Of a stretch of 64,000 nucleotides of DNA, positions 1 through 64,000 are shown in pieces (positions within the stretch are counted from its first letter, which is position 1; each line of letters opens with the position of its first letter). Location: NCBI GenBank assembly GCA_018141845.1, contig CP073340.1:2009001-2073000 (forward strand), read 5' to 3'. This stretch comes from Lachnospiraceae bacterium oral taxon 096. Its GTDB lineage: Bacteria > Bacillota > Clostridia > Lachnospirales > Lachnospiraceae. The notes below the pieces were generated by a model that was not told where the DNA came from, did not search any database, and saw only the letters and a program-made list of their open reading frames with translations. A program made the translations under genes and the position numbers.

Positions 1-420
1 TTTTTTCTCCTTGGCCAGTGGCATAATGATATGCCCTGCACAAACTAAAGTTTCCTTATTTGCCAGTGCAATATCCTTTCCTGCCTCAATGGCCGCCACG
101 GTCGGCTCAATGCCAATCATACCAACTACTGCGGTCACAACAACATCGGCCTCGGCAATGACTGCCGCCTGAATTAACCCCTCCATGCCAAAACCAATTT
201 CACAATGTATATCTGTCAATCGCTCTTTTAGCTCTTTGGCATCGTTTTCTTTCCAAATTGCTGCAAATTTTGGGCGAAATTCTCGAATTTGCTTTTCCAA
301 CAAATCAACATTTTTTCCCGCAGTCAATGCTACGACACCAACATCTCCATTTGCTCGCACGACTTCTAATGTCTGTGTTCCAATTGATCCTGTGGAGCCA
401 AGTATTGCTATCTTTTTCAT
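1..420 (-). CDS. dxr: 1-deoxy-D-xylulose 5-phosphate reductoisomerase, N-terminal part (cut by window edge)
   Basis: This is the first 140 codons of DXP reductoisomerase, the NADPH-dependent enzyme that makes 2-C-methyl-D-erythritol 4-phosphate in the non-mevalonate isoprenoid pathway. The protein starts MKKIAILGSTGSIGTQTLEV, the nucleotide-binding GSTGSIG signature of the family, and continues through a Rossmann fold with ALANKE near the window edge. The ATG at 420 is preceded by a GGAGG-type ribosome binding site at about 425-430. It is the last visible gene of pyrH-frr-uppS-cdsA-dxr, an order common in Firmicutes that links isoprenoid and phospholipid synthesis to ribosome recycling. The C-terminal catalytic part lies outside the window. 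Confidence 0.93.
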   Translation of the reverse strand, partial: MKKIAILGSTGSIGTQTLEVVRANGDVGVVALTAGKNVDLLEKQIREFRPKFAAIWKENDAKELKERLTDIHCEIGFGMEGLIQAAVIAEADVVVTAVVGMIGIEPTVAAIEAGKDIALANKETLVCAGHIIMPLAKEKK

Positions 421-443
421 ATCACTCCTCCAATTCATTCTCG

Positions 444-1247
444 CTATCCCAAAAACATCACGGCAAAAAAGACAATTGGTGCTGTAAATAGCATGCTATC
501 AAAGCGATCCAAAATCCCACCGTGACCTGGAATGAGATTTCCATAGTCCTTTATCTCATGATTTCGCTTGATTGCTGATGCGGCTAAATCGCCAATCTGT
601 GAAACTATGGCACCAAGTGCACAGCCAACTGTACAAGCTAGAAGCGGATTTTCCACCTCTACCATATAGTTCCTTACAAAGTTTGCATAAATATACGCAA
701 TCAACGCTGCTCCACAAACTCCACCAATACAACCTTCTAACGATTTTTTCGGACTTAATTTTGGGGTCACCTTATGTTTTCCAATCAACATTCCAACTGC
801 ATAGGCACAGGTATCACTTCCCCAACTCGAAATCAAAATCAACCACGCCAAGAGCTTTCCATCTTTGAGTGCCCTTGTCTGATAGAGAAAGGAAAATAAC
901 ACTGCCACATAAAACAGCCCAAAAAAACTCGCTGTGATTTCTTCTGTCTTATACTCTGGAAAGGTAAATACATAGATGACCATCTCCAAAAGAAGCATCA
1001 CAACAAATAAAATCACCTCATATTCTGAAGAAATTTTAAAATACAAGAGTGCATAGTAAACCACTGCACCAATGTATCCAATCCAAGACACTGCCTTTTT
1101 TTCAATCTTTAGTACTCGATAAAGTTCAAACATCCCAATCAAAGAAATCAACAGGGATATCGCCCAAAGTGGCAGTCCTCCCACAAAGATAAAAACGATT
1201 GCCAAAATGAGAAGAACAATTCCACTTACTAATCTGGTCCAAAACAT
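444..1247 (-). CDS. cdsA: Phosphatidate cytidylyltransferase
   Basis: This 267-residue integral membrane enzyme makes CDP-diacylglycerol from CTP and phosphatidic acid, the branch point of phospholipid synthesis. About seven hydrophobic segments run through the protein. The C-terminal family signature is present (SAIKRNHEIKD followed by GHGGILDRFDS), with the acidic and basic residues that bind Mg-CTP. Its start overlaps the stop of uppS by one base, so the two are probably translationally coupled. The length is normal for the family. Confidence 0.95.
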   Translation of the reverse strand: MFWTRLVSGIVLLILAIVFIFVGGLPLWAISLLISLIGMFELYRVLKIEKKAVSWIGYIGAVVYYALLYFKISSEYEVILFVVMLLLEMVIYVFTFPEYKTEEITASFFGLFYVAVLFSFLYQTRALKDGKLLAWLILISSWGSDTCAYAVGMLIGKHKVTPKLSPKKSLEGCIGGVCGAALIAYIYANFVRNYMVEVENPLLACTVGCALGAIVSQIGDLAASAIKRNHEIKDYGNLIPGHGGILDRFDSMLFTAPIVFFAVMFLG

Positions 1248-1945
1248 TATCTGCCTCCAAACCTTCTCTCTCTTTTATTATACGCTGCAATCGCATTTTG
1301 CAACTCTTCCTCATCAAAATCTGGCCACAATACATCCGTCACATAGATTTCGCTGTAGGCCAGTTGCCAAAGCAAGTAATTAGATAATCTCAACTCTCCA
1401 CTTGTGCGAATTAATAAATCTGGATCAGGAAGACCTGCTGTATCGAGGTGATCGGCAACAAATTGTTCAGTAATCCCTTCTACATCATAGGGACTTTCCC
1501 TGTACTCCTTAAGCATTTTCTGAACCGCACGACGAATTTCATCTCGGCCTCCATAATTGATGGCAATCGTAAATGTCATTCCTGTGTTGTCCTTTGTTGT
1601 CTCCACCAACTTGTCAATGCCCTCGATGATATCTGCGTCAAATCTTCGCTTATCACCAATCATCTTTACACGCACATTTTTTTCCGCAGCAATCTTTAAC
1701 AGTCTCTTCATATAGAAGCGGAATAGTTTCATCAATGCCCCCACTTCTTCGGCACTTCTCTTCCAATTTTCTGTAGAAAATCCATATACTGTCAAATAGT
1801 CGATTCCCGTCTTTGCACAGACAGTAACCATTTTTTCCAAGGTCTCACAACCAGCCTTATGCCCCATTGCCCTTGGCAAAAGTCGCTTCTTTGCCCATCT
1901 GCCATTTCCATCCAAAATAATGGCCACATGTTTTGGAATTACCAT
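1247..1945 (-). CDS. uppS: Isoprenyl transferase (undecaprenyl diphosphate synthase)
   Basis: This 232-residue cis-prenyltransferase builds undecaprenyl diphosphate, the lipid carrier for peptidoglycan and other wall polymers, from FPP and IPP. The catalytic Asp and diphosphate-binding residues are in the motif ILDGNGRWAKKR near residues 10-21. GGRDEI and the RTSGELRLSNYLLWQ region carry the IPP-binding residues. The start has an upstream GGAGG-like site. It sits between frr and cdsA; a palindromic hairpin at 1970-1995 separates it from frr. Confidence 0.95.
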   Translation of the reverse strand: MVIPKHVAIILDGNGRWAKKRLLPRAMGHKAGCETLEKMVTVCAKTGIDYLTVYGFSTENWKRSAEEVGALMKLFRFYMKRLLKIAAEKNVRVKMIGDKRRFDADIIEGIDKLVETTKDNTGMTFTIAINYGGRDEIRRAVQKMLKEYRESPYDVEGITEQFVADHLDTAGLPDPDLLIRTSGELRLSNYLLWQLAYSEIYVTDVLWPDFDEEELQNAIAAYNKRERRFGGR

Positions 1946-1969
1946 ATTTTCCTCCCTACTGATATAGGA

Positions 1970-1995
1970 TTGGGCAGGCCATATTGCCTGCCCAA
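1970..1995. other. Perfect 10-bp inverted repeat between frr and uppS
   Basis: TTGGGCAGGC and GCCTGCCCAA are separated by six bases. There is no clear T-tract on the minus strand after it, so it is not a textbook terminator for frr. It could be a partial terminator, an RNA-processing stem or a small dispersed repeat. Confidence 0.5.
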
Positions 1996-2051
1996 ATCAT
2001 TTACTGATTCCACTATACGATAGCATATCCTACACTGATATTAGTGTATAA

Positions 2052-2612
2052 TTATACTGTCATAATTTCCTTTGACTTATTCTCAATTGTCTTGTCAATC
2101 TCTTCAATGGCCTTGTCTGTAAGCTTTTGTACTTTATTTTCGCCATCTTTTAAATCATCCTCAGAAATCTCAGATGCCTTCTCCATCTTCTTAATGGCAT
2201 CTACTGTATCTCTTCTGATGTTTCTCACGGCAACTTTGGCTGCCTCGCCCTTTTTCTTTACTTCTTTTACAAGCTCCTTGCGTCGATCCTCTGTCAGCTC
2301 TGGAAAAATCAATCGCACAGTCGTGCCGTCATTTGTTGGATTAATCCCCAAATCTGACATATTAATTGCCTTTTCAATCTCCTTCAATAGAGATTTCTCC
2401 CAAGGTGCAATCATAATCATTCTTGCCTCTGGCACAGAAATATTGCCCACCTGTTGGATTGGTGTTGGTGTACCATAGTAATCTACCTTAATCTTATCTA
2501 ATACATGGGGATTGGCACGACCTGCACGAATGGTTGCGTAATCATCCTGCAATACATTAATCGTCTTATCCATCTTTTCTTGACACAATTTAATTTTCTC
2601 TTGCATATTCAT
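2052..2612 (-). CDS. frr: Ribosome recycling factor
   Basis: This 186-residue protein splits post-termination ribosomes together with EF-G. The sequence is the expected length and is collinear with the family: an N-terminal three-helix bundle half (MDKTINVLQDDYATIRAGRANP), the beta-rich domain around YYGTPTPIQQVGNISVPEAR, and the C-terminal helix rich in Lys and Glu. It lies four bases downstream of pyrH, the usual pairing, and is presumably co-transcribed with it. Confidence 0.97.
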   Translation of the reverse strand: MNMQEKIKLCQEKMDKTINVLQDDYATIRAGRANPHVLDKIKVDYYGTPTPIQQVGNISVPEARMIMIAPWEKSLLKEIEKAINMSDLGINPTNDGTTVRLIFPELTEDRRKELVKEVKKKGEAAKVAVRNIRRDTVDAIKKMEKASEISEDDLKDGENKVQKLTDKAIEEIDKTIENKSKEIMTV

Positions 2613-2616
2613 CCTC

Positions 2617-3312
2617 CTAGACAGTTACCACTGTTCCATTTATTTTTCCTACCATTGCATTTGCAATGGAATTTTTCTCATTTAAATCAAATACTGCCAA
2701 TGGCATCTTATTTTCCATACACATTACAGTTGCTGTCAAATCTACAACTTGAAGTTTTTTGTCAAGCACTTCTTGAATGCTAATGGTCTCATACTTTTTC
2801 GCATTTGGATCAAGCTTTGGATCTGCAGTGTAGATGCCATCAATGCTCTTGGCTAAAAGAATCATTTCTGCATCAATCTCAATTGCCCGAAGAGCAATTC
2901 CTGTGTCTGTAGAAAAATATGGATGACCTGTTCCACCACCAAAGAACACAACCTTTCCCTGCTTAAAGCACTCATTGACCCTATCCTTTGAAAAAAGTTC
3001 AGTCATCGTTCCACAGGCAAATGGAGAGAAAATGGCTGTCTCCATTCCCTCGCTGCGAAAGATTTCTGACACATAGATGCAATTCATAATCGTTGCCAAC
3101 ATTCCAATTTGGTCTGCCTTTGTGCGGTCAATCGCCTCCGAAGTTCTTCCTCTCCAATAATTTCCACCGCCAATGACAATGCCAACTTCGACTCCCTGCT
3201 TTACACTGGCCAATACCTGCTGTGCAACATCTCGAACAGTGGCCTCATCATAGCCACTGCCTTTTCCTGCTGCAAGTGCTTCTCCACTCAATTTGAGCAT
3301 AACTCGCTTCAT
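2617..3312 (-). CDS. pyrH: UMP kinase
   Basis: This 231-residue bacterial UMP kinase of the amino acid kinase fold phosphorylates UMP to UDP. MLKLSGEAL at the N-terminus, the GGGNYWRGR loop and the DLTATVMCMENKMP region near the C-terminus are characteristic. It is the first gene of the minus-strand operon leading to frr, uppS, cdsA and dxr. The 5' flank at 3313-3410 is AT-rich and holds a TATACT-like -10 element near 3390. Confidence 0.96.
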   Translation of the reverse strand: MKRVMLKLSGEALAAGKGSGYDEATVRDVAQQVLASVKQGVEVGIVIGGGNYWRGRTSEAIDRTKADQIGMLATIMNCIYVSEIFRSEGMETAIFSPFACGTMTELFSKDRVNECFKQGKVVFFGGGTGHPYFSTDTGIALRAIEIDAEMILLAKSIDGIYTADPKLDPNAKKYETISIQEVLDKKLQVVDLTATVMCMENKMPLAVFDLNEKNSIANAMVGKINGTVVTV

Positions 3313-3410
3313 CTTCTATATCTGCCTCACATTCCTTCTTATTTCGAATTCTTTAATTACACAATTCGCATATATACAAGAAAAAGTATAACATAAGAAT
3401 AAAAATTTGA

Positions 3411-3455
3411 AAAGATAGCAAGAACAAGCATCTACGCTCAATTCTCGCTATCTCT
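3411..3455 (-). terminator. Intrinsic terminator downstream of the disrupted ABC ATPase
   Basis: AGATAGCAAGAA at 3413-3424 pairs with TTCTCGCTATCT at 3442-3453 with one mismatch. On the minus strand it is followed by a short T-rich stretch. It lies just after the stop of the ATPase C-terminal fragment. Confidence 0.6.
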
Positions 3456-3461
3456 TCTTTT

Positions 3462-3903
3462 CTACACCTGAACAAATTTTCCATCATTCATTACATATTG
3501 TTTCTTACAATACTTTGCCACCTTTTCATCATGAGTGACAATCACCAAAGTCTTTCCCTCTCGATTTAATTCCATCAACAATGCCATAATGTCCTCTGTT
3601 GTCTTAGAGTCTAATGCCCCTGTCGGCTCGTCACAAAGCAGAATATCCGCATGATTGACTAAGGCTCTGGCAATGGCAACTCTTTGCTTTTGTCCTCCAG
3701 AAAGCTTTGCTGGCACAGCTTTTGCTCTATGCACAATTCCAAGCCTTTCCATCAACTTCATTGCTCGCTCTATCTTCTCCTTTTTGGACAATTTTGTATA
3801 TTCCAATGGCAACATTACATTTTTTAATGCACTATAGTGAGAGATAAGTGCAAAGTCTTGTACAACAAAACCAAATTTCTCATTGCGAAGTTTTGCCTTC
3901 TCC
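3462..3903 (-). pseudogene. ABC transporter ATPase, C-terminal fragment, separated by an IS607-type insertion
   Basis: This is the distal 146 codons of a MacB/LolD-type ATPase: Q-loop region (FGFVVQDF), signature LSGGQKQRVAIARAL, Walker B LLCDEPTGALD and H-loop VTHDE. Its own N-terminal part is at 5977-6208. The frame upstream of residue EKAKLRNE is element sequence, so any translation from an ATG inside the element would lack Walker A. Joining the two parts at the shared GG gives an uninterrupted 223-residue protein of normal family length. The split itself is direct sequence evidence; loss of function is inferred. Confidence 0.9.
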
Positions 3904-4110
3904 GTTACTGAAAACTTATAAAAAGCTAATAAACTTTTATGTTTCATTCCTACTTCATCGAGTATGCTTTCATACTGAATAAATTCAAATACTAATTACA
4001 AGTTCTTGTACTCTCCGTAGGCGTCAATTCCCGATTAACATTCGGTACATATCTGTAATAACTTTAAAGTGTTACACTACAGATTGTTTTAAAACATTCT
4101 CTCCATACTG
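3904..4110 (-). ncRNA. Candidate TnpB omega RNA (reRNA) at the right end of the IS607 element
   Basis: In IS605/IS607-type elements the TnpB guide RNA spans the 3' end of tnpB and the right end, with the guide taken from the flanking DNA. Here about 168 non-coding bases follow the tnpB stop and end exactly at the mapped junction at 3904. Short complementary segments such as ATGTACCGAATGTTAATCGG and TACGGAGAGTACAAG suggest folding. The guide would therefore read into the ATPase fragment starting GAGAAGGC. The RNA is inferred from family knowledge and position; the 5' end is a guess. Confidence 0.5.
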
Positions 4111-5247
4111 CTTTAGATTCAAACTTGCTTGAAAATCTCTATCTATGATGTTTCCACATTCACATTTATAAATTCTGTCAGACAGTTTCAAATCTTTTTT
4201 AATATTTCCACAACAACTACATAGTTTAGAACTTGGAAAGAATCTGTCTGCTATAATGACTGAAATATTATTCCAGTTAGACTTATACTCAATCTGCTTT
4301 CTAAATTCATAAAAGCATTGTTGTTGTACTGCTTTGGATAAATGCTTATTTTTCATCATTCCACTTACATTCAAATCTTCCATACAGATAAAACTTGGTT
4401 TTCGCTTTATGATTTCAGATGTTGTCTGATGTAAGTAGTTTTGACGAATATTTGTTAATCGTTTTATTACTTTTAAAAGTTCTTTTTCTCTTTTTATTAT
4501 GTTACTTGTTTTACAATAACTGCCTCCTTTCTTATTTTTCTCATATCTTCTTGATATTGAACGCTGTAACCTGCGTTTTTTCTTTTCTATTTTTCTTACT
4601 TTTTGTGTTTTATTTATGTTCTTATAAGTATTTCCATCAGAACAAACTGCTAAGTTTTTAATACCTACATCAATTCCGACACCATCATTTGATGGAAGAT
4701 TATTATTGTCATCTACTTCAATTCCAATGGATACATACCAATACAATCCATCATATGTAAAGCGTGGATTTAAGTATTTACAGTTCATTGGTATTCTTTC
4801 TTTTTCACAAAGTCTAATCCAATTCAATTTTTGTTTATTTCGTCTTTTACTCATTGAAAATCCTTCTACTTTTACATGAGTATCTGTAAACTGAATTTTA
4901 CCAGTATCTTGATAAAAAGAAGGAGTTGAATGCTTTTTACTTTTAAATTTAGGATATTTGCATTGCCCTTTGAAAAATTTTTTATAGGCATTACAAGCAT
5001 CTTTGATTGCTTGCTTTGTTACATTATTACTTACTTCATTTAACCATCTATACTCTGGCAGTTTCTTTAGCTGTGTAAATTCTTTTCGTAATTCATTATC
5101 CGATAAGAATTTATTTTTTTGCTTATCGTTCTCTTGTTCCTTTGCAATAGCCCAATTGTAAGCAAATCTCGCACATCCAGCATATTGAAATAGTTTAGTA
5201 ATCTGTTTATTATTTGGGTATAGTCTGATTTTTATTGATTTTATCAT
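4072..5247 (-). CDS. tnpB: TnpB RNA-guided endonuclease of the IS607 element
   Basis: This 391-residue TnpB has the N-terminal OrfB helix-turn-helix region (KIRLYPNNKQITKLFQYAG), then RuvC-I with Asp193 in GVGIDVGIKNLA, RuvC-II with Glu290 in FICMEDLNVSGM, a four-Cys zinc ribbon (Cys343, Cys346, Cys362, Cys364) and RuvC-III with DRD at 369-371. All catalytic positions are intact, so it should be an active omega-RNA-guided DNA nuclease, known in this family to bias retention of the element. The ATG overlaps the tnpA stop by four bases. The gene is AT-rich compared with core neighbours. Confidence 0.95.
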   Translation of the reverse strand: MIKSIKIRLYPNNKQITKLFQYAGCARFAYNWAIAKEQENDKQKNKFLSDNELRKEFTQLKKLPEYRWLNEVSNNVTKQAIKDACNAYKKFFKGQCKYPKFKSKKHSTPSFYQDTGKIQFTDTHVKVEGFSMSKRRNKQKLNWIRLCEKERIPMNCKYLNPRFTYDGLYWYVSIGIEVDDNNNLPSNDGVGIDVGIKNLAVCSDGNTYKNINKTQKVRKIEKKKRRLQRSISRRYEKNKKGGSYCKTSNIIKREKELLKVIKRLTNIRQNYLHQTTSEIIKRKPSFICMEDLNVSGMMKNKHLSKAVQQQCFYEFRKQIEYKSNWNNISVIIADRFFPSSKLCSCCGNIKKDLKLSDRIYKCECGNIIDRDFQASLNLKQYGENVLKQSVV

Positions 5248-5861
5248 TTTTCACTGTCAACCTCAATTAATTCATTTACTAATTTTCTAGCTTTATTAGC
5301 ACGTTTGCCTTGTAATTTACAACTAAAAACTGTGATAATTTGAACTAAATCTTCTACAAGCTCTTGCTGTTCTGGTTTTTCTGTATTATCAATTATTTCT
5401 ATGTCACAATTATATAAACTTGCAACATATTCAACGAATTCAAATCCAAATCTTAGTAGTCTGTCTTTGTAAAGAACTACAACTTTTTCCACTTTATTTT
5501 GAGATATACGTTTAATTAATTCTCTTAAACCCTTTTTCTTATAATTAATTCCAGAACCTATATCCGAAATTATTTCATAAGGTTTCCCTTGAGCATTTAG
5601 ATACAGCTTCATATTCTCTATTTGTCTTTCTAAATCATCTTTTTGTTTATTGCTTGAAACTCTGCAATATCCAATGACAATTCTATTCAAATCAGATTTT
5701 ATATTCATAACCTGATTTAATTGTTCATGAGAATAATATCTGTATCCATTACTAGACACATGATGTGGATGAAGTTTACCGTTTGCATCCCAATTTCTAA
5801 GTGTTTGGGCTGATACTCCTAAAATTCTTGAAAATTCTCTGATAGAATAGTATTTACTCAT
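5244..5861 (-). CDS. tnpA: IS607-family serine recombinase (transposase TnpA)
   Basis: This 205-residue protein has a MerR-like winged HTH at residues 1-50 (SIREFSRILGVSAQTLRNWD) followed by a resolvase catalytic domain with the nucleophile Ser69 in IVIGYCRVSSN. The DNA-binding domain lies in front of the catalytic domain, the order typical of IS607 rather than of resolvases. KDRLLRFGFEF carries the conserved Arg residues. The length and residues suggest an active enzyme. A strong GGAGG lies about 17 bases before the ATG, an unusually long spacing. Confidence 0.94.
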   Translation of the reverse strand: MSKYYSIREFSRILGVSAQTLRNWDANGKLHPHHVSSNGYRYYSHEQLNQVMNIKSDLNRIVIGYCRVSSNKQKDDLERQIENMKLYLNAQGKPYEIISDIGSGINYKKKGLRELIKRISQNKVEKVVVLYKDRLLRFGFEFVEYVASLYNCDIEIIDNTEKPEQQELVEDLVQIITVFSCKLQGKRANKARKLVNELIEVDSEK

Positions 5862-5976
5862 AATTAAAGTTCTTAAAGCCTCCTTTTCAATATTTATATT
5901 TTATTCTATCATTAAAACTTATAAAAATCAACACATATTTATAATTTTTTTATAAATTACTCTTAACAGTTGTTAG

Positions 5977-6208
5977 CCTTCATGGAATACTCCGCAATAT
6001 TCTTACCAAAAAGATGATAGTCCCCTTCTGTGGCAACATCTAAAATCCCAAGAATATTGAGCAATGTACTCTTTCCCGATCCAGATGTTCCCATAATGGC
6101 AACACTCTCTCCACGCTCAATCTGCAAAGACACATGATCCAAGGCATATACTGGCTCATCTTCTCCATATATCTTGCATATATTGTTTAGTTCAATGATT
6201 TTATCCAT
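5977..6208 (-). pseudogene. ABC transporter ATPase, N-terminal fragment
   Basis: This is the first 77 codons of a MacB/LolD-type ATPase with A-loop region and Walker A ([16 protein letters not shown]). It then runs into the IS607 element and stops after AN-N-C encoded by the element. The ATG overlaps the stop of the upstream permease (TAATG), so the pair was translationally coupled. Without the signature and Walker B it cannot hydrolyse ATP. The distal half is at 3462-3903. Confidence 0.92.
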
Positions 6209-7165
6209 TATCTCACTCCTCGCAATGTATCTGTCAATTTTTCAAATTGAATCTTGTGTATCATATAAAGGAACAAAATAATAAAACATCCCAGACATAT
6301 CAATACTGGCAATAGCAAAAATTCACTTATGCCACACAGGATGGTTGTTACCAATAAGCTCAATACAATCAACAAAAGATTTTCGATAAAAACTCTCCCC
6401 CAAATATCTGTTATCCTTGCCCCACATAACAAGTTAATTCTATACTCGTAGGCACATTCAGACACACGGCGAATCACCAAACAAATCATACTGACAAAAG
6501 AAAAGATCAATAAAATGCTACCAAACAAACTATATAAAATCATGGTTTCTACATAGTCATTTTCTATAACTTTAATCTGAGAGCTATAATTCACAAAATA
6601 TCCATCTGTTACTTTCTGTTGGCGCATTACATTTCTGATTTCTTTCAATTCCTTTTCATTATTGACATATAATTGACAGGAATACATTGCTTGATCCATA
6701 CCATAAACAGAACTCTTATCTACATTCACGGGTATAATTACACTTTTATCCAAAGAAAATGGCTCTTTTTGTTGAGTTGGTCGAACAAATCTTGCTCCCT
6801 TTTTCAGGAAAGCCTCGATCTGAATTTTCCGCTACATTTTCACCTTCAACATAATCTTTTATAGCAGAATTGATCTTTAATGCACAAAATAGCTCTTGAT
6901 CAAATTTGGCCACACTTGGTGTCCAAGATCCAAAAGAAATTATGCAATGTGGAACTTGCAAGAGATTGATCTTATCCAAAATCGTCTCGATAGTAGGATG
7001 TTCCTCTGAAAATTGGATACTCCAGTAATCATCTAACAATATCCCATAGTCCTTTTCTGGTTCATGCCACACCTTTGACATTGCTGAAAATCCCAGTGAA
7101 AATGTAAACAAACTCATCACCATAATGAGCCATAACATCTTGGCCTTTAAAATTGTATCTCTCAT
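6208..7165 (-). pseudogene. FtsX/MacB-like ABC permease with frameshift
   Basis: Two overlapping frames make up one permease. The first has an N-terminal membrane segment (WLIMVMSLFTFSLGF) and part of an extracytoplasmic domain. The second has the rest and three C-terminal membrane segments with the cytoplasmic loop RRVSECAYEYRINLLCGA that contacts the ATPase in this family. In the second frame the sequence reads sensibly upstream as IEAFLKKGARFVRPTQQKE, placing the shift near 6820-6835 at a short A-tract. A restored protein would be about 318 residues. A consensus-like promoter at 7200-7229 is still present. It pairs with the disrupted ATPase, so the whole transporter appears to be decaying. 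Confidence 0.8.
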
Positions 7166-7199
7166 TGTATTCTATTACTTTCTATTTTTTTACCACTGG

Positions 7200-7229
7200 A
7201 TAATAACATTTTTTATATTTATTTGTCAA
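7200..7229 (-). promoter_or_regulatory. Promoter of the decayed ABC system
   Basis: On the minus strand TTGACA (7224-7229) is followed after 18 bases by TATTAT (7200-7205), 35 bases upstream of the permease start. Confidence 0.6.
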
Positions 7230-7295
7230 CATTTAATATATATATCTATTAGTATTATGATTCTTTTTTACACTTTTTATGGTTACAAAATAACG

Positions 7296-7332
7296 AAAAG
7301 GACTGCAAAAATTCCCTTTTCGCAGTCCTTTT
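7296..7332. terminator. Terminator after the ABC exporter operon
   Basis: AAAAGGACTGC and GCAGTCCTTTT form an 11-bp stem with A-tract and T-tract on the two sides, so it can work in both directions. It lies six bases beyond the stop of the second exporter gene. Confidence 0.85.
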
Positions 7333-7337
7333 CTATT

Positions 7338-9236
7338 CTATTCTCCCAAGCCATTGCCTGTATATAGCTCGTAATATTTTCCTTTCTGATCGAGCAACTC
7401 ATCATGAGTGCCACGCTCAATAATTCTTCCTTGCTCCAGTACCATAATGCAATCTGCATTTTTAACTGTAGAAAGGCGATGGGCAATGACAAAGGTTGTT
7501 CTTCCTATCATCAAAGAGTCCATTCCCGTTTGTACAAGTTGCTCTGTTCTTGTATCAATGGATGATGTCGCCTCGTCAAGAATCAGGGCTGGCGGATCGG
7601 CAACGGCGGCCCTTGCAATGGCCAGAAGCTGGCGCTGACCTTGAGAAAGACTTCCGCCCTCCCCATTAATTATGGTGTCATAGCCACTTGGCAACTTTTC
7701 AATAAAGTCCGATGCGTTGGCAAGTCTTGCCGCCGCCATACATTCTCCATCCGTTGCCCCCTCTCGACCATAGCGAATATTTTCCATAATACTTCCTGTA
7801 AACAGTCTGGTCTCCTGCAGTACAATACCCAAACTCTTTCTTAAATCTGCCTTCTTGATATTAGAAATATTAATTCCATCATAGCGGATTTCTCCCTTTT
7901 GAATATCATAGAAGCGATTGATCAAATTGGTAATGGTCGTCTTTCCTGCACCAGTTGAACCGACAAACGCAACCTTTTGTCCCTTTTTGGCAAAGAGATT
8001 GATGTCATGCAATACCATTTTCTTGTCTGTATATCCAAAGGTGACATCATCAAGAACAACATCGCCCTCCATCAAGGTATAAACTGGCTGATTGGTCTTT
8101 GGATCAATATCCTTCCAAGCCCATTGTTCGGTTCTCTCATCCGTCTCTGTAATATTTCCAAATTCATCGACATCGGCATTGACCAAAGTCACATAGCCCT
8201 CATCAAGCTCTGGTACACTGTCCATCACCTCATAGATGCGGTCAGCTCCGGCCACAGCCATGGCAATCGCATTGATTTGCTGAGAAATCTGTGCAAACGG
8301 CTGATTAAATCCCTTAACTAAGGTAAGAAATGCCACAAGTGTTCCTAGGGTAACACCAAATTTCCCATTAATGGCAATCACTGCACCGATAATCGCACAG
8401 ATAACATAATTCATATTTCCTAGCTGTGCCACAACTGGCATAAGAATGTTAGCAAAGGCATTGGCCTGATAAGCACTGTCTCGAAGTTCTTCATTGAGTT
8501 TTTGAAATCCCTCAATCGACTCCTCTTCGTGGTTAAAAACCTTAATTACCTTTTGTCCACTCATCATTTCTTCAATATATCCATTTAACTTACCAAGACT
8601 TTGCTGTTGACGAATAAAATGTTTTCCTGAACTATCTGCAATTTTCTTACTTGTAAAGAGCATCACCGCAACCAAAATCATGGCAATAATGGTCAATGGA
8701 ATGGAAAGAATGCACATGGTCACAAACATACTTGCAATCATCATTGCTGAATTGATTATCTGTGGAAATGCCTGTCCAATAAATTGACGGAGAGTATCGG
8801 TATCATTGGTGTACACCGACATAATATCACCATGAGAATGGGTATCAAAATATTTGATTGGCAATTTTTCCATGTGACTAAAAAGATTTTCTCTCACACG
8901 GCGCATCGTTCCCTGACCGACATTGACCATAATTCTTTGATACATATAAGAACATCCTGCACCGATCAAATAGACAATCACAATCTGTGTCATTGCCTTG
9001 GCCAGCGGTCCAAAATCAGGTGATGAACGACCAATCATTGGCGTGATATACTTGTCAATTAATGTCTGCATAAAGGCCGTTCCACGCACATTGGCAATGG
9101 CCGATACAATAATACCAATAAATACAAATACCATATGAATGCCATAGTGCTGAAATACAAGTTGCACAATACGCTTCATATTTCTTGACTGCATACCTTT
9201 TGCAGCCTGCTTTGCCTCTTTTATTTTATCTTCCAT
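7338..9236 (-). CDS. ABC exporter half-transporter with canonical nucleotide site
   Basis: This 632-residue protein has an N-terminal six-helix exporter domain (roughly residues 30-340) and a C-terminal ATPase. The ATPase shows Walker A GSTGAGKTT, signature LSQGQRQLLAIARA, Walker B LILDEATSSID with the catalytic Glu, and the H-loop IAHRLS. An insert of about 60 residues lies in the linker between the domains. The start follows directly on the stop of the upstream ABC gene (TAAATG), so the two very likely form a heterodimer of the YheI/YheH, LmrCD type. Substrate is unknown; drugs or peptides are usual for the family. A MarR gene leads the operon. Confidence 0.92.
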   Translation of the reverse strand: MEDKIKEAKQAAKGMQSRNMKRIVQLVFQHYGIHMVFVFIGIIVSAIANVRGTAFMQTLIDKYITPMIGRSSPDFGPLAKAMTQIVIVYLIGAGCSYMYQRIMVNVGQGTMRRVRENLFSHMEKLPIKYFDTHSHGDIMSVYTNDTDTLRQFIGQAFPQIINSAMMIASMFVTMCILSIPLTIIAMILVAVMLFTSKKIADSSGKHFIRQQQSLGKLNGYIEEMMSGQKVIKVFNHEEESIEGFQKLNEELRDSAYQANAFANILMPVVAQLGNMNYVICAIIGAVIAINGKFGVTLGTLVAFLTLVKGFNQPFAQISQQINAIAMAVAGADRIYEVMDSVPELDEGYVTLVNADVDEFGNITETDERTEQWAWKDIDPKTNQPVYTLMEGDVVLDDVTFGYTDKKMVLHDINLFAKKGQKVAFVGSTGAGKTTITNLINRFYDIQKGEIRYDGINISNIKKADLRKSLGIVLQETRLFTGSIMENIRYGREGATDGECMAAARLANASDFIEKLPSGYDTIINGEGGSLSQGQRQLLAIARAAVADPPALILDEATSSIDTRTEQLVQTGMDSLMIGRTTFVIAHRLSTVKNADCIMVLEQGRIIERGTHDELLDQKGKYYELYTGNGLGE

Positions 9237-10991
9237 TTATGCACCTACCTTATCAAAATCTCCACTGCCTTCCATCTGAGCCTGTGCCACTGCACGATAA
9301 ATTTCATTGTTCATAAGAAGATTCTCATGTGTATCTACACCACTAATTCTTCCTCTGTCAAGAACAATAATGCGGTCAGCATCTTTTACCGATGAAATGC
9401 GCTGTGCAATAATAATCTTTGTTGTATCTGGAATGTCTTCTCTCAATGCCTTGCGAATTTTAGCATCTGTGGCCGTATCCACCGCAGAAGTAGAATCATC
9501 AAAGATAATAACCTTTGGCTTTTTTAGCAGTGCTCTGGCAATGCAAAGACGCTGTTTTTGTCCTCCCGATACATTCGATCCACCCTGTTCAATTCTTGTT
9601 TCATACTGATCAGGAAAACGTTCAATAAATTCATCTGCACAGGCAATTTTGCAGGCACGAATACATTCTTCATCTGTTGCATTTTTATCGCCCCAACGCA
9701 AATTTTCAAGGATTGTCCCCGTAAATAATTCGTTCTTTTGTAGCACAACGGCCACCTTATCTCGAAGTACTGTCAAATCATACTTTCGAACATCGATTCC
9801 TCCAACTTTGACCGTTCCTTCCGTTGTATCATAGAGTCGACTAATTAGATTGACTAGAGAAGTTTTTGAACTTCCAGTTCCACCAATAATACCAATGGTT
9901 TCACCTGCACGAATATGAAGGTCAATATCACTGAGAACAAATTTCTTTTTGTCCTTCTTTATTTTCCCATAAGAAAAATTGACATTTTCAAAGTCAATAC
10001 TGCCATCCTTTACTTCCATCACAGCCTGCTCTGGAGAGGTGATATCGGTCTTTTCTGTCAACACCTCAGCTACACGCTCTGCACTGGCTTCTGACATTGT
10101 AATCATAACAAAAGTAAAGGATAAGAGTATCAAACTAATAAAAATATTCATTACATAGGCAAATAAACTGGTCAATTCTCCTGTTGTCAAGCTTCCTGCA
10201 ACAATATAGTGTGCACCAACCCATGACAAAATTAAAATGCAGGCATAGATGGTCAACATCAATACGGGGAGGTTAATCGCTAACTTTGCCTCTGCCCTCA
10301 CACCCAAATCATAAATTTTTTGAATGCTATTGCCAAATTTCTTAATTTCATAGTCTTCTTTGACGAAGCTCTTGACTACACGAATTCCTTTGACATTTTC
10401 TTCCACACTGGCATTTAAATCGTCATATTTGCGAAATAGCTGACTAAAGAGTTTTGTCGCCGACTTCATAATCAGAAGTAAAACTGCTGCAAGAAAAATA
10501 ATTGCCACCAAAAAAATCAATGCAATTTTAGGACTGATAATGGTTGTCATTACAAATGCTGCAATCATCATTGCTGGTGCACGCATCATCATTCGAATCA
10601 TCATTTGATAAGAATTTTGAATGTTGGTGACATCCGTGGTCAATCGAGTCACTAGACCTGCGGTTGAATACTTATCAATATTGGAAAAAGAAAATGTTTG
10701 TATATTCTTATACATTCCCTCTCTTAAGTTGGCAGCAAATCCACTACTGGCGTAGGCCGCATACCGTCCACAGAACACGCCACAAGTCAATGAGGCTGCA
10801 GACAAACAAACCATCACCACACCATAGAAAAATACATTGCCCATATTTCCAGCATTTACGCCCTTATCAAGAATTTTACTCATCATAAATGGAATTAAAA
10901 TCTCAAAGATAGCCTCCGCAACTATTAAAAATATAGACATATAGGTCGCACTTTTATACTTTCCAATGCGACTCCATAAAACTTTTAGCAT
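9237..10991 (-). CDS. ABC exporter half-transporter with degenerate catalytic Glu
   Basis: This 584-residue exporter subunit consists of a six-helix domain followed by an ATPase. Walker A reads GGTGSSKTS, with Ser in place of the usual Gly before the Lys. Walker B reads VIIFDDSTSAVD, with Asp replacing the catalytic Glu, and the signature is VSGGQKQRLCIARA. One degenerate and one consensus site is the hallmark of heterodimeric ABC exporters, with the partner at 7338-9236. The start overlaps the end of marR by seven bases, so expression is coupled to the regulator. Confidence 0.92.
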   Translation of the reverse strand: MLKVLWSRIGKYKSATYMSIFLIVAEAIFEILIPFMMSKILDKGVNAGNMGNVFFYGVVMVCLSAASLTCGVFCGRYAAYASSGFAANLREGMYKNIQTFSFSNIDKYSTAGLVTRLTTDVTNIQNSYQMMIRMMMRAPAMMIAAFVMTTIISPKIALIFLVAIIFLAAVLLLIMKSATKLFSQLFRKYDDLNASVEENVKGIRVVKSFVKEDYEIKKFGNSIQKIYDLGVRAEAKLAINLPVLMLTIYACILILSWVGAHYIVAGSLTTGELTSLFAYVMNIFISLILLSFTFVMITMSEASAERVAEVLTEKTDITSPEQAVMEVKDGSIDFENVNFSYGKIKKDKKKFVLSDIDLHIRAGETIGIIGGTGSSKTSLVNLISRLYDTTEGTVKVGGIDVRKYDLTVLRDKVAVVLQKNELFTGTILENLRWGDKNATDEECIRACKIACADEFIERFPDQYETRIEQGGSNVSGGQKQRLCIARALLKKPKVIIFDDSTSAVDTATDAKIRKALREDIPDTTKIIIAQRISSVKDADRIIVLDRGRISGVDTHENLLMNNEIYRAVAQAQMEGSGDFDKVGA

Positions 10992-11425
10992 AGGACTCCC
11001 TCCTTTAAATTTTCATAAATCGTTTGTAGCAGAACAATCAATTCCTCCCTTTCCGCTGGGGAAAGCGGTGCAAGAAGCCTTTTTTCTGACTCCATATGTT
11101 CCATTTGAAAATTCTCATGTAAAACATTCGATTTTTCAGTCAATACCACTTGTTTTGAAAATCTTCCCTCCTTAATAATTTTTGTTTGAATAAAGCCTTT
11201 GCTCTCCAAACGCTTCAATATTCCCACAGTTGTCGGATGAGAAACTTCCAAATATTGCTCAATTTCTTTTTGTGTGACCATCTTATTCTGATTTTCTCGC
11301 AAATATTTTAATACATACATCTGTGACATCGTTAAATCATACTTCTTTAAGACATCATTAAATCTTTTGCTAAGTGCATCATGAATTTGCTTAATTAAAA
11401 ATCCCGCATCACATTTTCTGTTCAT
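10985..11425 (-). CDS. MarR-family transcriptional regulator of the ABC exporter operon
   Basis: This 146-residue winged-helix regulator has the MarR topology: an N-terminal dimerisation helix, the HTH around TQKEIEQYLEVSHPTTVGIL and the wing KTKIIKEGRFSKQVVLTEK. The ATG at 11425 is chosen over an upstream one because it has a near-perfect AGGAGGT site six to seven bases ahead. It is first in an operon with two ABC exporter subunits and probably represses it until a ligand binds. A long palindrome at its promoter is a likely operator. Confidence 0.92.
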   Translation of the reverse strand: MNRKCDAGFLIKQIHDALSKRFNDVLKKYDLTMSQMYVLKYLRENQNKMVTQKEIEQYLEVSHPTTVGILKRLESKGFIQTKIIKEGRFSKQVVLTEKSNVLHENFQMEHMESEKRLLAPLSPAEREELIVLLQTIYENLKEGVLC

Positions 11426-11455
11426 CTTACCTCCTGTCCTTGTAATCAATAAAAC

Positions 11456-11490
11456 AAGTGTAGCGTGCTATATATTAACACGCTACACTT
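11456..11490. promoter_or_regulatory. 12-bp perfect inverted repeat, likely MarR operator
   Basis: AAGTGTAGCGTG (11456-11467) and CACGCTACACTT (11479-11490) are separated by 11 bases. The repeat covers the -10 and most of the spacer of the marR promoter. The same hairpin lies 25 bases after the stop of the SMC-like gene, so it could also help terminate that transcript. Confidence 0.75.
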
Positions 11491-11500
11491 AAAATTGCAA
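11472..11500 (-). promoter_or_regulatory. Promoter of the marR-ABC exporter operon
   Basis: On the minus strand TTGCAA (11495-11500), a 17-base spacer and TAATAT (11472-11477) lie 47 bases upstream of the marR start, overlapped by the palindrome. Confidence 0.65.
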
Positions 11501-11514
11501 TACTTTTTGCCAGC

Positions 11515-13596
11515 CTACATTGTATTCATCCTCGGCATTCGGCTCGAATGACAACTAAAATAAATCATCTGATATTCCTTAGAAATTTTCTCCAAAAACT
11601 TCATCGCCTCACCCATTTTTGAATTGTCGAGATTGACAAATGGATCATCTAAAATTAAAAACGGTTTTTCGACGACATACATCGTTTCAATCAGAGCCAT
11701 TCGCATACAAAGTCCAATTAAATCCCTATAGCCTTCGCTCATGGAGGAAATCTCTCTCTGTTTTCCTGCACTCCTTAGCGATAAATTTAAGTGATCATCG
11801 AGTACAAACTCCTCATTACTTTTTCCTGTAAGCAATGCATAATATTTGTCAAATGCTACTTTTATTGGCTCCATATACTTCGTTCCAAAATTTTTCCTCG
11901 CCTCTTCTAAATGTAACTTGCTCTTACACAAGAGGTCATATCGCTCTTTTTCTTCCCTGTACTCCTCCTTCGCTCGCTCATAAAGTGCTTGAATTTCCAT
12001 TCTCTCATCATAACTTCTTTGTAAGCTATGCATCTCTTCCTTAATACTGGCCAATTCTTGATCATACTTTTTGATCACAGCCATCATCTCAGCTAATTCT
12101 CTATTTTCTTTTTCTGGAACAGTCTCTTCCTCTTTCTCGCTCTCGCATCCTGGATTTGCTGCAATAAATTTCTTTAAAATTTCTTCGCTTGTCTGCTTAG
12201 TCTTCTTTAAACGGGAAAGCTCTGTCACATCCGAAAGCATCTGATCCAGTTGTGCTACCATATCTTCATTCACTGAAAATCCAGTACTACGCAAATACTT
12301 TTCCACTGTATCCACTTTCTTTTGATGTTCTATCTTTAATTTCTCTAATTCTTTCAATTCCTCTCGTTCTTCTTCTGACCATACTTCTTCACTTTGGTCA
12401 GGAAGTGAACTCTCTTCTCTCTCTCCCACTAATTCCTTAATCTCTAACAATGCACGAACAAAAAAAAGTAACCCTGCCACTGCTCCGAGCATTGCGGAAA
12501 TAGAAAAGGCCAAGACAATGCCTCGAAGAGCAACTGCTCCAACCACACAGAGAACAAAAAACAGACCACTGGCCACCAGTTTTAATTTTACCTCAGGCAA
12601 AATGCTGACATCAAAGACCTCCTCTGCGTGAGAACGGCTCGGAACTTTATCTGCAAACTTTTGTTCCTTTATATGGATTTCTTCCTGCTCTGGCTGTATT
12701 TCATGGGCCATCTGTCGAATGACTTGTAAAATCTCAATTTGTGGCACTGTCTTTGGGAAATCTTTTCGCTTCTTATCATAGTTTTCCTTCGCCCTCGTAA
12801 ATTCCTCTGTCCGAGCAAGATACTCTTGATGAAGCATTGCTTTCTCTTTTCCTTTTCCCTTCTGTGAAAGCTCAGTAGAAAGTTGTTCCTGTTTAGCTAA
12901 ACATTGCTTTCTCTTTTCCAGACATTCTTTTTCTTTTTGCTGAAGCTCATCTATTTTCTCTTCAATATCTTGACTCTTTGCCAGAATGGACTCCACCCCT
13001 GAGATACTCTTTTCTAATTTATAGAGACTTCCCTCCTTATTTTCTGGGCTCATCTCTAAGATCTTTTCTTGCAATCTCTGCCAAGCCTTCTCATAGTCTT
13101 CAATATCTTCTATCTTTTTTGCCACATTTCCAATTCTTTTTTGAATTTGTGTTGTCGCATTGGTTTCACAATCGTCTTGTCCAATAAAAATACTTCTCAT
13201 AAATGACTCTGCATCAATAGAAAAGACTTCCTCACCAATTTTTTCACTATAATCTACGGACGGCAAATTCTTAATTGCATCATATAGTACAAAGCGATCT
13301 TCACTTTTTGTCTTTCCAAAAGTACGCTCAATGCGATATTTTTTCTTTCCCACAGCAAAAGTGAGCTGTCCACCGTAGACACCGCCCTGCCAAGGATCAT
13401 ACTTTTTTCTTTCATTTTCTACAACACTACTCTTGTTCTCATTTTGAAATCCGAAGAACATAATGCGAATAAAAGCTGCAAGTGTACTCTTCCCCCAGCC
13501 ATTATTTTCCAACAATAAGTTACTCTCCTCATTAAATTGGACATCAAAGTTTTTCAATTTTCCAAAATTTTCAATATGTGCCTTCTCTAATTTCAT
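11515..13596 (-). CDS. YhaN-like SMC/Rad50-type ATPase
   Basis: This 693-residue ATPase has a split ABC head. The N-terminus MKLEKAHIENFGKLKNF leads into a Walker A of the form NNGWGKSTLAAF. Long Lys/Glu-rich coiled coils follow, with two adjacent hydrophobic segments in the middle (around LVASGLFFVLCVVGAVAL), as in Bacillus YhaN. The C-terminal head has the signature-like SSMSEGYRDLIGLC and Walker B FLILDDPFVNLD. The family acts in DNA repair or processing, usually with an SbcD-like nuclease, but none is next to it here. The start at 13596 is preferred because GGAGGAG lies nine bases ahead; a longer frame to 13695 would overlap pflA. Confidence 0.8.
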   Translation of the reverse strand: MKLEKAHIENFGKLKNFDVQFNEESNLLLENNGWGKSTLAAFIRIMFFGFQNENKSSVVENERKKYDPWQGGVYGGQLTFAVGKKKYRIERTFGKTKSEDRFVLYDAIKNLPSVDYSEKIGEEVFSIDAESFMRSIFIGQDDCETNATTQIQKRIGNVAKKIEDIEDYEKAWQRLQEKILEMSPENKEGSLYKLEKSISGVESILAKSQDIEEKIDELQQKEKECLEKRKQCLAKQEQLSTELSQKGKGKEKAMLHQEYLARTEEFTRAKENYDKKRKDFPKTVPQIEILQVIRQMAHEIQPEQEEIHIKEQKFADKVPSRSHAEEVFDVSILPEVKLKLVASGLFFVLCVVGAVALRGIVLAFSISAMLGAVAGLLFFVRALLEIKELVGEREESSLPDQSEEVWSEEEREELKELEKLKIEHQKKVDTVEKYLRSTGFSVNEDMVAQLDQMLSDVTELSRLKKTKQTSEEILKKFIAANPGCESEKEEETVPEKENRELAEMMAVIKKYDQELASIKEEMHSLQRSYDERMEIQALYERAKEEYREEKERYDLLCKSKLHLEEARKNFGTKYMEPIKVAFDKYYALLTGKSNEEFVLDDHLNLSLRSAGKQREISSMSEGYRDLIGLCMRMALIETMYVVEKPFLILDDPFVNLDNSKMGEAMKFLEKISKEYQMIYFSCHSSRMPRMNTM

Positions 13597-13648
13597 AAAC
13601 AAAAACTCCTCCCATTTCATTATAACAAAATGGAAGGAAAATGGAAAA

Positions 13649-14395
13649 TTATATTTTATATTCTTCTTGCTTTGCTCCAAGAATCTCTCTTGCATTTTTT
13701 ACTCGTTCCTCACTTGGACTATCGATTCCCCTTAGAGGATAGTCAATTCCCATATCCTCATACTTGTGAATCGCCAAGGTGTGGTATGGCAAGACCTCTA
13801 CTTTTTCTACATTGGAAAGTGTGTCAATAAAGGCACGAAGTGCATGTAAGTCCTCATCAAAGTCACTTCTTGTTGGGACTAAGACATGGCGAATCCAAAT
13901 CGGTTTGTGAATTTCTGACAGATATCTTGCCATATCAAGGATATTTTCATTTTGCACACCTGTGAGCAATTTGTGTCGCTTAGGATTGATTTCCTTAATA
14001 TCTAAGAGCAATAGATCTGTGTACTTCATCAATTCCTTAAACTTTTCAAAGAACTCTCCCTCCCTAGTAAATGGGTTTCCTGCGGTATCAATACAAGTAT
14101 GGATTCCTTCCTTTTTACATTTTTTAAAGAATTCAATGAGAAAATCAATTTGTAAAAGTGGCTCACCGCCACTGACAGTGATTCCTCCATCCTTTCCCCA
14201 ATAAGATTTATAGCGCAGGGCCTTTTGTAATAGCTCATCTGAGGTCATTACCTGATTTTTTTTGTCACTCCAAGTATCTGGATTGTGACAATATTGGCAA
14301 CGCATATGACACCCTTGCACAAAGATGACAAAACGTACACCCGGTCCATCTACAGAACCAAAACTTTCTAATGAATGAATATTTGCTGTTTCCAT
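13649..14395 (-). CDS. pflA: Pyruvate formate-lyase activating enzyme
   Basis: This 248-residue radical SAM enzyme generates the glycyl radical on PflB. The iron-sulfur Cys triad is in GCHMRCQYCHNPDTW (CxxxCxxC), and the SAM-binding GGEP is in ITVSGGEPLLQ. The start METANIHSLESFG at 14395 has GAGGAG seven bases upstream; an in-frame ATG at 14428 has no such site. It follows pflB, with a hairpin between them that may lower its expression relative to the lyase. Confidence 0.95.
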   Translation of the reverse strand: METANIHSLESFGSVDGPGVRFVIFVQGCHMRCQYCHNPDTWSDKKNQVMTSDELLQKALRYKSYWGKDGGITVSGGEPLLQIDFLIEFFKKCKKEGIHTCIDTAGNPFTREGEFFEKFKELMKYTDLLLLDIKEINPKRHKLLTGVQNENILDMARYLSEIHKPIWIRHVLVPTRSDFDEDLHALRAFIDTLSNVEKVEVLPYHTLAIHKYEDMGIDYPLRGIDSPSEERVKNAREILGAKQEEYKI

Positions 14396-14410
14396 ATTTT
14401 CTCCTCTTAC

Positions 14411-14439
14411 AAAGAAAGCCCGAACCATTTGGCTCGGGC
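14411..14439 (-). terminator. Terminator or attenuator between pflB and pflA
   Basis: GCCCGAACCA pairs with TGGCTCGGGC (14418-14439). On the minus strand the stem is followed by TTTCTTTG. It lies between the pflB stop and the pflA start and could allow partial read-through. Confidence 0.65.
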
Positions 14440-14457
14440 AATCTGTTTCATTTTTTA

Positions 14458-16707
14458 TTACATTCTAGCGTGGCAAGTTCTTGAAATAACATCTAACTGC
14501 TGTTCTCTTGTCAAGTCAATGAACTTCACAGCATATCCAGAAACACGGATTGTAAAGTTTGCATACTCTTCCTTCTCTGGATGCTCCATTGCGTCCTTCA
14601 ACTTCTCAACACCAAATACATTGACATTGAGATGATGTGCACCCTGATCGAAGTAGCCATCCATTACCTGCACAAGCTTTTCCTTTTGCTCATCCTCGCT
14701 ATGTCCAAGAGCACCTGGGTTAATGGTCTGTGTATTTGAAATTCCGTCCAATGCATACTCATATGGCAACTTTGCTACAGAATTTAGTGAAGCCAACAAT
14801 CCGCTCTTTTCTGCACCATAACTTGGGTTTGCACCTGGTGAAAGTGGCTCTCCAGCCTTTCTTCCATCTGGCATACTTCCTGTTGCCTTACCATATACAA
14901 CATTGGAAGTAATCGTAAGGATAGATGTCGTTGCCTCTGAATTTCTGTAAGTATGTCTCTTCTTTACCTTCTCAAGGAATGTCTTTAAAAGCCATACTGC
15001 AATGTCATCTGCTCTGTCATCATCATTTCCGTATCTTGGGAAGTCACCCTCTGTCTCAAAGTCAAGCACCATTCCGGACTCATCACGAATTGTCTTTACC
15101 TTTGCATACTTAATAGCTGACAAGGAATCAACTACATGAGAAAATCCTGCAATACCTGTAGCAAATGTTCTGCGCACATCTGTATCAATCAGAGCCATCT
15201 CAGCAGCCTCATAGTAATATTTGTCATGCATATACTGAATTGCATTTAATGTGTTGACATACAATCCAGCCAACCAATCCATCATGACATCATACTTCTT
15301 CATTACTTCATCATAATCAAGATACTCTGATGTAATTGGCACATACTCTGGAGCAACTTGTTGCTTTGTCTTCATATCCTTTCCACCATTGATGGCGTAA
15401 AGAAGACACTTTGCAAGGTTTGCTCTTGCACCAAAGAACTGCATCTCCTTTCCTGTCTGTGTAGCAGATACACAGCAGCAGATGGAATAGTCATCGCCCC
15501 ATACTGGACGCATGACATCATCATTTTCGTACTGAACAGAGCTTGTGCGAACTGAAATCACTGCCGCATACTTTTTAAATGTCTCTGGCAATCTACTTGA
15601 ATAGAGTACAGTAAGGTTTGGCTCAGGTGAAGGTCCCATGTTCTCCAATGTGTGCAAGAATCTGAAATCATTCTTTGTTACCATTGATCTTCCGTCCATG
15701 CCCATACCAGCAACTTCCAATGTTGCCCAAACTGGGTCGCCAGAGAAGAGCTCATTGTAAGAAGGAATTCTTGCAAACTTCACCATTCTAAACTTCATAA
15801 CGAGGTGGTCAATCAACTCCTGTGCCTCGCTCTCTGTCAATGTTCCATTCTCCAAATCTCTCTGAATATAGATGTCAAGGAAGGTAGACACACGACCAAC
15901 ACTCATCGCAGCACCGTTTTGTGTCTTAATTGCTGCAAGATATCCAAAGTATAACCACTGTACAGCTTCCTTTGCATTCGTTGCTGGCTTAGAAATGTCA
16001 TAGCCATAAACCTTTGCCATTTCCTTCATATCATTGAGTGCCTTAATCTGATCAGCCAATTCCTCACGAAGACGGATAACCTCATCAAACATTGTTCCAT
16101 CGCCACAATTTGTCCAATCTTCCTTCTTCTTCTCAATCAAAAAGTCAATACCATAGAGTGCCACTCTTCTGTAATCACCTACAATACGACCACGGCCATA
16201 AGTGTCTGGAAGACCTGTAATGATCTTATTGTGTCTTGCAGCCAACATCTCTGGTGTATATACATCAAACACAGCCTGATTATGAGTCTTGTGATATTCA
16301 GTAAAGATCTTTGTGAACTTCTCATTGGTCTTATAGCCATACTTTTCTGCTGCCTGTACTGCCATCTTAATACCACCATATGGCATAAATGCTCTCTTCA
16401 ATGGCTTGTCTGTCTGAAGACCAACAACCTTTTCCAAGTCCTTTAAATCTTCCTTGATGTATCCTGGGCCATAGGCCTTGATGCCAGATACGACTTCTGT
16501 CTCACACTCTAGCACACCGCCTCTAGCTCTCTCCTCTTTCTGTAACTTCTGTAACTCGCCCCAAAGCTTATCTGTTGCCTCTGTTGGTCCAGCTAAAAAC
16601 GCCTCATCACCATCATAAGGTGTGTAGTTTTCCTGTACGAAATCGCGCACATCTACATCATCTCTCCACTTTTTTCCCTTAAATCCTTCCCATCCTTGAT
16701 TTGCCAT
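14458..16707 (-). CDS. pflB: Formate C-acetyltransferase (pyruvate formate-lyase)
   Basis: This 749-residue glycyl radical enzyme cleaves pyruvate with CoA to acetyl-CoA and formate under anaerobic conditions. The active-site Cys pair is in [13 protein letters not shown], with three consecutive Cys instead of the common two. The glycyl radical site is in [12 protein letters not shown] near the C-terminus. The start MANQGWEGF at 16707 has GGAGAG ahead of it; an upstream in-frame ATG at 16731 lacks a site. With PFOR elsewhere in the window, the cell has two routes from pyruvate to acetyl-CoA. Confidence 0.97.
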
Positions 16708-16776
16708 AATCTCTCCTTCGGCTCTCGCCATTATGTATGTTTATGTTAAGTTTCCCTAACTTCTTTCTACGGTTAC

Positions 16777-16805
16777 ATAATAACAAATGTATACAATGCT
16801 TGCAA
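16777..16805 (-). promoter_or_regulatory. Probable pflB promoter
   Basis: On the minus strand TTGCAA (16800-16805), 17 bases, TATTAT (16777-16782). The 5' leader would be about 65 bases. The remainder of 16806-16900 shows no clear feature. Confidence 0.55.
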
Positions 16806-16903
16806 GCCTTTTCTTCTATGTTTTTGATTTAGTACATCCTTACTGATTTATTAGTATATAGAGATAAATTACTCAACTATATTCCTTAAAAAGTGCAATA
16901 AAA

Positions 16904-16941
16904 ATAGCACGACAACGCCATTATTGACGAAGTCGTGCTAT
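16904..16941 (-). terminator. Terminator after the secreted wall hydrolase gene
   Basis: A ten-base stem ATAGCACGAC / GTCGTGCTAT is followed by TTTTTATT on the minus strand. Confidence 0.85.
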
Positions 16942-16950
16942 CTTTATATT

Positions 16951-18504
16951 TTATGGATTTAAGCATCTTCCTGCCGCATCAAAGCGATAGGTCTTTCTAT
17001 ATTTTTTCATATAGATTGAGGTATTCGCTGCCATCTTTCCACTGCCTGTGACATAGTACCAATAACCATCTCTTCCCTTAATCCATGCATCATAGGCCAT
17101 TCTTCCATTGTGATGGAAGTAATAATATCCGCTCTTCATTCCCACCCACTGACTGGATGCCATTGCACCATTGGAGTGAACATAGTAATAAGGATTTCTT
17201 GACCCAATCCATTGATTTGCTGCCATGGCACCACTGCTCTTAAAGTAATACCACACGCCACCAATCTGTCTCCAACCTGTGGCCATTGCACCATTACTAC
17301 CAAAGTAATACCACACACCACCGATCTGTCTCCAACCTGTGGCATTTCTTCCACCACTTGTATAGTACCAGGTATTTCCGGATTTTACCCAACCACCACC
17401 TGATCCTGAACCACTACTTGCGTAATTTCCACCACCACTACCTCTTGAAAACGGCATATATCCATGGCTTGCAAGTTCGTCAAAACTATGGGTAGAGACA
17501 ATGGCCTGTGCTGGTGTCTGCTCATAGCAAACCACATTTGTCCCTTGAACACTTTCAACCAAAATGACATGTCCGACCTTTACCATGGCATCACCCGAAT
17601 GCATCCTTCGATAAGATGCCTTTAAGTCTGCTGCAGATGGAGCATTGGCATTGTAACTTCCCACCTTTGCATATCTTCCACTCCGAATTCCCGCAACAAA
17701 ACCTGAAGTATTGTTTCTTGGAATTCCCCAAGCATAGCTGACAAAGCCCGAACAGTCATTTCCATACATTGGCATTGTCTTTCCACCATTGCTAAATGTA
17801 GTGTAAAAATCCGCCTTACTCAAAGTTCCTGGAAAACTTAAATTGTCTTCTTGATGAGGTGTCTGTGAATAGGGAATTCCTCGGTAGGTCACGCCCGCCT
17901 GAAACACCTTCGTTCCTCTCCATCCCATCAAGTTTTTTGTCGGTCTCCAAGTGAGATTGACCATTGCCTTTGCTTTGTCCATAATTGGCTTTTGTGCACT
18001 GGTATAGGATCCAGATACTCGACTGGCAGAGCTGGCTACGAGATTATCCACGGTCACTTGAATGCTGGCTTCTTTGCCACGAAACTTTACTGTGACCATA
18101 GCCGTTCCCTTTCCAACACCAATCAGTCTTCCCTGTTGGGCAATGACCACATCTGTATTGTCACTCTCCCAGAGTGCAATCGGTGACACATTAAAGTACT
18201 GCCCCTTAGCCTGCCAAATAGCATCCACATAAGTAGAATATCCTGTACCACTAATGTTGGCACTTTGCTGGGCAATGCTTAGGCTGGCCTCAAAATTAAT
18301 ATCACTGACGCCCTTGTCCAAAATGGGATAATAATCCTGTTCATTGATGTCCATCTCATCATTATAGAGTGCTGCTGATTGATTGATGACATCATTTTGA
18401 TTTGTACTCTGTGGCAGTGTAATCTCTGGATCTGCATGGACATTGAGCACACAGACCATCGAAATCATTGCCGCAATTGATAAGATCTTCTTTAAAATTT
18501 GCAT
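16951..18504 (-). CDS. Secreted wall hydrolase-like protein: Big-like domain, NlpC/P60-like domain, cell wall-binding repeats
   Basis: This 517-residue exported protein has a signal peptide at residues 1-24 (cleavage near VHA-DP). A bacterial Ig-like segment follows at about 95-155 (SDNTDVVIAQQGRLIGVGKG, typical of Big_2). A Cys/His hydrolase domain follows with the nucleophile in NDCSGFVSYAWG and the His in GHVILVESV, as in NlpC/P60-type peptidases. After a Gly/Ser linker come about six choline-binding-like repeats (WYYF, GAMATGW patterns, about 370-510). It probably cuts peptidoglycan stem peptides at the cell surface. The exact bond is unknown. It ends at a good terminator and is monocistronic. 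Confidence 0.82.
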   Translation of the reverse strand: MQILKKILSIAAMISMVCVLNVHADPEITLPQSTNQNDVINQSAALYNDEMDINEQDYYPILDKGVSDINFEASLSIAQQSANISGTGYSTYVDAIWQAKGQYFNVSPIALWESDNTDVVIAQQGRLIGVGKGTAMVTVKFRGKEASIQVTVDNLVASSASRVSGSYTSAQKPIMDKAKAMVNLTWRPTKNLMGWRGTKVFQAGVTYRGIPYSQTPHQEDNLSFPGTLSKADFYTTFSNGGKTMPMYGNDCSGFVSYAWGIPRNNTSGFVAGIRSGRYAKVGSYNANAPSAADLKASYRRMHSGDAMVKVGHVILVESVQGTNVVCYEQTPAQAIVSTHSFDELASHGYMPFSRGSGGGNYASSGSGSGGGWVKSGNTWYYTSGGRNATGWRQIGGVWYYFGSNGAMATGWRQIGGVWYYFKSSGAMAANQWIGSRNPYYYVHSNGAMASSQWVGMKSGYYYFHHNGRMAYDAWIKGRDGYWYYVTGSGKMAANTSIYMKKYRKTYRFDAAGRCLNP

Positions 18505-18513
18505 ATTGCCTTC

Positions 18514-19878
18514 CTAGTTCTTAAATGAATGGATTGGTGCAGGGATTCTTCCCCCTCTGTCGACAAAATTTGCACAGGAAAATGTATTGACCTGCATAAT
18601 TGGTGCATAACCCAACAATCCTCCAAATTCAACAGTTTCTCCCACGCCTTTTCCAATCACTGGAATCACACGTACAGCCGTTGTCTTTTGATTGACCATT
18701 CCAATTGCAGCCTCATCGGCAATAATTCCTGCAATCGTAGTATCCGGTGTATCCCCTGGAATGGCAATCATATCTAATCCCACGGAGCAAACACAAGTCA
18801 TGGCCTCTAACTTTTCAATGGTCAAAGAACCCAAATTGACGGCATCAATCATTCCCTGATCTTCACTGACTGGAATAAATGCTCCTGAAAGACCACCGAC
18901 ATAGGACGAAGCCATAACGCCACCCTTCTTTACTTGGTCATTGAGCATGGCAAGTGCTGCGGTGGTTCCTGGTGCTCCCACCCTTTCAAGTCCAATCTCT
19001 TCTAGGATTTCTGCAACCGAATCACCAATAGCTGGTGTTGGTGCAAGCGAAAGATCAATAATACCAAATGGCACGCCAAGGCGTTTACTTGCCTCTTGGG
19101 CAACCAGCTGTCCCACTCTTGTAATCTTAAATGCCGTCCTTTTAATTGTATTGCAAAGAACACCAAAGTTCTTACCTCTTGCTTCCTCAATGGCGGCCTT
19201 GACCACACCTGGGCCACTGACACCGACATTGATAATGGAGTCCGCCTCTGTCACACCATGGAATGCACCTGCCATAAATGGATTGTCATCTGGTGCATTA
19301 CAAAAGACAACTAATTTTGCACAGCCAAGAGAATCATTGTCCTTGGTGGCCTCTGCTGTCTTCTTGATAATACTACCCATCAATCGAACAGCATCCATAT
19401 TTAGTCCTGTCTTTGTTGAACCCAAATTGACAGAGCTACACACAATATCTGTCGATGCAAGTGCCTGAGGAATCGATTCAATCAGCATCTTGTCTGCCGT
19501 TGTCATTCCCTTGCAGACAATGGCAGAATAGCCACCGAGAAAGTTAACACCAACCTCCTTGGCTGCCTTGTCAAGAGTCTTTGCGATTGCTACAAAGTCT
19601 TCTGGATTTTTGCAGGCACTGCCACCAATCAATGCAATAGGTGTGACAGAGATTCTCTTATTGACAATGGGAATTCCAAACTCCTTACTAATTGCCTCAC
19701 CGACACTGACTAAATTCTTTGCATATGAAGTAATCTTGTGATAAATCTTTTCATTCAGGCGGTCCAAATCTGCATCGATACAATCGAGCAAACTGATTCC
19801 CATGGTAATTGTGCGGACATCCAAGAGGTTGTCAGAAATCATCTTGTTTGTCTCAAATACTTCATTCATGTTTAACAT
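18514..19878 (-). CDS. UPF0210 (DUF711) family protein
   Basis: This 454-residue protein belongs to the widely conserved UPF0210 family, often called PFL-like in databases. Its biochemical role is not established. The sequence is rich in Gly/Ala loops and conserved stretches such as [17 protein letters not shown] and [16 protein letters not shown]. It lies 33 bases downstream of a small ACT-domain gene, a pairing repeated in many Firmicutes. That pairing suggests the ACT protein senses a ligand for it. Confidence 0.88.
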
Positions 19879-19911
19879 TGTATCTATTCTCCCTATACTC
19901 AGTTCTGCCTA

Positions 19912-20184
19912 TTATACGCGATGCATCATATCAAAAATCTCAGACCTCTGTGCCAGAATCTGCACACCAAGCTCTTTTCCAAGCTTTGCTGTATCATCTG
20001 CAATCGTCTGAAAATCCTTTGTTGACTCCGCTGCGTTGACAATCATCATCATATTGAAGTATCCATCTACAATGGTCTGTGTGATATTCAATACATTAAT
20101 TCCTGTCTGTGCAAGATAGGTACATACATTTGCAATAATACCTACACTGTCCTTGCCCACTACACTAATAATTACTTTTTCCAT
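19912..20184 (-). CDS. ACT domain protein (UPF0237)
   Basis: This 90-residue single ACT domain starts KVIISVVGKDSVGIIANVCTYLAQTGINVLNITQTI, the beta-alpha-beta pattern of small-molecule sensor domains. It is complete for UPF0237. It is transcribed into the UPF0210 gene and probably acts with it as a regulatory subunit. The ligand cannot be read from the sequence; amino acids are usual for ACT domains. Confidence 0.9.
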   Translation of the reverse strand: MEKVIISVVGKDSVGIIANVCTYLAQTGINVLNITQTIVDGYFNMMMIVNAAESTKDFQTIADDTAKLGKELGVQILAQRSEIFDMMHRV

Positions 20185-20211
20185 TATTCTTCCCTCACTT
20201 TAAATAATCTA

Positions 20212-21003
20212 TCAAAACTCAACAACACTGGAAATCGCATCGCGTTTTGCCACTTCAATTGGAAAGTCACTTCCTCGATAGGGTCCTTCTCCTACATTAA
20301 TTTCCTCTTGCACGGTTGCAAATGCAATTTCTGGGAGATTATTTTCCTTAGACAAATGACCAAGGAAAATATGTTTCATGCCACTATGTAAAATTTGATT
20401 AATTAACTTTCCTCCATTTTCATTGGACAAATGTCCTCTGTTCCCCAAAATGCGACGCTTTATCGAATATGGATATCTCCCACATTCTAACATACGCACA
20501 TCATGATTGGACTCAATGATGGCCACATCCAAACCCTGTAAATTCTTTACTATATACTCATCAAAATACCCCAAATCTGTTGCCACCGCCACATGTTTAT
20601 CTTGACAACTAACTCGATAGGCCACAGGATCTACAGCATCATGAGCAATAGAAAAGGGACGAATACATAAATCCCCCAACATAAATGCCTGATCTTTCTT
20701 TACATTGATCCATTCTGTGTCCTCTCTCATCTTTCCCATCGCCTTGATGACCTGAATCGTTCCTTCTGTAGAGTATATTGGAATTTGATGCTTTTTTGCA
20801 AGTACAGAAAGCCCTCGAATATGATCTAAATGTTCGTGGGTAACACAAATTCCACTCAAATCTCTCATGTCTACACCAATTTCATTCAATCGCTCTTCAA
20901 TCTTTTTATTGCTAATTCCTACATCGACAAGAATGTGCGTGTGGTCAGATCCGATGTAGATGGCATTTCCACTGCTTCCACTGGCCAGTGTCACTACTCT
21001 CAA
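20212..21003 (-). CDS. MBL-fold metallo-hydrolase, WalJ/YycJ-like
   Basis: This 263-residue metallo-beta-lactamase-fold protein has the metal-binding motif VTHEHLDHIRGLS, later metal ligands in ATDLGY and FLGHLSKENNLPE, and an N-terminal TLASGSSGNAIYI strand typical of YycJ/WalJ. The family is linked to cell wall control or DNA repair in Firmicutes, usually next to walRK, which is absent here. It overlaps coaE by four bases, so it belongs to the polA-coaE transcription unit. Confidence 0.87.
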   Translation of the reverse strand: MRVVTLASGSSGNAIYIGSDHTHILVDVGISNKKIEERLNEIGVDMRDLSGICVTHEHLDHIRGLSVLAKKHQIPIYSTEGTIQVIKAMGKMREDTEWINVKKDQAFMLGDLCIRPFSIAHDAVDPVAYRVSCQDKHVAVATDLGYFDEYIVKNLQGLDVAIIESNHDVRMLECGRYPYSIKRRILGNRGHLSNENGGKLINQILHSGMKHIFLGHLSKENNLPEIAFATVQEEINVGEGPYRGSDFPIEVAKRDAISSVVEF

Positions 21004-21581
21004 CTTTTTGCCTCCATTAACCGCAGATGGATTTGCTCTTCCAAATCCTTTTTACTGCCATCATTGTAGAGAACTTGATCACAAAATTTCATATATTCCT
21101 CTTTTGATGGCTGCCTTTTTATCATACTCTCTATTCTCTCCTGTGTATACCCTCTGCTTTCTTTTAGACGCATACAGCGAAGATTTTGTGGCGTGTCGAC
21201 ATACCACGCCACATCAAACAACTTCTTTTTTGGAAAAAGTGCCGCCTCGACAACAATCAAATCATACGCTTTTCTTTCTCTAGCAATATCTTCCTCAATT
21301 TTCTTCCACACAAGGGGATGAATCACCTGATTGACTCTATCCAGTAATTGAGGATGATGATATAAAATATTGGCCATCTTTTCTCTATCAAGCTCACCAT
21401 CTTCTCTACAAACACTATCTCCTAAAATGTCAATAATAACCAAATATCCTGCCTCTTTCCTTTGATACAACTGATGGGCCACCTTGTCCGCCTCAATAAT
21501 ATAAGCAAAATATTTTTCCCTCAAAATGTCAAGCACCGTGCTTTTTCCTGCACCCACTCCACCAAATATCCCAAGAACCAT
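21000..21581 (-). CDS. coaE: Dephospho-CoA kinase
   Basis: This 193-residue P-loop kinase performs the last step of coenzyme A synthesis. Walker A is GGVGAGKSTVLDIL at the N-terminus; EADKVAHQLYQ and RLKESRGYTQERIESMIKRQ are family regions. The start at 21581 is chosen because it overlaps the polA stop (TAATG) and gives the correct N-terminus MVLGIFGGVG. A longer frame to 21662 lies inside polA. The polA-coaE pair is widespread in Firmicutes. Confidence 0.93.
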   Translation of the reverse strand: MVLGIFGGVGAGKSTVLDILREKYFAYIIEADKVAHQLYQRKEAGYLVIIDILGDSVCREDGELDREKMANILYHHPQLLDRVNQVIHPLVWKKIEEDIARERKAYDLIVVEAALFPKKKLFDVAWYVDTPQNLRCMRLKESRGYTQERIESMIKRQPSKEEYMKFCDQVLYNDGSKKDLEEQIHLRLMEAKS

Positions 21582-24247
21582 TACTTTGCCTCCAACCAAG
21601 TTTTTCCGATATGGGCAGAAACTTCCAATGTAACTGCCAATTTTGCTGCATTTTTCATGCATTCTTCGACAATACTCTGCACCTCTTGTGCATCACCTTC
21701 CTTGACTTCCACCAATAATTCATCATGCACCTGTAATACAATTCTTGCCTCCAATCCGCTTTTCTTTAGCCCCTCATCGACAGCAATCATGGCGATCTTC
21801 ATAATATCTGCTGCCGTTCCCTGAATTGGAGAATTCATTGCCACACGATCTCCAAAAGATCTTTGCATAAAATTTGAACTTCGAATCTCTGGAATTGGGC
21901 GAATTCTGCCAAACATTGTCTTGACAAATCCCTGCTTTCTGGCCAGCTTAACATTCTCATCCAAAAAGCTCTTTACCTTTGGGAAAGAGGCAAAATAATT
22001 GTTGATATATTCTTGTGCTTCCTTCCTAGAAATGGTTAAATCCTCAGAAAGCCCAAAGGCAGAAATGCCATAGACAACACCAAAATTGACAGCCTTGGCA
22101 TTTCTTCTTTGTTGCTTTGTCACTTCATTGAGCGGAACATGAAAGACATTCGCTGCTGTAGCTGCGTGAATGTCCATGGACTGGCGATAAGATTCAATCA
22201 ATTTTTCATCCCCTGACATTGACGCCAATATTCTCAATTCAATCTGTGAATAATCGGCATCGACAAATACACAGCCCTTCGCCGGCACAAAGATATCTCG
22301 AAGTCGACTGCCCATCTCTGTTCGCACAGGAATATTTTGAAGATTTGGCTCTGCACTCGACAATCTTCCTGTAGCTGTCACTGTCTGGTGAAAAATACCA
22401 TGAATCCGTCCATCATCTTCAATATAGCCAATCAATCCCTTGACATAGGTGGAATAGAGCTTCGTTAATTGCCGATAGGACAAAATCTTTTTAATTACAG
22501 AATAGTCTGGTGCCAACTTCTCAAGCACATCTGCAGCCGTAGAATAGCCCGTCTTTGTCTTTTTTCCCCCTGGAATTTCCATCTTTTCAAATAAAATCTC
22601 TCCCAGTTGTTTTGGCGAGTTAATATTAAATTCTTCACCTGTTTCTGCATAAATCTCTCTCTCCACATTTTCTATCAATGCAGATAACTTCTCGCCATAC
22701 GCCCGCAGTCGCTCTCGATCGACACCAATGCCTGCAATCTCCATTTCTGCCAAAACATAGACTAGTGGCATCTCTATCTCAAAATAGAGGCTTTCCATTC
22801 CGCCAGTTTTTATTTCTTCCAACAGTGTTTTCCTAGACATATAGGCAATATTTGCCATCCATCCTAGATATTCAATGGCAGATGAATTTCTCTCTTTCAA
22901 TTCTTCCCAGACATCCTTCTTTTCAAGTAAATCTTGCCTTGACGGAATAATCTGATTCAGCAAATCCCTTGCGACATCCTCGGCCTGATAACTATCCTTT
23001 AGTGGATTTATTAAATAGGCCGCAATCGAAAGATCAAAAACATTTTTTCTTCTCTGTGTGCCCATCACCTTAAGAAGTGGCTTGACATCAAAGATAAAAA
23101 TATTCTTTAAGCAAAATAGCTCCTTCACTTGCTCCTCAATCCACGAAGAATCAATTTCTCCTCCAGAAATCAAGACAAATACTTCTTCTTGATTGATGCT
23201 AAGGCTAACTGCTCCAAGTCCATCAACCAGATGCTCATCAAATGGATTGCTTTGTTTCGCCAGGCACACACCCACCCCGATATCTTGACTTTGCAAAACT
23301 TTTTGCATCACTGCCTTTGCAGCTTCCATTGTATCGACACAGCTAAATTTGATCTCCTTACTTGCTTCCATACGAAATGCCCCCGTCTCATATCGCTTTT
23401 GCAAGGACTTAAACTCCAGCCTTTTCATATATTGAAAGCTCTCTGGCGTGTACAAATTTCCTATTTTCATTGCCTCTAGATCTGAGGAAAGATCTACATC
23501 AAGACAAATCGTTGCCAACCACTTTGAAAGTTTTGCCTGTTCATAGTACTCTTCTAGCATCTTTGATGCCCTTGGCGGCTTCAATTCACTCACATGATCA
23601 TAGGCATTTTCAATACTTTTATATTCATGAATAATCTTTATTGCCGTCTTTTCACCAATACTTGGCACTCCAGGAATATTGTCGGAAGCATCGCCCATCA
23701 AGGCCTTGACATCAATAAACTCCTTTGGCGTAACTTGGTATTCCTCAAAAACATCCCTTGGATAGTAATCTGTGACCGTCGTCTTTCCCTTTGATGTCTT
23801 TGGAATACGCAGTTTAATATGCTCGTCGACAAGTTGCAAAAGATCTCGATCACCTGAAAGAATGCTCACCTCAATCTCCTCTGATTGATAACGCTTTGCC
23901 AATGTTCCAATAATATCATCGGCCTCAAAGCCCTCTTTTTCAAAAATCGGAACATTCATTGACTTTAGCACTTCTTTTATTAAAGGAACTTGCTCCTTCA
24001 ATTCCTCTGGCATTCCCTTTCTCGTGCCCTTGTAGTCCTCAAACTTTTGGTGGCGAAATGTCTTCGCATTCACATCAAATGCCACAGCCAAATAGTCTGC
24101 CTTTTCCTCATCTAAAATTTTAAACATAATATTTAAAAATCCAAAGACAGCATTTGTGTGCAATCCAACTGAATTTGTCAATGAAGGAACACCATAAAAT
24201 GCCCTATTTAAAATACTATGTCCATCAATCAGAACTAGTTTCTTCAT
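21581..24247 (-). CDS. polA: DNA polymerase I
   Basis: This 888-residue protein has an N-terminal 5'-3' exonuclease domain (about 1-290, LIDGHSILNRAFYG, SGDRDLLQLV), a middle 3'-5' exonuclease-like domain, and a polymerase domain. The polymerase shows motif A VDADYSQIELRILA, motif B RRNAKAVNFGVVYGIS and motif C QVHDELLVE. The middle domain lacks the DxE metal ligands (it reads DIGVGVCLAK where they are expected), so proofreading is probably lost, as in other Firmicutes. Function is repair synthesis and RNA-primer removal. Confidence 0.97.
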   Translation of the reverse strand: MKKLVLIDGHSILNRAFYGVPSLTNSVGLHTNAVFGFLNIMFKILDEEKADYLAVAFDVNAKTFRHQKFEDYKGTRKGMPEELKEQVPLIKEVLKSMNVPIFEKEGFEADDIIGTLAKRYQSEEIEVSILSGDRDLLQLVDEHIKLRIPKTSKGKTTVTDYYPRDVFEEYQVTPKEFIDVKALMGDASDNIPGVPSIGEKTAIKIIHEYKSIENAYDHVSELKPPRASKMLEEYYEQAKLSKWLATICLDVDLSSDLEAMKIGNLYTPESFQYMKRLEFKSLQKRYETGAFRMEASKEIKFSCVDTMEAAKAVMQKVLQSQDIGVGVCLAKQSNPFDEHLVDGLGAVSLSINQEEVFVLISGGEIDSSWIEEQVKELFCLKNIFIFDVKPLLKVMGTQRRKNVFDLSIAAYLINPLKDSYQAEDVARDLLNQIIPSRQDLLEKKDVWEELKERNSSAIEYLGWMANIAYMSRKTLLEEIKTGGMESLYFEIEMPLVYVLAEMEIAGIGVDRERLRAYGEKLSALIENVEREIYAETGEEFNINSPKQLGEILFEKMEIPGGKKTKTGYSTAADVLEKLAPDYSVIKKILSYRQLTKLYSTYVKGLIGYIEDDGRIHGIFHQTVTATGRLSSAEPNLQNIPVRTEMGSRLRDIFVPAKGCVFVDADYSQIELRILASMSGDEKLIESYRQSMDIHAATAANVFHVPLNEVTKQQRRNAKAVNFGVVYGISAFGLSEDLTISRKEAQEYINNYFASFPKVKSFLDENVKLARKQGFVKTMFGRIRPIPEIRSSNFMQRSFGDRVAMNSPIQGTAADIMKIAMIAVDEGLKKSGLEARIVLQVHDELLVEVKEGDAQEVQSIVEECMKNAAKLAVTLEVSAHIGKTWLEAK

Positions 24248-24257
24248 TCTCTTCTCC

Positions 24258-24587
24258 TTACCATATTCGAAATTGTAAGAGCAACATCACCATCACACAA
24301 AGAAAAACCAATGTCTCTATTGTATATTTTCCAATATCCAAAAGTCTAGCCATTTCGATACTTCGCCTGGCCTCACTGATATAACGATTTAACTCTCCAA
24401 CAATATTAAAATTATGATCGGTGCTGTCTAGCTGTTCCAATCCAACCTCAATGGTATAATAAATCTCTAATTCCTCCCTACAACTTGGGCATTGATCTAA
24501 ATGTTCCAAAAATTCCTTTGTCTGTTCTCCATTGAGCTGGCCTCGAATAAATGGCTGAATCTCATGCCATTCCTGTCTACAATCCAT
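24258..24587 (-). CDS. Putative zinc-finger (zf-HC2-type) membrane protein
   Basis: This 109-residue protein has an N-terminal anti-sigma-like zinc motif HLDQCPSCREEL (HxxxCxxC) near residues 29-40 and one C-terminal membrane helix (TIETLVFLCVMVMLLLQF). The layout is that of anti-sigma factors such as RsiW, but no sigma factor gene lies beside it. It begins at the last base of fbp and ends just before polA, so it may simply be co-transcribed with them. Function is unknown. Confidence 0.75.
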   Translation of the reverse strand: MDCRQEWHEIQPFIRGQLNGEQTKEFLEHLDQCPSCREELEIYYTIEVGLEQLDSTDHNFNIVGELNRYISEARRSIEMARLLDIGKYTIETLVFLCVMVMLLLQFRIW

Positions 24588-26524
24588 TATTGAATTCTCT
24601 CCTTTAAGTGCCCTTTTTGGTAGGCATCTGCAAGTTCCTTCAAATCATCAATGCGAACTTGCAATTCTTTGCCAATGTCAGTCTGCCCAACCGTGATGCG
24701 CTTTTCCACTGTCTCTACAATATGCACATGGGCTGCTTTTTCCTTTTCCAAATGAAATGGGCTGTGCTCTGCAAGCATCAATCTTCTCGATGTAAAAATT
24801 AGCGTATATCCTGCAATTCCTGTTTTCTTTTGATAGGCCTTTGACAATCCCCCATCAATAACAAACATTTTTCCGTTGGCACGAATTGGCTTTTCTCCGT
24901 CCTTTAACTTCACTGGCATATGCCCATTGATAATGTGACTTTGCTTTGTATCCATCCTAAATTCCTTGAATACTTTATCACAAAATTCCTCTTTTTCACA
25001 GAGTTTATAGTAGGCATTTGGAAGTTCAACTCTTGCCTTTTCATCCTCTACAAAATAATTTTCAAAAGTCTTCATCGCATCTTTGCCAAAGAGTGGGGAT
25101 TTCGGGCCACACCAGAGATACCACATCATATCCACACAATTTTTCTTTCGCCGATGATGTGTTGGCAAAAAGTAAGCATCTCGAATCACTCTCTCCAATG
25201 CTTCCATCAATTCCCTTCCCGCATACTCTGTTCCTTCCACTTCCATTTTAGAAAAATTGCCATCGGCATCTGTAGGTAGACAGGCGTGAAACAGTAAGTT
25301 ATTATTATAACACAAATACATACTTCCCTTAGCATATAAAAATTGCATATGTTTTTTAAGCACAGCACTGTGTTCAAAGGAATGTGTCAACACCTCAACG
25401 AGTTCCTCTTCCTCTGTTGTCAATTGATAGGGATTTTTAGGATCAACGGTCGGGAAATAGCTATCACGAAGGGGATATTCCTTACCATTTAGGCAAATAA
25501 CCCCTCGTTTATAGTCAATTTTTTCTAGCACCAGTCTCTCTTCCATATGGTATTCCGGATGTGCCTTAATCATATTTCCATCAAGTTTAAACATAATAAT
25601 GGCAATCGCCTTGTGCATCTTTGCCGCCTGCACAGGATCAACTGCATCATAGATATTCTCATCTAAAATCTTTGGATAGAATCGCTCACATGGATCATCC
25701 TTATAAACTCTCGCTGCAAACATCGAAATTGGTCTCAAATTGATGCCATACCCATCTTCAAGCACATCAAAATTATTGTAGCCAAAGGCACTTCTCAATG
25801 CACTGCACACAAGGGCAGAATTTCCAGATGCTGCTCCCATCCATTCCACATCATGATTGCCCCATTGAATATCCAGCTCTCCAAAGTGAATAAGTTCTTC
25901 CATAATCATATCTGCTCTTGGTCCTCGGTCAAACACATCCCCAATAATATGCAAATGGTCAATGGTCATCTTTTGAATGACATTGCAAAGAGCCACAATC
26001 AACTCATCTGCAATCCCAAGATCAATAATCGTCTGCACAAGCTCATTGTAATAGACAGCCTTATTCTCGTCGGTGTTATCCACATTCAAAAGCTCATCCA
26101 TAATATAAGCAAATTCCGCTGGCATACGTTTTCTCACTTTTGACCTTGTATACTTTGAAGAGACCGCTCGCAAAATCTTAATCAGGCGATAGATAATCAA
26201 ACTCTCCCATTCTTTTGTCTTCTTGCCCTCTACTTCCTTTTTCTCCAAATTTCTCTCTGGATAGTAGATGAGATTGGCCAGTTCTTTTTCCTCCCATTCA
26301 TAAATCAGATGCCCAAATGTCTCTCGTATTTTTTGTCTTGTCATTCCTGAAGAGCTCCGCAACAAATGTGCAAAAGCCAAATGCTCTCCATGTAAATCTG
26401 AAAAAAAATACTCCGTTCCCTTTGGCAATCCCATAATTGCACGCAAATTAATCATCTCACTGATTGCATCTTTCCTTGTTGGATACTCCCTTGACATCAC
26501 CTTTAGATAATCTAATTCTCTCAT
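24587..26524 (-). CDS. fbp: Fructose-1,6-bisphosphatase class III
   Basis: This 645-residue metallophosphatase of the Firmicutes-specific class III catalyses the gluconeogenic step from fructose 1,6-bisphosphate to fructose 6-phosphate. Calcineurin-type metal motifs are seen in FFSDLHGEHLAF, GDVFDRGPRAD and WGNHDVEWMG. The start MRELDYLKVMS at 26524 has GGAGG six bases upstream; the frame can be extended to a GTG at 26545 without a site. The length matches the family. Confidence 0.95.
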   Translation of the reverse strand: MRELDYLKVMSREYPTRKDAISEMINLRAIMGLPKGTEYFFSDLHGEHLAFAHLLRSSSGMTRQKIRETFGHLIYEWEEKELANLIYYPERNLEKKEVEGKKTKEWESLIIYRLIKILRAVSSKYTRSKVRKRMPAEFAYIMDELLNVDNTDENKAVYYNELVQTIIDLGIADELIVALCNVIQKMTIDHLHIIGDVFDRGPRADMIMEELIHFGELDIQWGNHDVEWMGAASGNSALVCSALRSAFGYNNFDVLEDGYGINLRPISMFAARVYKDDPCERFYPKILDENIYDAVDPVQAAKMHKAIAIIMFKLDGNMIKAHPEYHMEERLVLEKIDYKRGVICLNGKEYPLRDSYFPTVDPKNPYQLTTEEEELVEVLTHSFEHSAVLKKHMQFLYAKGSMYLCYNNNLLFHACLPTDADGNFSKMEVEGTEYAGRELMEALERVIRDAYFLPTHHRRKKNCVDMMWYLWCGPKSPLFGKDAMKTFENYFVEDEKARVELPNAYYKLCEKEEFCDKVFKEFRMDTKQSHIINGHMPVKLKDGEKPIRANGKMFVIDGGLSKAYQKKTGIAGYTLIFTSRRLMLAEHSPFHLEKEKAAHVHIVETVEKRITVGQTDIGKELQVRIDDLKELADAYQKGHLKERIQ

Positions 26525-26595
26525 TGGCACCTCCAATTTGCCCACAACATGCGTTATTTTTATTATAACATATTTTCTGTCAAGTTGTCCCTACC

Positions 26596-26624
26596 TTGCT
26601 TTATTCCCTACAGTGTGCTATACT
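26596..26624 (+). promoter_or_regulatory. Promoter of the L,D-transpeptidase gene
   Basis: TTGCTT (26596-26601), 17 bases, TATACT (26619-26624). The leader is about 35 bases, and an AGGAGG site lies just before the ATG at 26666. Confidence 0.6.
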
Positions 26625-26665
26625 TAGTTGCGATTTTACCAATAGATTATATAGGAGGATAAATT

Positions 26666-28102
26666 ATGCGTCACACAAAAAAAGCCGTTGCGATTATGAC
26701 TGCGGTCATGACCATGGCTATGACATTTACAACACCAATGTTTTCTTTTGCTGATGAATCATTTGGTGCGGTAACTGCAACTACGGTTGATGCGGGCAAT
26801 GGTGCCCCAAAAACGGTAACTAATGTCAATTCACCTGCAAACCTCGATTTAGGTGCAGTTGTAAAATCTGCTGGACTTGATGCCCTTGGAGAGGGAAACA
26901 CACCTCCAGATCCAATTCTTGGTGTAACACCAATGTTACACTATGAGTTAAGAGATGCTGCCCAGAACAAGATTACAGGTACAGAGTCTAACTTAAATAC
27001 CTATCTCTATAGCCCACATGGTTTTTCTTCCATCTACTTTGAGCATCAGGGTATTGCTAGATTCTACTACAGAGCATACACCAAAAAGCATGGCTGGTTC
27101 CCATGGCAAAATTCTAAGGAAGGCACACCAAATGGCGACAACAGCGACAAAATACAGGCCCTCCAAATTCGTGTCAAAGGTTACACCGGAACTATGGATG
27201 ATGTCTATTACAAGGTTGTCTTAAATGATGGTACTTCTCTTGATTGGGCAAAGAATGGACAGACTACAGGTACAATTGGCACTGACAAGTATATCGTTGC
27301 CATTAAGATTGCTCTTTGGCACAACACAGAAACCTTCCCTCAGGCAACTAGCGTCCTGATGGAGGCCAACAACTACGAAGGAACTTACATTGGTGCTGAT
27401 GGAAAAGTTGCATATTCAACAGCCAGTGGTGCACCTTACACAGGTTGGGCATTCTACAACAATGATCAGTACTACTTCCACGAGGGTCAGCGTGTCACTG
27501 GTTGGCAGTATATCGACGGCTTAAAGTTCTACTTCAATGAGGATGGCACAGTAGCTAGAGATTTGGAGCCAATTATGGGATTAACTGGTGATTATCAGAT
27601 CAAGTACAACAAGAGTACTCGCACAATGACCATCTACGCCAAGGATGGCAAGAATGGATATATTATCCCATTTAAGACCTTTATGGGTACTTCAAGTACA
27701 GATACTCCTGTTGGTTCATTTAAGACTTATGCAAAGTATAGATGGAAAATTATGCACGACAACATCTATTGCCAGTACTTAAATCGATTTAAGGATGGAT
27801 TTATTATCCACTCTCTCATCTATTACGATGCACCAAACTCAAATAAGCTTGATCCAAATACATACAACTACATGGATGACGCATCATCTGCTGGTTGTAT
27901 CCGCTTAAAGGCTGGCGATGCCGCTTGGGTTTACTCAAATACTCCACTTAGCACTCCAGTGATTATCTTTGAAGATCAATGGAACAAGGGACCAATTGAG
28001 AAACCTGCAATTGACAAGCCTATCCCACTGTCACAGCACTACGATCCAACTGATCCAGTGATGATTGCACAGCAGCAGGCTACAGCAGCCAATGCAAAGT
28101 AG
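26666..28102 (+). CDS. Secreted L,D-transpeptidase (YkuD) with cell wall-binding repeats
   Basis: This 478-residue exported protein starts with a signal peptide (about 1-29, ending SFADES). A long N-terminal region of unknown fold follows, then two choline-binding-like repeats (GWAFYNNDQYYFHEG, GWQYIDGLKFYFNEDG, about 265-300) and a C-terminal YkuD domain (about 310-440). The catalytic Cys is in DDASSAGCIRLKAGDA and the conserved His in GFIIHSLIY. Such enzymes form 3-3 peptide crosslinks or attach proteins to the wall. Ala replaces the usual His in the SHGC motif. The gene is monocistronic with its own promoter and terminator. Confidence 0.88.
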   Translation: MRHTKKAVAIMTAVMTMAMTFTTPMFSFADESFGAVTATTVDAGNGAPKTVTNVNSPANLDLGAVVKSAGLDALGEGNTPPDPILGVTPMLHYELRDAAQNKITGTESNLNTYLYSPHGFSSIYFEHQGIARFYYRAYTKKHGWFPWQNSKEGTPNGDNSDKIQALQIRVKGYTGTMDDVYYKVVLNDGTSLDWAKNGQTTGTIGTDKYIVAIKIALWHNTETFPQATSVLMEANNYEGTYIGADGKVAYSTASGAPYTGWAFYNNDQYYFHEGQRVTGWQYIDGLKFYFNEDGTVARDLEPIMGLTGDYQIKYNKSTRTMTIYAKDGKNGYIIPFKTFMGTSSTDTPVGSFKTYAKYRWKIMHDNIYCQYLNRFKDGFIIHSLIYYDAPNSNKLDPNTYNYMDDASSAGCIRLKAGDAAWVYSNTPLSTPVIIFEDQWNKGPIEKPAIDKPIPLSQHYDPTDPVMIAQQQATAANAK

Positions 28103-28133
28103 GTAATTTTACTCCCTACAGGACAAAATAGAA

Positions 28134-28185
28134 ATATCCTGACAAACACAGGCATTTTAGCTCTGTGGCTTGTCAGGATATTTTT
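28134..28185 (+). terminator. Terminator after the L,D-transpeptidase gene
   Basis: ATCCTGACAA and TTGTCAGGAT form the base of a stem of about 15 pairs, followed by ATTTTTA on the plus strand. Confidence 0.85.
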
Positions 28186-28193
28186 AAACTATT

Positions 28194-28382
28194 TCATTGT
28201 GACGAACTGGGAACTTGGAGTTTTTTATAATAAAAAATGTTGAGATCAGCTACGGCTTTTGTAGGTCGCTCGTACTTTAAAATCCCTGCCACATCTTTTC
28301 CCACAAACCAAGGCTCATTGTTTAAAACTAGAGTTCTAATTTCTCCAAACTCGTTATTACTAAAAATTTGTAATTTTTTCAT
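28194..28382 (-). pseudogene. Truncated phage antirepressor (Bro-N domain fragment)
   Basis: The 62-residue frame starts MKKLQIFSNNEFGEIRTLVL and contains EPWFVGKDVAGILKYERPTK, the conserved N-terminal half of Bro/antirepressor proteins. After KAVADL the similarity stops and an unrelated tail leads to an early stop. Full-length antirepressors have 200-270 residues, so this is a remnant. It abuts the terminator of the neighbouring core gene and marks the left side of a prophage-derived segment. Confidence 0.8.
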
Positions 28383-28396
28383 TCTTCCTCCTTTCT

Positions 28397-28594
28397 TTAT
28401 TCTATTTTTCCGAAATTATCGCCTAAAAAAATTTGCCCTGTTCTGATTTCAAGGGCATTTGCAATCAAACTTATCGTATTATATGACGCATTTCGTAGAT
28501 TGTTGATGTCATTCTCGTAACTCCAGATAGTTCTTGTTGAGACATTAACTTTTTTAGCCATCTCCTCCTGTGAAAGACCTCTCAATTTTCGCTA
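28397..28594 (-). pseudogene. Truncated Xre-family phage repressor
   Basis: A 62-residue HTH segment reads LRGLSQEEMAKKVNVSTRTIWSYENDI (shown in part), a clear Cro/CI-type helix-turn-helix. Two codons upstream of LRGLSQ, where such repressors usually begin with LRKL, the frame holds a TAG stop (28592-28594). Only a TTG start is available and no ribosome binding site precedes it. It is probably a broken repressor from the same element as the antirepressor fragment. Confidence 0.6.
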
Positions 28595-28671
28595 TTGTGC
28601 CAATATAAAAATTTGTATTTCTATATATTCCCATCCTCCCCCCGTCATACCGATAGGACAGTGTCTTGTAA

Positions 28672-28767
28672 TTATCTTAGAAACAGCCAAAACAAGCCAA
28701 TTATAATGATTACTAATCTGAAAGTATAAAAGGCCAATTTTAGAGATTTCCATAATAATGTCTTCAT
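28672..28767 (-). CDS. Possible 31-residue hydrophobic peptide
   Basis: An ATG frame of 31 codons encodes a short basic N-terminus followed by one membrane segment (RLVIIIIGLFWLFLR at the C-terminus). A hairpin with a six-base stem GTGCTT/AAGCAC lies directly before the ATG and would hide the weak GAAAAG site. Structure and composition resemble type I toxin peptides, but no homologue is recognised and the frame is short enough to arise by chance. Confidence 0.3.
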   Translation of the reverse strand: MKTLLWKSLKLAFYTFRLVIIIIGLFWLFLR

Positions 28768-28809
28768 AGTGCTTTTCACAAGCACGGAAAAGTGATATAG
28801 TACTCCATA

Positions 28810-28831
28810 AGGGGCGGTGCTTTCGCCCCTA
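28810..28831. other. GC-rich hairpin
   Basis: AGGGGCG and CGCCCCT enclose a seven-base loop between the two small hydrophobic frames. There is no T-tract on either side, so terminator function is uncertain. Confidence 0.5.
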
Positions 28832-28836
28832 TGTCA

Positions 28837-28959
28837 TTATTTGATACTGTGTAGTATCATCATAATTATGGACACGAGAGTTCCGATCTCTAGTGTCAAC
28901 CCGATGAGCTTTCTAACTAACTTAGTGAGCTCATCTATTTTTTTATACCACTTTTCCAT
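28837..28959 (-). CDS. Possible 40-residue membrane peptide
   Basis: The 40-codon ATG frame starts MEKWYKKIDELTKLVRKLIG and continues with a hydrophobic stretch (LEIGTLVSIIMMILHSI). This is an amphipathic helix plus a single membrane span, like small phage holin or toxin peptides. TATAAT lies at about 28974-28979 on the minus strand and a purine-rich AAGAAGA precedes the start. It is divergent from the Abi promoter. The function is unknown. Confidence 0.4.
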   Translation of the reverse strand: MEKWYKKIDELTKLVRKLIGLTLEIGTLVSIIMMILHSIK

Positions 28960-29002
28960 GTCTTCTTGACAAATATTATACACATATATATGTATTTAGC
29001 TA

Positions 29003-29031
29003 TTGACTTTTTGATTTTTATTGTTTATAGT
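29003..29031 (+). promoter_or_regulatory. Promoter of the Abi ncRNA/gene unit
   Basis: TTGACT (29003-29008), exactly 17 bases, TATAGT (29026-29031). Transcription would begin near 29038, about 90 bases ahead of the Abi start codon. Confidence 0.75.
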
Positions 29032-29037
29032 TATATC

Positions 29038-29115
29038 AACAGAGTTGCCCAGTCAATGCATTGGGGACCAGGTCGAGCCAATTAGCTTTTTAATTGTCTT
29101 GACCTTTTTATTTTT
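29038..29115 (+). ncRNA. Structured leader RNA ending in a terminator, upstream of the Abi_2/AbiF-like gene
   Basis: Between the promoter and the HEPN gene the sequence can fold into a small stem (CCC at 29048-29050 with GGG near 29063-29066, around the palindrome CAATGCATTG) and a long stem (29071-29084 with 29091-29104, GGTC...GACC and CAATTA...TAATTG). This is followed by TTTTTATTTTT. Most transcripts would thus end as an RNA of about 80 nt, with read-through expressing the protein. AbiF-type genes are known to be preceded by a conserved structured RNA; I judge this as the same arrangement from position and shape only. Confidence 0.6.
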
Positions 29116-29129
29116 GGGGGAAAATTAAA

Positions 29130-30008
29130 ATGGAATTAAAATGTCCACTTACAATAGAGCAACAATTAGAAAAATTAAAATCACATAACATCATCATAGA
29201 TGATATGAATGAAGCAAGAAATTTTTTACAACAAGTCAGTTATTACCGTATTACAGGCTATATATTACAATTTAGGGAAAGCCCATCAAATAGTGATATA
29301 GTATTAGGTCATAAATTATCTGAAATACAAAAATTATATGTGTTTGACGCTGAACTTAGATCGCTACTCCGACACTATATTGAAATAAATGAGGTGTATT
29401 ATAAATCTCATATATCTAACATATTCACATTAGAAAAGTGCACACTCTCACCACATAACCAGCACTATAGTGAAGATAACTATTATGACAAAAATGGATT
29501 TAAAAAAATTATAGAACGATTCGAAAAAGAAGAACAATACTACGCCGACAGTTTAATTGTTAAACATCATAAACAAACTTATGAAAATAAAATGCCGCTA
29601 TGGGTGATGTTTGAGTTCATGTCTTTTTCTAGTGTATCTATGTTATATAATGCAATGTATATTAGCTCTAAAGAAAATATAGCTCGCCCCCTTGGAATTG
29701 GACATAAAACGCTATCAAATCATCTACATTGCATGTCGATACTTCGAAATAAGTGTGCTCATGCTGCTAGACTAATTAACATACATTATAATCCACCTGT
29801 TAAGCTATCACAGAAATTCTTAAGGGACAATCCAAGTGTCAAAAATGATTCTCTATTCGCATACATTAAGGTCTTAATACAAAGATTACCATCAGATAAT
29901 CTGAGAAGCGAACTAAAAGATAAATTATCTCAATTAATTGAAAAACACATAGAGATTGTTGATTTATCCATTATAGGATTTCCAGTTAATTATAAAAGTC
30001 TTTTGTGA
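29130..30008 (+). CDS. Abi_2 (AbiD/AbiF-like) HEPN abortive infection protein
   Basis: This 292-residue protein has the Abi_2 pattern: LTIEQQLEKLKSHNIIIDD, the YYRITGYILQF block at about 38-48, the IQKLYVFDAELRSLL block, and the HEPN catalytic motif RNKCAH (Arg206, His211, RxxxxH). HEPN proteins of this type are RNases that stop growth after phage infection. The AbiF branch is proposed to be related to the ancestor of Cas13. The gene is AT-rich, lies within a prophage remnant, has its own promoter, and follows a structured terminator RNA. All motif residues are intact, so it is probably functional. Confidence 0.85.
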   Translation: MELKCPLTIEQQLEKLKSHNIIIDDMNEARNFLQQVSYYRITGYILQFRESPSNSDIVLGHKLSEIQKLYVFDAELRSLLRHYIEINEVYYKSHISNIFTLEKCTLSPHNQHYSEDNYYDKNGFKKIIERFEKEEQYYADSLIVKHHKQTYENKMPLWVMFEFMSFSSVSMLYNAMYISSKENIARPLGIGHKTLSNHLHCMSILRNKCAHAARLINIHYNPPVKLSQKFLRDNPSVKNDSLFAYIKVLIQRLPSDNLRSELKDKLSQLIEKHIEIVDLSIIGFPVNYKSLL

Positions 30009-30025
30009 CTGGTATTTATAATAAT

Positions 30026-30275
30026 GATCTACTCAGCTTCGATTATGCACGCATTAGGTGTGCCAGATCGCTACATCATGGAGCGTGGTGGCTGGTCTAC
30101 GGATAAGACTTTAAAAGCTGTATATCAGCATACTATGAGTGATCAAGCACAGGAATTCAACAAAAGAATCAAGTCATATTTTGAAAAAATGCAACGCAAC
30201 GAACAAAAACCACCCTTTCGGGTGGTCCATAGAGTGCCGATGATGGGACTTGAACCCATACATCCATACAGATAA
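30026..30275 (+). pseudogene. C-terminal fragment of a phage-type tyrosine integrase
   Basis: The frame encodes the last part of a tyrosine recombinase: YSASIMHALGVPDRYIMERG, then WSTDKTLKAVYQHTM with the Tyr-containing segment, then SYFEKMQ. The catalytic Arg/LRH region and everything before it are missing. The frame runs through the tRNA-Leu gene in antisense (tail GLEPIHPYR), as is common for integrases whose gene ends at the tRNA attachment site. It is a remnant of the element that carried the Abi gene or of an older one. Confidence 0.8.
30204..30228 (-). terminator. tRNA-Leu terminator
   Basis: ACCACCC TTTC GGGTGGT forms a perfect seven-base stem followed on the minus strand by TTTTTG, seven bases after the tRNA end. 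Confidence 0.9.
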
Positions 30276-30317
30276 CAGATTTTGAGTCTGTCGCGTCTGC
30301 CATTCCGCCACATCGGC
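30235..30317 (-). tRNA. tRNA-Leu (CAA anticodon)
   Basis: An 83-base cloverleaf with acceptor GCCGATG/CATCGGC, D-arm TGGCGGAATGGCAGACGC, anticodon stem ACAGA/TCTGT around loop CTCAAAA (anticodon CAA, reads UUG), a long variable arm as in Leu tRNAs, and T-arm ATGGGTTCAAGTCCCAT. CCA is not encoded. A phage integrase fragment ends inside it in antisense, so it is a likely former attachment site. Confidence 0.96.
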
Positions 30318-30463
30318 TCTTCAACAACAAGTGCATTTTATCACAGTATTGTTTTAATTGCAAGTATTTTTTCAAAAAAAAGTTCATTAATCTCTAAAGA
30401 CTTTTTTTGCCATTTGCAATATACTATATACAGAACAAATACAGTAAAGAAAGGATTTATCTT

Positions 30464-31273
30464 ATGAAAAAATCATTAAAAATTATGGGCTTTTCTCTTC
30501 TATCTGCTACCGCTATCTTAGCTGTCGGATGCAAAAAGAAATCGACAACCGATCTCTCCAGCACCTACACAACAGCTGAGTCAAGTACAGAAAAAGAAAT
30601 TAAAACCACTGCTGCCCCAACCGCCCCAGCACAAAACCCAAGTGCTGTTGTTGACCCAGCATTCAAGACACAATCTTCCACCTACCAAAGTGACAATAAA
30701 AATGTCAGCATTGCCTATCCAAAGCTTGCTGAAATGCAGGATACTGCAATGCAAGAAAAAATCAATGCCCTCATTGAGAAAAATGCAACTTCCATTGTCT
30801 CTGCCCTTGGTGTAGATCCAACAAAGGATAAATTGGATATTCAATCATCCATCAATAACTCCGACAACTCTCGCCTCAGTATTATTTACAAAGGCACATT
30901 GACTAAGGCCGATGGCTCCACACAGGCTATTTTTTACACCAATACCATCGACTTAAAAAATGGTCAAGACCTCGGGTTAAAGGATTTTGCTGATGCTGAA
31001 ACTATGGCAAAATACCTATTGTCCGACGACATTCAGCTTTCTGATGCAAGTGCTGATGTCACCAACAAATTCCTTGAGAAGCGAAAGTCAAAATCGGTAG
31101 AAGATTACACAAATATGCTAAAAAATGCGGACTTCCCAGTAAAATCAAGCGATGGAAAGACTTTCCCAAGTTCATTTAGCTATCAAAATGGCGGAGATAT
31201 CTACTTTACAGTTCCTGTAGACCACGATTTGGGAGATTATGTTACTGTCATCTATTCACCAAAGACAAAGTAG
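30464..31273 (+). CDS. Lipoprotein with DUF4163/DUF3298-like domain
   Basis: This 269-residue lipoprotein has a signal sequence ending in a lipobox-like AILAVGC near residue 23 followed by Lys residues. A Thr/Ser/Ala-rich linker (about 25-65) and a globular part follow. The C-terminal half resembles the DUF4163-DUF3298 unit of RsiV/PdaC proteins (SIAYPKL at the start, [13 protein letters not shown] and [10 protein letters not shown] near the end). The start at 30464 has GAAAGG eight to nine bases ahead. Function is unknown; it is probably anchored on the outer face of the membrane. Confidence 0.72.
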
Positions 31274-31310
31274 TCGATATTCTGTAAATATTAGGAAGAG
31301 AGGAAAATTT

Positions 31311-31940
31311 ATGCAAAAGACATTCATCAATACTCATCCCTTAGTTCAGCACAAAATCTCCCGCCTAAGAGACAAAACGACAGGAACGAATGAGTTCCGT
31401 GCCCTTGTGGGCGAAATTGCTATGCTAATGGGGTATGAGGCACTCAATGACCTTCCAACCGAAGATCGCCCAGTGGAAACTCCTATTGAAACTTGTATGA
31501 GTCCACATATTACGGGGCGAAAGCTTGCTATTGTTCCCATTCTTCGTGCTGGTCTTGGTATGGTCGATGGCATTCTCTCCCTCGTCCCAACAGCAAAAGT
31601 AGGACATATTGGACTCTATCGAGATGAAGTAACTCACATCCCGCACGAATACTACTGCAAGCTACCTCGTCCCATTGATGAACGCATCATTGTTGTCACT
31701 GACCCGATGCTAGCTACAGGTGGATCCGCAATCGATGCCATCAGCCAAATCAAGGCCCACGGTGGAAAAAAGATTAAATTTATGTGTATCATCGCTGCCC
31801 CTGAAGGACTAAAAGCCCTAGAAAAGGCACATCCTGATATCCAAATCTATATTGGTCATCTTGACAGACAACTCAATGCCGATGCCTATATCTGCCCAGG
31901 ACTTGGAGATGCTGGAGATCGCATTTTTGGCACAAAGTAA
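31311..31940 (+). CDS. upp: Uracil phosphoribosyltransferase
   Basis: This 209-residue enzyme salvages uracil to UMP with PRPP. The PRPP-binding loop is [17 protein letters not shown] and the C-terminal uracil-binding signature is [15 protein letters not shown]. The ATG at 31311 has an AGAGGA site. The gene lies 37 bases after the lipoprotein stop and may share its transcript. It ends at a terminator shared with the convergent GTPase operon. Confidence 0.96.
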
Positions 31941-31968
31941 AAGAGGGGGAGGCTCCCCCTCTTCCATT
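31938..31968. terminator. Bidirectional terminator between upp and the GTPase operon
   Basis: AAAGAGGGGGA and TCCCCCTCTT form an approximately ten-base stem with a short loop between two convergent genes. Confidence 0.8.
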
Positions 31969-31970
31969 TA

Positions 31971-32705
31971 TTATTCCTTATCCTCTATCTGATTTATAAT
32001 CGTTTGTGTCAGTGCTGGCTGGTTTGGAGCTGCTGGCTGAAAATACTTGGTAGCAATTCCTGTAATCTCTCTCATCTGCTCGTCAATCATTTTCAATAAA
32101 TTTTCTGTATCTCTATTTAACATTTGTTGAAACTCTCTAGTCTGTTGCACGATATCATTCATCTGAGTCTTAATTTCATCTTTTATGATATCATCTCCTT
32201 CTCCTCCAGGAAATATATCTTTTATAGCTTTTACATCTTCATAGAGCTGTTTTTTATGCTCATTTTGTATAGCAAGATACTCCTTAGTCTTCTCTATATA
32301 CAAATCCTCAACTTGCTTTCTAACTTCTGCTTGTGTACTTGCCATGAATCTTGCCAATTTCCCTGCTGATTCAGACATCTCAATACGAAAATTCTTTTCA
32401 ATTTGAGCCAATTTCTCTTTATACTGAAGATCACTATCTTTAAGCATTTTATCAATTTCTATTTGCATTCTCTGTTCTTCAGCAGACAGCTTCTGTTCTC
32501 TGTCCTTTCGCTCAAGCTCCATCTCCATTTGGAATCTTTCCATATCCTTTTGAAGCTCCAATTCGTGCTCTTTATTCTTCTTGTCCCTATTATCATCACA
32601 TTGCTTCAATGGTTGCCTTAGTGCATCACACATCAAATGAATTGGCTCATAAATAATATCATCAATTTTATCAAGCATACCTAAAAAATCAGATTTTTTT
32701 CCCAT
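31971..32705 (-). CDS. Coiled-coil protein, last gene of the GTPase operon
   Basis: I do not recognise this 244-residue protein. Residues about 45-105 are almost entirely charged heptad-like helix (EHELELQKDMERFQMEME, EQRMQIEIDKMLKD), followed by more helix and a Pro/Gln-rich tail (FQPAAPNQPALTQ). No signal peptide or membrane segment is visible. It overlaps the preceding gene by 17 bases. Composition suggests an elongated scaffold or filament-like partner of the GTPase encoded at the operon head; this is inference. Confidence 0.8.
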   Translation of the reverse strand: MGKKSDFLGMLDKIDDIIYEPIHLMCDALRQPLKQCDDNRDKKNKEHELELQKDMERFQMEMELERKDREQKLSAEEQRMQIEIDKMLKDSDLQYKEKLAQIEKNFRIEMSESAGKLARFMASTQAEVRKQVEDLYIEKTKEYLAIQNEHKKQLYEDVKAIKDIFPGGEGDDIIKDEIKTQMNDIVQQTREFQQMLNRDTENLLKMIDEQMREITGIATKYFQPAAPNQPALTQTIINQIEDKE

Positions 32706-33174
32706 CTTTATATCGTCCCTCCCTAATTTCTTCTATTTTTTTCTCACGTTCCTTCTTCCCTTTTTTAAAGAAAACACTCATTCTCTTCTTTTTTTCTTCC
32801 CAATTATTACTCACATCTATAATATCTCTCAATATCTTTGTTCTTTCTTCAACGAAATTTATTTCAAACTCTTCATAACCCCATTTTTTAAGGAATGCCC
32901 CATACCATTGAATAAACATTGATAGACATCTCTTCCTTTCTCTCTCTGAAAACGAATAGCTATTGATCTTATCCTCAATATTTTTCCAATGTAGTTCCAA
33001 CCACATCAATTCTTGTAGCTGTAGTTTTGTTTCAAATAATACCTTCCTGTTTATCCCATCATATAGTGCATCATACAACTCCGAAGCATTATCACTCAAA
33101 ATGTCATTAATCAAAACACTTCTACACTCCTTGGCAATATTCATAAACTCTAAATACGGAAAACTACTGTTCAT
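32689..33174 (-). CDS. Helical protein of the GTPase operon
   Basis: This 161-residue protein of no recognised family is predicted to be almost fully helical, with a basic C-terminal tail (KKRMSVFFKKGKKEREKKIE). No catalytic motif, signal peptide or membrane segment is seen. It follows the 129-codon gene after 11 bases and overlaps the next gene by 17, so it is embedded in the operon. The tail could bind nucleic acid or membrane surfaces, but nothing specific supports either. Confidence 0.75.
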   Translation of the reverse strand: MNSSFPYLEFMNIAKECRSVLINDILSDNASELYDALYDGINRKVLFETKLQLQELMWLELHWKNIEDKINSYSFSERERKRCLSMFIQWYGAFLKKWGYEEFEINFVEERTKILRDIIDVSNNWEEKKKRMSVFFKKGKKEREKKIEEIREGRYKDGKKI

Positions 33175-33185
33175 TCTCTTATCCC

Positions 33186-33575
33186 CTACGACTTATCTAG
33201 CTTTTCTTTTACCTCATTTTTAAACTCATCAATTGTCTTTACAACATAATCATTAATCAATGTTTCACTGAGTGAAAAGCTCTTGTCCATATTATCCACA
33301 AATCGCTTCATCCAAACTTTTCTTGTATCATCATCAATAGCCTTTTCACCATTTAGCTTAGCAATAATCTTTGGCAACACAATATCATAAAATTCTTTCT
33401 GCTCTTTTCTAAATTCCATTAACTGTTTTGACACAAACTCTATTTCTGAACTATACTTTCTCACTAAGTCCATATAATGCTTTTCATAATCATAGAGTAC
33501 CTGTATTGACTTATCTTTCTTACTTACCGGTATATCTTCAAAATTGCTAAAACAATCTTCATTCTCAATGGTCAT
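33186..33575 (-). CDS. Small helical protein of the GTPase operon
   Basis: This 129-residue protein of unknown family is acidic at the N-terminus (MTIENEDCFSNFEDIPVSKK) and then entirely helical (DLVRKYSSEIEFVSKQLMEF and KEFYDIVLPKIIAKLNGEK). It starts immediately after the stop of the preceding small frame (TAAATG), so translation is coupled. No membrane segments or catalytic signature. Confidence 0.75.
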   Translation of the reverse strand: MTIENEDCFSNFEDIPVSKKDKSIQVLYDYEKHYMDLVRKYSSEIEFVSKQLMEFRKEQKEFYDIVLPKIIAKLNGEKAIDDDTRKVWMKRFVDNMDKSFSLSETLINDYVVKTIDEFKNEVKEKLDKS

Positions 33576-33773
33576 TTACCCTATCCCCTTTCTTTTTATT
33601 GTTTTTTTTATTAAATTTCTAATTTCTCCTTTTTTACTGGTACAGGGTATTATTTCAATAGTTACTCCATCTTCACTACGACAAAAATGACATTTACACT
33701 TTCGTCTTCCTTCTGCAGTTTCTGCAATAATTAATAAGTATCCATTTTCAGCATCAAGACCAATACCAGACAA
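33576..33773 (-). CDS. Small Cys-containing frame overlapping the membrane protein gene
   Basis: This 65-codon frame has a TTG start at best and no clear ribosome binding site. It contains a Cys cluster (KCKCHFCRSEDG) and a basic tail (NLIKKTIKRKGIG). It overlaps the end of the 276-codon gene by 43 bases. The same frame stays open upstream to the A10 tract at 33818-33827, so a -1 slip there would fuse it to the first 248 residues of that protein in place of its membrane helix, giving about 328 residues. It may therefore be the 3' part of a slippage product or of a recently frameshifted gene. Confidence 0.5.
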   Translation of the reverse strand: MSGIGLDAENGYLLIIAETAEGRRKCKCHFCRSEDGVTIEIIPCTSKKGEIRNLIKKTIKRKGIG

Positions 33774-34561
33774 AAAATCACTGAAATCACTACCAAAATG
33801 ATATTCTGCTTTTTTACTTTTTTTTTTCTTTCGTCTGTACTCTCTCTGTCATCGTTACTACAAACATCTATACTTTCTTCTCTTTTTTCTCCTCCTTTCT
33901 TTTCCTTTGTGATTCTTTCAATATTGTTAGATTTCGTTGTCACATAATCAAATGCTCCTTCTTCTACTAATTTCCAACTTGTAATATTACTACAAAATGA
34001 AAAATTTTCTCGTTTCCCATCACACATTAATCGAGCAAACTCTTCTTTATCTAACTTAGAATTTGCTTCTAAATATTTTTCAATATCTGACTTGGCAACA
34101 CTATCACTATTAACCTGTATTTCTTTAAATTTACTAGATTCACTCCCTTGATGCTTTTTTTCCCAAATATTCTCCACTTCCTTTACATAGACTTCCCACA
34201 AAGTCGAAATATCTATGTCTCCATACTCATTATTATCCTCCTTGTCAATAACAACTCCTACAAATGCAAATGTTCTTCTTCCTCTATTATCTAAAAAGAA
34301 CTTCTCAAATTTTCCCTTTTCTCCTTTTGCCTCACAACATATGTCCTCTAAAAATCCTACTACACCTGCTAGTCTATACTTACCATTATCTACAATAAGC
34401 CAACGAAACCCTTGTAAAGAATCTATATCCTCTGTCGCCTTTAAAATATTTTCTCTAGCCCACTTAATATTATCACTGTTAAATCTCTCTGGTCGTACCA
34501 AAAATTCTGCATTAAAATCACAATTAAGTGTTCTAGAATGTATAATCGGTGCTACTTTCAT
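33731..34561 (-). CDS. Membrane-anchored protein of the GTPase operon
   Basis: This 276-residue protein of no recognised family has a globular N-terminal part (VAPIIHSRTLNCDFNAEFLV, then FRWLIVDNGKYRLAGVVGFL), a central helical stretch, a Lys-rich segment at 245-251 and a C-terminal membrane helix (253-271, rich in Val, Ile and Leu). Topology would be a cytoplasmic domain with a tail anchor. The A10 tract just before the helix could produce a version without the anchor. It follows the GTPase gene by 20 bases. Confidence 0.78.
   Translation of the reverse strand: MKVAPIIHSRTLNCDFNAEFLVRPERFNSDNIKWARENILKATEDIDSLQGFRWLIVDNGKYRLAGVVGFLEDICCEAKGEKGKFEKFFLDNRGRRTFAFVGVVIDKEDNNEYGDIDISTLWEVYVKEVENIWEKKHQGSESSKFKEIQVNSDSVAKSDIEKYLEANSKLDKEEFARLMCDGKRENFSFCSNITSWKLVEEGAFDYVTTKSNNIERITKEKKGGEKREESIDVCSNDDRESTDERKKKVKKQNIILVVISVIFCLVLVLMLKMDTY
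33818..33827 (-). other. A10 tract, candidate slippage site
   Basis: Ten consecutive A on the coding strand are followed by GT and, three bases on, another run of six A. Slipping to the -1 frame opens a frame that runs through the downstream small ORF to its stop at 33576. Such long A-tracts favour transcriptional slippage in AT-rich bacteria. Confidence 0.5.
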
Positions 34562-34581
34562 TTTGCTGTACTCCTCCTCAT

Positions 34582-35637
34582 CTATACAGAAATATTTTTC
34601 TGCTGATACTCAAGCCATTTAGAAATATCTCTTTTCTCTCCATCAATGTAAATGTTTTTAATCCTCTTCAACACTTCTAACATATTCTGCAAATACATCT
34701 GCATAGATTCTTTTTCTGTATTCTTGGCATTTATCTTATCAACCAAAGACTTTTTCTGTCCTGATAACTGAGCCATCTCCCCTTTTCTTTTAAAAATTCT
34801 ATTTTTCTCTTTGAGCAGTTTCGAATCCAATTTTGAAAGTTCTTGTTCATTCTTCCTAATCTCTAAAATTATATTACGGATCTTCTTAATTAGAGCAACA
34901 TATATCGACATAAAGATTGGAAGTTCTATATTTATAGGTTCTATTTTCATCTCCCCTATAGAATTCTTATCTATACAAACTGGAATAATTGTTACAACCT
35001 TTTCCACATCATTTTTTACAAAAAAAGGTGTAAATGCCTTCTTTATAATTTCATATATCATATCCTTGTTCATAAATCCCATGCACAGATCATATTTTGT
35101 AATAACAATCTCTGTCAGCGGTATAGCTTTATTATTATTTGCATAATCACTAAAAAAGGTATTAATCACATTGCTACATTCACTCTTTATATTTTGTACT
35201 ATTTTGTCTATCTCTACTTCCCCATCCTTGCTCTTCTCTTTACTAAACAAAGTTCCATCCACACAAATAATCAAACTGCTTGAACCTTGAATTGATTTCT
35301 TTACCTTCTCATATTCTTCAATATTTCCACTATTTTTTCTATTTAACAAACCTCCAGGATAATCAATCCAATCAAAATCCATAATTTTTCTAAATCCATA
35401 ATCTAAATTAAATGTATATGACTTTGATGTATCCGTTCCTGCTGGAAATCTCCTCTCTCTAGGTAATGTTGGGTCATCAAACCTAGCATAATAATCTCTA
35501 AGTTGTACATCTGTATCTTCATCTGTCGTAATTGTATAACCTGCTTTTCCAGCACCCATCATATAGTAAAGGCTCAATAAATAACAGGTCTTTCCAGCAC
35601 CAGACATTCCTAAAATTGTAATTGTTGTATCCGCCAT
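34582..35637 (-). CDS. P-loop GTPase with C-terminal coiled coil, head of an unrecognised operon
   Basis: This 351-residue protein has G-domain motifs in order: Walker A/G1 GMSGAGKT (10-17), G3-like DYPGG (92-96) and G4-like TKYD (180-183). Residues about 255-325 form a coiled coil and no membrane span is seen. The TRAFAC-like pattern with DxPGG and TKxD is reminiscent of GTPases in bacterial conflict systems, but I cannot assign a named family. A GAGGAGATAGGA site precedes the ATG. It leads five more genes and is controlled from a palindromic promoter opposite a small HTH gene. Confidence 0.85.
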   Translation of the reverse strand: MADTTITILGMSGAGKTCYLLSLYYMMGAGKAGYTITTDEDTDVQLRDYYARFDDPTLPRERRFPAGTDTSKSYTFNLDYGFRKIMDFDWIDYPGGLLNRKNSGNIEEYEKVKKSIQGSSSLIICVDGTLFSKEKSKDGEVEIDKIVQNIKSECSNVINTFFSDYANNNKAIPLTEIVITKYDLCMGFMNKDMIYEIIKKAFTPFFVKNDVEKVVTIIPVCIDKNSIGEMKIEPINIELPIFMSIYVALIKKIRNIILEIRKNEQELSKLDSKLLKEKNRIFKRKGEMAQLSGQKKSLVDKINAKNTEKESMQMYLQNMLEVLKRIKNIYIDGEKRDISKWLEYQQKNISV

Positions 35638-35671
35638 AGTTCCTATCTCCTCTATGTTTATATGCTACTTT

Positions 35672-35699
35672 CAGTATACTGAATATATTCAGAATATTC
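35672..35699. promoter_or_regulatory. Nested palindromes: likely operator between the GTPase operon and the HTH gene
   Basis: Three overlapping perfect palindromes lie in 28 bases: CAGTATACTG (35672-35681), CTGAATATATTCAG (35679-35692) and GAATATTC (35692-35699). The central one occupies the spacer of the operon promoter. A dimeric HTH protein, most simply the product of the divergent gene at 35743, would cover the promoter. Confidence 0.75.
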
Positions 35700-35703
35700 A
35701 AGT
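35675..35703 (-). promoter_or_regulatory. Promoter of the GTPase operon
   Basis: On the minus strand TTGAAT (35698-35703), 17 bases, TATACT (35675-35680). The start of the GTPase is about 40 bases downstream. The spacer contains the 14-base palindrome. Confidence 0.65.
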
Positions 35704-35742
35704 AGATTTTCCTTTTGTAATCTTTTTATAGGAGGAGAAACA

Positions 35743-35943
35743 ATGTTCAATTATTCACCACTTTGGAAGACGATGAAAGAAAAAGAATTCTCGACATACA
35801 GATTACTAAAGGAAGGTCTCGACAGAAAAATTCTATTTAATTTACAACATAATAAAAATGTAACTATCCTTACACTCGAAAAGCTATGTACTATTCTTGA
35901 TTGTAAAATCGAAGATGTAGCAGAAATTATAGTTGACAAATAA
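35743..35943 (+). CDS. Small Xre-family HTH regulator
   Basis: This 66-residue protein consists of one Cro/CI-type HTH domain (STYRLLKEGLDRKILFNLQH, then TLEKLCTILDCKIEDVAEII, the usual ending of compact Xre proteins). A strong AGGAGGAG site lies seven bases before the ATG. It is divergent from the GTPase operon across a set of palindromes and is its probable repressor. It has its own strong terminator. The assignment as regulator of that operon is inferred from position. Confidence 0.85.
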   Translation: MFNYSPLWKTMKEKEFSTYRLLKEGLDRKILFNLQHNKNVTILTLEKLCTILDCKIEDVAEIIVDK

Positions 35944-35982
35944 AAGAACCGTAAAGAATCAAATTCTTTCACGGTTCTTTTG
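35942..35982 (+). terminator. Terminator of the HTH gene
   Basis: AAAAGAACCGTAAAGAAT pairs with ATTCTTTCACGGTTCTTTT with one bulge, about 17 pairs, ending in a T-tract on either strand. It may also serve the sugar permease gene ending at 36035 on the minus strand. Confidence 0.85.
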
Positions 35983-36034
35983 CTATAATTTTTGTAATTT
36001 TTTGTGTTTTGTAATGACTACTCTGTACTGCTAT

Positions 36035-36877
36035 TTATCCCTTCACAGCTCCATTGGCAACACCATTTAAAATCTGCTTTTGGCAAACTACATATAAAAT
36101 CAAGATTGGAACTAATGCCAAAATATAAGATGCAAATGCAAGATTATAGTTTGTACCAAACTGTGTTTGGAAGTTTAACTGTGCAAGTGGCAATGTGTTT
36201 TGACCGGTTCCTGACATAATCACAAGTGGTGTCATTACATCATTCCAAGTGCCAAGTGCCGTAAGAATGGCAACGGTTGCGTGCATTGGCATCATCATTG
36301 GGAAGATAATCTTCCAAAAAGTTGTCCAAGTGCTTGCACCATCAATCTCTGCGGCCTCTTCCAAAGCAATAGGAAGATTTTTAATATAGCCAGTGTAGAG
36401 CAATACATTCATTGGCATATAGAATACCAAATATAATAGGATAACACCTGCACGGTTGCCCAGTCCCATCTGTGCTGTCTGCTTTACTAAAGGCATCATC
36501 AAAATGGAAAATGGTACAAACATACCACTGACAATATACAAATAAATTGCACGGAAGCTCTTTTTATGTGCCATTCCTCTTCCAATAACATATCCTGCAA
36601 GTGAATGGATCAAAATAGCAAGTATAATGGTTACAATGGTGATCAAAAGGCTGTTTCCCAATGAATGCCAAAAATCAGTAACTTCCATTGCCTGCTTAAA
36701 GTTGTCTAAACTCCACTTTGCCGGAAAAGATAATGCTCCTGCCACATCATTGGTCATTTCACTTGGCTGTTTAAAGGCAATAATAAATGCCATATACAAT
36801 GGGAAAAATACGGTCAATGTTCCCAATATAAGTACAATTGTAAGTACCCAATTGCTCCTTTGTTTTACCTTCATCAT
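36035..36877 (-). CDS. Carbohydrate ABC transporter permease (MalG-like)
   Basis: This 280-residue inner-membrane permease of the CUT1 type has six membrane helices and the EAA loop EEAAEIDGASTWTTFWKIIFP that contacts the ATPase. It ends with the usual NGVANGAVKG. It overlaps the MalF-like gene by four bases. The ATPase (MsmK-like) is not in the window, which is common because CUT1 systems often share one. The substrate is a sugar that cannot be named from sequence. Confidence 0.93.
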   Translation of the reverse strand: MMKVKQRSNWVLTIVLILGTLTVFFPLYMAFIIAFKQPSEMTNDVAGALSFPAKWSLDNFKQAMEVTDFWHSLGNSLLITIVTIILAILIHSLAGYVIGRGMAHKKSFRAIYLYIVSGMFVPFSILMMPLVKQTAQMGLGNRAGVILLYLVFYMPMNVLLYTGYIKNLPIALEEAAEIDGASTWTTFWKIIFPMMMPMHATVAILTALGTWNDVMTPLVIMSGTGQNTLPLAQLNFQTQFGTNYNLAFASYILALVPILILYVVCQKQILNGVANGAVKG

Positions 36878-37749
36878 AATTGTTCCTCCTTCTTATTCAT
36901 AAATGTCATTTGGAATATAGAAAGTGCCACAATGACTAAGAAGAAAATTACAGCATTTGCACTTTGGAAGCCAAATTGGCCTCCGTCCATTCCATTTCGA
37001 TAGATCAAAAACGAAATCGACTCTGTACTCTGTGCAGGACCGCCCTTGGTCAAAGACATAATCTGATCAAATACCATCAAAAGATTCTTTGTACTGAGTA
37101 CCATATTGATGGTTACAAATGGCATAACCAAAGGGAAGGTCACCTTCCAAAATTCTACCCACTTACTTGCTCCATCCAGCATACTTGCCTCGTATACATC
37201 CTGTGGAACTGTCTGCAGACCTGAAATATAGATAATCGTGTTCATCGCAACAGCCTGCCATACACCAACAATCAATACTCCAATCCAAGCGTACTTTGCA
37301 CTGGCTAAAATACTATTCTGTAAAAATCCAATATGGAATATATTTCCAACTGCTGGAAGAATATAGGTAAAAATAAAGCTAAAGATATAACCAATAACTA
37401 AGCCACCTAAAATATTTGGCACAAAATAAATTCCCCTCAGTGCACTCTTAAAGCGAATTTTTGCATTTAATCCAAGTGCCATAATCAGGCTGAGCACATT
37501 AACTAAGATGGTTCCTACAATCGCATATTTAAATGTGAACAAATAACTTTTTCCCACTCTGCCATCTGTAAAGAGATCTGCATAATTTCGAAGTCCTACA
37601 TAATTATAATCGCCATATCCCTTATAATTTGTAAAACTATAGATGAATCCTTTAATCATAGGCAATGTGTTAAATAGGAAAAACAAAACCATTACAGGTA
37701 TGATAATTGCCCAAAAAGTTTTATCACGCTTTGTCATTTTTCTTTTCAT
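36874..37749 (-). CDS. Carbohydrate ABC transporter permease (MalF-like)
   Basis: This 291-residue CUT1 permease has six membrane segments and the EAA loop YEASMLDGASKWVEFWKVTFP. The start MKRKMTKRDKTFWA at 37749 overlaps the stop of the solute-binding protein (ATGA) and has GGAG ahead; the longer frame to 37818 lies in that gene. It forms the translocation pore with the MalG-like subunit. Confidence 0.93.
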   Translation of the reverse strand: MKRKMTKRDKTFWAIIIPVMVLFFLFNTLPMIKGFIYSFTNYKGYGDYNYVGLRNYADLFTDGRVGKSYLFTFKYAIVGTILVNVLSLIMALGLNAKIRFKSALRGIYFVPNILGGLVIGYIFSFIFTYILPAVGNIFHIGFLQNSILASAKYAWIGVLIVGVWQAVAMNTIIYISGLQTVPQDVYEASMLDGASKWVEFWKVTFPLVMPFVTINMVLSTKNLLMVFDQIMSLTKGGPAQSTESISFLIYRNGMDGGQFGFQSANAVIFFLVIVALSIFQMTFMNKKEEQL

Positions 37750-39047
37750 TGAGCGTTCTCCTTTTTCTTTTCGTATTCTTGTACCTTGCGAATCAAGTCT
37801 CTGTTGTAATGCTTCCAATCCTTATCAAAGCGATTTAAGAAGGTATCGGTCGCATTGTCGCTCTTATCCAAGAGATAGGTCTGAATCATGGCATCCACAC
37901 TCATTTCACTTGGATAGTGATGATCCTGGAAATCCGCCATCTTATCGCCTTCAATATAAGACTTCATTCCCTCTAATTCCTTAGGAATGGAAAAATTTCC
38001 TTCTTTACAAGCGACTCCGCTCTGTCCATCAAGGTACATCTTGATGGTATCATCATCATACAAAAAACGAAGTACCTCATACACTGCATCCTTGTTCTTC
38101 GCCTTTTTCATCACACACATCTGCAAATCAATACCTGAATTGAGGACATTGTCCTTTGCAGACTGATTTGCTGGAAAGGTAAAGGAATCAATATTCATAT
38201 CTGGATTGACGGACTTAATCTGCGAGATGGCATAACTGCCAATTGGAAACATTGCAGCTTCGCCTCTGGCAAAGGCAGTACAAGCATCATTATAGGAGTA
38301 GGCATATGGATTTGGCTCTGCGTAATCAAGCAACTTTCTTTCCTTCTCTGCAACCTCTCTATAGGCCTTGGCAAAGGTCGTCTTTCCCATATTGACTTGA
38401 TTGCAGATATCTGGGGCCGTTAAACCAACTGCAAGAGCATTCCAAGGTGCAAGGCAAGTCCAAGTATCCTTATATCCCAAATATAATGGCTGAGCTCCAC
38501 TCGCCTTGATGGTGTCGCACAGGGCAATAAATTCATCCCAAGTATTTGGAATTTTCCAACCATGTTGATCAAACATATCTTTGTTATACAAAATTCCAGC
38601 CGCATTGGCCACATAAGGCAACGCATATCTTCCCTCTTGAGGAATAAACTCCAATTGCTTGTCAATATCCAAGTAAGATTTCTTTACATTTTTTAATACA
38701 TCAAGGTCAGAAATATCCATAAACAAATCAGCATCAAGGAAATTGGAATAATTGATATCTCCACCAATCGCAATAATGTCTGGATAATCTTCTCTAATAA
38801 ACCTTGTCTTTAATATGGTCATGGCTTCATTTGGCGAATTAATGGTCAAATGAATATTGTCATGAGTTTCATTAAAGTGCTTTTCAATCTTTTCAAAAGT
38901 ATCCACTGCTTCTGGCTTGTAGGAAACCATTTCAACTTCTACTTTGCCACCACTTGAGGCACTTTGTTGTTTACATCCAGCAAGACTTACTGCCGAAACA
39001 ATGCCTATGACCACAGCCATTCCCTTCATCAGTTTACCTTTTTTCAT
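37746..39047 (-). CDS. Sugar ABC transporter solute-binding lipoprotein
   Basis: This 433-residue extracellular binding protein of the MalE/family 1 type is anchored by a lipobox (VSLAGCKQQ) near residue 25. Motifs typical of the fold include the segment ALPYVANAAGILYNKDMFDQ and AMFPIGSYAISQI. It is the first gene of the importer operon and is divergent from an AraC regulator, which probably senses the same sugar. Confidence 0.93.
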   Translation of the reverse strand: MKKGKLMKGMAVVIGIVSAVSLAGCKQQSASSGGKVEVEMVSYKPEAVDTFEKIEKHFNETHDNIHLTINSPNEAMTILKTRFIREDYPDIIAIGGDINYSNFLDADLFMDISDLDVLKNVKKSYLDIDKQLEFIPQEGRYALPYVANAAGILYNKDMFDQHGWKIPNTWDEFIALCDTIKASGAQPLYLGYKDTWTCLAPWNALAVGLTAPDICNQVNMGKTTFAKAYREVAEKERKLLDYAEPNPYAYSYNDACTAFARGEAAMFPIGSYAISQIKSVNPDMNIDSFTFPANQSAKDNVLNSGIDLQMCVMKKAKNKDAVYEVLRFLYDDDTIKMYLDGQSGVACKEGNFSIPKELEGMKSYIEGDKMADFQDHHYPSEMSVDAMIQTYLLDKSDNATDTFLNRFDKDWKHYNRDLIRKVQEYEKKKENAQ

Positions 39048-39213
39048 ATTCTATTCCTCTCCTATTTTTTTCCACTTCTTTAATGACTTCATTATACCAT
39101 CCAATATGTTGCCAATAAATATCTACACTTTTTCTGTTTTATACCAAAATGCGTTATTTTGTGCTATTATGATATGTAATATCACATTATGGTATATTCA
39201 CAGAGAGGTTATC

Positions 39214-40074
39214 ATGAAAAGTACACTTTTTAATATATTTCCAAATGAAAACTTTATTGATTTGAATATGTATCAATATGGTTACGAACAATGTAAACCA
39301 GGACACTCATTTGGTCCCATTGCTAGAAATCACTACTTATTCCACTATGTCATTTCAGGAACAGGTACACTAATCGCAGAAAATTCAAAACACGAATCAC
39401 AGAACTACTCCATTAAAAGCGGACAGGGATTTTTAATCTTTCCCAACCAAATTACTACTTACTATGCCGATTCTAAGATTCCCTGGGAATACACTTGGAT
39501 TGAATTTGATGGACTAAAAGTAAAAGAAATTGTGGATATCACCAATTTTTCCCTAGATACTCCTGTATATCATGCCAATTCAAAAAATATTCGTGAAAAA
39601 TTGATGGAAGAAATGCTCTATATTAGTCAGCACTCCAAAGAATCTCCTTTTCATTTAATTGGACATCTATACTTATTTCTAGATTATTTAATTCAATCTT
39701 CTAAGTCGTCCAATCTCATTCAAAGTGATAAGATGAGTAACTACTACATCAGGGAAGCCATCCACTATATTGAGCAAAACTTTCAAAATAATATTAGTAT
39801 TGATGAAATTTCCAAAATATGTGGAATCAATAGAAGTTACTTGAGCAAACTGTTCCGTTCATCCATCGGGCGTTCTCCACAGGAGTTTTTAATCAATTAT
39901 CGAATGATCAAGGCAACAGAATTATTAAAGCTGACTTCCCTATCCATTGGGGACATTGGATCCGCCGTAGGATATGAAAATCAGCTTCATTTTTCTCGTG
40001 CCTTTAAGACAATCTATGGAATTTCGCCGAGGGAATGGAGAGCTCAAAATAAGTTGATACATTCCCCTCACTAA
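39214..40074 (+). CDS. AraC-family transcriptional regulator of the sugar importer
   Basis: This 286-residue protein has an N-terminal cupin-type sensor (RNHYLFHYVISGTGTLIAEN, GQGFLIFPNQITTYYAD) and a C-terminal double HTH (NISIDEISKICGINRSYLSK and LSIGDIGSAVGYENQLHFSR, ending with FKTIYGISPREWR). The ATG at 39214 has GAGAGGTT ahead; the frame is open further upstream into the divergent gene but that part is not conserved in type. It is divergent from the importer, with 166 bases between starts, and probably activates it. Confidence 0.9.
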   Translation: MKSTLFNIFPNENFIDLNMYQYGYEQCKPGHSFGPIARNHYLFHYVISGTGTLIAENSKHESQNYSIKSGQGFLIFPNQITTYYADSKIPWEYTWIEFDGLKVKEIVDITNFSLDTPVYHANSKNIREKLMEEMLYISQHSKESPFHLIGHLYLFLDYLIQSSKSSNLIQSDKMSNYYIREAIHYIEQNFQNNISIDEISKICGINRSYLSKLFRSSIGRSPQEFLINYRMIKATELLKLTSLSIGDIGSAVGYENQLHFSRAFKTIYGISPREWRAQNKLIHSPH

Positions 40075-40087
40075 AGGTATCCAGATC

Positions 40088-41266
40088 TTACTTTTTTACT
40101 CCCGGACCGTTGTTGGCATCACTTCGATAGACTCCCGCATAAATGGCAGGTTTTCCTGCACTGCGATTTGTCGTTGTGCTATTTGGCGTACCACTTGCCA
40201 TTACACCATTGGCCACGTTTCCAGAAAGTGCACCGCTGGAATCAGCCTGATATTGCACTCCGTTTAGGGTAACTGTGGCATTAGCAAGCATATGCCCATC
40301 CGCAGCCAAATAATAGGTCTTTCCATTAGAGTTGATTGTACCAGTGAGCATCTTTCCTGTTTCATCCATAAAATACCATTGGTTGTTGACAAGGATCCAT
40401 CCGGTTGCCATCACACCATTGGCATCAAGATAATACCACTTGCCCTGTTCCTGTACCCAAGTACTCTTTTGTGGCTGATAATTTCTGTAGCAATAGCGCT
40501 TTCCGCCGATATTTCTCCAAGTATTGGCTGGTGTCTTTCCCTCAAAACTCTGATATTGGAAATTAATATCGACATCGCCATTGATACCTGCAACTCTTCC
40601 TGTGCTGCTGGCCTGCCACATTACAGGAGTTGCAAATGTATGCTTTACATTGTAGCGAGCAACCCAAATTGGGTACTTCTGTGGAATGCTGCTATCAATC
40701 TTATTGGTCAGCCAATAGTCATTGGCATAGACAATCGGATAATAGCCTGCTTCCTTGATTCGATTGCAGAAGGCATCAATGACCTGGGTCAACTGTTGCT
40801 TGGAAAGCTTGCCCTGAGTTGGATCGTCTTCCACATCATAGGCAATTGGGTAGGAAATTGGATAATCTTTTACCAAATCGAGCACAAAGTCTGCCTCTGC
40901 CTGTGCATCAGCCACTGTCATTGCCTGTGAATAAATATACGCACCAAGCTTTACACCATTTTGTGCTGCATTTCTTGCATTGTTATGAAACTGCTCATCC
41001 AGTCCAGTCCTTGCCTTTGTGCCAATCATAACAAATTGAATATCATCTTTTGGCACCTGTGTCCAATCAATGACCCCCTGCCACTTTGACACATCAATTC
41101 CTCTGGCAACAACGCCATCCAATGAAGAACCATCATACATCAAATATGTTCCATCACTTTGCTTACTCCACACACCACTGGCTGCAAATGAGGTCATCCC
41201 TGCACTGACAGAGAAAAAACCTGCAAGTGCAAGGGCCATCCATCGAGTTTTTCTTTTTCTTTGCAT
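40088..41266 (-). CDS. Secreted GH25 lysozyme with cell wall-binding repeats
   Basis: This 392-residue exported muramidase has a signal peptide (MALALAGFFSVSAGMTSFAA) and a GH25 domain (about 60-240, VARGIDVSKWQGVIDW, acidic pair in PIAYDVEDDPTQGK). Choline-binding-like repeats follow at about 265-345 (GKWYYLDANGVMATGW, QWYFMDETGKMLTG). It cleaves the glycan strand between MurNAc and GlcNAc. The start at 41266 has AAGGA ten bases ahead; the ATG at 41287 has none. The last 50 residues are Ser/Thr/Asn-rich and unstructured. Confidence 0.9.
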   Translation of the reverse strand: MQRKRKTRWMALALAGFFSVSAGMTSFAASGVWSKQSDGTYLMYDGSSLDGVVARGIDVSKWQGVIDWTQVPKDDIQFVMIGTKARTGLDEQFHNNARNAAQNGVKLGAYIYSQAMTVADAQAEADFVLDLVKDYPISYPIAYDVEDDPTQGKLSKQQLTQVIDAFCNRIKEAGYYPIVYANDYWLTNKIDSSIPQKYPIWVARYNVKHTFATPVMWQASSTGRVAGINGDVDINFQYQSFEGKTPANTWRNIGGKRYCYRNYQPQKSTWVQEQGKWYYLDANGVMATGWILVNNQWYFMDETGKMLTGTINSNGKTYYLAADGHMLANATVTLNGVQYQADSSGALSGNVANGVMASGTPNSTTTNRSAGKPAIYAGVYRSDANNGPGVKK

Positions 41267-41303
41267 TTTTTTCACATCCTTTTTCATTTTTTCGTCTAAA
41301 ATA

Positions 41304-41330
41304 GGGGGGCGTCTCCGCCCCCCTTATTAT
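41304..41330 (-). terminator. Terminator of the PFOR gene
   Basis: GGGGGGCG TCTC CGCCCCCC, an eight-base GC stem with a tetraloop. On the minus strand it is followed by TATTTT, between PFOR and the lysozyme gene. Confidence 0.85.
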
Positions 41331-41345
41331 ACCATATGGTACAAA

Positions 41346-44300
41346 TTATTTGGAATAAAGTGTTACGAGCTTCTCTAAGTAAGTAAATCTTTCCTTAGCA
41401 TTCTCCTCATTCTGCTCAAAGAGCTTATTTGCTCTCTCTGGATCCTTCAAAGCCAAAGATGCGTAACGAACCTCGCCCTTAAGGAATTCCTGATAATCTC
41501 CTGTAGGAGTCTTAGAATCCAATGAGAACTTGTTCTCAGCCTCTGGGTTGAATCTGAAGTTATTCCAGTAACCTGTCTCAACAGCAAGCTTCTCCTCTGT
41601 CATTGCCTTTGACATACCCTTCTTGATACCATGGTTGATACATGGAGCATATGCAATGATCAATGATGGGCCATTGTAAGCCTCAGCCTCAGCAAGAGCC
41701 TTTACTGTCTGATTGTAATCTGCACCCATTGCGATCTGTGCTACATATACATAGCCATAGCTCATTGCAATGCTTGCAAGATCCTTCTTCTTTGTGTCCT
41801 TACCGCCAGCAGCAAACTGTGCAACTGCACCTGTCTTTGTTGACTTAGAAGACTGTCCACCAGTATTAGAATAAACCTCTGTATCGAATACCATGATGTT
41901 GACATCCTTGCCACTTGCAAGAACATGGTCAAGACCACCAAATCCGATATCATAAGCCCATCCATCACCACCGAAGATCCACTGGCTCTTCTTTGCAAGG
42001 AATTCCTTGTTGTTCTTTAACTCAACAGCATTCTCGCTATTGTCTTCTGCAATTGCAGCAAGAAGCTTCTCTGTAGCTGCACCATTTTTAGCACCTACAT
42101 GATATGTATCTAAGTATTCCTGTGCTGCTGCCTTAACCTCATCTGAACCATTTGCTGCAAATTCCTCAACAATGCCTCTAAGTCTTGTTCTGATGGCAAC
42201 ATCTGCAAGGTGCATACCATAACCAAACTCAGCTGCATCCTCAAAGAGTGAGTTAGACCAAGCTGGACCATAACCCTTTGCATTCACTGTATAAGGTGTT
42301 GAAGGTGATGAGTTACCCCAAATAGAAGAACATCCTGTTGCATTGGCAATGTACATTCTATCGCCAAAGAGCTGTGTGATCAATCTAGCATATGGAGTCT
42401 CTCCACAACCTGCACAAGCACCTGAGAACTCAAGTAATGGCTTCTTAAACTGTGAACCCTTAACTGTTGTCTCCTTAAACTTAGCAATTACCTCTGGCTT
42501 CTCTGGAAGCTTATTTGTGTAGTTAAACCAAGCCTGCTTGTCAACATTTGCCTCAAAGTTCTGCATTGTAAGAGCCTTCTCGCCCTTCTTTCCAGGACAT
42601 ACATTTGCACAAGAACCACAACCTGTACAGTCTAACTGTGACACGCTGATGGCAAACTTGTAACCTGGCATTCCGTTCATTGCAAGTGTTGGCATACCCT
42701 CTGGAGCATTGTTTGCCTCATCCTCTGTAAGAGCAATTGTTCTGATAACAGCATGTGGACATACATAGGCACAGAAACCACACTGGATACAATTCTCATT
42801 ATTCCATACAGGAACATTGACAGCAATACCTCTCTTCTCGTAAGCAGATGTACCACTTGGTGTTGTACCGTCAACATAAGTTGTAAATGCAGAAACTGGT
42901 AAGTTATTACCCTCCTGAGCACTTACAGCTGTCTGAATATTGTTTACAAATGCAAGTGTCTTGTCAATACCCTCTGTAGCCTTTGGATAGTCAAGACCTT
43001 CATCTGCACAATTGCTCCACTCAGCTGGAACATCCACCTTAACCACTCCTGTTGCACCAGCATCAATAGCAGCCCAGTTCTTCTTTACAACATCCTCACC
43101 CTTGCGGCCGTATGTCTTTTGTGCTGCTTCCTTCATCAACTCAATTGCCTTAGCCTCTGGAATAATTCCTGTGAGCTTGAAGAATGCAGACTGCAAAATT
43201 GTGTTGATACGAGTTGGTCCCATACCTGTCTCAATACCAATCTTCACACCATCGATAATGTAGAAGTTAATCTTGTGATCTGCGATATACTTCTTTACCT
43301 GTCCTGGAAGATGCTGATCAAGATCCTCTACAGACCATGGGCAGTTCAAAAGGAATGTACCACCATCAACAATTTCCTGAACCATATTAAACTTACGGAT
43401 GTAAGCTGGGTTATGGCAAGCAACAAAGTTTGCTCTTGTAATCAAGTAAGTTGACTTGATTGGCTTCTTACCAAAGCGAAGGTGAGACATAGTAACACCA
43501 CCGGACTTCTTTGAATCATAGTCAAAATAAGCCTGTGCATACATATCTGTGTTATCACCAATGATCTTGATAGAGTTCTTGTTTGCACCTACAGTACCAT
43601 CGGCACCAAGACCCCAGAACTTACAGTTGGTTGTTCCCTCTGGAGTTGTGACAAGATCAGCACCTGGATCAAGTGAAAGATTGGTGACATCATCCTTGAT
43701 ACCAATAGTAAATCTTTGCTTATCTGTGTTGTTGAATACAGCAACGATCTGATTTGGTGTTGTGTTCTTTGATCCAAGACCATAGCGACCTGAAGTTACA
43801 GGAATGTCATGGAACTTTGTGCCCTTCAATGCAGCAACAACATCGAGGTAAAGTGGCTCGCCAAGAGCACCTGGCTCCTTTGTTCTGTCAAGAACCTGAA
43901 TTCTCTTTACGGTGTCTGGAATAGCTGCAACAAAAGCATCTACAGAGAATGGTCTGTAAAGGCGAACCTTAACAACACCAACCTTTTGTCCCTGCTCAAG
44001 TAAGTAATCAATTGTCTCTTCAATGGTATCATTTACAGATCCCATAGCAACGATGATTGTCTCAGCGTCCTTTGCTCCGTAGTAGTTAAAGAGCTTGTAA
44101 TCTGTGCCAATCTTTGCATTTACCTTGTCCATATACTCCTGTACGATTGCTGGAAGTGCATCATAATAAGGGTTGCTAGCCTCTCTAGCCTGGAAAAAGA
44201 TATCTGGGTTTTGTGCTGAACCACGGATAACTGGTCTCTCTGGATTTAATGCATTCTTTCTGAAAGCTTCAATTGCCTCAAAATCTGTCATCTCCTTGAG

Positions 44301-44873
44301 ATCCTCATAATCCCAAGTCTCAATCTTTTGAATCTCATGGGATGTTCTAAATCCATCAAAGAAGTTGATAAATGGAACCTTTCCCTTCAATGCTGCAAGA
44401 TGTGCAACAGGTGTAAGATCCATAACCTCCTGTACAGATGACTCGCAAAGCATTGCACAACCTGTCTGGCGACAAGCATATACATCGGAGTGGTCTCCGA
44501 AGATTGAAAGTGCATGAGATGCAATTGCACGAGCAGATACATTGAAAACACCTGGTAATTGCTCACCAGCAATCTTATATAAATTTGGGATCATGAGCAA
44601 AAGTCCCTGTGAAGCTGTATAAGTTGTTGTAAGCGCACCAGCTGCAAGTGAACCATGTACAGCACCAGCAGCACCAGCCTCTGACTGCATCTCTGTTACC
44701 TGTACTGTCTGTCCGAAGATATTCTTTCTACCTTCTGTTGCCCACTCGTCTGTATGCTCAGCCATAACAGATGAAGGTGTAATAGGATAGATCGCTGCGA
44801 CTTCTGTAAATGCATATGATGCATGGGAAGCGGCCTGGTTTCCATCCATGGTCTTCATACTTCTCTTTGCCAT
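41346..44873 (-). CDS. nifJ: Pyruvate:ferredoxin oxidoreductase
   Basis: This 1,175-residue single-chain PFOR oxidises pyruvate to acetyl-CoA and CO2 and reduces ferredoxin. The domains in order are the N-terminal pyrimidine-binding domain (AIYPITPSSVMAEHTDEW), domain II, the gamma-type domain, and a two-cluster ferredoxin domain (CIQCGFCAYVCP and CTGCGSCANVCP). The TPP domain follows, with ACAGCGETPYARL and GDGWAYDIGFGG. The start MAKRSMKTMDGNQA at 44873 has an AGGAGG site; the longer frame to 44918 has none. It is a monocistronic, highly expressed type of gene with a clear promoter. Confidence 0.97.
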   Translation of the reverse strand: MAKRSMKTMDGNQAASHASYAFTEVAAIYPITPSSVMAEHTDEWATEGRKNIFGQTVQVTEMQSEAGAAGAVHGSLAAGALTTTYTASQGLLLMIPNLYKIAGEQLPGVFNVSARAIASHALSIFGDHSDVYACRQTGCAMLCESSVQEVMDLTPVAHLAALKGKVPFINFFDGFRTSHEIQKIETWDYEDLKEMTDFEAIEAFRKNALNPERPVIRGSAQNPDIFFQAREASNPYYDALPAIVQEYMDKVNAKIGTDYKLFNYYGAKDAETIIVAMGSVNDTIEETIDYLLEQGQKVGVVKVRLYRPFSVDAFVAAIPDTVKRIQVLDRTKEPGALGEPLYLDVVAALKGTKFHDIPVTSGRYGLGSKNTTPNQIVAVFNNTDKQRFTIGIKDDVTNLSLDPGADLVTTPEGTTNCKFWGLGADGTVGANKNSIKIIGDNTDMYAQAYFDYDSKKSGGVTMSHLRFGKKPIKSTYLITRANFVACHNPAYIRKFNMVQEIVDGGTFLLNCPWSVEDLDQHLPGQVKKYIADHKINFYIIDGVKIGIETGMGPTRINTILQSAFFKLTGIIPEAKAIELMKEAAQKTYGRKGEDVVKKNWAAIDAGATGVVKVDVPAEWSNCADEGLDYPKATEGIDKTLAFVNNIQTAVSAQEGNNLPVSAFTTYVDGTTPSGTSAYEKRGIAVNVPVWNNENCIQCGFCAYVCPHAVIRTIALTEDEANNAPEGMPTLAMNGMPGYKFAISVSQLDCTGCGSCANVCPGKKGEKALTMQNFEANVDKQAWFNYTNKLPEKPEVIAKFKETTVKGSQFKKPLLEFSGACAGCGETPYARLITQLFGDRMYIANATGCSSIWGNSSPSTPYTVNAKGYGPAWSNSLFEDAAEFGYGMHLADVAIRTRLRGIVEEFAANGSDEVKAAAQEYLDTYHVGAKNGAATEKLLAAIAEDNSENAVELKNNKEFLAKKSQWIFGGDGWAYDIGFGGLDHVLASGKDVNIMVFDTEVYSNTGGQSSKSTKTGAVAQFAAGGKDTKKKDLASIAMSYGYVYVAQIAMGADYNQTVKALAEAEAYNGPSLIIAYAPCINHGIKKGMSKAMTEEKLAVETGYWNNFRFNPEAENKFSLDSKTPTGDYQEFLKGEVRYASLALKDPERANKLFEQNEENAKERFTYLEKLVTLYSK

Positions 44874-44933
44874 AAATAATTTCCTCCTACTATGTTGAAA
44901 AAGTCCATTGTAACGCAAAAGCGTTCTAACCCT

Positions 44934-44961
44934 ATTATATCAACTCTGATTATAATTGCAA
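44934..44961 (-). promoter_or_regulatory. PFOR promoter
   Basis: On the minus strand TTGCAA (44956-44961), 16 bases, TATAAT (44934-44939). A five-base stem AACGC/GCGTT lies in the leader. Confidence 0.6.
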
Positions 44962-45016
44962 ATGGAATACAGCACCTTTCTTGTTCTTTATCAGATACAG
45001 CCTTGTCGCCACTCTT

Positions 45017-46303
45017 CTAGCGAACTCCCTGTCGAATTACTGCCCCTCTACCTTTGTAGAAACAATCTCCCAAAATCTCTACATGTTCCACTTTCCCTTT
45101 CTTTTCTTTCACAAGCTTTGTTCTCCAAAGACCGCCGTGCATCCCTGCCTCTGCCACAATTTCCACTCCTGTCTTTAGTGTCCTATCTGCAATATACTCT
45201 GGCTGTGGCAACTCATCTTCCTGCCTTTGTTCCACAACAAGATAAATTTTCTCACCTTCTGATAGCACAGGAAAACCAACGAGTTCAACTACCAGTTTTT
45301 TATCTTCCATTTTAGCAATGATTCCAATCTCTGCTCCCGTGGTATTTTCAAACTTTAAATCCTTTTCTGAATCAATGGTTGCATCTTGTCCAACCATGCC
45401 AAATTTCGGAATTTGTTCCGCTGGATATCTTTCTTTTATCTTTAATCCTGCATTGATTGCCGCATTGTAAATGGCCGTTGCCATTTGATCTGCTCCCTCA
45501 GTTTTCACACCTTCCTTGAGCATTGCTTTTACCGAGGCAATTTCATCCTTTTTGATCACCGTACCACTCACTTTTTCACAGACATGACTTAAATCTTCAT
45601 CTTCCAAATCTATTGAAACCACACTCAGTGTCTGATAATCCCTGGCCACTGTGTGATGAAGTTTTGCCTCTATTTTTGCTTGAAATTTTTTCGTTTTCAA
45701 AGCTGTCTGAATATCTTCTATTAATTGCTTCTTATCTAGTGTTACTCCATCTCTTCTCTGGGCATAGGTAAAATTTTGTGTCTGTGGATCAAACTCAAGT
45801 ATCTTTTCATCCTTTGCCTCTTGGTCAAATTGATTGGAGGCATCATCTGCAACCTGCTCGATTCTTGCCTGCATATGCTGAAATTGTAAAAAATACTTGC
45901 CTTTGCTATTTTTTTTATAAATTTTTTGCAATGCATTATCAATCGCTAAGTTTGCAAAATTAAATACCTCATATTCCTGATTATCCACCAAAATCTTCAT
46001 ATCCCATGGGTAATTTTCTATCATTTTTTCTCTTGCCTCTTCTATCGTCAGCCCTCGCAAATTGACCTGTTCAAGAAAAACATTATTATTTAATCTCTTA
46101 TCACTCAACCATTGGATGTTCTTTTCTTTTTGTAATTGTCTCGAATTTTGAATTCCTACTACAGCTGATGTTGTCCCTGCAATCAAGATAAAAATGATAA
46201 AAATGAATCTCGGCACAAATAACTGCCTCTGTCTTTCTTTTCGCTTTTGTCTCTCTCGATAGCTATATTTACTTCCTGAAATTCGATATTTTTTTGTTGA
46301 CAT
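45017..46303 (-). CDS. VanW-like membrane-anchored protein
   Basis: This 428-residue protein has a very basic cytoplasmic N-terminus, one membrane helix (FIFIIFILIAGTTSAVVGI) and an extracytoplasmic part with a peptidoglycan-binding-like region (VNLRGLTIEEAREKM) and a VanW-like C-terminal half. The Gly-Gly-Cys core usual in VanW (GGGICQVS-type) is replaced by EGADQMATAIYNAAINAG, so it may have lost whatever activity that motif confers. The ATG at 46303 has GAGG seven bases ahead. The role is unknown, probably at the cell wall. Confidence 0.75.
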   Translation of the reverse strand: MSTKKYRISGSKYSYRERQKRKERQRQLFVPRFIFIIFILIAGTTSAVVGIQNSRQLQKEKNIQWLSDKRLNNNVFLEQVNLRGLTIEEAREKMIENYPWDMKILVDNQEYEVFNFANLAIDNALQKIYKKNSKGKYFLQFQHMQARIEQVADDASNQFDQEAKDEKILEFDPQTQNFTYAQRRDGVTLDKKQLIEDIQTALKTKKFQAKIEAKLHHTVARDYQTLSVVSIDLEDEDLSHVCEKVSGTVIKKDEIASVKAMLKEGVKTEGADQMATAIYNAAINAGLKIKERYPAEQIPKFGMVGQDATIDSEKDLKFENTTGAEIGIIAKMEDKKLVVELVGFPVLSEGEKIYLVVEQRQEDELPQPEYIADRTLKTGVEIVAEAGMHGGLWRTKLVKEKKGKVEHVEILGDCFYKGRGAVIRQGVR

Positions 46304-46386
46304 TTTAAACCTCATCCTAGAAATATACCCAAAAGTATAGCATATATGTTACACTATATCTATTAAAAACAACCTTGGAGGAAAAT

Positions 46387-47244
46387 ATGAGAAAATATAT
46401 TGATTTACATAGTCACACTACAGCATCTGATGGAACATTGACACCCACACAACTAGTTCAAGAAGCTGACAGGCGAAAACTCGCCGCCATTGCCATCACT
46501 GACCACAATACCATCCTTGGTGTCAGCGAAGCACTTCTTGCAGGAACGGACCTTCCAATCGAAGTCATCCCTGGCATCGAAATGGATTGTGGCTACGGAA
46601 GCGGAGAAATTCATATTCTTGGCTACCTTCTTCACGAAGATTATTCGACCACACACCTGCAGACCATTCAAAAAGATCTACAAGTCTTTATTGATATGCG
46701 CGATGAAAGAAATAACGAAATTATTCGTCGCCTCAATAAAGCTGGCATTAAAATCTCTATGGAAGATTTATACCAAAAGAATCCCAATGCTGTTGTCACC
46801 CGTGGTCATATCGCACGCACTTTAGTTTCAAAGGGATATTTTCGCACTGCCTCTGATGCTTTTTCATCCTACCTTGGTGACGGAAGTCCATTTCTTCCTC
46901 CTAAACAGGTCACAGTGGAAAGTGTAATGGACTTCTTTCACAAATATCACTTTTTTATTTCACTGGCCCATCCTACTCGCTATCACCTATCTGATATTGA
47001 GCTTGAAAACCTAGTTAAAGTGATCAGCAATTATGGAGCTCACGGAATAGAATGTTATCATTCCTCATTTCAAATTTCTGACACCCAAAAACTACTAAAA
47101 CTCGCCCATCGCTATAAATTATTGCCAACGGGTGGTTCCGATTTTCATGGAGAGAATAAACCAAAAATTCAACTCGGTGTTGGATACACCAATATGCATA
47201 TTCCATATACTCTTCTCGTCGACATGAAAAAAGTTCAATGTTAA
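46387..47244 (+). CDS. PHP-domain phosphoesterase
   Basis: This 285-residue PHP-fold protein has metal ligands in YIDLHSHTTASDGTL, AITDHNT, GIEMDCGYG, SLAHPTRYH and GGSDFHGENKP, the set seen in YciV/TrpH-type 3',5'-nucleotide phosphatases or 5'-3' exoribonucleases. The ATG at 46387 is preceded by GGAGG; a TTG 12 bases upstream is part of that site. It is a single gene divergent from the VanW-like gene. The exact substrate (pAp, RNA ends) cannot be decided. Confidence 0.88.
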   Translation: MRKYIDLHSHTTASDGTLTPTQLVQEADRRKLAAIAITDHNTILGVSEALLAGTDLPIEVIPGIEMDCGYGSGEIHILGYLLHEDYSTTHLQTIQKDLQVFIDMRDERNNEIIRRLNKAGIKISMEDLYQKNPNAVVTRGHIARTLVSKGYFRTASDAFSSYLGDGSPFLPPKQVTVESVMDFFHKYHFFISLAHPTRYHLSDIELENLVKVISNYGAHGIECYHSSFQISDTQKLLKLAHRYKLLPTGGSDFHGENKPKIQLGVGYTNMHIPYTLLVDMKKVQC

Positions 47245-47245
47245 C

Positions 47246-47275
47246 AAAAAGGGGGAGAGTCTATCTCTCCCCCCT
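47246..47275 (-). terminator. Terminator between the PHP gene and the CobW-like pair
   Basis: GGGGGAGAG (47251-47259) pairs with CTCTCCCCC (47265-47273). A TTTTTG tract follows on the minus strand. Confidence 0.85.
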
Positions 47276-47282
47276 CTATAAT

Positions 47283-48248
47283 TTAAAATGTAACAATTTC
47301 TTGAATTGGACCTGTTCGAAGAACTTCAGTTACCTCAATCACTGCTCCCTCTCCTCGATAAACAGCCACATTTTCTATTTTAATTTTCCCCTTGACTTTT
47401 ACCCAATCCTTATTGTGGAAGCTATCTGCCCCTGGATAATAACATAAAAATCCTAAAAATTGCATATCTGCCTCGCAACAAGTCATTGCCCTTCTTCCGA
47501 CAACCAGACTATTCTTTGGAATATTTCTTGGTTTTACGACCTGCCCAGCAAATTCTACACTCTTTCCATTGTACTTATCTGATCTTTCCATACTATCCAT
47601 GTAAAAGATTCCAAAGTCTTCCGGCTCAATTTTGATGACATCTGCATCTAAATCATAAGGAAGTTCGATGCTAAAATCTCCTCGAATCTCACCCTCTCGA
47701 CCCTCAAATACAATCTCTGCATTGCTGGCCATCGTTCTCAATTGGAAATGATACTCACCAAGTGTATCCATTGGAATATCATCTGCGCGATTACAGAGTA
47801 CAAGCTCACTGTGTCGAAGCATTGGTCCCATCAATGATTTCATATTCTTTAAATATAAATCCATAGTTGAAGTATCAAAGAGTGTGACTACTTGATTGAC
47901 AAACCAATTCTCTGGAATCTCCAATTCATCTTGATTCCAAATTCCATTCCACTCAATCAGCACTCTACCTGGATCATAGACAAGTTCCAACTCATGAAGT
48001 CTTTCCACTGTCATTTCTTTTTGATCCTCTATAACCACAAGATGAGTGTTCGTTCTCTTTAGTAGCTTTTCATCATATTCCTCTTCTCCCTCTTCACAGA
48101 GAACAAGAAGGGTTGGCCGATCGTCCTGAAAATACTCCTGCTGCATTGTAAACTTCATAAATTGTGTCTTTCCACTCTCTAAAAATCCATTGATCACAAA
48201 TACAGGTATACTCGTGCTGGTCGGCTCTCTATCAAAAGTTCCCGTCAT
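47283..48248 (-). CDS. CobW-like GTPase fused to a DUF1980-like domain
   Basis: This 321-residue protein is made of two parts. Residues about 12-180 form a CobW/P47K-type P-loop domain (Walker A NGFLESGKTQ) without the CxCC metal motif. Residues about 205-321 resemble the C-terminal domain of YcgQ/TIGR03943 (DUF1980) proteins (YNGKSVEFAGQVVKP, then VVGRRAMTCCEADMQFLGF), which carries a conserved Cys pair. In other Firmicutes that domain accompanies a permease and is Zur-regulated with CobW proteins. It overlaps the His-rich CobW gene by one base, so the two likely act together in metal handling. Confidence 0.8.
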   Translation of the reverse strand: MTGTFDREPTSTSIPVFVINGFLESGKTQFMKFTMQQEYFQDDRPTLLVLCEEGEEEYDEKLLKRTNTHLVVIEDQKEMTVERLHELELVYDPGRVLIEWNGIWNQDELEIPENWFVNQVVTLFDTSTMDLYLKNMKSLMGPMLRHSELVLCNRADDIPMDTLGEYHFQLRTMASNAEIVFEGREGEIRGDFSIELPYDLDADVIKIEPEDFGIFYMDSMERSDKYNGKSVEFAGQVVKPRNIPKNSLVVGRRAMTCCEADMQFLGFLCYYPGADSFHNKDWVKVKGKIKIENVAVYRGEGAVIEVTEVLRTGPIQEIVTF

Positions 48249-49405
48249 TATCCCCTAAACTCCTTCTCAAGTGCTGCTGCCTTTAAATCTGTTCCAATGA
48301 CACAAACCTTTCCTGTAACATCCGGCTCACCCTGACGAATCTGAATCTCCTCTGGCACAAGATCAAAATAAAACCATGCCTTAGAATTTGCATCAGCAAT
48401 CATTCCCTTTGCACGCAACACTGTGCCAAATTCCTCGCCCTCTTTTAACTTTGTCAAAATCTTTGTCAGCTTTTCTTTTGTAATTGCAGGAACCTGCTCA
48501 AAGCCAACACTATCAAACACATCATCGGCGTGATGATGGTGATGATCATGTGTGCAATGTTCATCGTGACACTCGTGATCATGATCGTGGTGATGGTGGT
48601 CGTGATCGCAGTCATGGTCATGCTCATGATGGTCGTGATCATGATCATGGTCATGGTGATGGTGGTCGTGATCATGGTCATGCTCATGATGATCGTGATC
48701 ATGCTCATGGTGATGGTGGTCGTGATCACAGTCATGATCATACTCATGGTGATGGTGATCATGCTCATGAGCCATCTCATCAAGAAGTTCTTTTTTCAAG
48801 TCCACTGGGGACTCCAAAACTTCCAATAACTTCTCACCCGTCAGTTCTGTAATTGGAGTTGTAATAATGGTTGCTGTTGGATTAACATTGCGAATAAGGG
48901 CAACGGCCTCATCAATCTTTTTTTGATCGGCAATATCAGCACGACTTAAAATAATAGTTCCTGCAAATTGAATCTGATTATTAAAGAACTCACCAAAGTT
49001 TTTCATATACATCTTGCACTTTTTCACATCGACAACCGTCACTGCACAGTTGTGCTCAACCTCAAGTTCTTCCTCTACATCTGCCACCGCCTTCATCACA
49101 TCAGACAATTTTCCAACACCACTTGGTTCAATAATAATGCGATCCGGCTTAAACTTTGTCAAAATTTCTTTCAATGAAGTGGCAAAATCTCCTGCCAATG
49201 AACAGCAAATACAGCCTGAATTCATTTCTTTAATTTCAATACCCGAGTCTTTCAAAAAGCCCCCGTCAATTCCAATTTCACCAAACTCATTCTCAATCAA
49301 AACGGTCTGTTCACCTTGAATAGCCTCACCAATTAGCTTTTTAATAAATGTAGTCTTTCCTGCTCCCAAAAAACCAGAAACAATATCTACTTTTGTCTTT
49401 GCCAT
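48248..49405 (-). CDS. CobW/ZNG1-family GTPase with His-rich metal-binding loop
   Basis: This 385-residue GTP-dependent metallochaperone-like protein has Walker A SGFLGAGKTTFI, the metal-binding CxCC motif GCICCSL (Cys65, 67, 68), the G3 EPSG region and a C-terminal CobW_C domain. Between them (about 211-293) lies a segment of mostly His, Asp and Glu with a few Cys (48530-48769). The family transfers zinc or cobalt to client enzymes under metal shortage; the His-rich loop probably stores or collects the metal. The specific metal cannot be told from the sequence. Confidence 0.92.
   Translation of the reverse strand: MAKTKVDIVSGFLGAGKTTFIKKLIGEAIQGEQTVLIENEFGEIGIDGGFLKDSGIEIKEMNSGCICCSLAGDFATSLKEILTKFKPDRIIIEPSGVGKLSDVMKAVADVEEELEVEHNCAVTVVDVKKCKMYMKNFGEFFNNQIQFAGTIILSRADIADQKKIDEAVALIRNVNPTATIITTPITELTGEKLLEVLESPVDLKKELLDEMAHEHDHHHHEYDHDCDHDHHHHEHDHDHHEHDHDHDHHHHDHDHDHDHHEHDHDCDHDHHHHDHDHECHDEHCTHDHHHHHADDVFDSVGFEQVPAITKEKLTKILTKLKEGEEFGTVLRAKGMIADANSKAWFYFDLVPEEIQIRQGEPDVTGKVCVIGTDLKAAALEKEFRG
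48530..48769. repeat. Low-complexity His/Asp-codon repeat tract
   Basis: Degenerate tandem repeats of CAT/CAC and GAT/GAC codons encode the His-rich loop of the CobW protein. Such a tract is prone to length changes. Confidence 0.9.
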
Positions 49406-49428
49406 ATCTATTTTTCTCCTGTCTCTTT

Positions 49429-50913
49429 TTATTTTAGTAATCCATTAATAAATCTCAAAAAGGCCTCTCGCCCTTTGGCATCGCATTTATATACACCTGC
49501 ATCCTCGAGCACCTGCTGAAATACCAATCCCACTTCCTTTTTTAAAATTTCATCAATACTATCCTTTGACCAAGTACCATATTTCTCTGTCAATTCCTGT
49601 GCCCAGTCTGCATGTTTTGCAATTCTTTCATCACCATTTGGATCTCCACCAGCCAAGAGGCAGTCTGCTAAAAGCGAAAGCTCATCCTTTAATCTGCCTG
49701 GTAAAATGGCCAATCCCATAACTTCAATCAGTCCAATATTTTCTTTTTTGATGTGATGTAATTTTGCATTTGGATGAAAAAGTCCATCTGGTCTTTCTTT
49801 GGTCGTCCTATTGTTTCGTAAAACCAAATCAAGCTCATATACCTCTCCCTTTTTTCTTGCAATTGGTGTAATGGTGTTATGTGGCTCCCCATCCGTCTGT
49901 GCCAAAATATTGACCTCTTCATCACTATAGTTTCGCCAAGCATTTAAAATCTTATCTGCAAGCTCAATAATCGTCTCTGTGTCTTTTCCTGAAAGTCGAA
50001 GTACACTCATTGGCCACTTGACGATGCCAACATCTACTCCAGCAAATTGGCCAACTTCAATTTCAATCGGAGCTTTGGCCATAGCAAAGTCATATCTTCC
50101 TCCCTGAAAATGGTCATGACTCAAAATTGAACCGCCAACGATCGGAAGATCGGCATTGGATCCTAACATATAGTGTGGAAATTGCTTAACATAGTCAAAT
50201 AATTTACAAAATGTGGCCCTCTCCACTTTCATTGGCACATGCTGACCATTAAATACAATACAGTGCTCATTGTAGTAGACATAAGGAGAATATTGCATAA
50301 ACCATTGACTATGATGAATTTCCATAGGAATGATTCGATGATTTTCTCTTGCTGGATGGTTACTTCTTCCTGCATAGCCCACATTTTCTTGGCACAATAA
50401 GCACTTTGGATATCCACTTTGTTTTGCCTTTTTTGCTGCTGCAATTGCCTTTGGATCCTTCTCTGGCTTAGATAAATTGATCGTAATATCAAGTGCACCA
50501 TATTTTGTATCGGTCTTCCACTTAATATCCTTACAAATTCGATATCTTCGAATATAATCACTATCCTGCGATAACTTGTAGAAGTAATCTGTGGCATCCT
50601 TTGGAGAAATCAAATACTTTTCATGGAAGGTCTTGATCACCTCAGAAGGTCTGGGCATCAAATCATTCATCAATTTTGTATCAAACAAATCTCTTGCGAC
50701 CACATTGTCATCACAAAGCCCCTGTTGACAGGCATAATCTAAAAGATCTTTTAAAATCATCTCTAAAGGACGATCCGCTACATCATCATCTTCATAATCA
50801 TCCTTTTTCAAGTCCGCCAATATCAAATTTCGTGCATAGATCGCATCCTCTTCTTCTATCAATCCTGTTTTTAGACCATATTGCACCAATTCCTTTACTG
50901 CTCGATCAATCAT
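49429..50913 (-). CDS. galT: UDP-glucose--hexose-1-phosphate uridylyltransferase (Firmicutes type)
   Basis: This 494-residue class II GalT of the Leloir pathway exchanges UMP between UDP-glucose and galactose 1-phosphate. Conserved parts are PKCLLCQENVGYAGR, the active-site HYMLGSNADLPIVGGSILSH region with a distal His-rich HFQGG, and NRTTKERPDGLFHPN. The ATG at 50913 follows GGAGGAATAGGAAG; a longer frame to 50961 lies within the preceding gene. galK and galE are not in the window. Confidence 0.94.
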   Translation of the reverse strand: MIDRAVKELVQYGLKTGLIEEEDAIYARNLILADLKKDDYEDDDVADRPLEMILKDLLDYACQQGLCDDNVVARDLFDTKLMNDLMPRPSEVIKTFHEKYLISPKDATDYFYKLSQDSDYIRRYRICKDIKWKTDTKYGALDITINLSKPEKDPKAIAAAKKAKQSGYPKCLLCQENVGYAGRSNHPARENHRIIPMEIHHSQWFMQYSPYVYYNEHCIVFNGQHVPMKVERATFCKLFDYVKQFPHYMLGSNADLPIVGGSILSHDHFQGGRYDFAMAKAPIEIEVGQFAGVDVGIVKWPMSVLRLSGKDTETIIELADKILNAWRNYSDEEVNILAQTDGEPHNTITPIARKKGEVYELDLVLRNNRTTKERPDGLFHPNAKLHHIKKENIGLIEVMGLAILPGRLKDELSLLADCLLAGGDPNGDERIAKHADWAQELTEKYGTWSKDSIDEILKKEVGLVFQQVLEDAGVYKCDAKGREAFLRFINGLLK

Positions 50914-50926
50914 CTTCCTATTCCTC

Positions 50927-51427
50927 CTACATTTTTTCCCAAACTGGATGAATCCTATCAATTACCTGCCCAGCAATCAGGCCAATAACCATTCCTGTGA
51001 GTACACCAGAAATCACTAACACTGGCAAATAGCTTAAAATCTTACTTTCGTCTAGTACACGCATGGCCATTAAAATCTGCCCCACATTGTGCATCACACC
51101 ACCAACCATACTCACACCATACACACTAAATATTTTTATCTCCTTGACAAGTACCATACAAACTAGACTACAAATTCCACCCGAAAGCGAAAAGAGCATG
51201 GCTGATCCATTTCCAAAGGTCAGCCCCACCAAGATAATACGCAATAAGGAGACAAAAACTGCTCCTCGCACGCCAATCAGGTAGAGTGAAACAATGGTCA
51301 CAATATTGGCCAGTCCCAGCTTAATTCCAGGAATACCCAAATTAATGGGCAAAATGGATTCAATATAGCTAAAAATCATTGCCAAGGCAATCAACATTCC
51401 AAATGTAGCTATTTTTTTTGTTTTCAC
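50927..51427 (-). CDS. Gx transporter family protein (heptaprenyl diphosphate synthase component I-like)
   Basis: This 166-residue membrane protein has about five hydrophobic helices and is similar in pattern to the Gx/HepI-like family (FGMLIALAMIFSYIESILP, IKLGLANIVTIVSLYLIGVR). The GTG at 51427 overlaps the stop of the upstream Asp23-family gene (GTGA), which decides the start. The family is related to ECF-type S-components; a role in quinone or prenyl synthesis has been inferred elsewhere but is not shown. Confidence 0.8.
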   Translation of the reverse strand: MKTKKIATFGMLIALAMIFSYIESILPINLGIPGIKLGLANIVTIVSLYLIGVRGAVFVSLLRIILVGLTFGNGSAMLFSLSGGICSLVCMVLVKEIKIFSVYGVSMVGGVMHNVGQILMAMRVLDESKILSYLPVLVISGVLTGMVIGLIAGQVIDRIHPVWEKM

Positions 51428-51750
51428 GCAACACTTACCCCAGCCACCTTGACAACAACTTCCAACACGCACAAATCGGTCATACTTTCAATGGCATTTT
51501 TAACTCGGTTTTGTACATTTTCACTTACTTTTGGAATACTTGCATTATAATCAATATTGAGCATCAATACCACAGAAACTCTTCCCTCATTGACATCCAC
51601 CCTTACGCCCTTTGAAAGACTTTTTTTGCTCAATTTCTGAATCATTTCATTTGTAATATTGCCAGCCATCGACTTTACACCGTCGACTTCCATAGCAGCC
51701 AAGGCTGCAATAACCGCCACCACTTCATTTGCAATCTTTATGGTATCCAT
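51424..51750 (-). CDS. Asp23/Gls24-family protein
   Basis: This 108-residue protein of the alkaline shock/YloU type (IKIANEVVAVIAALAAMEVDGVKSMAG and VRVDVNEGRVSVVLMLNIDY, given in part) belongs to a family linked to envelope stress and membrane association. The start at 51750 follows GGAGGAG. It leads the transcription unit with the Gx-type gene and galT. A promoter at 51789-51816 is visible. Confidence 0.88.
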   Translation of the reverse strand: MDTIKIANEVVAVIAALAAMEVDGVKSMAGNITNEMIQKLSKKSLSKGVRVDVNEGRVSVVLMLNIDYNASIPKVSENVQNRVKNAIESMTDLCVLEVVVKVAGVSVA

Positions 51751-51788
51751 ATTCTCCTCCAAATCAATCCGTTGACAAGCTACTTTTC

Positions 51789-51816
51789 ATTATAACAAAC
51801 ACTTATTGGTTTGCAA
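51789..51816 (-). promoter_or_regulatory. Promoter of the Asp23-Gx-galT unit
   Basis: On the minus strand TTGCAA (51811-51816), 16 bases, TATAAT (51789-51794). Confidence 0.6.
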
Positions 51817-51822
51817 AGAAGT

Positions 51823-52560
51823 TTAATCAACATCCACAGCAACCATCAAATTGGAAAGCACTACAAATCCAGCAGTTTCTGTTCGAAGGATTCGCCTGCC
51901 CAATGTGATTGGCTTTACCTTTCTTTCGATTGCCATTTGGATTTCTTCCTCCTCAAATCCGCCCTCTGGTCCAATAAAAATACTGATCTCATCTCCTGGA
52001 ACCACAGCCTTTAGCAGTTTCCTTGTGTTTTCCATCCCACTGGCCAATTCATAGGGAATAAATCGCTGATTGGATGAAGAAGATTCCTCTAAAGCCTGTA
52101 CAAAGGAGATTGGAAAAGTGACTTCTGGAACGGTACTTCGCTTTGATTGCTTTGCTGCTGCCTCAGCAATCGCCTGCCACCTTGCCACCTTTGTCCTTGC
52201 TTTTTTCTCATCAAGTTTTACAATCACCCGCTTTGTCATCACTGGTACAATGCGACTTGCCCCAAGCTCAACGGCCTTTTGGATAATTAACTCCATCTTT
52301 TCGGCCTTTGGCATTCCTTGATAAAGGGTAATCTTTACAGGAAGCTCCATGGAATTCTCATTTTGCTTAAGAATGCTCAAATAGACTTCTTCCCTTGAAA
52401 TTTTGTCAATTTCACAGAGATAATCTATTCCCCCCGCACTAATGAGCAATTTTTCCTTTGGTTTCATTCGCAGAACATTTCCAATATGATTGACATCTTC
52501 TCCATAAATAACAATCTCTTTTTCGTTAACTTGCTCTGGCTGAACAAAAAAATGATACAT
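51823..52560 (-). CDS. rsmE: 16S rRNA (uracil-1498-N3) methyltransferase
   Basis: This 245-residue SPOUT-fold methyltransferase has the SAM-binding knot in SIFIGPEGGFEEEEI and LGRRILRTETAG near the C-terminus and an N-terminal PUA-like domain (YGEDVNHIGNVLRMKPKEKL). The length is normal. It lies seven bases downstream of prmA at the end of the heat-shock transcription unit, a common arrangement in Firmicutes. Confidence 0.95.
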   Translation of the reverse strand: MYHFFVQPEQVNEKEIVIYGEDVNHIGNVLRMKPKEKLLISAGGIDYLCEIDKISREEVYLSILKQNENSMELPVKITLYQGMPKAEKMELIIQKAVELGASRIVPVMTKRVIVKLDEKKARTKVARWQAIAEAAAKQSKRSTVPEVTFPISFVQALEESSSSNQRFIPYELASGMENTRKLLKAVVPGDEISIFIGPEGGFEEEEIQMAIERKVKPITLGRRILRTETAGFVVLSNLMVAVDVD

Positions 52561-52566
52561 CCTTAC

Positions 52567-53544
52567 CTACTTTCTTCTCGCCGTGATGCTCACCCACTCA
52601 CCCTGATATGTTGTCTCTAAAATCTCAAACTCCGGATTTTCTGACAATGCAGCTTTAACTTCTGCTTCCTTTGTATCAATAATTCCCGATGTAATAAAGA
52701 TTCCACTGTGCTTTAAGTGTCGATACACTTCCTTTTGTAACATAATAATCACAGGAGCCAAAATATTGGCGACAACAATATCATACTTTTCATTTCCAAC
52801 TTCAGTCTGAATCTTTTCGTCGTCAATAATATTTCCGCAAATCACTTCAAAATCTTTTTCATCAATGCCATTGCTCTTGCGATTTTCTCCCACAGCTTCG
52901 ATAGCATTGTCATCCAGATCTGTCGCAAAAATATGTTTTGCCCCAAGCTTTAATGCAGCAATCCCCAAAATTCCACTTCCTGTACCCACATCAAGAATCT
53001 CTACATCTCGATTTCCATTCTCCTTTTCTAGCTGAATGTACTTTTCTAACTGCTTGATACAAAGCTGTGTCGTCTCATGTGCTCCTGTGCCAAAGGCTGT
53101 GCCTGGATCAATGTGAATTAATTCCTTGTACTTTGCATTTTCTGGAATCGTCTCCCATGTTGGCAAAATCAAAATGTCCCCCACCATAAATGGCTTAAAG
53201 AACTCTTTCCAGTTGTTAATCCAATCCTTATCCTCTGTCTCATCTTCTGTGATACTGCACTCTCCAAGGTCTGTAAACATCTTTAACTCATCCAATGCCT
53301 CGTGGACATTTTTTAAAATCCCCTCAATATCGGCCTCTGGCTCAAGATAAAAACTCACTTTAGCTACACCATCATCTGGTGGCAACTCAGGCAAAATATC
53401 AATAAACATTCCCTTCGTATCTGACTCAGAAAGTGGGACATTATCTTCAATTTCAATCCCCTCGAGCCCAATTTCATCAAAAGTTGCACTGACAAGATCT
53501 ACAGCTGCTGTTGTCGTTGTCAATGTAAATTTCTTCCACTTCAT
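52567..53544 (-). CDS. prmA: Ribosomal protein L11 methyltransferase
   Basis: This 325-residue class I methyltransferase has SAM motif I ILDVGTGSGILGIAALKLGA, acidic loop ATDLDDNA and motif IV VVANILAPV. The N-terminal substrate-binding domain recognises L11. It follows dnaJ in the heat-shock operon, separated by 88 bases with a weak hairpin at 53593-53611, and precedes rsmE. Confidence 0.95.
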   Translation of the reverse strand: MKWKKFTLTTTTAAVDLVSATFDEIGLEGIEIEDNVPLSESDTKGMFIDILPELPPDDGVAKVSFYLEPEADIEGILKNVHEALDELKMFTDLGECSITEDETEDKDWINNWKEFFKPFMVGDILILPTWETIPENAKYKELIHIDPGTAFGTGAHETTQLCIKQLEKYIQLEKENGNRDVEILDVGTGSGILGIAALKLGAKHIFATDLDDNAIEAVGENRKSNGIDEKDFEVICGNIIDDEKIQTEVGNEKYDIVVANILAPVIIMLQKEVYRHLKHSGIFITSGIIDTKEAEVKAALSENPEFEILETTYQGEWVSITARRK

Positions 53545-53632
53545 CTTTATTCTCCCGATTTTTAATGATCATTTCGTATAAATAATAGTAAAGGAGCGGC
53601 CAATGCCCCTCCCTCATCTATTATATAAAACT

Positions 53633-54832
53633 CTATAGTATATCGTCAATAATATTCTTAAAGTTCTCCTTTAAGCCTTTCTTTTTCGGCTTTGCCTTTG
53701 TCTCATCGACATTGACCTCTCCACGCATTGCCGCATCATAGGAACGCAGTGCCTGTTTTTGAGCCTCTGTCATAGACTTTGGAACCTCAATAACCAATGT
53801 CATATAGTGGTCGCCTCGTACATTTTTGTTGCGAATGGATGGAACACCTTTCCCCCTTAAGCGAACCTTTGTACCCGTCTGAGTTCCTGGTTTTACCTCG
53901 TATTCTACCTCTCCATCGACCGTTCTCACACGGATTGGCCCGCCAAGAGCAGCCTTAGCAAATGAAATCGACACCGTAGAATAAATATCCATATCCTGAC
54001 GCTTAAAGATTGGATGTGGGCTAACTACAGCTTCAACAAGAAGAGAACCTCTTGGCCCGCCATTTTTTCCTGGCTCACCACCATCGGCCATGCGCACCAT
54101 CTGCCCATTGTCAATACCTGCAGGAATTGTGACCTTAAATGTCTTTCTCTTTTGGATATAGCCATTGCCACCGCAATCCGGACATTTGTCCTTGACAATC
54201 TGTCCTGTTCCACCACAGTCTGGACAAGTCGTTACATTTTGCATTGTTCCAAATAAACTCTGTGATGTGTAGATAATCTTTCCCTTGCCCTGACACTTTG
54301 GACAGGTCACTGGCGAACTTCCTGGCTTTGCTCCACTGCCGTTACAAGTTTTACAAGTCTCCTTAAAATTGACTGTAATCTCCTTTTCGCAACCAAACAC
54401 AGCTTCTTCAAATGTCAGACGCACGCCTGTGCGCACATCGGCACCTCGCATTGGACCATTGCTTTGCTCTCTTGAACTTCTCCTTCCAAAAAGATCCCCA
54501 AAGATATCATCGCTGTCAAACCCAAAGCCACCAAATCCACCGAAGCCACCAAAGCCGCCAAAACCACCAAAGTCACCTGCTCCAGCTCCGCCTGCTCCGC
54601 CATCAAAAGCTGCATGACCAAATTGGTCGTATTGTTTTCTCTTTTCTGGATCGCTTAGAACAGAGTATGCCTCGCTTGCTTCCTTAAACTTCTTCTCCGC
54701 TTCAGTATCACCCGGATTGGCATCTGGGTGATACTTCTTTGCAAGCACTCGATATGCTTTTTTGATTGCGGCATCATTGGCATTCTTATCAACACCTAAA
54801 ACTTCGTAATAATCTCTCTTTGTCTCTGCCAT
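53633..54832 (-). CDS. dnaJ: Chaperone DnaJ
   Basis: This 399-residue Hsp40 co-chaperone has a J domain (about 5-70) with HPD in [10 protein letters not shown], a Gly/Phe-rich linker with many GFGGFGG units (about 75-110), four zinc-binding CxxCxGxG repeats (about 150-220, for example CKTCNGSG and CPDCGGTG) and the C-terminal substrate-binding domain. It stimulates DnaK ATPase. It lies 21 bases downstream of dnaK. Confidence 0.97.
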
Positions 54833-54853
54833 TATTGATCCTTTCTGCCGCTA

Positions 54854-57336
<2,483 letters not shown>

Positions 57337-57348
57337 CCGTCTCCCTCT

Positions 57349-58386
57349 CTATTTGTCTTTAAAATCTTGATCCATCTGTGCCATCACCTCTTTAATGGTC
57401 TGAACCACTCTTTCATAGTCCATGCGCTTTGGCCCCACAATGCCAATCGTGCCACAGATTCCGTGACCAAACTCATACTTTGCTGTTACAAGCGAACAGT
57501 CCTGCATATTTTGCACAGGAAGTTCTTCGCCAATATATACCTGAATACCATAATCATTTCCCGCAATTTGCGTCTGGTCAAATAGCCTTTTGAGCTTTTC
57601 CTTTTGTTCAAAAGCATCAATTAATTTTGATGCCTTCTCTCCGTCTGATAATTCAGGATATTTGAAAATATTGGTTGCACCACTTGTATAAATCTGTAAA
57701 TCCTCATCATCACTTGTAAACGCTCTGGCAATCTCAGACAACACCATGTCCATCACATCCCCATAAACTCCGGCATCGGACTTTAATTTTGCCATCATTG
57801 CCAAGGTAATCTCATCAATAGAGAGACCATTTAAACTTGTATTGAGTAAAAGATTTAAATCCAAAAGCTCATCTACCGAAAGCTCCCTCTTTAAATCCAT
57901 AATATTATTTTTAATAATATTGCCATCAAAAACTGTGACAATCAAAATCCTTGAGCCCTCTAATTTTGATAGCTGTAAAAACTTTATCTTATTTTCCTCG
58001 ACCTTTGGTCCACTAATCATTGTCGCATAATTTGTATTACTCGCAATGATCTTAGCAAGTTTCCGAAGTACTACTTCCAGGCGTCCTACCTTTTCTAGGA
58101 CATCTGTCTTAAATTCAGCCACTTCAATTTCTTTGTCCTTTAATATTTCATCGACATAAAAGCGGTATCCTTTATCCGACGGCACACGACCTGCCGAAGT
58201 GTGTGGCTGCAAGATGTAGCCCATATCTTCCAAATCACTCATCTCATTTCGAATGGTCGCACTACTCAGATTCAAACCTGGAAGCTTTGAGATCGTTCTT
58301 GATCCGACTGGCTCTCCAGTTTCCATATAATTCTTAATAATGGACTTTAAAATTAACACCTTTCGCTTATCAAGCTCCAATCTCAT
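57349..58386 (-). CDS. hrcA: Heat-inducible transcriptional repressor HrcA
   Basis: This 345-residue repressor has an N-terminal winged HTH (KVLILKSIIKNYMETGEPVG, SSATIRNEMSDLEDMGYILQ) and a GAF-like domain. It binds CIRCE and represses its own operon; GroEL is its usual partner. The ATG at 58386 (MRLELDKRKV) is chosen because AGGGAGG precedes it, while the earlier ATG at 58413 lies inside the CIRCE element and has no site. Confidence 0.95.
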   Translation of the reverse strand: MRLELDKRKVLILKSIIKNYMETGEPVGSRTISKLPGLNLSSATIRNEMSDLEDMGYILQPHTSAGRVPSDKGYRFYVDEILKDKEIEVAEFKTDVLEKVGRLEVVLRKLAKIIASNTNYATMISGPKVEENKIKFLQLSKLEGSRILIVTVFDGNIIKNNIMDLKRELSVDELLDLNLLLNTSLNGLSIDEITLAMMAKLKSDAGVYGDVMDMVLSEIARAFTSDDEDLQIYTSGATNIFKYPELSDGEKASKLIDAFEQKEKLKRLFDQTQIAGNDYGIQVYIGEELPVQNMQDCSLVTAKYEFGHGICGTIGIVGPKRMDYERVVQTIKEVMAQMDQDFKDK

Positions 58387-58402
58387 TCCCTCCCTTCTTT
58401 TG

Positions 58403-58429
58403 TTAGCACTCATCTTTAAGGAGTGCTAA
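58403..58429. promoter_or_regulatory. CIRCE operator
   Basis: TTAGCACTC, nine bases, GAGTGCTAA: a perfect match to the HrcA-binding CIRCE consensus, between promoter and hrcA start. Confidence 0.97.
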
Positions 58430-58441
58430 TTTCTAAGTGTT

Positions 58442-58470
58442 ATAGTATTACTTCTTTTGTATTTTGTCAA
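58442..58470 (-). promoter_or_regulatory. Promoter of the hrcA-grpE-dnaK-dnaJ operon
   Basis: On the minus strand TTGACA (58465-58470), 17 bases, TACTAT (58442-58447), directly upstream of CIRCE. Confidence 0.85.
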
Positions 58471-58539
58471 CAGTTTTTTTAAGTTTTTTCCAATTTTTTT
58501 TATCTTATTTGTTTTGAAACTAAAATTTAAAACTTTCTC

Positions 58540-58568
58540 TTGACATTTAACATTTTTGTAATTATACT
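58540..58568 (+). promoter_or_regulatory. Promoter of the 3D-domain protein gene
   Basis: TTGACA (58540-58545), 17 bases, TATACT (58563-58568): near-consensus housekeeping promoter, divergent from the heat-shock operon. Confidence 0.85.
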
Positions 58569-58619
58569 GTAACAAACGCAACACTAGTTAATAGTTTTTA
58601 AGAATTTATGAGGTGACTA

Positions 58620-59003
58620 ATGAAGAAGAGTTTAACGAAGATTTTTGCTGTAACTGCTATTATAAGTACGATTTTATCCAATGCTGTATACGCTGCTCCA
58701 AAGCGTGGCGAGAAGATTGGTACATTTCGCGTAACTGCTTACACCAATTACACAAGATCTGGCAAATACAAAAACATTCCAACAGCCAAAGGCATGATGC
58801 CTAAAGCAAATCATACCGTTGCAACCAACTGGAAGGAAATTCCAGCAGGTTCAAAGATTATGATTGGTGACAGCGACATTGTCTACACTGTGGAAGACAC
58901 TGGAAACTTCACTGGTCTTGTCGACATCTACATGGGTAGCTATGGTGCAATGCAAGAATGGGGTATGCACAGACTACCAGTTTATCGTGTTATTGAAGAA
59001 TAA
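58620..59003 (+). CDS. Small secreted 3D-domain protein
   Basis: This 127-residue exported protein has a signal peptide (about 1-25, ending VYAAP) and a 3D domain of the YuiC/RpfB type (FRVTAYTNYTRSGKYKNIPT, then TVEDTGNFTGLVDIYMGSY with the conserved Asp residues). Such double-psi barrels are lytic transglycosylase-like and act on peptidoglycan. Here the domain is alone without LysM or G5 domains. It is expressed from a strong promoter and ends at a terminator shared with udk. Confidence 0.82.
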   Translation: MKKSLTKIFAVTAIISTILSNAVYAAPKRGEKIGTFRVTAYTNYTRSGKYKNIPTAKGMMPKANHTVATNWKEIPAGSKIMIGDSDIVYTVEDTGNFTGLVDIYMGSYGAMQEWGMHRLPVYRVIEE

Positions 59004-59018
59004 GAAAAGAATCATACA

Positions 59019-59053
59019 TAAAAAGGCGACCTGCATTGCAAGTCGCCTTTTTA
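59019..59053. terminator. Bidirectional terminator between the 3D-domain gene and udk
   Basis: AAAAAGGCGACTTGC-type stem: AAAAAGGCGAC and GTCGCCTTTTT enclose CTGCATTGCAA, with A and T tracts on the two sides. Confidence 0.9.
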
Positions 59054-59065
59054 TTACTTTGGTTA

Positions 59066-59686
59066 CTATCTCTGATAGAGGTGATTGTTCACCTTTTGAA
59101 TTAACATCTCTAGAGCAACTAAATTTTTTCCTCCTTCTGGAATAATCAAATCAGCCCTTCGCTTACTTGGTTCAACAAATTGCTCGTGCATTGGCTTTAC
59201 TGTGCTCAAATATTGTGTCATTACACTCTCTAGGGAGCGTCCTCTCTTGACCACATCTCGCTTAATTCTTCTCAAAACTCGCACATCCGCATCTGTGTCC
59301 ACAAAGACTTTCAAATCCATTAAATCACACAATTTAGGTTCTGAAAAAATCAAAATCCCTTCCACGACAATGGCAGGTGCCGGATGCACCACGATGCACT
59401 CCCTTGCCCTTGTATGAAGGCAATAGTCATAGGTTGGCACCGAAATGGAATGCCCCTCCTTAAGAAGTCGCAAATGCTCACATAAAAGATCTGTGTCAAA
59501 TGCATCAGGATGGTCATAATTTAAATTTTCTCTCTCCTCAAACGGAATATCATCATGAGCCTTATAGTAATTGTCGTGACGCAAAATTGTCACTTCATCT
59601 TCACCAAATTTTTCCACCAAGCGATTGGCCAATGTTGTCTTTCCACTTCCACTTCCACCTGCGATCCCAATAACTAATGTATTCAT
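59066..59686 (-). CDS. udk: Uridine kinase
   Basis: This 206-residue P-loop kinase phosphorylates uridine and cytidine in pyrimidine salvage. Walker A is GIAGGSGSGKTTLANRL; the substrate region includes LRHDNYYKAHDDIPF and YDHPDAFD. The C-terminus VEPSKRRADLIIPEGG is typical. It lies two bases downstream of the methyltransferase gene. Together with upp elsewhere it indicates active pyrimidine salvage. Confidence 0.94.
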   Translation of the reverse strand: MNTLVIGIAGGSGSGKTTLANRLVEKFGEDEVTILRHDNYYKAHDDIPFEERENLNYDHPDAFDTDLLCEHLRLLKEGHSISVPTYDYCLHTRARECIVVHPAPAIVVEGILIFSEPKLCDLMDLKVFVDTDADVRVLRRIKRDVVKRGRSLESVMTQYLSTVKPMHEQFVEPSKRRADLIIPEGGKNLVALEMLIQKVNNHLYQR

Positions 59687-59688
59687 CT

Positions 59689-60855
59689 CTACCTCTCCTT
59701 TTTGACAAGTAACGAATATAATGTAGGAGAAAAATGGAACTCTTTCATTAAATTTTCCACTTCTCTTCTACTGCTCTCAATCACTATTTTGGGCGTTATT
59801 GCTCTTCTGACCGCACGAATCATCATATTTTTTGGCGTGTGTTCAAAGTCAATAAACTCCAATAATTGTGTGCGATAGCCACTGTACTCCAATAAATTTG
59901 CTCGAATGGCATCGGTGGCCAATGCTGCAAATCTCTCCTTGACAATCCCATATTTGGAAAGTATGCCAAAATTTTGGGTGTCTAGTTGCTGATTGAGCTC
60001 ATGTTGACAACATGGCACAGAAAAAATCATCTTTGCCCCCCACTGGACAGCATTATAAAGTGCATAATCTGTTGCCGTGTCACAGGCATGCAATGTTATC
60101 ACCATATCCACTGAAAATGGAGCCTGAAAGCCATTGATATCTCCGAGGAAAAATTCCAGATGCTCATAGCCATACCGTTTTGCTGCAAGATTGCAATTTT
60201 TAATGACCTCTTCCTTTAAATCAAGCCCAATCATTCTTGTTTTTATTTTCTTTATTTCATGCAAATAGTGGTATAAAATAAAGGTCAAATAGGACTTTCC
60301 ACAACCAAAATCAATGACATTCATTTCTTGCAAATTGCTGTGAGAAATCGCATCATCAATTAATTCCAACATTCGATTAATTTGCCTGTACTTGTCATAC
60401 ATACTCTTTACAACTTTTCCCTCTTTAGTAAAAATTCCCATATCGACAAGTGGGGCAATGACCTTGCCTTCCTCGAGCAAATACTTCTTTTTTCGATTGT
60501 GTTCCATCCCTTTTTTCTGATTTTCTTTGCCATTTTCCTCACTCCTTGCCTTTAACTTATAAGCTGGATTTCCCTTTTTGGAGATCATAATCATATGTTC
60601 TCCCCTTTCCCCAAAGGCATTGACTTGTAAAAAATGCCTTTCAATCAATTCATTTAGCTTAGCACTCAAATCCTTCCCCGCAATATTTTCATGAAACACC
60701 TGTGTCTTTGTGTACTTCTCAATTTGAAAGAACTCCTTCTTTTGCACAACCACAATCTTTTTAAACTCTTCAATGGCCTTTTTTGGCTTACTAATGACAA
60801 TCTTTACTAGGTCATCTTGACACATTTTTTCTATATAATTTAATAATTCTCCCAT
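59689..60855 (-). CDS. SAM-dependent methyltransferase (Methyltransf_32-like)
   Basis: This 388-residue protein has an N-terminal region of about 150 residues of unknown fold and a C-terminal class I methyltransferase domain. SAM motif I is VIDFGCGKSYLTFIL and the acidic loop MIGLDLKEEV; VITLHACDTATDYAL follows, then FSVPCCQHELNQQ. The DFGCGKSYLT/ HACDTATD/ PCCQHE set is that of the Methyltransf_32 family, which also occurs in eukaryotes. The substrate is unknown. It is coupled to udk. Confidence 0.85.
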   Translation of the reverse strand: MGELLNYIEKMCQDDLVKIVISKPKKAIEEFKKIVVVQKKEFFQIEKYTKTQVFHENIAGKDLSAKLNELIERHFLQVNAFGERGEHMIMISKKGNPAYKLKARSEENGKENQKKGMEHNRKKKYLLEEGKVIAPLVDMGIFTKEGKVVKSMYDKYRQINRMLELIDDAISHSNLQEMNVIDFGCGKSYLTFILYHYLHEIKKIKTRMIGLDLKEEVIKNCNLAAKRYGYEHLEFFLGDINGFQAPFSVDMVITLHACDTATDYALYNAVQWGAKMIFSVPCCQHELNQQLDTQNFGILSKYGIVKERFAALATDAIRANLLEYSGYRTQLLEFIDFEHTPKNMMIRAVRRAITPKIVIESSRREVENLMKEFHFSPTLYSLLVKKER

Positions 60856-60906
60856 TTTTCTCCCTCACTATTTTTACTTTTATTGTACCATAGTTTCTTC
60901 ACACTT

Positions 60907-60937
60907 ATGTTAACTTTTATTTATATTTAATTGACAT
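60907..60937. promoter_or_regulatory. Candidate BirA operator at the bioY promoter
   Basis: ATGTTAAC, 15 bases, ATTGACAT: an imperfect inverted repeat (six of eight positions) with the half-site and spacing expected for BirA. Its right half overlaps the -35 element. Confidence 0.5.
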
Positions 60938-60959
60938 TTTTTATCTTTCCTTTTATAAT
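60931..60959 (+). promoter_or_regulatory. Consensus promoter of bioY
   Basis: TTGACA (60931-60936), 17 bases, TATAAT (60954-60959): a perfect match in both hexamers and spacing, 35 bases before the start codon. Confidence 0.92.
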
Positions 60960-60993
60960 AATTTCATAAAATTTTTAAAAAGAAAGGAACATT

Positions 60994-61521
60994 ATGTCTA
61001 CAAAAAGAATCACACTTATCGCACTGTTTAGTGCAATTTTATGTGTACTCGGTCCTCTTTCTATTCCTATTGGGCCAATTTCATTCTCTCTTACTCCATT
61101 TGGTGTCTGCCTAGCCGCCTATGTGCTCGGTATGAGGGACGGCGTTATTAGCTGCCTAATCTACCTTCTCATTGGTGCCATTGGACTCCCTGTATTTTCT
61201 GGTTTTCAGGGCGGATTGATTAAACTTTTAGGTCCAACTGGAGGATACCTGATCGGATTTATTTTCCTCAGCCTGTGCACAGGAGTGGTTGCTCAATACG
61301 CACAAAATAACATATCTCTTGAATTTTTAGGAATGATCATCGGACTCTTTTTGTGCTATCTCCTTGGAACATTGTGGTTATCCCATCAGATGCACCTTGG
61401 CTTTTTTAAGGCTCTCTCTGTTGGTGTTATTCCATTTATTATTCCAGATCTCATCAAATTAATTCTTGCCCGATCCATTGGGATAAAAATTAAAAAAATA
61501 AACGGGGATACTACTGTGTAG
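60994..61521 (+). CDS. bioY: Biotin transporter BioY
   Basis: This 175-residue S-component of the biotin ECF transporter has about six membrane helices and family blocks ISFSLTPFGVCLAAYVLGMR, PVFSGFQGGLIKLLGPTGGY and GTLWLSHQMHLGF. An AAAGGA site precedes the ATG. No biotin synthesis genes are in the window, so the organism may depend on uptake. The perfect promoter with an overlapping inverted repeat suggests biotin repression. Confidence 0.93.
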   Translation: MSTKRITLIALFSAILCVLGPLSIPIGPISFSLTPFGVCLAAYVLGMRDGVISCLIYLLIGAIGLPVFSGFQGGLIKLLGPTGGYLIGFIFLSLCTGVVAQYAQNNISLEFLGMIIGLFLCYLLGTLWLSHQMHLGFFKALSVGVIPFIIPDLIKLILARSIGIKIKKINGDTTV

Positions 61522-61538
61522 TATCTCCGTTTTTTACT
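61500..61538. terminator. Bidirectional terminator between bioY and the PrsW-family gene
   Basis: AACGGGGATACTAC and GTAGTATCTCCGTT form a stem of about 13 pairs, with TTTTTT on the plus side. It overlaps the ends of both convergent genes. Confidence 0.9.
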
Positions 61539-62221
61539 GTCACATCTTCTCTCGAAAAGCGTTTCACTGAAAAATAGGCGACGACATCCAATCCAATTAA
61601 AAACGCCCAAAATACAACAATTCCCCATCCACCAATACTGGCAATAAAATCATACGCTCCATGCAAAAGCACAGGTATCCAATAACTCTTTGCAAGATAA
61701 CTTTTCTTTTTCTCCTCATTTCCCCTCTCCCGATAGAGCTTGGCCAATCCATAATAATGTCCCATGAAAATTCCTGTAATACAGTGCACGGGAATCGCTG
61801 TCACCGCACGAAGCGGCACAACACCAATGCCCAATCGATGGACATAGAGTAGGTTCTCAAGTGCAGCAAATCCTAAAGACACAGCTACCGCATAAACCAC
61901 TCCATCAAAACAATAATCAAATGCGGGATGGTTCCATGTCACTGCCTTTAAAATAAAACGCTTTGTCATCTCCTCGACCACACCAATAATGAAAAAATTA
62001 CTAATGACAATGGAAATTAATTCATCCTCATCAAAGTATCGATTTAAAATAGAAAATCCTATTTTTTCCAAAATAAACGCCACCACAATGGAAACCGCCC
62101 CTAAAATAAAGAGCTGTGCCAATAATCCTATAGGTTCTTTTTCAATTTCATCTAATTGATACATATAGTACAACAACCAAAGTGCTGGTGCCACAGCCAA
62201 TATTAACGAAATTTGATACAT
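61511..62221 (-). CDS. PrsW-family intramembrane metalloprotease
   Basis: This 236-residue protein has about seven membrane helices and the PrsW/CPBP-like motifs GVVEEMTKRFIL (Glu-Glu), FAALENLLYV (Glu-Asn) and HCITGIFMGHYYG (His), which form the metal site. PrsW cleaves the anti-sigma factor RsiW in Bacillus; the substrate here is unknown. The ATG at 62221 follows GGAGGAG; the earlier ATG at 62242 has no site. The orphan zf-HC2 membrane protein at 24258-24587 is a conceivable target, on composition only. Confidence 0.88.
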   Translation of the reverse strand: MYQISLILAVAPALWLLYYMYQLDEIEKEPIGLLAQLFILGAVSIVVAFILEKIGFSILNRYFDEDELISIVISNFFIIGVVEEMTKRFILKAVTWNHPAFDYCFDGVVYAVAVSLGFAALENLLYVHRLGIGVVPLRAVTAIPVHCITGIFMGHYYGLAKLYRERGNEEKKKSYLAKSYWIPVLLHGAYDFIASIGGWGIVVFWAFLIGLDVVAYFSVKRFSREDVTVKNGDTTQ

Positions 62222-62319
62222 CTGCTCCTCCTCTCTAAACACAGTTATTTTACCATATTTTCATTGCATTTTCCAACAATTCATTTTATCATCTTTGTTA
62301 AACAGCAAAGGAGAACAAA

Positions 62320-63369
62320 ATGAATCATTTTGAAAGCTATTTATTACAATGGTATGACCAAAATAAACGGAAACTTCCCTGGCGAGAAAATCCAACAAGT
62401 TATCATGTGTGGCTGTCAGAAATTATGTTACAGCAAACAAGAGTAGAAACCGTAAAAAGCTACTATGAACGCTTCTTAAAAAAACTCCCCGATATTCATT
62501 CCCTAGCTAAAGCTTCCGAAGAAGTCTACACTAAACTTTGGGAAGGACTTGGTTACTATTCTCGTGTCCAAAACCTCCACAAAGGTGCTGTGCAAATTAT
62601 GGAGGATTTTGGTGGAACTATGCCTTCTACCTACCAAGATTTATTAAAAATTGCAGGCATTGGCCCCTATACCGCAGCTGCCATCGCCTCGATTGCCTTT
62701 GGTCAAAAAATTCCTGCCATTGATGGCAATCTCTTGCGCATATTTGCAAGATTGACCGCCTATAAAGAAAGCATCAAAACAGAAAGAGCAAAAAAAGAGG
62801 CATCTGCTTTCTTTTTTCCAAAAATGATGAGCAACCGACCAGGCGATTTTAATCAAGCACTCATGGATCTGGGCTCTAATATTTGTACCCCAAAGACCAA
62901 ACCAAACTGCAATGCTTGTCCCCTCCGACCATACTGTATGTCTCAACAAACAGGTACACAGCTTGATTATCCCATCACACCGCCAAAGAAAGAACGGACA
63001 ATTGAAAAACGCTTTCTCCTTCGAATTCACGACCAAGAACATATGTTAATTCGAAAACGACCAAATAAAGGAATCCTTGCCGGTCTATATGAATTTCCAA
63101 ATTTTTCCTACACTTCAGAGGAAGAAGCACAAAATCAGGCTCTTTCCTTTATAAAAAGCCTTGATTTTGTTCCCATCCAAGTGAGCAAATTGCCCTTACA
63201 TCGACATATTTTTACGCATAAAGAATGGATGATCGAGGGACTTGATATTTTTATTGAAACTCCACCTTCTACTCCTCAAAAAAAGGAAGAATATATCTGG
63301 GCGAATATGGTAGATATCACTAATTTTTATACGATTCCTTCAGCATTTTCTCCATATCTAAAGATATAG
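62320..63369 (+). CDS. mutY: A/G-specific adenine glycosylase
   Basis: This 349-residue base-excision enzyme removes A mispaired with 8-oxoG. The N-terminal HhH-GPD domain has the catalytic region SEIMLQQTRVETVKSYYERF, the helix-hairpin-helix KIAGIGPYTAAAIASIAFG and Asp in PAIDGNLLR. The 4Fe-4S cluster is bound by CTPKTKPNCNACPLRPYC (C-x6-C-x2-C-x5-C was read directly). The C-terminal NUDIX-like domain recognises 8-oxoG. An AAGGAG site precedes the ATG. Confidence 0.96.
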   Translation: MNHFESYLLQWYDQNKRKLPWRENPTSYHVWLSEIMLQQTRVETVKSYYERFLKKLPDIHSLAKASEEVYTKLWEGLGYYSRVQNLHKGAVQIMEDFGGTMPSTYQDLLKIAGIGPYTAAAIASIAFGQKIPAIDGNLLRIFARLTAYKESIKTERAKKEASAFFFPKMMSNRPGDFNQALMDLGSNICTPKTKPNCNACPLRPYCMSQQTGTQLDYPITPPKKERTIEKRFLLRIHDQEHMLIRKRPNKGILAGLYEFPNFSYTSEEEAQNQALSFIKSLDFVPIQVSKLPLHRHIFTHKEWMIEGLDIFIETPPSTPQKKEEYIWANMVDITNFYTIPSAFSPYLKI

Positions 63370-63400
63370 ATCTTCTGTAATTACCTCTTTTATCATTTTT

Positions 63401-64000
63401 TCAGCTATTAGTTTCATTGTCCGAGGCTAATAGCTGAAAAAATAGTCTCTCACTCTCTTCCATTTGTCTAACAAATTCTTTGTAATTGTTGCTGTATCTT
63501 GGAATGACAAATCCTAATTTGATCACATCGATGTCTTCTCTCGGTGATACATTTTTCTCATAAGTAATCCCTTGGTTTAACCTTAAATGGATAAACTGAC
63601 CATCCCTTTGTTCACCACTTTGGGGGTACAAAAAATAGCCTCTCTTTGACTCAAATCGGAGCATATAAGCTAGAATTTGAAGATAATCTCTGCCATAAAT
63701 ATTTTTTGCTGGCTTATACTTTGCATCGGCAATAACTCGATTGATCGGATTTCTTCCAAGAAAATCAGGATAGATTGTACCAGCCCTATCAAAGAACTTT
63801 TGCACACCTAATTTTTTCTTATTCATTGGATGATAAAATTTTTCTCCCAATATAAGATTGAGATACTCTTCCCAGAGCCAAGCTCCATCAAAGAGTATCC
63901 CATACATTTTTTGATTTCCCAGATAAAGACTGTGCTGTTGATTTTGCAAAATAAAAAGGCAGAGTTTTTGCAAATCTCCATATTCTCGATAATAGGCGTG
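63401..64000 (-). CDS. McrC-family restriction nuclease subunit, C-terminal part (cut by window edge)
   Basis: The visible 199 codons are open to the window edge, so the N-terminus lies outside. The sequence resembles the C-terminal PD-(D/E)xK nuclease half of McrC/LlaJI-type proteins: a region with GILFDGAWLWEEYLNLIL, the acidic residue in TIYPDFLGRN and the catalytic pair in VIADAKYKPAK. McrC acts with the GTPase McrB to cut modified DNA; McrB would be expected upstream, beyond the edge. No promoter can be seen here. Confidence 0.85.
   Translation of the reverse strand, partial: HAYYREYGDLQKLCLFILQNQQHSLYLGNQKMYGILFDGAWLWEEYLNLILGEKFYHPMNKKKLGVQKFFDRAGTIYPDFLGRNPINRVIADAKYKPAKNIYGRDYLQILAYMLRFESKRGYFLYPQSGEQRDGQFIHLRLNQGITYEKNVSPREDIDVIKLGFVIPRYSNNYKEFVRQMEESERLFFQLLASDNETNS

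Follow-up and report, generated by a model that had tools for sequence, protein, structure and literature searches.

Gene content and regulatory region of the locus

The window (the whole 64-kb stretch of DNA that was analysed) contains a compact minus-strand operon. The genes and signals at and near it are as follows.

29130-30008, strand opposite to the operon: AbiD (Abi_2) gene
31941-31963, no strand assigned: intrinsic-terminator-like hairpin separating upp from the operon
31971-32705, minus: G6, 244 aa, third gene of a triad; N-terminal amphipathic segment and a long charged coiled-coil-like stretch
32689-33174, minus: G5, 161 aa, presumably helical, second gene of the triad, with relatives that position and weak profile matches support
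33186-33575, minus: G4, 129 aa, small protein that opens the triad, presumably helical
33576-33773, minus: G3, 65 aa, Cys-cluster frame with a TTG start, doubtful gene
33731-34561, minus: G2, 276 aa, core partner from an unnamed family with conserved IHxRT...D, GRxxxxFxG, W and C
34582-35637, minus: G1, 351 aa, DO-GTPase2-superfamily GTPase, putative core switch; P-loop GMSGAGKT and ITKYD motif
35670-35683 and 35679-35692, no strand assigned: two overlapping perfect 14-bp palindromes, probable operator
35673-35701, minus (read 35701-35673): promoter-like site TTGAAT-17-TATACT, overlapping both palindromes
35743-35943, plus: Cro/C1-type HTH_26 regulator, 66 aa, divergent from the operon

All six minus-strand frames of the original prediction are present by their ORF coordinates, and the gaps between them (20, -43, 0, 11 and -17 bases) are identical on recount. 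The G+C content of the operon is 31.8% vs 38.8% in the window. Equally low values were found in four of 240 overlapping 4-kb segments, a tally that can include segments covering the operon itself.

Relatives outside the window were found for five of the six frames, G3 being the exception. Inspected by eye, the other five frames are preceded by Shine-Dalgarno-like sequences, whereas G3 is not, and there is no convincing relative of G3 at the corresponding position in G482, a genome of another family. Thus the Cys-cluster frame proposed as an operon member does exist, but with its TTG start it is probably not a dependable one. The remaining gene order is repeated in G482 as G1-G2-x-G4-G5-G6, where the contig carries only the end of G1. 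The set is conserved together, but not as one unit: the block consists of two separable modules, the GTPase/partner core and the G4-G5-G6 triad.

The divergent small HTH gene and the nested palindromes predicted at the promoter were both recovered; the product of the former matches HTH_26 with E-value 2.1e-9. Palindromes of at least 14 bp occur six times in all 64 kb, and the pair upstream of the operon accounts for two of these. In simulations of the 105-bp intergenic region, the probability was 0.016 for at least one such palindrome and 0.00035 for at least two. The promoter-like site alone is weak evidence, as the same scan yielded 17 sites with 18.4 expected by chance. We infer a link between the palindromes and the regulator: the HTH_26 protein would bind the two overlapping sites, and the operon would thus be held low.

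The defence gene said to lie nearby is that of AbiD (PADLOC, 5.4e-71), which shares the low G+C content. However, it encodes an unrelated protein on the other strand and is separated from the operon by other genes, and no evidence supports its membership in the operon.

The GTPase and its membrane-anchored partner

G1 is a real P-loop GTPase, as predicted, but not an unrecognised one, since it falls into the published DO-GTPase superfamily, for which the available text of PMC7159879 already predicts a role in conflict. The match of G1 to the DO-GTPase2 profile PF19993, which serves as the superfamily criterion, is itself borderline (8.2e-6, 26.1 bits, cut-off 27); in the whole-genome search it scored 26.8 bits (3.9e-6), and 27.4 bits, over the cut-off, together with its frame neighbours. 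All 17 GTPase homologues match DO-GTPase2 at E-values up to 1, the best at 2.9e-15. The same text says that a conserved Walker B glutamate marks DO-GTPases. In our alignment, which covers the 17 homologues only, D92 and G95 are invariant and no glutamate is. The C-terminal region of G1 is coiled-coil-like. G1 would presumably bind and hydrolyse GTP.

Comparison of G1 with PDB sequences gave nothing convincing, a GPN-loop GTPase at 0.0014 being a weak P-loop match. Scanning of the genome contigs with the single GTPase sequence produced no locus, and the GTPase scan of viral contigs no match. A phage record, H5, matches 39% of the GTPase at 5e-4.

The protein predicted to be tail-anchored is G2, which has a single C-terminal transmembrane helix (mean hydropathy 3.21 across 19 residues). 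Proteins of the partner family are 257-486 aa long and share one conserved N-terminal domain. Among the 17 partner proteins of 11 loci, one and only one in every locus has a transmembrane helix, at a self-chosen hydropathy cut-off of 1.6. In the same 11 loci, three of them on cyanobacterial plasmids, the partner gene is immediately preceded by a GTPase of the window type, an assignment of our own from alignment identity; in G482 the contig carries only the GTPase C-terminus. This is not an unbiased rate, as the loci were found via one of the two genes.

The core is rare: counting the host each time, it is present in three of 397 genomes of the family, five of 392 of the order (one a weak fragment) and one of 398 of the phylum. 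When the genome contigs were scanned with the partner alignment, four loci came up, two of which (L013 and L016) coincide with L006 and L005. With tblastn, the window partner finds one of the three cyanobacterial plasmids and the Calothrix partner all three. Two further candidates were dropped as chance matches: a viral-contig locus (L020) that matches only the transmembrane end of the partner, and a match in genome G623 (5.6e-4, model positions 201-285) with four internal stops. Nothing convincing was found for the partner among PDB sequences.

The G4-G5-G6 triad

The order G4-G5-G6 is common to the window, G482, ColE-like plasmids of E. coli and Salmonella, and one IMG/VR contig; in Azospirillum the triad genes are reordered and lie in a plasmid stretch. 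No GTPase was found beside the triad on the E. coli and Salmonella plasmids, on the IMG/VR contig or in Azospirillum. G4 is 45% identical to the G482 protein and about 30% identical to the enterobacterial plasmid proteins.

Non-circular profiles were built from the two clostridial copies and run across 5670 frames. They recover the other copies at 4e-19 to 8e-15 for G4 and at 2e-24 to 3e-22 for G6, and only at 0.006 to 0.04 for G5. Reverse G5 searches gave 2e-7 for G482 and 8.5e-4 for the window, and G5 had no tblastn match against the plasmids. The homology of G5 across the triads is weak.

In E. coli the triad is confined to plasmids (23 of 23 places, none on a chromosome) and occurs in 15 of 5426 genomes, ten of which have at least 80% of the triad in one place. 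The four-row scans of viral contigs with G6 and with G4 led to one and the same contig, the two-row G4 scan to none, and neither G4 nor the E. coli G6 had a match in 50,697 phage records. A G6 match in G422, covering 48 positions within a 1130-aa frame, was judged to be a chance coiled-coil match. Searches of PDB sequences with G4 gave nothing convincing.

On the plasmids pSe-Kan, pSBardo-Kan and pO111-110512_6, the G4, G5 and G6 homologues follow one another as in the window and are low in G+C; the available text of PMC9282650 calls them "3 ORFs of unknown function". Unlike in the window, no GTPase or partner lies beside the trio. Nothing resembling the triad was found in the accessible part of Vassallo 2022 (PMC9519451).

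The statement that the accessory proteins belong to no recognised family agrees with searches of Pfam, PADLOC, NCBIfam and PHROGs, none of which gave a convincing match. With PADLOC 2.0.0, the window operon has only weak P-loop or coiled-coil matches (LmuB 0.0078, ZorA 0.024), and the best match of the plasmid and Azospirillum triad proteins is to a type I methyltransferase model at 1.1e-4, followed by 0.0059 and weaker. No effector enzyme or pore was recognisable in the operon with Pfam or PADLOC. There was no sign, either, of housekeeping genes or of an operon for gas vesicles, secretion or phage structure. Within the literature searched and these family libraries, the partner and the triad look undescribed.

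Possible functions of the operon

The best explanation, to which we give about even weight, takes the operon for a modular conflict system that is mobile and whose targets are most likely phages or other invading DNA. The surroundings fit such a system: AbiD is encoded nearby, relatives lie on plasmids and on one phage-like contig, and a Geminocystis plasmid carries both a core copy and annotated defence genes. G1 would be a nucleotide-controlled switch and G2 would tether the complex to the inner membrane through its C-terminal helix, while the conserved N-terminal domain of G2 would couple the GTPase to the output. The triad would be an interchangeable output module. The N-terminus of G6, called amphipathic from its hydrophobic moment only, without a control, may touch the membrane and the rest may form a long coiled-coil scaffold, with G4 and G5 as small helical adaptors. 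The trigger, at a guess, is a membrane or GTP disturbance caused by a phage; the activated GTPase would then let the triad assemble at the membrane, stopping growth or blocking the invader. Where the triad stands alone, as on plasmids and in phage-like DNA, it would have to act without the GTPase switch. Several results speak against the conflict reading: neither an effector enzyme nor a pore was recognised in the operon, the phage records gave no match to G4 or to the E. coli G6, the homology of G5 is weak, and no Walker B glutamate is invariant among the 17 GTPase homologues.

A more specific version is offered tentatively. The triad may be an undescribed autonomous anti-invader system of small mobilizable plasmids and phage-like DNA that in Clostridia has come under a new class of DO-GTPase switch, consisting of the GTPase and the membrane-anchored IHxRT partner. 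This version also includes other outputs of the switch in cyanobacteria and Lachnospiraceae, and a shared C-terminal docking tail on components in some of those relatives.

Another possibility, which we consider unlikely, is a membrane-stress or envelope-maintenance machine, where the GTPase and the anchor control a protective coiled-coil scaffold, similar to PspA or dynamin-like proteins, and no invader is sensed. The membrane anchor of G2 agrees with this, as does the G6 layout, an amphipathic N-terminus followed by a long charged coiled-coil-like stretch, which we take to resemble PspA/ESCRT-III-like or dynamin-like scaffolds. The likeness is in layout only: G6 has no PspA match in Pfam, and the best PDB sequence matches (0.055 and 0.071) are not significant; a PspA-like G6 thus finds no support at the sequence level. 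The Azospirillum G6 has a weak match to a dynamin-like helical domain (E-value 0.0065; its 16.2 bits fall short of the cut-off, 25.5), and two cyanobacterial cores have dynamins encoded next to them or on their plasmid. In addition, DO-GTPases occur next to psp operons and have a predicted role in membrane stress, according to the available text of PMC11237479. On the other hand, the distribution of the operon is sparse and plasmid- and phage-like.

We also think it rather improbable that the operon is only a chance neighbourhood, in which a triad serving plasmids and prophages as selfish elements (by superinfection exclusion, entry exclusion or maintenance) was captured next to a GTPase pair unrelated to it. 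The triad does occur without the core on the ColE-like plasmids and in the Azospirillum plasmid and IMG/VR contig stretches, and no G6 was found in four of the six core-bearing genomes searched (G549, among these four, has a completeness of 76%). However, two genomes from different families have the core linked to the triad on a single strand and with an identical gene order, and in the samples of the host class and order G4 was found in 1 of 391 genomes and full-length G6 in 2 of 176, always with the core. The triad by itself could still have a plasmid- or prophage-maintenance or exclusion role.

Equally improbable is a diverged DO-GTPase/GAP1 system in which the sequence of G2, as a GAP1, has drifted past recognition. 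As far as the available text of Kaur et al. 2020 (PMC7159879) describes such systems, they share with the operon the GTPase superfamily (PF19993/PF19975), a constant GTPase and partner core with variable neighbours, and membrane-linked components, with Hsp70 in some relatives; GTPase pairs, Hsp70 and membrane segments in the relatives are like those of GAP1-N2 systems. Nevertheless, no GAP1 model appears for the 17 partner proteins at E-values up to 10 among the 25 of 32 matched families listed, GAP1-M was not found in the host genome, and the partners have one conserved domain, not three. G2 was therefore rejected as GAP1 at the sequence level, and the operon is not the described DO-GTPase/GAP1 system, as its partner matches no listed GAP1 model. 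By Pfam at E-values up to 1, none of the six operon proteins contains GASH (N1 type) or FNIII (N2 type), and G1 has no zinc ribbon match. Unlike in the described systems, the variable part is here a helical triad, and the core occurs on cyanobacterial plasmids, yet GTPase-centric systems are reported to be nearly absent from cyanobacteria.

If the conflict reading is true, the predicted DO-GTPase conflict systems would gain a further class that has a partner family of its own, and a DO-GTPase switch would prove combinable with a mobile output cassette that already exists. The operon would also provide a first lead on three as yet unassigned genes of ColE-like enterobacterial plasmids, one that is simple to test in E. 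coli.

Operon structure and control region

All the features lie where the original prediction had placed them: the six minus-strand frames (G1 to G6) with their gaps, the divergently oriented HTH gene and the pair of palindromes. The G+C content of the operon is 31.8% versus 38.8% for the window. On the upp side, a terminator-like hairpin at 31941-31963 delimits the operon; the seven terminator-like sites (1.3 expected) all represent this single hairpin in overlapping versions. A promoter-like site on the minus strand, TTGAAT-17-TATACT, is overlapped by two 14-bp palindromes, which also overlap one another. This layout is compatible with autoregulation by the divergent HTH_26 protein, whose binding here is putative. 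Shine-Dalgarno-like sequences, as judged by eye, precede five of the six frames. The exception is the Cys-cluster frame G3, for which no convincing counterpart was found.

The window contains a second AT-rich stretch (4001-6000, 28-29% G+C). The region 29130-30317 contains an AbiD/Abi_2 gene, a short frame, which we take to resemble the end of an integrase, and an overlapping tRNA-Leu; it is possibly a remnant of an integrated element.

The GTPase and its membrane-anchored partner

The GTPase G1 matches PF19993 (DO-GTPase2) at 8.2e-6. All 17 homologues match PF19993 at E <= 1, and at this threshold 10 of the 17 match PF19975 as well. DO-GTPases were named by Kaur et al. 2020; the systems described in that paper are built on a DO-GTPase and GAP1, and are said there to be almost missing from cyanobacteria (PMC7159879). 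The GTPase of the operon belongs to the same superfamily. However, its constant partner, G2, is not recognisable as GAP1 and occurs on cyanobacterial plasmids. Thus, the operon is treated as acting in the manner of a DO-GTPase conflict system, outside DO-GTPase/GAP1.

The N-terminal domain common to 17 partner proteins has invariant R10, D15, P24, R53, R95, F100 and W133 and near-invariant T11, T43, G66, D91 and G102, with near-invariant C190 further along (window numbering). A Pfam scan of the 17 partners yielded no family over this domain and no GAP1 among the 25 listed of the 32 matched families. In the window partner, the only one to which these positions apply, the Pfam matches fall around the membrane helix (residues 223-270). 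By 19-residue hydropathy with a cut-off of 1.6, the partner has a transmembrane helix in all five single-partner loci, and exactly one of the two partners does so in each of the six two-partner loci. The constant number of transmembrane partners per locus suggests that each complex may need one membrane anchor.

The G1 query matched 3 of 397 genomes of the family, and the partner alignment 5 of 392 genomes of the order, the host being counted in both. One of the latter matches (genome G623) is a weak fragment and was discarded. The host was the only match in the phylum sample (1/398), and three of the 24 genomes of family f2 matched. A profile search of genome contigs with the partner alignment gave 80 candidate stretches and, from these, four loci. 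Among 72,556 plasmid records the GTPase was found on three, all cyanobacterial, and the partner is present on the same three, just one of which was recovered with the window partner as the query. A weak match to GTPase residues 6-142 (5e-4) was observed in an unannotated phage record from human faeces (MT835574.1:6120-6575).

The window-type GTPase gene, assigned by alignment identity where several are present, immediately precedes the partner gene in 11 distinct loci (the window, L005, L006, L014, L015, L017, L018, L019, L021, L022, L023); since the loci were recovered via either gene of the pair, this is a co-occurrence among the finds and not an unbiased rate. L019 starts within the GTPase gene, so that only the C-terminus is visible (profile match 6e-4).

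The triad G4-G5-G6 as a separate module

The core, formed by the GTPase and its partner, and the triad are two separable modules. The order G4-G5-G6 is retained in a genome of another family (G482, locus L019), with 45% identity to the window in G4 and 26% in the partner:

L019, 1870-2241: G4
L019, 2824-3303: G5
L019, 3530-4282: G6

The downstream genes are presumably rplM and rpsI. Inside this triad, L019:2260-2824 is a decayed tandem extra copy of part of G4/G5.

G4 unexpectedly matched 18 plasmid records (best 2e-10) and G6 matched 12 (1e-3); tblastn with G5 found no plasmid record. The ColE-like plasmids of E. coli and Salmonella have the order G4-G5-G6 with overlapping G5 and G6, as in the window. 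Plasmid p3 of Azospirillum sp. TSA2s has G6-G4-G5. An IMG/VR contig, of which 9.7 of 15.9 kb were examined, terminates in G4-G5-G6 and contains putative repressor-like, cytosine methyltransferase-like and replication-like genes. GTPase and partner profiles had no match in the plasmid, Azospirillum and IMG/VR triad stretches, and the plasmid records with the GTPase, all cyanobacterial, include none of the triad plasmids.

A non-circular test used profiles from the two clostridial copies alone, run on 5670 frames. The distant G4 proteins were matched at 4e-19 to 8e-15, G6 at 2e-24 to 3e-22, and G5 weakly, at 0.006 to 0.04. In the reverse G5 search the values were 2e-7 (G482) and 8.5e-4 (window); hhalign gave 57% (E 1e-4). 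The in-position genes were the top foreign matches, the next unrelated frames being at 0.69 and 0.36. The coiled-coil sequence of G6 raises the risk of false matches. However, a chance origin is unlikely, as the G6 match is full-length and in order with G4 and G5.

A DNA search requiring high identity found the cassette in 15 of 5426 E. coli genomes, at 23 places, all plasmid-borne; in 10 of the 15 genomes a single place has 80% or more of the cassette, and the start is truncated in several records. Searches of 50,697 phage records with G4 and E. coli G6 gave no match, and the plasmid and Azospirillum triad proteins had no convincing family in PADLOC or Pfam. Of the six core-bearing genomes searched, two carry G6. 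G4 was found in one of 391 genomes of the class sample (the host) and one of 24 of family f2 (G482), and G6 in three of 176 of the order sample, one of which has just a short coiled-coil match.

Neighbours of the core and the proposed mechanism

In L014 the core is accompanied by an AAA+ ATPase, by a coil protein whose match to HTH_17 is below threshold and by a putative membrane-bound protein; judged from translations, L005 and L015 resemble this neighbourhood. The neighbours are Hsp70, a C39 peptidase and dynamins in L021, and AAA proteins in L022 and L023. For the systems described in PMC7159879, a constant part with varying neighbours is argued there to be a conflict-system trait. The invariable switch beside variable neighbours would fit a conflict system here as well.

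Several further features of the core loci were observed. In Anaeromicropila populeti (L006:4618-6497), the core is followed directly by an EF-hand protein, in which three such stretches were recognised, and by a radical SAM protein. The core cluster of L014 includes a 100-aa protein (7264-7566) with a sub-threshold Death domain match (0.0021). The Geminocystis plasmid pGM01 (L036/L023), which carries a core cluster, also has genes annotated as an anti-phage dCTP deaminase, a dGTPase, a DUF1156 protein, toxins and a reverse transcriptase.

On pANA01 of Anabaena sp. 90 (L021/L033), WF forms the C-terminal end of four of the 89 annotated proteins, all inside the five-gene core cluster: Hsp70, partner 1, GTPase 1 and partner 2, with GTPase 2 lacking this end (hypergeometric 2e-6, computed post hoc, after the pattern was noticed). 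In the tail comparison (L021/L033, L022, L023, L014, L015, L005, L006), similar-looking tails DIWEL, DVWDL, SIWDF, GDIWSI and YIEL/LIEL were seen in several other core loci; the window has none of them. A looser pattern flagged five pANA01 proteins outside the core as well, and thus the specificity is confined to the strict WF case. The tail shared by otherwise unrelated cluster proteins is possibly a docking motif.

The proposed mechanism starts from the observed families, gene order, membrane segments and palindromes over the promoter-like site. From what is known of the families, G1 would be a nucleotide-gated switch, G2 would anchor the complex, G6 would build a scaffold at the membrane with G4 and G5 as adaptors, and the HTH_26 protein would repress the operon. 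The amphipathic reading of G6 comes from the hydrophobic moment alone, without a shuffled control. The trigger and the end effect are guesses. The main rival is a membrane-stress role for the operon. A conflict role for the proposed switch, anchor and scaffold is given about an even chance.
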